This document shows, in pieces, positions 1 to 28,883 of a stretch of 28,883 nt of DNA; the stretch's first letter is position 1, and each line of letters opens with the position of its first letter. Under the pieces are notes generated by a model. The model was not told where the DNA came from, made no database searches, and saw nothing but the letters and a program-made list of their open reading frames with translations. The position numbers and the translations under genes are program-made. This DNA comes from a virus. Where the stretch lies: positions 1-28,883 of the IMG/VR virus record IMGVR_UViG_3300025101_000123, one strand, 5' to 3'.

Positions 1-1
1 G

Positions 2-778
2 GCTGGTGGTGTAAAAGATACTACAGTTAATTTTTACCCTGAAAAAAATGGTAGATTTCTTGTGTCTTGGATTCCACCTAGAAATTTACAAAACCGTGTA
101 ATAATAAAAAATGGAGTTAAATATCCTGGTAATGAACATATTGGCGCTTTTGGTTGTGACTCTTACGATATATCAGGTACCGTAGATAAACAAGGTTCTA
201 AAGGATCTTTGCATGGTCTAACTAAGTTCAGTATGGAAGACGCTCCATTTAATATGTTTTTCTTAGAGTACATATCAAGACCACCAACAGCGGAAATATT
301 TTTTGAAGATGTGCTTATGGCATTACATTTTTATAGTATGCCTATACTAGCGGAGAACAACAAACCAAGGTTACTGTATTATTTAAAGCGTAGAGGTTAC
401 AGAAAGTTTTCTATTAATAGACCTGATAAACTTTATAACAAGCTTTCAGTTGCAGAAAGAGAAATAGGTGGTATACCTAACTCATCAGAAGATATTAAGC
501 AAGCGCACGCCGCTGCTATTGAGTCTTACATAGAAGATTATGTAGGATTAAAAGAAAGTGAATATGGAAATATGTATTTTCAAAGAACGCTAGAAGATTG
601 GGCTAAGTTTAATATAAACAATAGAACAAAGTTTGACGCAACAATAAGTTCTGGTTTAGCTATAATGGCTTGTAATAAAAACAAATATACTCCAGTTCAA
701 TTAGTACAAAAAGATCCAGTTAGTCTAAGCTTCGGCAAATATGACAATACAGGTTATACATCAAAAATAATAAAATAG
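2..778 (+). CDS. terL: Terminase large subunit, C-terminal part (5' end outside the window)
   Basis: The reading frame is open from base 2, so this is the tail of a longer gene; the GTG at 62 is internal. What remains fits the nuclease domain of a phage terminase large subunit, the motor and nuclease that cuts concatemeric DNA and drives it into the prohead. Visible landmarks are a GAFGCDSYD segment (first acidic site), an acidic stretch FFEDVLMALHF followed by AENN, the conserved basic block YYLKRRGYRKF, and KFDATISSGLAIMA near the end, which matches the last catalytic Asp plus helix of the RNase H-like fold. The ATPase domain lies upstream and cannot be seen. The stop codon directly abuts the portal start, as expected for terminase-portal pairs. 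Identification rests on motif recognition and position. Confidence 0.85.
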   Translation, partial: AGGVKDTTVNFYPEKNGRFLVSWIPPRNLQNRVIIKNGVKYPGNEHIGAFGCDSYDISGTVDKQGSKGSLHGLTKFSMEDAPFNMFFLEYISRPPTAEIFFEDVLMALHFYSMPILAENNKPRLLYYLKRRGYRKFSINRPDKLYNKLSVAEREIGGIPNSSEDIKQAHAAAIESYIEDYVGLKESEYGNMYFQRTLEDWAKFNINNRTKFDATISSGLAIMACNKNKYTPVQLVQKDPVSLSFGKYDNTGYTSKIIK

Positions 779-3199
779 ATGATTTACACTAATGTTAATA
801 GTTCATTTCCAAGTCAGGTGGTACCAGACGCAGAAAAGAATACTTTAGATTACGGTTATCAAGTAGGTAGAGCTATTGAGAACGAATGGTTTAGAGGTGA
901 TCGGGGCTTAGGCGCCGGTGGTCGTTTTGGTAATAACTGGCAAGATTTTCATAGATTAAGGCTTTATGCTAGAGGAGAACAGTCTGTAGCTAAATATAAA
1001 GATGAATTATCAATAAATGGTGATTTATCTTATTTAAATTTAGACTGGAAGCCAGTAGCAGTTTTATCTAAGTTTATAGATATTGTAGTAAACGGTATGA
1101 CTGACAAAGGATATGAAATAAAATCTTTTGCAACAGATCCTTATTCTACTAGAGAAAGAACCGCGCATGCTACAGGTTTAGCACAAGATGCTTTTGCTGG
1201 AAATTTAATAAAAGAAGCAAAAGCTAATTTTAATATAGACTTACAAAGATCTAACGTGCCAGAAGATCAATTGCCTAAAAGTAAAGAAGAACTAGAGCTT
1301 CACATGCAATTAAGCTATAAACAAGCTGTAGAAATAGCAGAGGAAGAGTTAATAAATAATGTATTTAATTATAATAAATACGAAGAAATAAAAAAGAGAT
1401 TAGCTTACGATTTAGTTGTTTTAGGTATAAGCTGCGTTAAAACAGATTTTAATTTAGCAAACGGTGTTGTAGTTAATTATGTAGATCCTGCTAATTTAGT
1501 TTATTCATATACAGAAGATCCTAATTTTGAAGATATATACTATGTTGGAGAAGTTAAAAGTGTAAGTTTAGAAGAACTTAAAAAGCAATTTCCATATTTA
1601 ACTAGTACTGAACTAGAAGAAATACAAAAATATCCAGGTGATTCTAATTATACTAGAAACTACTATGGTCAAGATGATAAGTATAATAATATACAAGTTT
1701 TATATTTTGAATACAAAACATATAACAATCAAGTATTTAAAATTAAACAAACAGATCAAGGTTTGTTGAAAGCTTTAGAAAAGCCAGGTGATTTTAATCC
1801 TCCTGAAAACGATAATTTTGAAAGAGTACATAGAGCTATAGAAGTATTATACAGCGGAGCTAAAATTCTTGGTCATGAAAAAATGCTTAAGTGGGAGTTA
1901 GCTGAAAATATGACAAGGCCTTATAGTAATCAAACTAAAGTTCAAATGAACTATTCTATATCTGCGCCACGTATGTATAAAGGCAGAATAGAAAGTATTG
2001 TAAGTAAGTGTATTGGTTTTGCTGACATGATACAGCTTACTCATTTAAAGATACAACAAGTTCTAGCTAGAATGGTACCAGATGGGGTGTTTGTAGACGT
2101 TGATGGATTATCAGAAGTTGATTTAGGAAACGGTACAAATTACAATCCTCAAGAAGCTTTGAACATGTACTTTCAAACTGGTAGTATTGTAGGAAGATCT
2201 AAAACGATAGATGGTGATTTAAATCCTGGTAAAGTACCTATTCAAGAGTTACAAACCTCAAATGGTCAAGCTAAAATAAGTGCACTAGTACAAACGTATC
2301 AATATTATTTACAAATGATACGTGATGTGACAGGATTAAACGAAGCTAGAGATGGTAGTCAACCAACTAAAGATGCTTTAGTGGGTTTACAAAAACTAGC
2401 AGCAGCTGCGTCTAATACAGCTACTAAACATATTTTACAGTCGCTAATGTATTTAACAGTAAGAACAGCTGAGAATATAAGTTTAAGAGCTGCAGATATG
2501 TTAAGTTTTCCGTTAACTAAAAATGCTTTAATGAATAGTATAAGTTCTTTTAACACAAGCACTTTAGAACAAATGTATAATTTAAATATGCATGAGTTTG
2601 GTATATTTTTAGAATTAGAACCTGAGGAAGAAGACAAACAAATGCTTCAAAAAAATATACAAATAGCATTACAAACTGGCGGAGTTGATTTAGAAGATAT
2701 TATAGACATAGAACAAATATCTAATATTAAACTAGCAAATCAAATGCTTAAAATAAAACGTAAGCAAAAACAAGAAAGAGATCAATCTGCTGCTCAAGCT
2801 AATATACAAGCCCAAGCTCAAGCTAACGCTCAAGCAAACGAGCAAGCCGCTTTAGCGGAGATGCAAAAACAACAAGCTTTAACAGAAAGTAAATTGCAAT
2901 TAGAACAAGGTAAATCTCAATTTGAAATACAACGTATGCAAACAGAAGCTGAAATTAAAAAACAATTAATGGCAGAAGAGTTTAATTACAATATTCAATT
3001 AGCTGAAGCTAGAGCTAGAGTTGAAAAAGAAAAAGAAAAAGAAATAGAAAATCGTAAAGATGAGCGTGCTAGAATAATTGGCACGCAACAGTCAGAAATG
3101 ATATCACAAAGACAAAATGACGAATTACCAAAAAACTTTGAGTCAGCTGGTAATGATTCACTTGGAGGATTTGGCTTAGAACAGTTTGAACCTCGGTAA
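779..3199 (+). CDS. Portal protein
   Basis: An 806-residue protein lying immediately after the terminase, the usual place for the portal: the dodecameric ring at the capsid vertex through which DNA enters and leaves. The length fits the large portals of podoviruses and crAss-like phages. The N-terminal part has an aromatic/acidic segment (LNLDWKPVAVLSKFIDIVVNGM, about residues 88-109), the middle holds the helical region with an RDVTGLNEARDG turn near 520, and this is followed by long Ala-rich helices. Residues about 660-770 are a Gln/Ala/Glu/Lys-rich coiled coil (repeated AQAQANAQAN), typical of the barrel helices that extend into the capsid. The ATG starts on the base after the terminase stop. 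No Shine-Dalgarno is visible. Confidence 0.85.
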   Translation: MIYTNVNSSFPSQVVPDAEKNTLDYGYQVGRAIENEWFRGDRGLGAGGRFGNNWQDFHRLRLYARGEQSVAKYKDELSINGDLSYLNLDWKPVAVLSKFIDIVVNGMTDKGYEIKSFATDPYSTRERTAHATGLAQDAFAGNLIKEAKANFNIDLQRSNVPEDQLPKSKEELELHMQLSYKQAVEIAEEELINNVFNYNKYEEIKKRLAYDLVVLGISCVKTDFNLANGVVVNYVDPANLVYSYTEDPNFEDIYYVGEVKSVSLEELKKQFPYLTSTELEEIQKYPGDSNYTRNYYGQDDKYNNIQVLYFEYKTYNNQVFKIKQTDQGLLKALEKPGDFNPPENDNFERVHRAIEVLYSGAKILGHEKMLKWELAENMTRPYSNQTKVQMNYSISAPRMYKGRIESIVSKCIGFADMIQLTHLKIQQVLARMVPDGVFVDVDGLSEVDLGNGTNYNPQEALNMYFQTGSIVGRSKTIDGDLNPGKVPIQELQTSNGQAKISALVQTYQYYLQMIRDVTGLNEARDGSQPTKDALVGLQKLAAAASNTATKHILQSLMYLTVRTAENISLRAADMLSFPLTKNALMNSISSFNTSTLEQMYNLNMHEFGIFLELEPEEEDKQMLQKNIQIALQTGGVDLEDIIDIEQISNIKLANQMLKIKRKQKQERDQSAAQANIQAQAQANAQANEQAALAEMQKQQALTESKLQLEQGKSQFEIQRMQTEAEIKKQLMAEEFNYNIQLAEARARVEKEKEKEIENRKDERARIIGTQQSEMISQRQNDELPKNFESAGNDSLGGFGLEQFEPR

Positions 3200-3212
3200 A
3201 AAAAACTTTTAA

Positions 3213-3232
3213 TTATTTAATTATATTATATT
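3213..3232 (+). promoter_or_regulatory. AT-rich leader, copy 1, before the scaffold-like gene
   Basis: The 33-base gap after the portal gene ends in a pure A/T stretch containing the 16-mer AATTATATTATATTAT, which runs into the ATG. The same 16-mer precedes the gene at 5971. Duplication of a leader in an otherwise tightly packed operon suggests a function, either as a late promoter core or as an unstructured translation start region of the SD-less Bacteroidetes type. No classical -33/-7 pair could be assigned with confidence. Confidence 0.3.
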
Positions 3233-4426
3233 ATGTCAGAAGAAGTAAAGCAAGAAGGTGAGTTTAAAGCTAAAAAACCTTCTAAACCTAAAAATTTAGG
3301 CAAAACAAACGAGGTAACTAAAATTGAAATACCTAGTACAGCTGTAGAGGTTCAAGGTGAAGTAGTACCTGAAGTAACTAAAGTTGAAATAAAACAAGAA
3401 GATGCCGTTCAAACACAAGAGACAGATGGTAGCGATGTTGCTATCAAAGGATCCAAAGACAGTAGCGACAGCCAAGAAGTGGTTGAAGAAGTACGGGAAA
3501 CCGAAGAGAAAATAGAAACACCTTTAACTTTAGTTGAAGAAACTGAAGTTAATGATCCAGTTGAAGTTTCTAAAGAACCTGTACAACAAACAGAACCAAC
3601 ACCACAGTTACCTGAAAATATTGAAAAGCTAGTTTCTTTTATGGAAGAGACTGGTGGTACAGTCGAAGATTATGTTCGGCTCAATGCAGATTACTCAAGT
3701 GTAGATAACACTACATTGGTAAGAGAATATTATAAACAAACACGCCCACATCTTGATTATGATGATGTAAGTCTTTTATTAGAAGACTTTGGTTATGATG
3801 AAGAGTTGGACGACGAAAAAGAAATACGCAAAAAGAAAATTGCGTTTAAAGAAGAAGTTGGAAAAGCTAAAAACTTTTTGGAAGACTTAAAAGGTAAGTA
3901 TTACGACGAGATCAAGTTGAGACCAGGCGTAACCCAAGAGCAACAAAAAGCAGTAGAATTTTTCAATCGATACAATGAAGAACAAAATACTGTAAAGCAA
4001 ATGCATAGCGATTTTGTTAGCCGTACTAATAATTTTTTGACTGATGATTTCAAAGGTTTTGATTTCAACGTTGGGGACAAGAAGTTTAGGTATGGTGTTA
4101 AAAATCCAAAGCAGATAGCTGACGCTCAGTCTGATATTACTAATTTTATTGGGACGTTCCTAGATAAAGAAAACAAAATAACAGATTTGTCAGGTTATCA
4201 TAAAGCTTTGTATGCGGCTAGAAATGCTGATACTTTAGCTCAACATTTCTATGAACAAGGAAAAGCTGACGCTGTTAAAGATGTTATGGCTAAGTCAAAA
4301 AACATTTCGACTGAACCAAGACAAACAACTCAAGGTGAAGTATTTGTAAATGGATTAAAAGTTAAGGCTATTAGTGGTGTTGATTCTTCAAAACTTAAAA
4401 TTAAAAAAGTAACATTAAAAAACTAA
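3233..4426 (+). CDS. Probable scaffolding / head assembly protein
   Basis: A 397-residue, strongly charged protein placed between portal and major capsid protein, the usual position of a scaffolding protein or head-assembly factor. The first about 125 residues are low complexity and rich in Glu, Lys, Val, Thr and Gln, and are predicted by eye to be disordered. The central part (about 130-260) is helical and acidic, with YDDVSLLLEDFGYDEELDDEKEI, and the C-terminal region is basic (LKIKKVTLKN). This polarity, an acidic body with a basic capsid-binding tail, is common in scaffolds. No catalytic motif is seen, and no protease gene lies next to it. The function is inferred from position and composition only; an alternative is a minor head protein. 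Confidence 0.5.
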   Translation: MSEEVKQEGEFKAKKPSKPKNLGKTNEVTKIEIPSTAVEVQGEVVPEVTKVEIKQEDAVQTQETDGSDVAIKGSKDSSDSQEVVEEVRETEEKIETPLTLVEETEVNDPVEVSKEPVQQTEPTPQLPENIEKLVSFMEETGGTVEDYVRLNADYSSVDNTTLVREYYKQTRPHLDYDDVSLLLEDFGYDEELDDEKEIRKKKIAFKEEVGKAKNFLEDLKGKYYDEIKLRPGVTQEQQKAVEFFNRYNEEQNTVKQMHSDFVSRTNNFLTDDFKGFDFNVGDKKFRYGVKNPKQIADAQSDITNFIGTFLDKENKITDLSGYHKALYAARNADTLAQHFYEQGKADAVKDVMAKSKNISTEPRQTTQGEVFVNGLKVKAISGVDSSKLKIKKVTLKN

Positions 4427-4437
4427 ATTAATTAATT

Positions 4438-5901
4438 ATGGCTATAAGTCCTTTATTTGGGAGTATTGTCCCATCTCAACAACAACAATTGCTAGATACA
4501 AATTTTCTTTCGTTTAACGGAGGAAGCGGTACTGGCGATTCTGATACATTTGCACAGCAGTATCTACCTGAGATTTATGAGCAAGAAGTAGAGCGATACG
4601 GAAATCGTACGCTTTCTGGATTCTTGCGTATGGTAGGCGCTGAAATGCCAATGACTTCTGATCAAGTCATCTGGTCTGAGCAAAATCGTTTGCATATTGC
4701 TTATGAAGGCTGTACAAACGACCAGACTAACACAATTACTATTCCTGTTGCAGCTGACGTTAAAAACGTTGTTTCTCCAAATTCAACTATTGTTGCTTTG
4801 GACGGCGCTGGTAACGAGTTAACAGGTGTTGTAACTGCTTCAAACCTAAACACTGGTGCTTTAACTGTAGCTCCTTATGACGCTACAACTACTGCAATTC
4901 TTGCAACCACAGGTATTAAGATTTTCGTTTATGGATCTGAATATGCGAAAGGTTCATCTACACCTAATAACACTTCAACTACTGTTGCTGATGGTTATGT
5001 AAGTGTAGACCCTGCGTTTACTCAGTTTTCTAACTCACCAATTATTATTAGAAACAAGTATGTAGTTTCTGGTTCTGACACTGCTCAGATCGGTTGGGTT
5101 GAAGTTGCTACAGAAGACGGAACATCTGGATATCTATGGTATCTAAAAGCTGAGTCTGAAACTCGCCTACGTTTCGAAGATTACTTAGAAATGGCTATGG
5201 TTGAAGGCGAAAAAGCTGATACTACTTTAGGTGCTGGTTCCGCTTTTAACGCTGGATTTAAAGGTACAGAAGGTTTATTTGCTGCTATTCAGTCTCGTGG
5301 TAATGTAGAGTCTGGCTTTAATGCCGCTGCTACACAGCTAACTGAGTTTGATAATATTCTAAGAAACTTAGACACACAGGGAGCTATTGAAGAAAACATG
5401 CTTTTCTTGAATCGTGAAACTTCGCTAGGTTTTGATGACATGTTAGCTGCAGTAAACGCTGCTTACTCTGGTGGTACTTCTTTTGGTATCTTCGAAAATT
5501 CAGAAGATATGGCATTGAATTTAGGATTCAGCGGTTTCCGCAGAGGTTCTTATGACTTCTACAAAACTGACTGGAAATATCTAAACGATGCTTCTACAAG
5601 AGGTGCGATCGAAGATGGATTAATTCCTCCAGGATTTGGCGTTAGCGCTATTGACGGAGTATTGATTCCTGCAGGTACATCAACTGTATACGATCAAATT
5701 CTTGGTACTAACATCCGTCGTCCATTCTTGCACGTACGATACAGAGCGTCACAAACTGACGATCGTCGTATGAAGTCTTGGTTGACTGGATCTGTTGGTG
5801 GTGCTTTCACAAGTGACCTTGATGCAATGGAAGTAAACTTCCTATCTGAAAGATGTCTTTGTGTACAAGGTGCTAACAACTTTGTATTATTTACTAAGTA
5901 A
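4438..5901 (+). CDS. Major capsid protein (HK97-type fold expected)
   Basis: 487 residues, the size of large podovirus and crAss-like capsid proteins, positioned after portal and scaffold-like genes. The N-terminal arm (MAISPLFGSIVPSQQQQLL) is followed by a helical segment (FAQQYLPEIYEQEVERYGNRTLSGFLR), then a beta-rich, Thr/Val-rich region about 95-225 that could be an inserted domain, and a C-terminal part with FLHVRYRASQTDDRRMKSWLTG and a final beta strand LCVQGANNFVLF. Codon choice differs from its neighbours: by my count 14 of 20 arginines use CGN, mostly CGT, whereas the flanking genes mainly use AGA, and more codons end in C. This is as expected for the most abundant product. A UUCG-capped hairpin follows. 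The name is inferred from context and sequence style. Confidence 0.8.
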   Translation: MAISPLFGSIVPSQQQQLLDTNFLSFNGGSGTGDSDTFAQQYLPEIYEQEVERYGNRTLSGFLRMVGAEMPMTSDQVIWSEQNRLHIAYEGCTNDQTNTITIPVAADVKNVVSPNSTIVALDGAGNELTGVVTASNLNTGALTVAPYDATTTAILATTGIKIFVYGSEYAKGSSTPNNTSTTVADGYVSVDPAFTQFSNSPIIIRNKYVVSGSDTAQIGWVEVATEDGTSGYLWYLKAESETRLRFEDYLEMAMVEGEKADTTLGAGSAFNAGFKGTEGLFAAIQSRGNVESGFNAAATQLTEFDNILRNLDTQGAIEENMLFLNRETSLGFDDMLAAVNAAYSGGTSFGIFENSEDMALNLGFSGFRRGSYDFYKTDWKYLNDASTRGAIEDGLIPPGFGVSAIDGVLIPAGTSTVYDQILGTNIRRPFLHVRYRASQTDDRRMKSWLTGSVGGAFTSDLDAMEVNFLSERCLCVQGANNFVLFTK

Positions 5902-5910
5902 GATTATTTT

Positions 5911-5949
5911 AAAGGTAACGGGCGCTTCGGCGCCCAGAGCCTTTATTTA
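5911..5949 (+). terminator. Hairpin terminator with UUCG loop after the capsid gene
   Basis: GGGCGC-TTCG-GCGCCC (5920-5935) is a perfect 6-bp GC stem closed by the extra-stable C(UUCG)G tetraloop. It is extended by AAAGG (5911-5915) pairing with CCTTT (5940-5944) across a 4x4 internal loop, then a modest T-rich tail (TTTATTT). It stands out in an AT-rich genome and lies 10 bases after the capsid stop. It could terminate part of the transcription or protect the capsid mRNA 3' end. Confidence 0.75.
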
Positions 5950-5970
5950 ACAATTATATTATATTATATC
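5945..5970 (+). promoter_or_regulatory. AT-rich leader, copy 2, before the 256-residue gene
   Basis: Directly after the hairpin there is an A/T stretch with the same 16-mer AATTATATTATATTAT (5952-5967) seen before 3233, here ending three bases before the ATG. Its position downstream of a terminator makes a restarting promoter plausible; an AT-rich unstructured start region is the alternative. Confidence 0.35.
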
Positions 5971-6741
5971 ATGGCAAAAATAAAAGAAAAACCAGCTGTA
6001 GAAAAAAGCTGGGAAATTAAAGATAGAACGTATTTTGTAACTGGAAGATACAAACCGTTAACATTAAGAATACCATCTAAACATAGCGCAAAAGTACCTA
6101 TGTTGTGGTATGATGAAGAAACTAATACTCAAAGAGAGTTGCGATATGCAACCAATATGGATAGCCCGTTTAGAGATGAACAAGAAGGTGAAGCTACTAT
6201 TGGAACTATACTTTTCAAAGATGGTGCGCTTGTTGTACCTAAACGGTTTCAAGCTTTGCAAAAATTGTTATCATTGTATCACCCTTACAAAGGAAAACGT
6301 TATAAAGAATATGATTCAGTCGTTGAAGCTCACGATGAATTAGATATTATGGAGTTGCAAATTGATGCGCTCAATGCCGCAAGAAGTATGGATGTAGATC
6401 ATTTAGAAGCTATTATGCGTGTTGAAGTTGGAAGTAAAGTAAATCAAATGTCGTCTAAAGAATTAAAACGAGATGCACTTATGTTTGCTAGACAAAACCC
6501 AGCTTTGTTTATTGATCTTGCTAAAGATGAAAATGTACAGCTTAGAAACTTTGCTATATTAGCTACAGAAGCTAAAATTATAAAACTAGCAGACGATCAA
6601 AGATCATTTACATGGGCATCAAATGGTAAAAAATTAATGAGCGTGCCGTTTGAAGAAAATCCTTACTCTGCTATGGCAGCTTTCTTTAAGACTGACGAAG
6701 GTGTAGAAGTCTTCAAGTCTATCGAGAAAAAGCTAAAATAA
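5971..6741 (+). CDS. Conserved-looking virion-region protein of unknown function
   Basis: A 256-residue soluble protein that I cannot assign. Residues 1-95 look like a small beta-rich domain (YFVTGRYKPLTLRI, VPMLWYDEETNTQRELRYA, GTILFKDGALVVPK), and the rest is mainly helical (LDIMELQIDALNAARSM, ELKRDALMFARQNPALFIDLA, NFAILATEAKIIKLAD), ending with a basic SIEKKLK. There is no signal peptide, membrane segment or enzyme motif. It sits alone between two hairpins, with an AT-rich leader, directly downstream of the major capsid gene. That suggests independent expression and a role in the head, for example as a decoration, completion or regulatory factor. This is inference from position only. Confidence 0.6.
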   Translation: MAKIKEKPAVEKSWEIKDRTYFVTGRYKPLTLRIPSKHSAKVPMLWYDEETNTQRELRYATNMDSPFRDEQEGEATIGTILFKDGALVVPKRFQALQKLLSLYHPYKGKRYKEYDSVVEAHDELDIMELQIDALNAARSMDVDHLEAIMRVEVGSKVNQMSSKELKRDALMFARQNPALFIDLAKDENVQLRNFAILATEAKIIKLADDQRSFTWASNGKKLMSVPFEENPYSAMAAFFKTDEGVEVFKSIEKKLK

Positions 6742-6753
6742 CATGTAACAATA

Positions 6754-6785
6754 GTATAGGGCTCGTTCACTCGGGCCCTTATACT
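6754..6785 (+). terminator. GC-rich hairpin after the 256-residue gene
   Basis: GTATAGGGCTCG (6754-6765) pairs with CGGGCCCTTATAC (6772-6784/5) with one bulged T and one G-T pair, leaving a 6-base loop (TTCACT). It lies 12 bases after the stop codon. The downstream sequence is CTTAAAAAAAA rather than a T-run, so it is a weak intrinsic terminator on the + strand; an mRNA-end-stabilising or processing hairpin is also possible. Confidence 0.55.
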
Positions 6786-6799
6786 TAAAAAAAATATAA

Positions 6800-7582
6800 A
6801 TGGCAATAAACGTAAACACTGTATATCAAACTGTTTTACTTATTATAAATAAAGAGCAACGTGGTTATATAACGCCTGATGAATTTAATAAAACAGCTAC
6901 ACAGGTTCAACTAGATACGTTTGAGCAGTATTTTGATGACTTAAATCAACAATTACGAGTGCCACAAGCAGATTTCGATTATTCTGATAGGCAAATGAAT
7001 ATAGATGAAAACATGTCTATATTTAAAGCTATAGGTAATTGTTTACCTAAATTAAACAACAATGTTATTGTTCCTGGCGCTTTTGATTTGCCAACTATAG
7101 ATTTAAATACTGGAGACGGTATTGTTTACAACGATAACCCGTCTACTAATGAATTATCTTTTTATAGGCTTGGAACAATAGTATTTAATCCTGCGGCAGG
7201 TGATCCAGTAGAACTACAAAGACTACAGCGTAGTGATTTTTACAACATACAATCTTCTCCACTTACAAAATCTACAAAATCATTCCCTACATATCTATAC
7301 GAAAATAATACTTTATTTATAAGACCTATTGATATAACTTCTAGCATAGAAGCTTCGTTTATAAGAAAACCAAGAAATGTTTTATGGGATTACGGTATTG
7401 GAGCTCAAGGTCAATATATATATTCTGCTTCTGGTTCTCAAGATTTTGAATTAAACTCAAGTGAACAAGTTAATATTATTCTTAAAATACTACAATATTC
7501 TGGTATAGTTATACGTGACCCACAAATTATACAAGCTGCATCAGCTGAAGTAGCGCAAACCGAAGCAAACAAAAAAAGTTAA
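6800..7582 (+). CDS. Putative head-tail adaptor / ring protein
   Basis: 260 residues, start chosen at the ATG following the A-rich leader. The N-terminal segment (VNTVYQTVLLIINKEQRGYITPDEFNKTATQVQLDTFEQYFDDLNQQL, about 5-52) is helical and resembles proteins found in the neck region of marine Bacteroidetes phages. The rest is beta-rich (LSFYRLGTIVFNPAAGDPVELQRL, TYLYENNTLFIRPIDIT, ASFIRKPRNVLWDYG), and the C-terminus is helical (VNIILKILQYSGIVIRDPQIIQAASAEVAQTEANKKS). Similar architectures act as adaptors between portal and tail. It is followed after 3 bases by another neck-type gene, which supports co-assembly. The assignment is from position and remembered similarity, with no detectable enzyme motif. 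Confidence 0.5.
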   Translation: MAINVNTVYQTVLLIINKEQRGYITPDEFNKTATQVQLDTFEQYFDDLNQQLRVPQADFDYSDRQMNIDENMSIFKAIGNCLPKLNNNVIVPGAFDLPTIDLNTGDGIVYNDNPSTNELSFYRLGTIVFNPAAGDPVELQRLQRSDFYNIQSSPLTKSTKSFPTYLYENNTLFIRPIDITSSIEASFIRKPRNVLWDYGIGAQGQYIYSASGSQDFELNSSEQVNIILKILQYSGIVIRDPQIIQAASAEVAQTEANKKS

Positions 7583-7585
7583 TAG

Positions 7586-9118
7586 ATGTCATTAATAACA
7601 GAAAACAATCGGCAATATTACGAAGGCGCTCAAGGCTTTAGATTTAACGTTCCATCAAGTTCAAGTTATACAGGTTTTCTTACGTCCACACCATGGGTTT
7701 TATCAACAACGTTTGATACTGATTTAGAGTTTTATGGCTACAAGCAAAGCGTTAATGAAAAATATTCTTTAAATAATTTTAAATTATATTCTAGTTTAAC
7801 AGCAATACCTGGTAGTTGGACAGAATATACTGATGCATATACAGTTTCTGGTAATACAATTACACTTGGACTTGTAACTTCTACTGTTAATTTAGCTTCA
7901 CCTACACCTCAATCTTATGTAGAAGTTGCAACTGATTCTTTAACATCTAACGTAGAAGTTGGAGCGTTAATACTTGTGCCAGATGCTAATTGGAACTCTG
8001 GTATGATTGGTAACGACGGATGGGCATTTGTTAGTACTGTAGTCGATCAAGGTAATAATGTAACTAGAATAACGTGGACTGGTCAAGGTTACGGCACTGC
8101 TTCATATGGACCAGGTTTATCAGTTACTATAATAAATTATGTTAAAGAACAATCACGACCAACAACATATTTTGTCGTGCAACTTAAAAAACTTGACGGT
8201 GGCAACTACGGCGTTGACATTAATCAAAAAGCATTTGGAAATGTAGTTGAAGATAATTATGGTTCATATGCTTACACAGCACTTAACGACGTTATAAACA
8301 ATTTTTTAGTTGCGTTTGTTGGTGCTGGTAAACTTATACCAAGTGTTAAAAGAACTGACGTTATATTCCACGCTAAAAGAGCTATGCAAGAATTTAGTTA
8401 TGACACATTAAAAAGTGTAAATTCTCAAGAGCTAACAATACCACATAACTTGAGTGTAGTGTTACCGCAAGATTACGTTAACTATGTTAATTTATATTGG
8501 GTCGACAATCAAGGTGTTCAACACCCTATACTTCCTACAAATAATCTAACAAGTAATCCATATAATATACCTTTGCAAGATAACAAAGGCGTTCCATTAC
8601 AAGACAACTTTGATAGTGATGTATCGGGCACATCTATTGTAGAAGATAGATGGAAAAATAATTATTTAAAAGGAAATTACCCAGATAACAATTTAGCTAA
8701 CAGTACTGAATTTGGTTGGGAATATTATTATGGTGCCCCTGAATTTGGTTATGGTCAACTGTATGGCTTAGATCCTAAGTACGCAAACATAAATGGTTAT
8801 TTTAACATAAATGAAAGAGAAGGTAAAATGTCTTTTTCAGCGAATTTAGTAGATAAGTTAATTGTTTTTGAGTACATCTCTGACGGGCTTTCTACTGACT
8901 TAGATACCAGAATACCTAAGTTAGCTGAAGAAGCTCTCTATGCTTATCTAAAGCATGCTATACTAGCTAGTAGAATTAATCAACCAGAGTACATAATACA
9001 AAGACTTAAGAAAGAAGCTAGCGCTCAATTAAGAAACGCTAAAATACGTTTGTCTAATATTAAATTAGATCAAATTGTACAAGTTATGCGTGGTAAGTCT
9101 AAATGGATAAAACACTAA
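7586..9118 (+). CDS. Putative tail adaptor / ring (connector) protein
   Basis: 510 residues. The C-terminal third holds the most recognisable part: LAEEALYAYLKHAILASRINQPEYIIQRLKKEASAQLRNAKIRLSNIKLDQIVQVMRGKSKWIKH, cited here as positions about 446-510, whose basic RNAKIRLSNIKLD core I associate with neck/ring proteins of crAss-like and related phages. A central helix (FHAKRAMQEFSYDTLKSV, about 260-277) leads into a beta domain (IPHNLSVVLPQDYVNYVNLYWVD). Residues about 80-200 are Thr/Val/Gly-rich beta sequence that looks like an inserted variable domain. The position between the 260-residue adaptor and the nozzle protein agrees with a ring under the portal. Function is inferred from family resemblance and order. 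Confidence 0.55.
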   Translation: MSLITENNRQYYEGAQGFRFNVPSSSSYTGFLTSTPWVLSTTFDTDLEFYGYKQSVNEKYSLNNFKLYSSLTAIPGSWTEYTDAYTVSGNTITLGLVTSTVNLASPTPQSYVEVATDSLTSNVEVGALILVPDANWNSGMIGNDGWAFVSTVVDQGNNVTRITWTGQGYGTASYGPGLSVTIINYVKEQSRPTTYFVVQLKKLDGGNYGVDINQKAFGNVVEDNYGSYAYTALNDVINNFLVAFVGAGKLIPSVKRTDVIFHAKRAMQEFSYDTLKSVNSQELTIPHNLSVVLPQDYVNYVNLYWVDNQGVQHPILPTNNLTSNPYNIPLQDNKGVPLQDNFDSDVSGTSIVEDRWKNNYLKGNYPDNNLANSTEFGWEYYYGAPEFGYGQLYGLDPKYANINGYFNINEREGKMSFSANLVDKLIVFEYISDGLSTDLDTRIPKLAEEALYAYLKHAILASRINQPEYIIQRLKKEASAQLRNAKIRLSNIKLDQIVQVMRGKSKWIKH

Positions 9119-9124
9119 AATTAA

Positions 9125-12100
9125 ATGGCTGAAGTTAAAAATGCTTTTCTAAAGTCTAAGATGAATAAAGACTTAGATGCTAGACTTGTACCAAGTGGAG
9201 AATATCGAGATGCTATAAACATACAGGTTAGTAAATCAGAAGGTGATGATGTTGGCGCGTTAGAAAATGTGTTAGGTAACGTGAGTAGATTTGATTTTGA
9301 AAATCATTCAGGTGCTTCAAATTTAACCTGCATAGGTTATTTTGTAAATGAATCAGATGGTAATGTATATTTATTTTTTACAGATTATACAGATCCATAT
9401 AACACAGCAACTCCTACTTATAGCTCATCTGCTAAAAACTTTATATATCAATGTAATTTAACTGATACGCCAAATCCTACAGCAGCACCACCAATTCAAA
9501 AATTAGTTGAAGGGGCTTTTCTTAATTTTTCAACCAATCGCCCTATAATAGGCGTTAATGTTTTAGAAGACTTTTTGTTTTTTACTGACAACAGAAATCA
9601 ACCTAGGAAAATAAATATTAATTTTGCTATTAATGCAGCATTAAATGGTACAACTTATTACGAAAATGAAGATCAGATTTCAGTTGCAAAATACTATCCA
9701 TACGAGCCTATACTTTTAATAAAGCCTTCTCCACTTGCAGCCGCTTCGGGCGAAGATGAATGCACTATGTACGATGCGTTTAGTGAATTTATACCTTTAA
9801 ATCAAGATCCTGCTACTTCTCCTACTAACGTTCAAAATCCTTATTATGAATCTACCTTTCCTGGTGATCCTCAGTTTTTAGAAGATAAGTTTGTAAGATT
9901 TAGCTATAGATTTAAATTTGATGACGGCGAATATTCTTTAATAGCTCCATTTACTCAACCTTGTTTTATACCAAAGCAAGATGGTTATTTTTTAGAAGGT
10001 GATGAGCAGCAAACTTTCGGAAGTACTATTGTTGAATTTATGCAGAATAAAGTAAACAAAATAGATTTACAAATACCACTCCCTTCTCCAGGTGATCAAT
10101 TGCAAAATGATTTTAAAGTTTCTGAAATAGATATTATATATAAAGAATCTGATGCTTTAGCATTGCAAGTAGTTGAAACAATACAGGTTGACACCGACTT
10201 TGTTAATAATGTTGGTAGTGGATCTATATTTGAGTTTACTTATTTGTCACAAAAACCATATAAAACTTTACCTGAAAAAGAAATAACTAGAGTTTATGAT
10301 AAAGTTCCTGTAAAAGCATTAGGTCAAGAGATTATATCTAATAGGGTTGTATATAGTAATTTTCAAGATAAACATACTCCACCGAACTTTATAAAATATC
10401 AAGTAGGTGCTAACGAGAAATATGAACCATCAGATACTACCCCCTACGAGCAAAATAAAACTACTATAGAATATCCTAATCATACTTTAAAACAAAATAG
10501 AAACTATCAAGTAGGTATTGTTTTAGCTGATAGGTATGGTAGACAATCAACTGTTATACTTTCAAATGATCAGAATCCTTCATTAGGTGGTTTTGGAGCG
10601 GATACAATATACTTGCCGTATAGAGATTTAAATGATTCTATTACTTATTTAGGTGATTCGCTAAAGGTATCAATCAACGAAGCTATACAGAGTAATAAAA
10701 ACGAGGCTTTATTAACGCCGGGCTTGTATAGCAGTGATTCTACTTCTGATGATTATAATCCTTTAGGTTGGTATACTTTTAAAATTGTTGTTAAACAAAT
10801 ACAGCAAGAGTATTATAATGTATATACTGCAGGCGCTATAAAAGGACTTCCTCTTAATAGTACTACTTCAGATCTTAATACTTCATTTATTACTTTAATT
10901 AACGACAATATAAACAAAGTGCCTAGAGATTTAACAGAAGTTGGACCTCAAGATAAAACATTTAGAAGTAGCGTTAAGCTTTTTGGTAGAGTTGAAAATA
11001 CAGTTGCAGCGTTTAGTAACATAGGTAACGAGCAATATATATCAAATGACGATAGAGTTTCTTTTACCACTAATAATATAGAAGATTTATTTGATTTATT
11101 TGACGTGGTGGATTATGCAGGAACTCCACCAAATAAACCTATAACAAGTGATGAAAATCCATATTATCCTTTTTTCAAATCAGAATCAAACCCATTTGTA
11201 GCTGAATTTGTTACATCACAAAACTCTGCAGATCAATTTGGAGTTGAAAATGCTACAACTGGAACTCCAGCTTTTTACCCTAAAGTAGAAAATTTAACTA
11301 TATTTGAAACAACCCCTACAGTATCAAAAATTGATTTATATTACGAAACAAGTACCGCAGGTACAATAGAAGATTTAAATGCAGCTGTTGGAAATTTAAG
11401 CGGAGGTGCTACAAGCATTGGTGGTTTTTCTTATTCTCAAAACGAAGGCATGCCAATTGGCACTGCTGTAGCTAGTGGTTTTGAATTTTTAAATTTTAGT
11501 TCAGTTGCTCTAAACGGCACGGCAAGTTTAGTTTCTGTTATAGATGATACAAACGCAAATAGAACTAGTGAATTTTCTTTAGTAAGTTTAGGCGGAACGC
11601 AATGGGAGTTAAGAACAAATGCTTTGTTTTTATATGGCCCTAATTCTTCAAGTAACCAAGCTTACCAGTTTACATTCCAATTTGCTGCCGGAACTAACCC
11701 TCCTACCACACTTCCGATTCAAAACGGTAATCTAGACAACGTTGCTCCTACGATAAATAATTCTAACGCTACACCTATTCAAAAAGAAATTGGTGAGCAA
11801 TCGATATTACAAAACTTAAGTGGAGTTAATGGAAGTGCTGATACTAATCAAAATACTGTTGGTTTAAATTTTACTATTGACAATACGAATACAACTGGTA
11901 ATGGTTTTTTTGTTGTTGTGAACCAAAATGAAGTACAAAACACAAACCCATCTGCATCTGGAACTTGCACTTTTGATTTAGTTCTTACGGACGATGGTAG
12001 CCCTCAAATTGGAACTACCACTAAAACTTTTGAAGTTGTTTTTGACGAACCAACTAGTAATTTTCCTCAAAAAAGTTCTATTAGTGATTTCTCAGATGGT

Positions 12101-13195
12101 TCTGGTGCAGCTATTTACTTTACTCCAAGTTCATCTTCAGGTTTTACAAATGACATTAGCTCAACTATATTCCAAAATGCACCTACATATAATTCGCCGC
12201 AAGGTAATAATACTAAGAGATTATTAATAGGGTTAAAGCAAAACCCATCAGTGGGTACGCCCGTGGTGGTGAGTGTATGCAACCCTGCCCAAACTACCAC
12301 CAATCCAACCCCAGGGTCTTCACCAGGTTTTATAAATAAAAGAGAATCATTTTCCCTTACAAGTGGAAAAATATATATATACATAAATCCTTGGAATCAA
12401 CAACCGTTGCAATTTAATCCTATTATTCAATCTACAACTAGTATTAGATATCAAATAGCATATAGAGCGGATTCTAATAGTGCTTGGACTACAGCTTTAG
12501 ATTTAAACAATAATCCTGCTACTTTCACAGGTACTTGGCTTTACAATGGGAGTAGTAAAGAAGGTTTAGACACTACTCCACCTAGCAATTTTCCTCAAAT
12601 ATCGCTAAGTAAAACAGAATCAAATACAAATAGAAGATATGCCGGTGTAGTTTATGCTTTTGGTGTGGTTGGCGAATATAGAATATTGCATGGAAACTAT
12701 ATTACTACATTTGGAACTTTTACAAACAGTCAATTTCCAGATAATGGTTTTTCTTGCACAGCCACGACACCTCCTTCTTTTCTATCTAGCCCTGAAACAG
12801 CTAGTTATATTGAATATGGGGATTTTAATTATCCTCAAGCAGGGGCTGGAGGTCCTGACCAAAATATAGGTCCACAGAGCGGAAGTTTACAAACTGTTTT
12901 TAGATATCAAATAAATCAAACTACTTGTAATAGTACATTTACAACTACTACGAATGTCTTCGCTAGAGAACCTTTAGCTAAATACGTAACCCAATTATAT
13001 ACAAACAATTCTTTAAGCACTGAATATACAAGTTCAACTGGGGTTGATTACAGAATAAGAAGAATGAAATCTAGTGCAACAGCGTCGAATGTTTTTTTAA
13101 ACCCTGAATATAGTAAAGATGGAGCGTATGTAATTAGATTTTCAAACACTACAGGTCTCGTTGTGCCTAGTAGTCAAACGCCTTGTCAATATTAA
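9125..13195 (+). CDS. Large tail nozzle / tube stabilisation-type protein with Ig-like insertions
   Basis: A 1356-residue structural protein. Residues 5-52 carry the signature FLKSKMNKDLDARLVPSGEY RDAINIQVSKSEGDDVGALENVLGN (split here for length), typical of the gp12/gp10-like nozzle and crAss-like stabilisation family: a short basic start, LPxGEYxDAxN, then a LENxxGN turn. The next about 550 residues look like repeated beta blades (YLFFTDYTD, VLEDFLFFTDNRNQPRKINI, FVRFSYRFKFDDGEYSLIAPFTQP). Around 865-960 a Thr/Asn/Ser-rich segment (NVAPTINNSN ... TCTFDLVLTDDGSP ... TKTFEVVF) resembles a cadherin/Ig-like fold, and the C-terminal 350 residues are again beta-rich, low in charge and Cys-containing. 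It probably forms the distal tail tube. The 484-residue gene after it starts 2 bases beyond its stop and probably works with it. Confidence 0.65.
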   Translation: MAEVKNAFLKSKMNKDLDARLVPSGEYRDAINIQVSKSEGDDVGALENVLGNVSRFDFENHSGASNLTCIGYFVNESDGNVYLFFTDYTDPYNTATPTYSSSAKNFIYQCNLTDTPNPTAAPPIQKLVEGAFLNFSTNRPIIGVNVLEDFLFFTDNRNQPRKININFAINAALNGTTYYENEDQISVAKYYPYEPILLIKPSPLAAASGEDECTMYDAFSEFIPLNQDPATSPTNVQNPYYESTFPGDPQFLEDKFVRFSYRFKFDDGEYSLIAPFTQPCFIPKQDGYFLEGDEQQTFGSTIVEFMQNKVNKIDLQIPLPSPGDQLQNDFKVSEIDIIYKESDALALQVVETIQVDTDFVNNVGSGSIFEFTYLSQKPYKTLPEKEITRVYDKVPVKALGQEIISNRVVYSNFQDKHTPPNFIKYQVGANEKYEPSDTTPYEQNKTTIEYPNHTLKQNRNYQVGIVLADRYGRQSTVILSNDQNPSLGGFGADTIYLPYRDLNDSITYLGDSLKVSINEAIQSNKNEALLTPGLYSSDSTSDDYNPLGWYTFKIVVKQIQQEYYNVYTAGAIKGLPLNSTTSDLNTSFITLINDNINKVPRDLTEVGPQDKTFRSSVKLFGRVENTVAAFSNIGNEQYISNDDRVSFTTNNIEDLFDLFDVVDYAGTPPNKPITSDENPYYPFFKSESNPFVAEFVTSQNSADQFGVENATTGTPAFYPKVENLTIFETTPTVSKIDLYYETSTAGTIEDLNAAVGNLSGGATSIGGFSYSQNEGMPIGTAVASGFEFLNFSSVALNGTASLVSVIDDTNANRTSEFSLVSLGGTQWELRTNALFLYGPNSSSNQAYQFTFQFAAGTNPPTTLPIQNGNLDNVAPTINNSNATPIQKEIGEQSILQNLSGVNGSADTNQNTVGLNFTIDNTNTTGNGFFVVVNQNEVQNTNPSASGTCTFDLVLTDDGSPQIGTTTKTFEVVFDEPTSNFPQKSSISDFSDGSGAAIYFTPSSSSGFTNDISSTIFQNAPTYNSPQGNNTKRLLIGLKQNPSVGTPVVVSVCNPAQTTTNPTPGSSPGFINKRESFSLTSGKIYIYINPWNQQPLQFNPIIQSTTSIRYQIAYRADSNSAWTTALDLNNNPATFTGTWLYNGSSKEGLDTTPPSNFPQISLSKTESNTNRRYAGVVYAFGVVGEYRILHGNYITTFGTFTNSQFPDNGFSCTATTPPSFLSSPETASYIEYGDFNYPQAGAGGPDQNIGPQSGSLQTVFRYQINQTTCNSTFTTTTNVFAREPLAKYVTQLYTNNSLSTEYTSSTGVDYRIRRMKSSATASNVFLNPEYSKDGAYVIRFSNTTGLVVPSSQTPCQY

Positions 13196-13197
13196 TT

Positions 13198-14652
13198 ATG
13201 GGAGCAATATTAGAAGTAAAATATTTCAATGCTTTTCAACTGAAAAAGACACATACTGGAACACCAACCTCTACAACTCCACCTGTTTGGGATGGTAGCA
13301 CAGGTGTACCAGTTGGTTTAAACGGATCATACCCAGTAACATCACACCCACCCAGTAATGACGCTCAAAACGCAAGTTGGTCTATAGAAGAAGCTAGAAT
13401 ACAAGGTGGTTTTAATAACACAAATGTTGATTATGGTGTAAGAGCTTATCTTGTAGATCAAGAACCAAATGGTAGCCAAAGAACAAATGCTCTTATATAT
13501 TCTGGTATATTTAATTCAAGAACTGGTATTAACAATACAAATGTTTTTAATGTAGCAGAAGATATAACTAAAGCTGTTGATCCAGCTAATGGTAGCATAC
13601 AAAAATTATATGCTGAAGATACTAACTTAATTATATTCCAAGAAAATAAAGTAAGTAAAGCTTTAATAGATAAAGATGCTATATATAGTGCTGAAGGTAA
13701 CGCTACACCTGTTAGTCAATTTAATTTAGTAATAGGTCAAATAGTTCCTTATGCTGGTAATTTTGGTATAAGTAGAAATCCTGAAAGTTTTGCTGTATAT
13801 GGTTATAGAAAATATTTTGTAGATAAAGATAGAAATTCTGTAATGAGATTGTCTCAAGACGGTTTAACTGAGATATCTAACTACGGCATGGTTGATTACT
13901 TTAGAGATGAATTTGGAAATCTTGATTCATCGTCGTCAACAGGTAAAGCTGTAGGTGCTTGGGATATATATACAAAGCAATATTTAGTTAGTTTGCAAGG
14001 TAGCAACATAACACCTACGACATCTGGCCCTAACAATGAATTTTCAGATACATACCAAACTTTAACGTTTGATGAGTCTGTTCTTGGTTGGACTAGTAGA
14101 TTTACATACAAGCCAGAAAAAGCTTTTAGTGTTAAAGCTAAATTTTATAGCGTAAACGAAGGTGTTTTATATGAACACAATTATCAGGAGTTTGGTAAAA
14201 ATGATAATAGAAGTAATTTTTATAATGTTTATTCTGATTCTTTTATTACATTTATATTTAACCCTAACGTAAGTGCTTCTAAAGTATTTAAAACAATTAA
14301 TTACGAAGGTTCTAGCGGTTGGGAAGTTTCTTCTTTTGAAGCGGCTAGAAGTTTTGAATTAAACGACACTGCAAACGTTGTTTTAAGTTACGATGAAGGT
14401 GGTTACACGCAAGACTCTATACAGTATTATGCTGGTTTTTATAAAAAAGAAGGTAAGTATTTTTCTAACCTTATAAATAATAGTCAAGCCACATCACAAG
14501 AAGTTTTATTTGGCGTAAGTATTTCAGGTGTAAAAGGTTATTATTCTACTGTAACTATAAGAACAGATAACTCTACACAAGTACCAGGTGAGGGTGGTAA
14601 AACAAGAGAGTTGTTTGCAGTTTCTTCTGAATATATAGAATCAAGTTATTAA
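13198..14652 (+). CDS. Tail (muzzle/nozzle-associated) beta-propeller-like protein
   Basis: 484 residues from the ATG at 13198; a TTG at 13183 in the same frame is a poorer start that overlaps the preceding gene. The protein is beta-rich with features I associate with the distal tail of crAss-like and marine Bacteroidetes phages: SWSIEEARIQGGFNNTNVDY, LIYSGIFNSRTGINNTNVFN, VDPANGSIQKLYAEDTNLII, FAVYGYRKYFVDKDRNSVMR, LGWTSRFTYKPEKAFSVKAK and FKTINYEGSSGWEVSSFEA, spread along the chain. There is no enzyme motif or membrane segment. It lies 2 bases behind the large nozzle-type gene, so the two products are likely made in step and assembled together. The name is inferred. Confidence 0.6.
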   Translation: MGAILEVKYFNAFQLKKTHTGTPTSTTPPVWDGSTGVPVGLNGSYPVTSHPPSNDAQNASWSIEEARIQGGFNNTNVDYGVRAYLVDQEPNGSQRTNALIYSGIFNSRTGINNTNVFNVAEDITKAVDPANGSIQKLYAEDTNLIIFQENKVSKALIDKDAIYSAEGNATPVSQFNLVIGQIVPYAGNFGISRNPESFAVYGYRKYFVDKDRNSVMRLSQDGLTEISNYGMVDYFRDEFGNLDSSSSTGKAVGAWDIYTKQYLVSLQGSNITPTTSGPNNEFSDTYQTLTFDESVLGWTSRFTYKPEKAFSVKAKFYSVNEGVLYEHNYQEFGKNDNRSNFYNVYSDSFITFIFNPNVSASKVFKTINYEGSSGWEVSSFEAARSFELNDTANVVLSYDEGGYTQDSIQYYAGFYKKEGKYFSNLINNSQATSQEVLFGVSISGVKGYYSTVTIRTDNSTQVPGEGGKTRELFAVSSEYIESSY

Positions 14653-14657
14653 ATCAA

Positions 14658-15065
14658 ATGGAATTAAATATACGTAGACTTACAGAAAATGATTGGGACA
14701 CATTGTGCTTATGGTGGGATGCGTGGCCTGAATGGGTTAACCCACCTAAAGATTTTTTACCTGATAACGGTACTGGTGGTCTTATTGTAGAAAAAGACGT
14801 GCCTATCGCTGCAGGTTTCATATATTATACTAACTCTAAGGGAGCTTTATTTGAGTGGGTTGTATCTAATCCAGATTACAGAGAAGCTGACAGAAAAGAT
14901 GCTATAGAGCTTTTAATAAAAGCAGCTGAGGAAGTGTGTAAAGCTAATGGAGTTAAGTATATGTTTAGTATAGGTAGATCTAAACCTTTAATTGAGATGC
15001 ATAAAAAATTAGGGTGGACCGTTGACAAAAGTTCATCACATGAAATAACTAAAGTAATAAATTAA
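14658..15065 (+). CDS. GNAT-like N-acetyltransferase fold protein
   Basis: 135 residues with the layout of a small GNAT: an N-terminal strand-helix (LNIRRLTENDWDTLCLWWDAWPEW), a central pair of strands (GGLIVEKDVPIAAGFIYYTNSKGALFEWVVSNPDYR), a long helix (DRKDAIELLIKAAEEVCKAN) and a final strand (KYMFSIGRSKPLIEMHKKLGWT) ending in the typical xxKLGW turn. The acetyl-CoA pyrophosphate loop (Q/RxxGxG/A) is not clear: the region reads NPDYREADRKDAIE, so binding of acetyl-CoA is uncertain. It sits between tail and ejection-protein genes, where small GNAT-like proteins are often found in marine phages; it may modify a virion or host protein, or be structural. The substrate cannot be told. Confidence 0.6.
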   Translation: MELNIRRLTENDWDTLCLWWDAWPEWVNPPKDFLPDNGTGGLIVEKDVPIAAGFIYYTNSKGALFEWVVSNPDYREADRKDAIELLIKAAEEVCKANGVKYMFSIGRSKPLIEMHKKLGWTVDKSSSHEITKVIN

Positions 15066-15066
15066 T

Positions 15067-15792
15067 ATGGCAGCAATATCAGCAGTTGTAGCTGGTGTTG
15101 GCGCGGCAGCCTCTGTAGTTAGCGGGGCTGTAGCAGCTAACCAAGCAAAACAAGCCGCAAAAGGAGCGAGAAATGAGAGGAGTAGAGCTGAAGCAGAGTT
15201 ACAAGCTGTAAAAGACGCTAGGGAAAATATTATAAATCCTTATGATAACACTAAAAACTTAAGTGATTTAGCACAAGATCTGAGTGGTCAAATGTCTAAT
15301 CCGTTTGAAAATATGGGAGTTGCTACGCAAGCAGCTGAAATACAAATGGAACAAGCTGATATCGCTTTAGCAAATACGCTAGACACGCTTAGAGCAACTG
15401 GCGCTAGTGCTGGCGGAGCTACAGCTTTAGCTCAAGCAGCTCTTCAAAGTAAAAGAGGTATTGCAGCTAGCATAGAGCAACAAGAAGCTAATAACGAAAA
15501 AATGAGAGCTCAAGGTGAAGCTAACTTGCAGCAACAAAAAATTTCAGAACAACAAAGGCTTCAGAGTATAGCAATATCAGAAGGGCAAAGAGAGCAAGCT
15601 GCTATATCAGCTGGAAGACAATTTGAGTTTCAAACAGCTGAAAATAGAACTAACATGGACCTTGACAGAGCAGCTAGTAAAATAACACAAGCTTCTGCTA
15701 ATCAAGCTTCTGCTAATCAAGCTAAAGCTGCTGCATGGGGAGGTGTAGCCTCTTCTTTAGGAGGTATAGCTTCATCAGCTGTGGGAAATTAA
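15067..15792 (+). CDS. Ejection / internal virion protein, Ala/Gln-rich (T7 gp14 / P22 gp7-like position)
   Basis: 241 residues in the primary frame. The first about 25 residues are small and hydrophobic (AAISAVVAGVGAAASVVSGAVAA), a likely membrane-inserting helix, followed by long Ala/Gln/Glu/Arg-rich helices, with a Gly/Ala-rich patch (ATGASAGGATALAQAALQSKRGIAASI, about 112-138) and a hydrophobic small-residue tail (WGGVASSLGGIASSAVGN). This is the style of small ejected core proteins that help open a channel in the host membrane. Two larger ejection-type genes follow directly. A 15-base tandem repeat (15688-15717) encodes QASAN twice. The stop is immediately preceded by GGGAAAT, and a -1 shift there would extend the protein by 24 residues to 265 (see the separate entry). 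Confidence 0.6.
   Translation: MAAISAVVAGVGAAASVVSGAVAANQAKQAAKGARNERSRAEAELQAVKDARENIINPYDNTKNLSDLAQDLSGQMSNPFENMGVATQAAEIQMEQADIALANTLDTLRATGASAGGATALAQAALQSKRGIAASIEQQEANNEKMRAQGEANLQQQKISEQQRLQSIAISEGQREQAAISAGRQFEFQTAENRTNMDLDRAASKITQASANQASANQAKAAAWGGVASSLGGIASSAVGN
15688..15717 (+). repeat. Two perfect 15-base tandem repeats inside the ejection protein gene
   Basis: CAAGCTTCTGCTAAT occurs twice in a row, followed by CAAGCTAAAGCT. It encodes QASAN-QASAN-QAKAA in a helical region, so copy number can change in frame. Confidence 0.85.
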
Positions 15793-15863
15793 AGGCAGCT
15801 CCTAGTGTAAGACCTAAAGTAAACACTGTAAGTACTTTAACGCCGCAAGGTTATAGTTTTTAA
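15783..15863 (+). other. Putative -1 frameshift site and 24-codon extension of the preceding gene
   Basis: The last sense codons of the 15067 gene read GTG GGA AAT TAA. Positions 15783-15789 form G GGA AAT, which fits the X XXY YYZ slippery heptamer for a -1 shift, with the stop next in line. In the -1 frame the sequence stays open from 15789 to the TAA at 15861-15863 and encodes LKAAPSVRPKVNT followed by VSTLTPQGYSF, with codons in the style of the genome. This accounts for almost the whole 82-base gap before the next gene. A weak H-type pseudoknot can be drawn downstream (15804-15808 with 15823-15827; 15816-15821 with 15833-15838), and an AGGAGGT lies at 15759-15765. A one-base sequence error giving the same longer protein is the main alternative. 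Confidence 0.5.
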
Positions 15864-15874
15864 TAAAGTAAAAA

Positions 15875-17503
15875 ATGAGTTATAGAAATCCACAAATAAT
15901 CGTTGATCGTTCAGCAGAAATATATTCGCAAGCCTCGGATCAGTTTGGACAACAGCTAGCTCAAGGCGTGCAGAATTATTTTGATAATAGAAAAAAGAAA
16001 GCAGCTGCTGTTCAAAAGAAAAAAAATGCATATCAACTAGCTTTAAACGATGTTACCTTAAATTATAATAATAGTTTAAATTCTGCTACAGAAGATATTA
16101 ATAAAAGCACTTTGTTTCAAGATGTTCAAGATCAAGCTAGAGCTAGATTAGATGGTAATGAGTTTGGTATAGGTGTTATTGAAATGGCTACTCAATTAAA
16201 GATGAATCCTGATTTAGATAGAAATACTAGAGCTGAGTATTTAAAAGCTGTTTCAGATTATCAAACTTGGCAGAGTGGTATTACAGATAAGATAGGTGCT
16301 ACTATAGTAGACATAGAACCACTAGAAGGTATGAACGCTGGTAACATAGGTCAAGGTTTCGATTTTGCTGGCACTGGTAACGAGAAGTTTCAAAATATGG
16401 TTGTTGCTAACACGCTTGCTAATAAATCTTTTTCAGGTATACAAACATCTAAAACATTAAATGGTAACATGTTAGGTGTTGATATGGTTATTAATCCTAA
16501 TGATGAAATGATAAAGAAATACGTTAAAGAAGGTATTTTAGATTTAAAAGATATTGAACCTGCAGAAGACGGTAACTATTATTTTAACTGGACCAGAAAC
16601 ATAGACAAGTGGGAAGGTGGTCTTATAGCTGAAGTACCTTCTTCGTTTGATGGTGTAGCTGCTTTAGAGACTGCTGGTATAGTTGATAACAAGGGTTTAC
16701 CTAAAGAAGGATTTTTTACAGAAAAAGTAGATGTTGTTACTAATGTTGACGGCACAGACAAACAAAGAATATCTACTAAACAATATTTTAATCCTGATAT
16801 TTTAAAAAACAATCCTGTGTTTGAAACTGAAACTTTAAAGTATGCTAAAGGTTTAAGTCAATTACCCACAGGACAAATATTATCTGCTTTAGAAAATCAT
16901 TTTAATGAAGAAATCAGTGCTAAAGAGTGGCTTAAGTTAGACGCTGATAAGCAAAATAATATAATTCAAACTCTTATTACTGATAAAGAAATAGACAGAA
17001 TGACTGGTGGATTTAACACTGAAGTAATAAAAGACGGAGTGGTGTTAAAAAACCCAACAATAAAAGAAACAATAGCAGCCGACGAAGTCAGGTACTATCA
17101 ACAAAGCGAAGGTAAACTAATTGAAAGACCTTCTACAGGTAGTAGTACTAGCGGTTCTAAGCAAAACGAAGCTGCTTTAGAAAACATAGAAGAATTAGAC
17201 ATTAGTTCTGCGTTCGCTGAAGGACCTTCGCAAGAACCAGGTAGAGGTGTTTTAAGCTTAGATACTTTAGAAAAATTAATCTCTAGACCTCCGTATAATA
17301 TTAACGTAACTAAAGCTGAAACTGTTGGTGGAGAAGATACTAGAAAACTTACTAAATCTGTAGAAGGAGCTGATAGATCTGTAACTATATTTGATAGTGC
17401 TACAGACGGCGAAGTTAAAGCCGCTTTGAAATTTTTAGAAACAGGTGTTAGCTTTAAACCTACTGCAAATGTAGAAATAGATAATATACCTAACCTACCA
17501 TAA
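15875..17503 (+). CDS. Putative ejection / internal virion protein (T7 gp15-like position)
   Basis: 542 residues, start at the ATG after an A-rich leader. The N-terminus MSYRNPQIIVDRSAEIYSQA leads into a helical, Gln/Lys-rich region (about 20-60, NRKKKAAAVQKKKNAYQLALND), and the rest is mixed, soluble and acidic, without a recognisable enzyme motif. A Ser/Gly/Glu-rich stretch (about 418-450) looks like a linker before a small C-terminal domain (LDTLEKLISRPPYNINVTKAETVGG). It is the middle gene of three probable ejection proteins, small, medium and giant, an order that matches gp14-gp15-gp16 of T7-like phages. The assignment is by order and general composition; sequence similarity to T7 gp15 is not evident. 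Confidence 0.5.
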   Translation: MSYRNPQIIVDRSAEIYSQASDQFGQQLAQGVQNYFDNRKKKAAAVQKKKNAYQLALNDVTLNYNNSLNSATEDINKSTLFQDVQDQARARLDGNEFGIGVIEMATQLKMNPDLDRNTRAEYLKAVSDYQTWQSGITDKIGATIVDIEPLEGMNAGNIGQGFDFAGTGNEKFQNMVVANTLANKSFSGIQTSKTLNGNMLGVDMVINPNDEMIKKYVKEGILDLKDIEPAEDGNYYFNWTRNIDKWEGGLIAEVPSSFDGVAALETAGIVDNKGLPKEGFFTEKVDVVTNVDGTDKQRISTKQYFNPDILKNNPVFETETLKYAKGLSQLPTGQILSALENHFNEEISAKEWLKLDADKQNNIIQTLITDKEIDRMTGGFNTEVIKDGVVLKNPTIKETIAADEVRYYQQSEGKLIERPSTGSSTSGSKQNEAALENIEELDISSAFAEGPSQEPGRGVLSLDTLEKLISRPPYNINVTKAETVGGEDTRKLTKSVEGADRSVTIFDSATDGEVKAALKFLETGVSFKPTANVEIDNIPNLP

Positions 17504-17512
17504 AATTAAATT

Positions 17513-20500
17513 ATGTTTAGATACAAAGGTTTTGATTACAGTTTAGACCAAGTTACGCAAGCTGCCGAAGAAAAAGGTTTGTCAGTAAATGATTACGTTA
17601 ATGAGTTTGGTTTAGAAACTGTAAATGATACAGAAGAAATACAAACTGACCCTAATGAGGGAAAGACAAACGGTGTTGCGGAAACGGGTGCAACTGTAAC
17701 ACCGACAACCGGGCAAGCACCCGAGATTACGGAATCAGACTCGGTAGATACTTCTTTGGAATCACAACAAATAGATAATTCTTCAGAAGCTATATTTAAA
17801 AGACGCAAGCAAGCAGCTCTTGATCAAGCGGCTATAGATCAGTTTGGTGAAATAGAGCTTGAAGAGGTTGTAGTTACAGCTGAAGATCCTATTGCTGAAA
17901 AAAATCCTGAAGAGTTGCTAGAAACTATTCAAGCTATTGACAATAAAATAAAGCTATTAGCTGGAGATAATGAAGGTTTAACTTTTTTTGGACCAGGTGA
18001 AATGACACCTCTTGACTCACCAAAAAGACTAGCTCAATATAATCAACTTATAGAAAGAAGAAAAGAAGTTAATAAAACTTTAAATGAAAAGTTAAAAGAA
18101 GAAAGCTCAGCTAAAACTTTATATAGATCTTTAAAGCAAGGTGATAAAGCTTTAGGTGAAGCATTGCTTTCTATACCTTCTTTTGTCTACCAAGTAGGTT
18201 CGTTAATTAGTGATCCTATAAATAGAGCTCTTGGTTGGCAAGAAACTGATCTACAGAAGTTTGAAGAATCTATAGGTACTAGACCTTTATTAGACGGACT
18301 TATAGAAGAACAAGAGAAGTTAGCAACAATACAAGAACAATATAAAGATCTGTATGACATTGAAGGTGGTATAGGTGAAAACTTAAAAAAAGGTAATTAT
18401 TCAGATGCTTTTTATTTATTAGGTGAAGGTTTAGCTCAGTCTGCGCCAATAAGTTTGTCTATGATGTTTGGCGGAGCTGCAGGTTTAACAAGAACTGGTT
18501 TAACTGTAGGCGCTGGTGTACCTCTCGCTGCTGCTGAAATGAGAACTCAATTAGAAGAATCACCTGAAGATACTAAAGGTGAAATGCTTTTAAAATCTAC
18601 TTTAATAGGTATGTCTGAAGGTTTTTTTGAAGGGGTGTTTGGTGCTGGTGCTGCTGGTAAAGTTTACAGAAACATGGTTAAAGAGCTTGGAGAAGATCAA
18701 GCTAAAAAAACATTTAAGCAAAGTATTGTATCTATGTATGAAGGCGCTTTGCAAAAATACGGTGTTCCTGTTGCAGCTGTTGGAGGTGGTTTAGAAGAAG
18801 TTGCAACTCAAGCTACACAAAATGTAGTAAATGGCAAACCTTGGAACGAAGGTCTTACTGATGCGTTTGCGTTAGGTGTTGGTGGTAGCGGTTTGTATGG
18901 CGCGCCTGTTAATTTAGCTAAAGGGGTTCAATTAGGTAAAGAGACATATCAATCTATAAAGGCAGATTTACTTTTAAAACCTACTGAGTTTAAAACCGTC
19001 AGCCAAGCTTTTGCTACAGATATACCTACAAGTGAGGCACAAATAAAAATAAGCCAATCACCTAATGCTGAAAAAGTTTTAGTTAGACAATTAAAGCGTG
19101 ACGTACAAAGAGGTAATTTAACTTCTGAACAAGCTGATGAAATAGAATTAAATTTTAGACAAACGCAAGGCGCTGTAAATCAACTTAAACCTTTAAATTT
19201 AACTGAACAAGATCAAGGTGAAATTGTAGAGCTTGTTAAAGAAAAAAACAAACTACAACAAGAAATAAAGCAAGTTAACGAACCTGCTTTGACAGAACCA
19301 CAAAATCAAAGAGTAAAAGAAATAAACGATTTGCTTAAAGATTTTAGCACTAAAGCTGTAGTCCAGGAAACTGAAAAAGTAAAAAGTGTTTTATCAGGTT
19401 TAAAAACTGTTAGTGTTCAAAAACCTATGTCTACTAAAGAGATAGAAGATTATTTACTTAAAAATAATATTGCTGAAGACAAGTCTGACGCTGTAAAAAA
19501 ATCAGGACAAGGTGCTTTAATAGTTCAAGATCCTAATACTAAAGAGCAAACGGTAATAGTTAATAAAGATTTAGGTAATATTGCAGATGGCTCACATGAA
19601 GGTTTACATGTTCTTGTGTATGAAACTATTAGAAAAAGTCCTGACACAGCAATTAGACTTGGTGAATCGCTACAACAAGAACTAAATAAAATAAATCCTA
19701 ATTTAATAAAAGATCTTGGTATACGTGAAAGATTAGAGTTATATAAAGAGGATCCAGCAGCTGTACAAGCAGAAGAAATGTTAACTTTGTTTTCAGACAC
19801 AGTAAGAACTGGAGCTTTTAAATTTAACGAAAATGTATTTACAAAAATTGGTGATGTTATCAGACAGTTTTTGAGTAGCATTGGAGTTAAAGCTAAATTT
19901 AATAACGGTAGAGACGTATATAACTTTATAAAAGATTACCAACGTAGTATTGAAAAAGGTAAGCTAACGCGTGGTCAAGAGCGAACAGCTACAGAAGGTG
20001 CAACTGGTAGATTAGTAGGTCCTAAAATAGAAACATTTGTAGAAACAACTACCGCAAAAGAATCAAGATCCGAAGAGGCTTCACAGCGTGTTCAAGAAAT
20101 ATACGATCAGCAAGGTACGGCTGGAGCGTTTGAAATTATAGAACAGTTTAAACCTATCACTAGCAAACTAGTTGAGCGCAGGTCTGAAGCACCAGGGTTT
20201 GATAGACAATTGCTTACTGATGAAATAGAAACAGGACAGCGTGGTATAATAGATTTAATTAGCGAATATGATCCTGAGTCAGGCGTACCGCTAGCGGCTT
20301 ATATAAATAAGTTTTTACCAGCTAGAGCTATTGAAGCTTCTAATAGAATTTTAGGTGAAGAGTTTACAGAAGATGTTACAGAAGCTAAAAGTGTTGTGGC
20401 TGAAGAAGCAGCTGTTGAAGTTGCTGAAGAACCTAAAGGTCCAAGAAAACCTACTGAAACAACTAGGTTTAGCGATACAGTATTAACTAACTTAGGTGTA

Positions 20501-23500
20501 AAAAATAAAACTGAAGCTGAAAAACAAATATCAGACGCTACTAACAAAGCGTTTGAAGGTCAAGATATTACAAGGTTTGGTCAAACTAAAAACGTGCCTG
20601 TTGCTGTTGCAGGAATATATGGTAAGATGTTTGGTGTAAATCCAGAAACTATATATGATAAAAAACGCAATTACTCTAAGAAAGATGCTGAAGGTTTAAC
20701 ACGTATAAAGCAATACTTAATAGACAATGCTACTAGTGATTTTGCTAGACTGCCAAGAACTAAAGATGACTTTGGTAAAGCTACGTTTATACCTAACAAT
20801 GTAATGAATGCTCTGTATACAGACGGCGAGCTAACAGGTACGTTAAAAGATTATTTAGATCTTATTAGAGAAAAACCTGTTAAAGCTATTTACAGAGATA
20901 GAGTAGGTCAAACTATACGAGGGTTATTTAATACTAGTATTAGAAACCGTATGGTTGAAGATCTTATACCTAGTAAACCTGAAAGGGCTAGAGCTGGAGT
21001 TAAGTTTGCTAAAGTTGCTAAACCTAAAGATGTTAAATCTGTAGCTGAAGGATCTATTAAGTCAATAACACCTGGTTTGCTTTCAAACTTTACTGTTAAA
21101 CAGCTTAAAGAAATGGGTGTTGAAACGGTAGCTGATGCTAAAAGACTTCTTGGTCTGCCTGTTATGCCGGCAAGAGGTTCTATAAAAGCAGATGCTGATA
21201 GACCTATAACTAAATCTGGTTATAAAGGTTTAAAGGGACAGGTGCAAACGACAGCTAAATCTATAAGTGAATTTTTAAATGATTATCCTCAATATTGGGA
21301 CATAATAAGAAGATCAACAACAGGTTCTTTGTCTAGATCTTCTATGGGATCTGCAAGGTTATATGACGCTTTAGTGCCTAGACCTAAAGGTCAATTTGAT
21401 AAAGCAGAAAATAGAAAACTTTACAAAGGCAAAGACAGAACTTTAATAGATAAGGTTGCAAAAGAAATGACTACGCCTGATTTTGTTAAAGAGCAATTAA
21501 AACGTTTTGATTATTTAGAGCAGTACTATTTAGACGTACAAGAATATTTAAACAAAGAACCTAATGAGCAAGCTAGAATAGACAAGGCTTGGGTGTTCGG
21601 TCAAATGCTAGACGATGCTCAGAACGATATGGGTAGTTTAAATAGAATAAGTGCACCTATATTAATTGCCGCTGTAAACAAAAATGGCAAGATAGATATT
21701 GAGTCTATAATAAGAGAAGAGCACAACTTCCCTCAAAATCAAGTTGGAAATATACTTTTAGATGCTGCTATAAAAGGTGACGTAGGTAATGCAATGAAAA
21801 TTATCAGAGCTACCTACATGCAAGGGTCAGTACTTATGTCAGACGATGTAATGCTAGATAAAAACTTTAAAACTAAAATGCCTAAAGTTTTTTGGGATAA
21901 AATAGTTCCAAGAATATTAGATGGTAGTTTACAAGTTGACCCAGGTGTTGCATCTGCTATAAGATTAAGTATGGCTGGTGTAGATTTAGATGGCTATAAA
22001 TATTTATTAACTAATCAAAACTTTAGTGAGTATCTGTTTGGCTCTACAGGTTTACCACAACCTCAACAAGCTGAGTTAGTTTATAACTATCTAACAGGTG
22101 AAAACACACTAGACGACACTAGAAGAATTGGTAAGGCTCTAGCGACTGAGTATAAAAAATTATCCTCAGGAAAAATAAAAGCTTCTAAAAGCAACAACGG
22201 AAAGTTACCACCCGGTATAAGGCTAGAAGATCCTAGCACGTTTGATAAGTTTGGTATGGTTGATACCGTAGCTAAACAAATGTTTCCAAAAGAAACAAAT
22301 TCAGATGCAGTTAAGTCAGGTAGAATCACAGCTTATGAAGCTCTTGATCCTGATCAACAATTTAAAGTTTTATTTGAGGTTCCTGGCACGCCAGTAGAGA
22401 ATACTATAGCTGTCATGTCTATGTCCGACAACGCCATTAAGTTTGCTCGTAATGCTGATGCGCCTAACAAAGGTATAAGCGTATGGGACTTTGATGACAC
22501 GTTGGCTACTACTAAATCTAACGTATTGTACACTATGCCAGACGGAACTGAAGGCGTTTTAAACGCAGAGCAGTTTGCTAAACGTGGTGAGGACTTATTA
22601 CAAGAAGGCGCTGAGTTTGATTTTAGTGAGTTTGAGAAAGTCACTAAAGGAGCTAAAGGTCCTATGTTTGAAAAGGCCGTAGCTCGTAATAGAAAGTTTG
22701 GTAATGATAACGTGTTTATTCTTACAGCTAGAACACAGGCAGCTGCAGAACCTATACATCAGTTTTTAAAAGCGATAGGTTTAGATATACCACTTAGAAA
22801 TATTGTAGGGTTAGGTAACAGTACGCCTGAAGCTAAAGCGCGTTGGGTTGTAGGCAAAGCAGCTGAAGGTTACAACGACTTTTATTTTGCAGATGATGCT
22901 TATAAAAATGTTAAAGCGGTGCAAGATGCTCTTAATGTATTAGACGTTAAGTCAAAAGTAAGACAAGCATATGTTAAACACAGTAAGTCAGAAGCTTTAG
23001 ATAAAGGTTTTAACGATATACTAGAACAAACAACTGGTATTGCATCGGAAAAAGAATATAAGAAAGTTAAAGCAGAAGTAGCAGGCGCTTCGCTTGGTAG
23101 AGTATTTAGAGGTATACCATACTCAGCTCAAGACTTTGTAGGTTTATTATACGAAACATTAAGCAAAGGTAAGCTTGGTGATTCACAAATGGCTTGGTAC
23201 AAGAAACACTTAATAGACCCTTATGCTCGAGCTGTTAATGATATTGATAATGCTAGACTTAGCGTTATGCAAGACTATAGAGCTTTGAAAAAACAATTAG
23301 GTTTTGTACCTAAAAACCTACGTAAGAAAATACCTGGTGAACCATATAGCCGTGAGCAAGCTGTGCGTGTTTATATTTGGAACAAACTAGGTTATGATGT
23401 TCCTGGTATTAGTAAACAAGACTTAAAAGAATTAAGCTTGCATGTAGCTGATAATGCTGACTTGCAAGTATTTGCTGATCAAGTTATTGCTATACAAAAA

Positions 23501-25009
23501 GGTGATTATGCTAAACCAAAAGAAGGCTGGCCAGCTGGTACTATAACAACTGATATACAAGAGAGTATAAACAAAGGTGTTAGAGCTAAGTACTTAACAC
23601 AGTGGCAAAACAATGTTGATGTTATATTCTCTGAAAAGAACATGAATAAGCTTGAAGCTGCATATGGTAAGAAGTGGCGTAAGTCTATGGAGAATATGTT
23701 AGACCGCATGAAGACTGGTCGTAACAGAAGGTTTTCTGACGATAGCTTAACAGGTAGATTTACAGACTGGTTGCAAGGTAGTATTGGTACTATCATGTTC
23801 TTTAACTCTAGGTCAGCGTTGCTACAAACAATATCTTCTGTAAACTTTTTAAACTTTACAGATAATAATCCTTTAGCAGCAGCTAGATCTTTTGCAAATC
23901 AAAAACAATATTGGTCAGACTTTTCTAAGCTTATAAACTCTGACTTTTTAAAAGCTCGTAGATCTGGTTTACGTATTAATGTTAACGAAGCAGATATTGC
24001 CGACATGGCTAAAAAAGGTGGACCTAGAGCTGTAATAAGTAAACTACTACAATTTGGTTTTGCACCAACACAAATAGCCGATAGCTTTGCTATTGCTTCG
24101 GGCGGTGCTACGTTCTACAGAAACAGAATTAAAACTTATACCAAGCAAGGTTTATCACAACAAGAAGCTGAATCAAAAGCGTTTGAAGATTTTAGAGAGA
24201 CAGCGGAAGAGTCGCAGCAATCTGCTAGACCAGATCGTATATCAATGCAGCAGGCAGGTCCGCTTGGTAGATTAATATTAGCTTTCCAAAATACACCATC
24301 ACAGTACGCTAGAATAATAGACAAATCAGTACGTGATTTAAAAAATAGAAGAGGTGACGCTAAAACAAATATAAGTAAAATAGTTTACTACGCTACTATA
24401 CAGAACTTAATATTTAACGCGTTGCAGCAAGCTTTGTTTGCTTTTGCGTTTGACGACGAAGAGCCAGAAGATGAAGAGAAAAAAGAAAAATATGTAAATA
24501 TAGCAAACAGTATGGCTGATTCTTTATTAAGAGGTACTGGTGTAGCAGGTGGCGTGATGTCGGTAACTAAAAACGCTATAATGCGTATAATAGAAGAGTC
24601 TCAAAAGAAGAATCCTAACTATGAAAAAGTTGGTGCTGACTTACAAAGAATAGCTCCACCTATATCTTCTAAGTTATCTAAAATAAATCAAGCTGCAAGA
24701 TCATTTAAGTGGGATAAAGACGAAATGATTAACGGTGGTTGGGGATTAGACAATCCAGCTTATTTAGCTGTAGGTAACGTAGTGTCAGCTACAACTAACA
24801 TACCGATAGATAGAGGTGTTAAGAAAATAAACAACCTTATGAAAGCCTCTGACAGTGAGCTTGAAACGTGGGAGAGATTAGCCTTGCTTGGTGGTTGGCA
24901 AGACTGGGAAATAGGATTAGATGAAGACAAAAAGAAAACTAAACCAAAAAGTAAAAAAACAAGAAGAACAACTAGAAGAAATAAAGAAAGAAAAACTACA
25001 AGCAGATGA
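17513..25009 (+). CDS. Giant multi-domain ejected virion protein (HExxH peptidase motif, sigma-like segment, HAD domain)
   Basis: 2498 residues, in the position of T7 gp16. Order along the chain: residues 1-40, a small helical start motif (FRYKGFDYSLDQVTQAAEEK); 45-110, disordered; 115-123, LEEVVVTAE; about 300-450, Gly/Ala-rich hydrophobic stretches (SAPISLSMMFGGAAGLT, GFFEGVFGAGAAGK, GVPVAAVGGGLEE) that could cross membranes; 695-699, HEGLH, a zinc peptidase HExxH motif, with EE at 754-755 as possible third ligand; about 900-945, a stretch resembling sigma factor region 2; 1657-1795, a HAD phosphatase domain with DFDDT (1659-1663), ILTAR (Thr1738) and FADDAYKN (Asp1794/1795); 2093-2115 and 2289-2313, two further hydrophobic helices; then a Lys/Arg-rich tail. 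It is probably packaged and injected with the DNA. The motifs are seen; their activities and ejection are inferred. Confidence 0.65.
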   Translation: MFRYKGFDYSLDQVTQAAEEKGLSVNDYVNEFGLETVNDTEEIQTDPNEGKTNGVAETGATVTPTTGQAPEITESDSVDTSLESQQIDNSSEAIFKRRKQAALDQAAIDQFGEIELEEVVVTAEDPIAEKNPEELLETIQAIDNKIKLLAGDNEGLTFFGPGEMTPLDSPKRLAQYNQLIERRKEVNKTLNEKLKEESSAKTLYRSLKQGDKALGEALLSIPSFVYQVGSLISDPINRALGWQETDLQKFEESIGTRPLLDGLIEEQEKLATIQEQYKDLYDIEGGIGENLKKGNYSDAFYLLGEGLAQSAPISLSMMFGGAAGLTRTGLTVGAGVPLAAAEMRTQLEESPEDTKGEMLLKSTLIGMSEGFFEGVFGAGAAGKVYRNMVKELGEDQAKKTFKQSIVSMYEGALQKYGVPVAAVGGGLEEVATQATQNVVNGKPWNEGLTDAFALGVGGSGLYGAPVNLAKGVQLGKETYQSIKADLLLKPTEFKTVSQAFATDIPTSEAQIKISQSPNAEKVLVRQLKRDVQRGNLTSEQADEIELNFRQTQGAVNQLKPLNLTEQDQGEIVELVKEKNKLQQEIKQVNEPALTEPQNQRVKEINDLLKDFSTKAVVQETEKVKSVLSGLKTVSVQKPMSTKEIEDYLLKNNIAEDKSDAVKKSGQGALIVQDPNTKEQTVIVNKDLGNIADGSHEGLHVLVYETIRKSPDTAIRLGESLQQELNKINPNLIKDLGIRERLELYKEDPAAVQAEEMLTLFSDTVRTGAFKFNENVFTKIGDVIRQFLSSIGVKAKFNNGRDVYNFIKDYQRSIEKGKLTRGQERTATEGATGRLVGPKIETFVETTTAKESRSEEASQRVQEIYDQQGTAGAFEIIEQFKPITSKLVERRSEAPGFDRQLLTDEIETGQRGIIDLISEYDPESGVPLAAYINKFLPARAIEASNRILGEEFTEDVTEAKSVVAEEAAVEVAEEPKGPRKPTETTRFSDTVLTNLGVKNKTEAEKQISDATNKAFEGQDITRFGQTKNVPVAVAGIYGKMFGVNPETIYDKKRNYSKKDAEGLTRIKQYLIDNATSDFARLPRTKDDFGKATFIPNNVMNALYTDGELTGTLKDYLDLIREKPVKAIYRDRVGQTIRGLFNTSIRNRMVEDLIPSKPERARAGVKFAKVAKPKDVKSVAEGSIKSITPGLLSNFTVKQLKEMGVETVADAKRLLGLPVMPARGSIKADADRPITKSGYKGLKGQVQTTAKSISEFLNDYPQYWDIIRRSTTGSLSRSSMGSARLYDALVPRPKGQFDKAENRKLYKGKDRTLIDKVAKEMTTPDFVKEQLKRFDYLEQYYLDVQEYLNKEPNEQARIDKAWVFGQMLDDAQNDMGSLNRISAPILIAAVNKNGKIDIESIIREEHNFPQNQVGNILLDAAIKGDVGNAMKIIRATYMQGSVLMSDDVMLDKNFKTKMPKVFWDKIVPRILDGSLQVDPGVASAIRLSMAGVDLDGYKYLLTNQNFSEYLFGSTGLPQPQQAELVYNYLTGENTLDDTRRIGKALATEYKKLSSGKIKASKSNNGKLPPGIRLEDPSTFDKFGMVDTVAKQMFPKETNSDAVKSGRITAYEALDPDQQFKVLFEVPGTPVENTIAVMSMSDNAIKFARNADAPNKGISVWDFDDTLATTKSNVLYTMPDGTEGVLNAEQFAKRGEDLLQEGAEFDFSEFEKVTKGAKGPMFEKAVARNRKFGNDNVFILTARTQAAAEPIHQFLKAIGLDIPLRNIVGLGNSTPEAKARWVVGKAAEGYNDFYFADDAYKNVKAVQDALNVLDVKSKVRQAYVKHSKSEALDKGFNDILEQTTGIASEKEYKKVKAEVAGASLGRVFRGIPYSAQDFVGLLYETLSKGKLGDSQMAWYKKHLIDPYARAVNDIDNARLSVMQDYRALKKQLGFVPKNLRKKIPGEPYSREQAVRVYIWNKLGYDVPGISKQDLKELSLHVADNADLQVFADQVIAIQKGDYAKPKEGWPAGTITTDIQESINKGVRAKYLTQWQNNVDVIFSEKNMNKLEAAYGKKWRKSMENMLDRMKTGRNRRFSDDSLTGRFTDWLQGSIGTIMFFNSRSALLQTISSVNFLNFTDNNPLAAARSFANQKQYWSDFSKLINSDFLKARRSGLRINVNEADIADMAKKGGPRAVISKLLQFGFAPTQIADSFAIASGGATFYRNRIKTYTKQGLSQQEAESKAFEDFRETAEESQQSARPDRISMQQAGPLGRLILAFQNTPSQYARIIDKSVRDLKNRRGDAKTNISKIVYYATIQNLIFNALQQALFAFAFDDEEPEDEEKKEKYVNIANSMADSLLRGTGVAGGVMSVTKNAIMRIIEESQKKNPNYEKVGADLQRIAPPISSKLSKINQAARSFKWDKDEMINGGWGLDNPAYLAVGNVVSATTNIPIDRGVKKINNLMKASDSELETWERLALLGGWQDWEIGLDEDKKKTKPKSKKTRRTTRRNKERKTTSR

Positions 25010-26202
25010 AAAAAATAATATTACTTTTAATATTTTTACTAATATCATTTAATTCAAATGGTCAGTTTTTTAAATCATTGTATGATGATTTTGTTAAATA
25101 TGGAACTGTATACGCGGCGGGTAATATAAGTAACGCTAAGCTAGAACAACCAAAGTATTTTGTTAGAACAAATCCAGATAATTTATACGACATACCACTT
25201 GTTGTAGATCAGACTACATATCACGATTATAACTATAGATTTGGTGTTGGTATACGTAAGTTAGCAAGGTTTGGTTATGAAAGTCGACCAAACTTTTACA
25301 ATGGTACAGAAAACAATGTAGGTTTATCTGCGCCTACAGCTGCAGTAAAAGGATTAGAGTATTTGTTACATTGGGAAAAACAAAGAATAGACGGCAACGA
25401 ATTTGATAACAGACGTTTATTTGTAAGACATACAGGTAAATACCATATAGGCAAGTTTGAGTCTAGAGAATCAGGCAACGTTGGATTTGAGTATATGTCT
25501 GGTGAGGTAAGAGCTAGATTACCTATAGGTAACAAATTTAGTGTATCTGCAGGTATTATATATCGTACACACCAAAAAGCTTATGGCTACAACCCTATCG
25601 AAATATGGCTTAATGAAACAGTAATAGATGAATATTCAGGCCAAGAAATACCTGTTAACCCTTGGTATTCTTTAGGATATGAATATGGTTTTAAAGACGC
25701 GTTTTATTCTTCAGAAGTTTACAATCCTGACGGCAGCACATCACAGATATATAATTATTTATGGACAAACGATAGAGGTGATATAGTTGCCTATACAGAT
25801 GAAGATTTTAGAGATCGAATATTTGGCAGCTTAATGAATAGATTTAATCAAGAAGCTTGGGCTGAACTAGACATGTTTGCTGAAATCGCACCAATTGTTG
25901 GTTTTGATTTTTATCATTATAAAAATAAATTTTGGTTGCATGCCTACGGCAACTGGATTATGCCTCACCACAGTTATGTAGAAGGCAACGAAGATTTTAG
26001 TTATCTGCATCGCAATAGTTGGGGTAAAGGTGGTCATAACGATTTATTAGGTGGTGAACAGTGGGACGATTACCAAGCAGGTTTAATGTTTGGTTGGAAA
26101 GTAACTAAGTCAATAGGAATATTTGTAGAGGGTGAATACACTAGGTTTTGGGACTCAGAAATATTTAATTCTAATTTTGGAATCAATATAACATTTAGAT
26201 AA
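25006..26202 (+). CDS. Secreted outer-membrane beta-barrel-like protein
   Basis: 398 residues, overlapping the giant gene by ATGA. MKKIILLLIFLLISFNSNGQ is a clear signal peptide, with the NGQ end common in Bacteroidetes exported proteins. The mature part is dense in aromatic residues and alternating beta patterns (GNVGFEYMSGEVRARLPIG, KFSVSAGIIYRTHQKAYGY, YQAGLMFGWKVTKSIGIFVE), and it ends in SNFGINITFR, close to the aromatic-terminated last strand of outer-membrane barrels. A conserved-looking FFKSLYDDFVKYGTVYAAGN block follows the signal. I cannot assign a named family. Possible roles are altering the host surface late in infection, for example to block reinfection or adsorption to debris, or helping outer-membrane disruption, since lysis genes follow. 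I have the impression that similar genes occur in other marine phages, but could not check this. Confidence 0.6.
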   Translation: MKKIILLLIFLLISFNSNGQFFKSLYDDFVKYGTVYAAGNISNAKLEQPKYFVRTNPDNLYDIPLVVDQTTYHDYNYRFGVGIRKLARFGYESRPNFYNGTENNVGLSAPTAAVKGLEYLLHWEKQRIDGNEFDNRRLFVRHTGKYHIGKFESRESGNVGFEYMSGEVRARLPIGNKFSVSAGIIYRTHQKAYGYNPIEIWLNETVIDEYSGQEIPVNPWYSLGYEYGFKDAFYSSEVYNPDGSTSQIYNYLWTNDRGDIVAYTDEDFRDRIFGSLMNRFNQEAWAELDMFAEIAPIVGFDFYHYKNKFWLHAYGNWIMPHHSYVEGNEDFSYLHRNSWGKGGHNDLLGGEQWDDYQAGLMFGWKVTKSIGIFVEGEYTRFWDSEIFNSNFGINITFR

Positions 26203-26486
26203 TGGCACAGCAAATAGGAGAAAATACTAAAGTAACTCTTGATCTAAAGACGATAGGTATAATTATAGGTGGCGCAGTATCTTTAGCTACTATGTATTTT
26301 ACTTTAAAATCTGATATAGCTCTTGCGATGGAAAAACCTGATCCAGTAATATCTAGAACTGAATATGATTTAAAAGATGAACTAGTTCGTCAAACAATAA
26401 TGGACACACAAGAAGATGTTGATCAAATACTAGAAGATTTAAAAAAGATTGACGAGCGTTTATACGAAATAAGAAAAAATCAATGA
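26202..26486 (+). CDS. Small membrane protein, holin or spanin candidate
   Basis: 94 residues; its ATG shares a base with the preceding stop (TAATG). One hydrophobic helix lies at about 16-35 (IGIIIGGAVSLATMYFTL), and the rest is a charged, heptad-like helix rich in Asp, Glu and Lys (DTQEDVDQILEDLKKIDERLYEIRKNQ) that could form a coiled coil. This single-TM plus coiled-coil plan is found in some holins and inner-membrane spanins. It lies a few genes before the endolysin in the same transcription unit. Which lysis role it has cannot be settled; a structural role is also possible. Confidence 0.5.
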   Translation: MAQQIGENTKVTLDLKTIGIIIGGAVSLATMYFTLKSDIALAMEKPDPVISRTEYDLKDELVRQTIMDTQEDVDQILEDLKKIDERLYEIRKNQ

Positions 26487-26893
26487 GAACTTTAATGCTA
26501 TTTTTATTAAGCGTGTTAGCTCACGCACAATCAGATGTGCCAGAAAAATATTGGATAGACGATAGTAATTTTGAAGATACTATAAGTAATGATAATGCTT
26601 TTGGAGATGATAATAATAACACTATTGTTATAGAGTTTTGGGCAAAGTTTAATGAAACAAATTGCTTTAATGAGTGGGATCAAATAGAAAATGCATCATA
26701 TTATAGAGTTGATATATCAAAAGCACCAATAGCTAAAAAGAAATACAGAATTAGAATGGTACCTGCTGTTCTTGTTTTTAAGTCTGGTAGTATGGAAAAA
26801 ATATTTAAAGCCGGTCTTGACCTTACGCTTCCTGTTGGGTTGACTGAAATACAAGAAACAATAAATGAAATTAACTTAGCATCAAATTTTTAA
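26483..26893 (+). CDS. Exported thioredoxin-fold protein lacking the CxxC pair
   Basis: 136 residues, overlapping the preceding gene by ATGA. MRTLMLFLLSVLAHAQ is a short signal peptide. The mature chain aligns by eye with thioredoxin: strand VIEFWAKF (49-56) matches the VxFWAxW segment, where WCGPC would follow there is NETNC with a single Cys61, the middle holds YYRVDISKAPIAKKKYRIR, and MVPAVLVFKSG (92-102) contains the cis-proline equivalent (Pro94). The first cysteine of the redox pair is thus missing, so ordinary disulfide exchange is unlikely; it may trap partners by a single thiol, or act as a binding module. It would act in the periplasm, among lysis genes. Fold assignment is good; function unknown. 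Confidence 0.65.
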   Translation: MRTLMLFLLSVLAHAQSDVPEKYWIDDSNFEDTISNDNAFGDDNNNTIVIEFWAKFNETNCFNEWDQIENASYYRVDISKAPIAKKKYRIRMVPAVLVFKSGSMEKIFKAGLDLTLPVGLTEIQETINEINLASNF

Positions 26894-26895
26894 TC

Positions 26896-26940
26896 ATGGA
26901 AAATATATGTCCAATTTGCATTAGCTGCGGCTTTTGCTAA
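26896..26940 (+). CDS. 14-residue four-cysteine mini-protein
   Basis: The 58-base gap between the thioredoxin-fold gene and the next small gene holds ATG-GAA-AAT-ATA and on to TAA, encoding MENICPICISCGFC. Four of 14 residues are Cys, spaced CPIC-IS-CGFC, like two zinc knuckles placed back to back. The start lies 2 bases after the previous stop and the stop lies 11 bases before the next ATG, matching the close packing of all genes here. It could chelate one metal ion or be redox-active. An ORF this short can arise by chance, but the composition and the exact fit in the gap argue against that. Confidence 0.45.
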   Translation: MENICPICISCGFC

Positions 26941-26951
26941 AATAAAATATT

Positions 26952-27092
26952 ATGGGAAAGATTAGTCCAGCTTGTAAAACTGCAGCAAAAAAGAAATTTA
27001 AAGTATGGCCTAGTGCTTATGCCTCTGGTTGGGGTGTAAGGTGTACTAAGGCTGGAGGCCCAGGTAAAATGGGTAAGAAGAAAAAGAAGTAA
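26952..27092 (+). CDS. Small basic Lys-rich protein (46 aa)
   Basis: Starts MGKISPACKTAAKKKFKVWP, continues SAYASGWGVRCTKAGGPGKM and ends GKKKKK. The core KxWPSAYASGWxVxCxK, with two cysteines, is a pattern I associate with small proteins widespread in marine phages; no biochemical function is known to me. The strong positive charge suggests nucleic-acid binding or DNA packing in the particle. Its stop overlaps the next start (TAATG), which implies translational coupling. It is the first of four consecutive small basic genes. Confidence 0.65.
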   Translation: MGKISPACKTAAKKKFKVWPSAYASGWGVRCTKAGGPGKMGKKKKK

Positions 27093-27271
27093 TGGCTAAA
27101 GCGTATAGAGGAGTTTTAAAAGCTCGTATAAATAAACTATACGGAGGCGATGTTACTTGTAGTAAAGTTAAAAAACTTAAGTCACGTAATGAAGCTACTA
27201 AGCGAGACGTGCAGTTGGCTAACTGGTTTATTAATATGCAAAATTGTAAACATGGCAAAAGAAAAGCTTGA
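27092..27271 (+). CDS. Small basic protein of unknown function (59 aa)
   Basis: Starts at the ATG within the preceding stop (TAATG) and overlaps the next gene by 20 bases. The product is basic (MAKAYRGVLKARINKLYGGD at the start, CKHGKRKA at the end), with two cysteines (TCSK and QNCKH) and a helix RNEATKRDVQLANWFINMQ. I do not recognise the family. The arrangement and charge match its neighbours, so it probably belongs to the same nucleic-acid-binding or virion group. Confidence 0.55.
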   Translation: MAKAYRGVLKARINKLYGGDVTCSKVKKLKSRNEATKRDVQLANWFINMQNCKHGKRKA

Positions 27272-27491
27272 GTGGAAAGACTCCGACGCGCCAGACGCTA
27301 AAGGTAAATTTAAAGATTTATCCTGTGATGCTTTAGCTGACTGGCTTATTAAAAGTCGTAAAGGAAATAAACAGAAAATAGTTGGTAGCTTAAACCAACA
27401 AATTGCTTTTAATAAAAAGAAAAATCCTACGTATGCTAAGAAGATGAAGTGTGCTAGGAACAAAGCAATGAAAAAACTAGATAAAAAATAA
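27252..27491 (+). CDS. Small basic protein of unknown function (79 aa)
   Basis: The start chosen is the ATG at 27252 (MAKEKLEWKDSDAPDAKGKF); the open frame extends upstream to 27150, but only with a non-ATG start inside the neighbouring gene. The protein is a compact helical, Lys-rich chain with LSCDALADWLIKSRKGNKQK in the middle and YAKKMKCARNKAMKKLDKK at the end, with two cysteines. KKNPTYAKKMKCARN could form a short basic DNA-binding helix. Its stop overlaps the next start (TAATG). Function unknown; family not recognised with certainty. Confidence 0.6.
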   Translation: MAKEKLEWKDSDAPDAKGKFKDLSCDALADWLIKSRKGNKQKIVGSLNQQIAFNKKKNPTYAKKMKCARNKAMKKLDKK

Positions 27492-27907
27492 TGGGGAAGA
27501 TTAGAAGAATAGATGAGAGTCCATTGAAGCATTGCTATGCTAGCGTGTTGCATAGCCCTGAGACTAACAAAATGAGACAAAGAGTTGCTAGCTACGGTAA
27601 AGGTACTGGTAACGATAAAGCTTTATCAAACGCAGCAGAATTAAGATCTCCATTGAATAAAAAATCTAAAGTAAAAGGTGGAGGCACTAAGAAAGTTTGT
27701 TTGCCTGCTAATAAAGTAAAATCAATGAGTGCAGCTGAAAAGAAAAAAGTAGTTGCAGCTAAACGTACTGCAGCTAAATCTGGTAAGTACAAAAGATCTA
27801 GCAAGTCAAACGTAAAAGGTGCTCGTAAAAAAGGAGCAACGTTGCGTGACTGGTTTGAAAAAGAAAATTGGATTAACGTAGCAACAGGAGAACCCTGTGG
27901 AAAATGA
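27491..27907 (+). CDS. Basic Lys-rich protein with C-terminal DWF/PCG motif (138 aa)
   Basis: 138 residues. It begins MGKIRRIDESPLKHCYASVL, sharing the MGKI start with the 46-residue protein. The middle (about 55-112) is extremely rich in Lys, Ala and Ser (SAAEKKKVVAAKRTAAKSGK), histone-tail-like, and the C-terminus KGATLRDWFEKENWINVATG EPCGK looks like a small folded motif found in phage and giant-virus mini-proteins. It may condense or protect DNA, or bind host nucleic acid. It overlaps the endolysin start by ATGA. Nature of the product is inferred from charge and motif only. Confidence 0.6.
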   Translation: MGKIRRIDESPLKHCYASVLHSPETNKMRQRVASYGKGTGNDKALSNAAELRSPLNKKSKVKGGGTKKVCLPANKVKSMSAAEKKKVVAAKRTAAKSGKYKRSSKSNVKGARKKGATLRDWFEKENWINVATGEPCGK

Positions 27908-28263
27908 TTATGAAGTATTTTGAATATGAAGAGTTTGATTCGCCTGATATACAAGGTAGCGGACAGATGATGAGTAAAGAGTTATTGAGTAAGTTAGATA
28001 TGATACGCGAAGAGTTTGGTAAACCAATCCATATCAACTCTGGTTATCGTACTGAAGCTCATAATGAAAAGGTTGGTGGAAAACCTGCATCATCTCATTT
28101 AAAAGGTTTAGCTGTTGATGTAGCTTGTAGTGCTAGTAGAGACAGATTTAATCTTGTAAACTTATTTGTTAAACACGGTATAACTAGACTAGGTATTGCT
28201 AAAAACTTTATACACGTAGACATTGATGGTGATAAAGATCCAGATGTTATATGGACATATTAA
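27904..28263 (+). CDS. Endolysin, M15 family peptidase (VanY / L-alanyl-D-glutamate type)
   Basis: 119 residues with the complete M15 zinc peptidase pattern: INSGYRTEAHN (44-54), SSHLKGLAVDVA (63-74) with His65 and Asp72 as metal ligands, and FIHVDID (102-108) with His104 as third ligand. This class cuts the peptide stems of peptidoglycan. No signal peptide is present, so it would need a holin to reach the cell wall; the 94-residue membrane protein upstream is a candidate. Two ATGs are possible (27904 and 27910); the first overlaps the previous stop (ATGA), and the second gives MKYFEYEEFD. It is the last gene of the rightward unit. Confidence 0.85.
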   Translation: MIMKYFEYEEFDSPDIQGSGQMMSKELLSKLDMIREEFGKPIHINSGYRTEAHNEKVGGKPASSHLKGLAVDVACSASRDRFNLVNLFVKHGITRLGIAKNFIHVDIDGDKDPDVIWTY

Positions 28264-28312
28264 TAGGAACAAAATAAAATGGGCGTACCATACCCAACAG
28301 TTCCTAATAAAG

Positions 28313-28344
28313 AAAGGGCCCTCGAAAGAGAGCCCTTTTTTTTT
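28313..28344 (+). terminator. Intrinsic terminator at the end of the late operon, between convergent genes
   Basis: AAAGGGC-C-CTC (28313-28323), loop GAAA, GAG-A-GCCCTTT (28328-28338), followed by an uninterrupted T-run to 28344. The stem has one C-A mismatch and a C(GAAA)G tetraloop. The A-rich 5' side gives a weaker T-rich tail on the minus strand, so it may also end the leftward nrdA transcript. Confidence 0.9.
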
Positions 28345-28883
28345 ATCCGTCACATGCGGCACAGTCTGGATCCATTGCTTGCTGCGCAATATCACCTCGT
28401 AGCACTGATTCAGTACGCATATAATATAATGTCTTAATACCTTTCTTCCAAGCTTCTATGTGAACTTGATTAATCCACTTTGGTGTAGCTTCAGAAGGAA
28501 AAGCTAAGTTTAAACTTACAGCTTGATCTATATACTGCTGACGTATGCCAGCTTGATTTACAAGTTCTAATTGATTTATTTCTTTAAATGTTTTATATAC
28601 ATCTTTAACTTTATCAAAGCCTGTTAGATCTAACGTATCATGCTCAGAAAGACGCACTAGCTTACCATTTACGTAACCAAAATCATCTAGCTCTTTAACA
28701 TCTTGTATACTACCTCCGTCTTCTAGTATTTTATCCCAAGTTTCTTTAGTGTTTATATTTGCTTTACGTAATACTTTTTCTAACTCTTTGTTTTTCCTAA
28801 TGAACGTACCCTTCGCGCTTTGTTCAGTGAAAACATTAGCGGCCCAAGGCTCAATGCCAGGACTAACATTACCGGCAAGCTTA
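28343..28883 (-). CDS. nrdA: Class I ribonucleotide reductase, large (alpha) subunit, C-terminal part
   Basis: The frame enters from the right edge (first full codon at 28882-28880) and ends with TAA at 28345-28343; 179 residues are visible. The sequence is a clear match to NrdA: SPGIEPWAANVFTEQSAKGT FIRKN, then YVNGKL, INQLELVNQAGIRQQYIDQA, VSLNLAFP, and KGIKTLYYMRTES, whose paired tyrosines correspond to the radical-transfer pair Tyr730/Tyr731 of the E. coli enzyme. The C-terminus DPDCAACDG keeps a CxxC pair, which in class Ia enzymes relays electrons from thioredoxin or glutaredoxin to the active site. The enzyme makes deoxynucleotides for phage DNA synthesis. The opposite orientation marks the start of the metabolic/replication region. 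The GTG at 28657 is internal, not the start. Confidence 0.92.
   Translation of the reverse strand, partial: KLAGNVSPGIEPWAANVFTEQSAKGTFIRKNKELEKVLRKANINTKETWDKILEDGGSIQDVKELDDFGYVNGKLVRLSEHDTLDLTGFDKVKDVYKTFKEINQLELVNQAGIRQQYIDQAVSLNLAFPSEATPKWINQVHIEAWKKGIKTLYYMRTESVLRGDIAQQAMDPDCAACDG

Follow-up and report, generated by a model that had tools for sequence, protein, structure and literature searches.

What happens at the end of a phage gene that closes with GTG GGA AAT TAA, when the frame one base back stays open behind the stop? The question is raised by a gene for a 241-aa protein (15067..15792) in a marine virus record of 28.9 kb (IMGVR_UViG_3300025101_000123; 28,883 nucleotides, analysed as a whole and called here the window), which carries the structural module of a crass-like phage. 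The slippery heptamer G_GGA_AAT (15783..15789) stands in zero-frame phase, as a -1 frameshifting site does, and the zero-frame stop TAA (15790..15792) lies directly 3' of it. Read in the -1 frame, positions 15789..15863 give a tail of 24 codons (15789-15860; LKAAPSVRPKVNTVSTLTPQGYSF) and a stop TAA (15861-15863), and the resulting long form would comprise 265 aa. The gap between the gene's stop and the next ATG (15875), 11 nt beyond the tail stop, is 82 nt, and the neighbouring gaps are 2, 5, 1 and 9 nt. The original prediction had thus correctly read from the sequence both the in-phase heptamer with the stop as the following codon and the -1 frame that nearly fills the gap in an otherwise gap-free stretch (adjoining gaps of 1-9 nt). 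The window by itself, without its relatives, is suggestive only, because dinucleotide shuffles leave a -1 frame open over 24 codons with a probability of about 0.04. The same frameshift architecture is absent from all other gene ends of the window, and searches of the window for Rfam families and tRNAs gave no match. The widest intergenic gap of the window (256 nt) lies at 26894-27149.

Genomic setting and identity of the 241-aa protein

A portal-family protein (779-3199; phrog_6547), whose closest annotated relatives belong to phages of Flavobacterium, Cellulophaga, Maribacter and Tenacibaculum, and a muzzle-type protein (13198..14652; PF25729 crAss_MUZ_C, E=7e-11; phrog_14478) are encoded in the same module with other virion structural proteins, and this combination marks the module as crass-like (Crassvirales type). 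An apparent second overlap at 13183/13195 was rejected as an artefact, the listed TTG start at 13183 being mechanical and the ATG of the muzzle gene lying at 13198. The muzzle gene is followed 3' by genes of 135, 241, 542 and 2498 aa, in that order; the muzzle gene, the 241-aa gene with all its elements and the 542-aa gene are on the plus strand. The 135-aa gene (14658-15065) is conserved in cultured relatives and belongs to phrog_17252, with no function assigned there, and its counterpart in MW202828.1 is annotated as an N-terminal acetyltransferase subunit. The 542-aa gene (15875..17503) occupies the position of a second cargo protein, and its product has no family or PDB match.

The 241-aa protein, the core of which is kept in more than 390 loci, begins with a hydrophobic Ala/Val/Gly segment (residues 1-19, 15067..15123; Kyte-Doolittle mean 1.94 over 19 residues) and nearly ends with a hydrophobic Gly/Ala segment (residues 221-239, 15727..15783; mean 1.15). 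The latter is the final element of the short form but lies internally in the long form, where a polar tail follows it. The AlphaFold2 model of the 241-aa protein is all-helical (pLDDT 81) and has no meaningful fold match in the PDB, and the sequence itself has no match in Pfam, PHROG or the PDB. The designation as an ejection protein in the original prediction thus gains from the gene order behind a crAss muzzle gene and from the hydrophobic N-terminus, and no match to a known ejection protein, by family or by fold, backs it. For phiCrAss001, an ejection channel formed by the cargo proteins gp45 (C1) and gp46 (C2) is expected; gp45 is a 90.8-kDa protein with a predicted N-terminal membrane helix (PMC10172136). 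The gene position after the muzzle gene, the N-terminal membrane helix of gp45 and the presumed ejection are shared features, although gp45 is far larger than 241 aa and the 241-aa protein matches no PDB entry by sequence or fold. Because of its gene position and hydrophobic N-terminus, the 241-aa protein is likely the functional counterpart of a phiCrAss001 cargo protein, and would then be an ejected cargo protein of the crass-like virion.

A tblastn search with the core in isolated phages found nothing, and cultured relatives were reached via the portal protein only. At the same place, Flavobacterium elemoviruses, Cellulophaga phages phi38:1, phi13:2, phi19:3 and Calle_1, Maribacter phage Panino and Tenacibaculum phage Gundel_1 encode a weakly similar 'structural protein' in a single frame, and several of these homologues have C-termini rich in Ser, Thr, Pro and Asn.

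Gene ends across uncultured relatives

Viral contigs and genomes of uncultured crass-like phages provided 393 loci with complete gene ends (designated by L numbers), which were reduced to 200 non-redundant junctions. The next gene starts less than 45 nt downstream in 165 of these, leaving no room for a shifted tail, and most of the protein family has no tail at all. A long-gap class of 29 junctions was defined by a gap of at least 59 nt or, in two loci at contig ends, by a visible -1 tail; L123 and L075, which also have long gaps, were left out as rearranged. At the 3' end of the L075 gene, the zero frame continues into the MSYRNPQ start of the next gene (280 aa), and this fused frame suggests an indel or assembly error. 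In 26 of the 29 long-gap loci, the window included, the -1 frame stays open for 15-44 codons past the stop and ends near the next ATG, usually at a distance of 9-31 nt. The remaining three (the L002, L004 and L006 groups) have instead an open +1 frame of 22-40 codons.

The heptamers were defined as X_XXA_AAZ or X_XXT_TTZ in zero-frame phase and at most two codons from the stop. By this definition, 22 of the 29 long-gap loci carry such a heptamer, compared with 4 of the 165 tail-less ones (Fisher p=3.6e-19, in which independence is overstated since some tail loci are kin), and none of the 29 has a heptamer in either wrong phase. The heptamers seen are GGGAAAG, GGGAAAC, GGGAAAT, GGGAAAA and AAAAAAG, and in 16 of the 29 loci they are flush against the stop, while four loci with -1 tails (L304, L333, L330 and L332) have no canonical heptamer. 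UAG, moreover, serves as the zero-frame stop in 17 of 26 -1 loci but in 24 of 165 tail-less loci (p=1.6e-7, with kinship among loci ignored), whereas 24 of the 25 stops that close the -1 tails are UAA. The probability that all -1 frames are jointly open by chance is about 1e-25 in dinucleotide shuffles, which treat as independent loci that are not. The alignment of homologues that had been proposed as a check therefore finds GGGAAAT or variants of it conserved together with the short -1 frame (L001, L163, L366 and about 20 more), and the comparative set places the junction pattern, as read from these sequences, far beyond chance. In L332 (2185-2240), a zero-frame TGA stands three codons before an intact GGGAAAG TAG, and the tail frame overlaps this TGA as GTGA; the shift may have been lost naturally here, or replaced by re-initiation. 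Reassignment of TGA was ruled out for L332, as no other TGA occurs inside the long coding frames of the locus.

RNA structure is enriched downstream of the junction at the family level. On average, the 30 nt that begin 2 nt past the heptamer fold more stably than their shuffles do (mean z -0.88, p=0.006), with values of about 0 further downstream, and H-type pseudoknots, called by a simple enumerator at p<=0.05, occur in 11 of 26 -1 loci but in 6 of 74 control windows; the enriched hairpin or pseudoknot sits 4-8 nt downstream. The weak pseudoknot that had been drawn for the window does not share in this statistical support, its downstream RNA folding no better than shuffles. A possible stimulatory element of the window, AGGC-AGCTCCTAGT-GTAAGACCT (15793..15815), belongs to a motif common to L304, L163, L332, L366 and L330. 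In these five loci and the window, which represent different core clades, 17 of the first 26 columns after the stop are invariant (GGC....TAG.GTAAG.CCT), and synonymous sites appear constrained. A two-helix structure is compatible with this motif but offers too few informative pairs for support from the pairing test. An upstream motif resembling a Shine-Dalgarno (SD) sequence is not enriched (3 of 26 -1 loci versus 17 of 165 tail-less loci), and a slow stop beside the slippery site is a plausible stimulator. The A-site codon AAT of the window is weaker for shifting in E. coli than AAG. For the other heptamers of this type, G_GGA_AAG shifts very readily in E. coli, and haloarchaeal tailed viruses use G_GGA_AAC/AAG as their g-t sites (PMC5009743).

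Tail peptides and decoding modes

The tails are hypervariable between loci, and several nevertheless form homologous groups: L001/L163/L366, L092/L104, L105/L108/L135, the window with L002/L119, and L112/L315. The window tail is homologous to those of L002/L004, L119, L304 and L330, and a nucleotide-level search with its 9-residue end returned L002/L004 as the sole matches. Tail DNA alignments keep one codon phase across loci, and the differences fall on codon positions 1, 2 and 3 in the ratio 22/18/44 (five disjoint pairs, p=9e-4). The same tail can also be decoded differently: L145 carries in its zero frame the tail for which L130 needs a -1 shift (core distance 0.17). Because of the tail homology, the third-position bias and the in-frame version of the tail in L145/L130, the peptide appears to be under selection, and the -1 frame is thus open, conserved and selected at the protein level.

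In-frame tails also occur in L003, L010 and the cultured phages. L002/L004 (around 3733) and L006/L007 (around 3706) share the junction GCC TTT GGG TAA C, followed by a tail in the +1 frame; within each pair the junctions are identical between different metagenomes, and between the pairs the tails have diverged. The +1 tail of L002 (...VSTVSTLTPQGYSF) matches the -1 tail of the window. Since just two lineages show +1 tails, +1 recoding in the L002 and L006 lineages is less secure than the -1 shift, and we regard it as somewhat favoured. The three +1-tail loci suggest that the direction of the shift may be interchangeable, as in Listeria phage capsids.

A core tree of 199 sequences, built with FastTree from the first 225 residues and thus leaving out the tails, requires 19 changes of tail state, and the tail-bearing rows are scattered in 19 patches: about 18 with -1 tails (26 loci) and one with +1 tails. 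To judge by the sequences, the C-terminus is a hot spot that bears no tail, an in-frame, -1 or +1 tail, or a chaperone-of-endosialidase-like domain. The last of these is seen as an in-frame C-terminal region of S74 type (SDRRLKENI) in L033 (3001-4044) and L012 (3001-3936), with a sub-threshold Pfam match in L033 and none in L012; such a region also occurs in L058, L072 and L079, upstream of the anchor ATG.

Probable frameshifting, its alternatives and its precedents

The slippery site, its phase, the open homologous tail, the third-position bias, the UAG-enriched stops and the in-frame, -1 and +1 alternatives together argue that the 241- and 265-residue forms are very probably products of programmed -1 ribosomal frameshifting, to which we assign a probability of about 0.9. 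A ribosome would reach GGA AAT with the stop as the next codon, and a fraction would slip back one base on G_GGA_AAT, with tRNA-Gly and tRNA-Asn re-pairing with GGG AAA. Slipped ribosomes would read 24 further codons while the others terminate, so that a single mRNA would yield the 241-aa and 265-aa forms in a fixed ratio. The expected junction peptides are ...GNLKAAPSVR in the window and ...GKVGGPEIGPPQ in L135. The short form would end in the hydrophobic Gly/Ala helix and the long form would add the polar tail after it; both forms would be made and packaged, and the tail, which a minority of copies would carry, probably contacts another virion component or the host envelope.

The same arrangement might be a decaying remnant, in which an indel shortened a longer ancestral protein and left the tail behind as a fossil, or it might be a sequencing error. 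The relatives with in-frame tails and the value of about 0.04 for the lone open frame are what a remnant would leave, yet right-phase heptamers at the junction and UAG enrichment are not expected of random truncation. The original prediction had named a longer single-frame protein in relatives as the sign of a sequence error; in-frame tails do exist (L145, L003 and the cultured phages), yet in many independent contigs the shifted arrangement and its slippery site are both retained, and the approximately 19 tree patches, the homologous tails with their third-position bias and the junctions identical across metagenomes also oppose an error. Decay or error is thus very unlikely. It is likewise quite unlikely that the shift alone matters, for instance through ribosome pausing or coupling to the downstream gene, and that the tail sequence is functionless: the hypervariability of the tails, their lack in most relatives and the post-stop nucleotide motif common to six loci would fit, whereas protein-level homology, third-position bias and the in-frame version of the same tail point to selection on the peptide.

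Other origins of the tail are hardly credible. If the tail were a separate small peptide, made by re-initiation or translational coupling at the stop, its frame should be able to start there, and the overlap of the tail frame with the stop, together with the GTGA overlap in L332, fits such a route; however, 23 of 26 -1 loci lack an ATG, GTG or TTG in the -1 frame within the stretch between 8 codons upstream and 5 codons downstream of the stop, and the in-phase heptamer would be left unexplained. Transcriptional slippage on a homopolymer run, giving mRNAs of both frames, is conceivable for the six A's (AAAAAAG) of L099, L112, L201, L315 and L336, but most loci, the window among them, have GGGAAA only, which is too short for polymerase slippage, and a slipping polymerase would not need the codon phase that the heptamers invariably keep.

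Programmed -1 frameshifting at this junction would have close precedents. In lambda G/GT, ribosomes shift to the -1 frame at low level close to the 3' end of the gene, on a heptamer of G_GGA_AAR type, and so add a C-terminal part; this shift is conserved across distant phages (PMC5009743). The position, heptamer type and outcome are alike, but gpG and gpGT are assembly chaperones absent from virions and have a conserved T domain, whereas the protein described here is a predicted cargo-type virion protein, its heptamer usually abuts the stop and its tail is hypervariable. In T7/T3 gene 10A/10B and in Lactobacillus phage A2, -1 frameshifting extends the capsid protein to a minor C-terminally extended form (PMC5009743). 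These cases likewise derive an extended minor form of a virion protein from one gene; however, they concern the major capsid protein, with an Ig-like extension in T3 and A2, and have no known relation to the 241-aa protein. The capsid and tail-shaft extensions of Listeria phages PSA (+1) and A118/A500 (-1) show that equivalent extensions can arise by +1, -1 or in-frame decoding, and the Listeria +1 shift occurs on the codon just before the stop (PMC5009743). The GGG UAA C of L002/L006 (+1), the GGGAAAT of the window (-1) and the in-frame tails of L145/L003 form a similar series, although the genes, hosts and slip codons differ (a proline codon in Listeria versus GGG here).

The -1 extension of a phage virion protein is therefore of an already known kind (T7/T3 gene 10, A2, A118). 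As far as the searched literature goes, the novelty lies in the protein class and the phage order, in the placement of the heptamer right against a stop enriched in UAG, and in a hypervariable tail whose mode of decoding switches: outside subscription papers, the search found no published frameshift in an ejection-type protein or in Crassvirales, and the word 'frameshift' does not appear in the phiCrAss001 paper (PMC10172136). A more tentative extension, which we hold to be possible and rather doubtful, is a family-wide recoding system of uncultured crass-like phages that displays a rapidly swapped and possibly host-envelope-adapted tail on a set minority of copies of a predicted ejected protein, and that retains its tail-bearing product although the -1 (UAG-flush heptamer), +1 (GGG UAA C) and in-frame modes replace one another repeatedly.

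Most of the recoding known in tailed phages concerns tail-assembly chaperones and capsid or tail-tube proteins. A recurrent frameshift in a cargo/ejection-type protein of crass-like phages would, if true, extend it to a further protein class and a further phage order. It would also show that gene callers overlook about 15-44 residues of this protein in tail-bearing genomes, and would mean that the ejection apparatus requires the protein in two forms at a set ratio.
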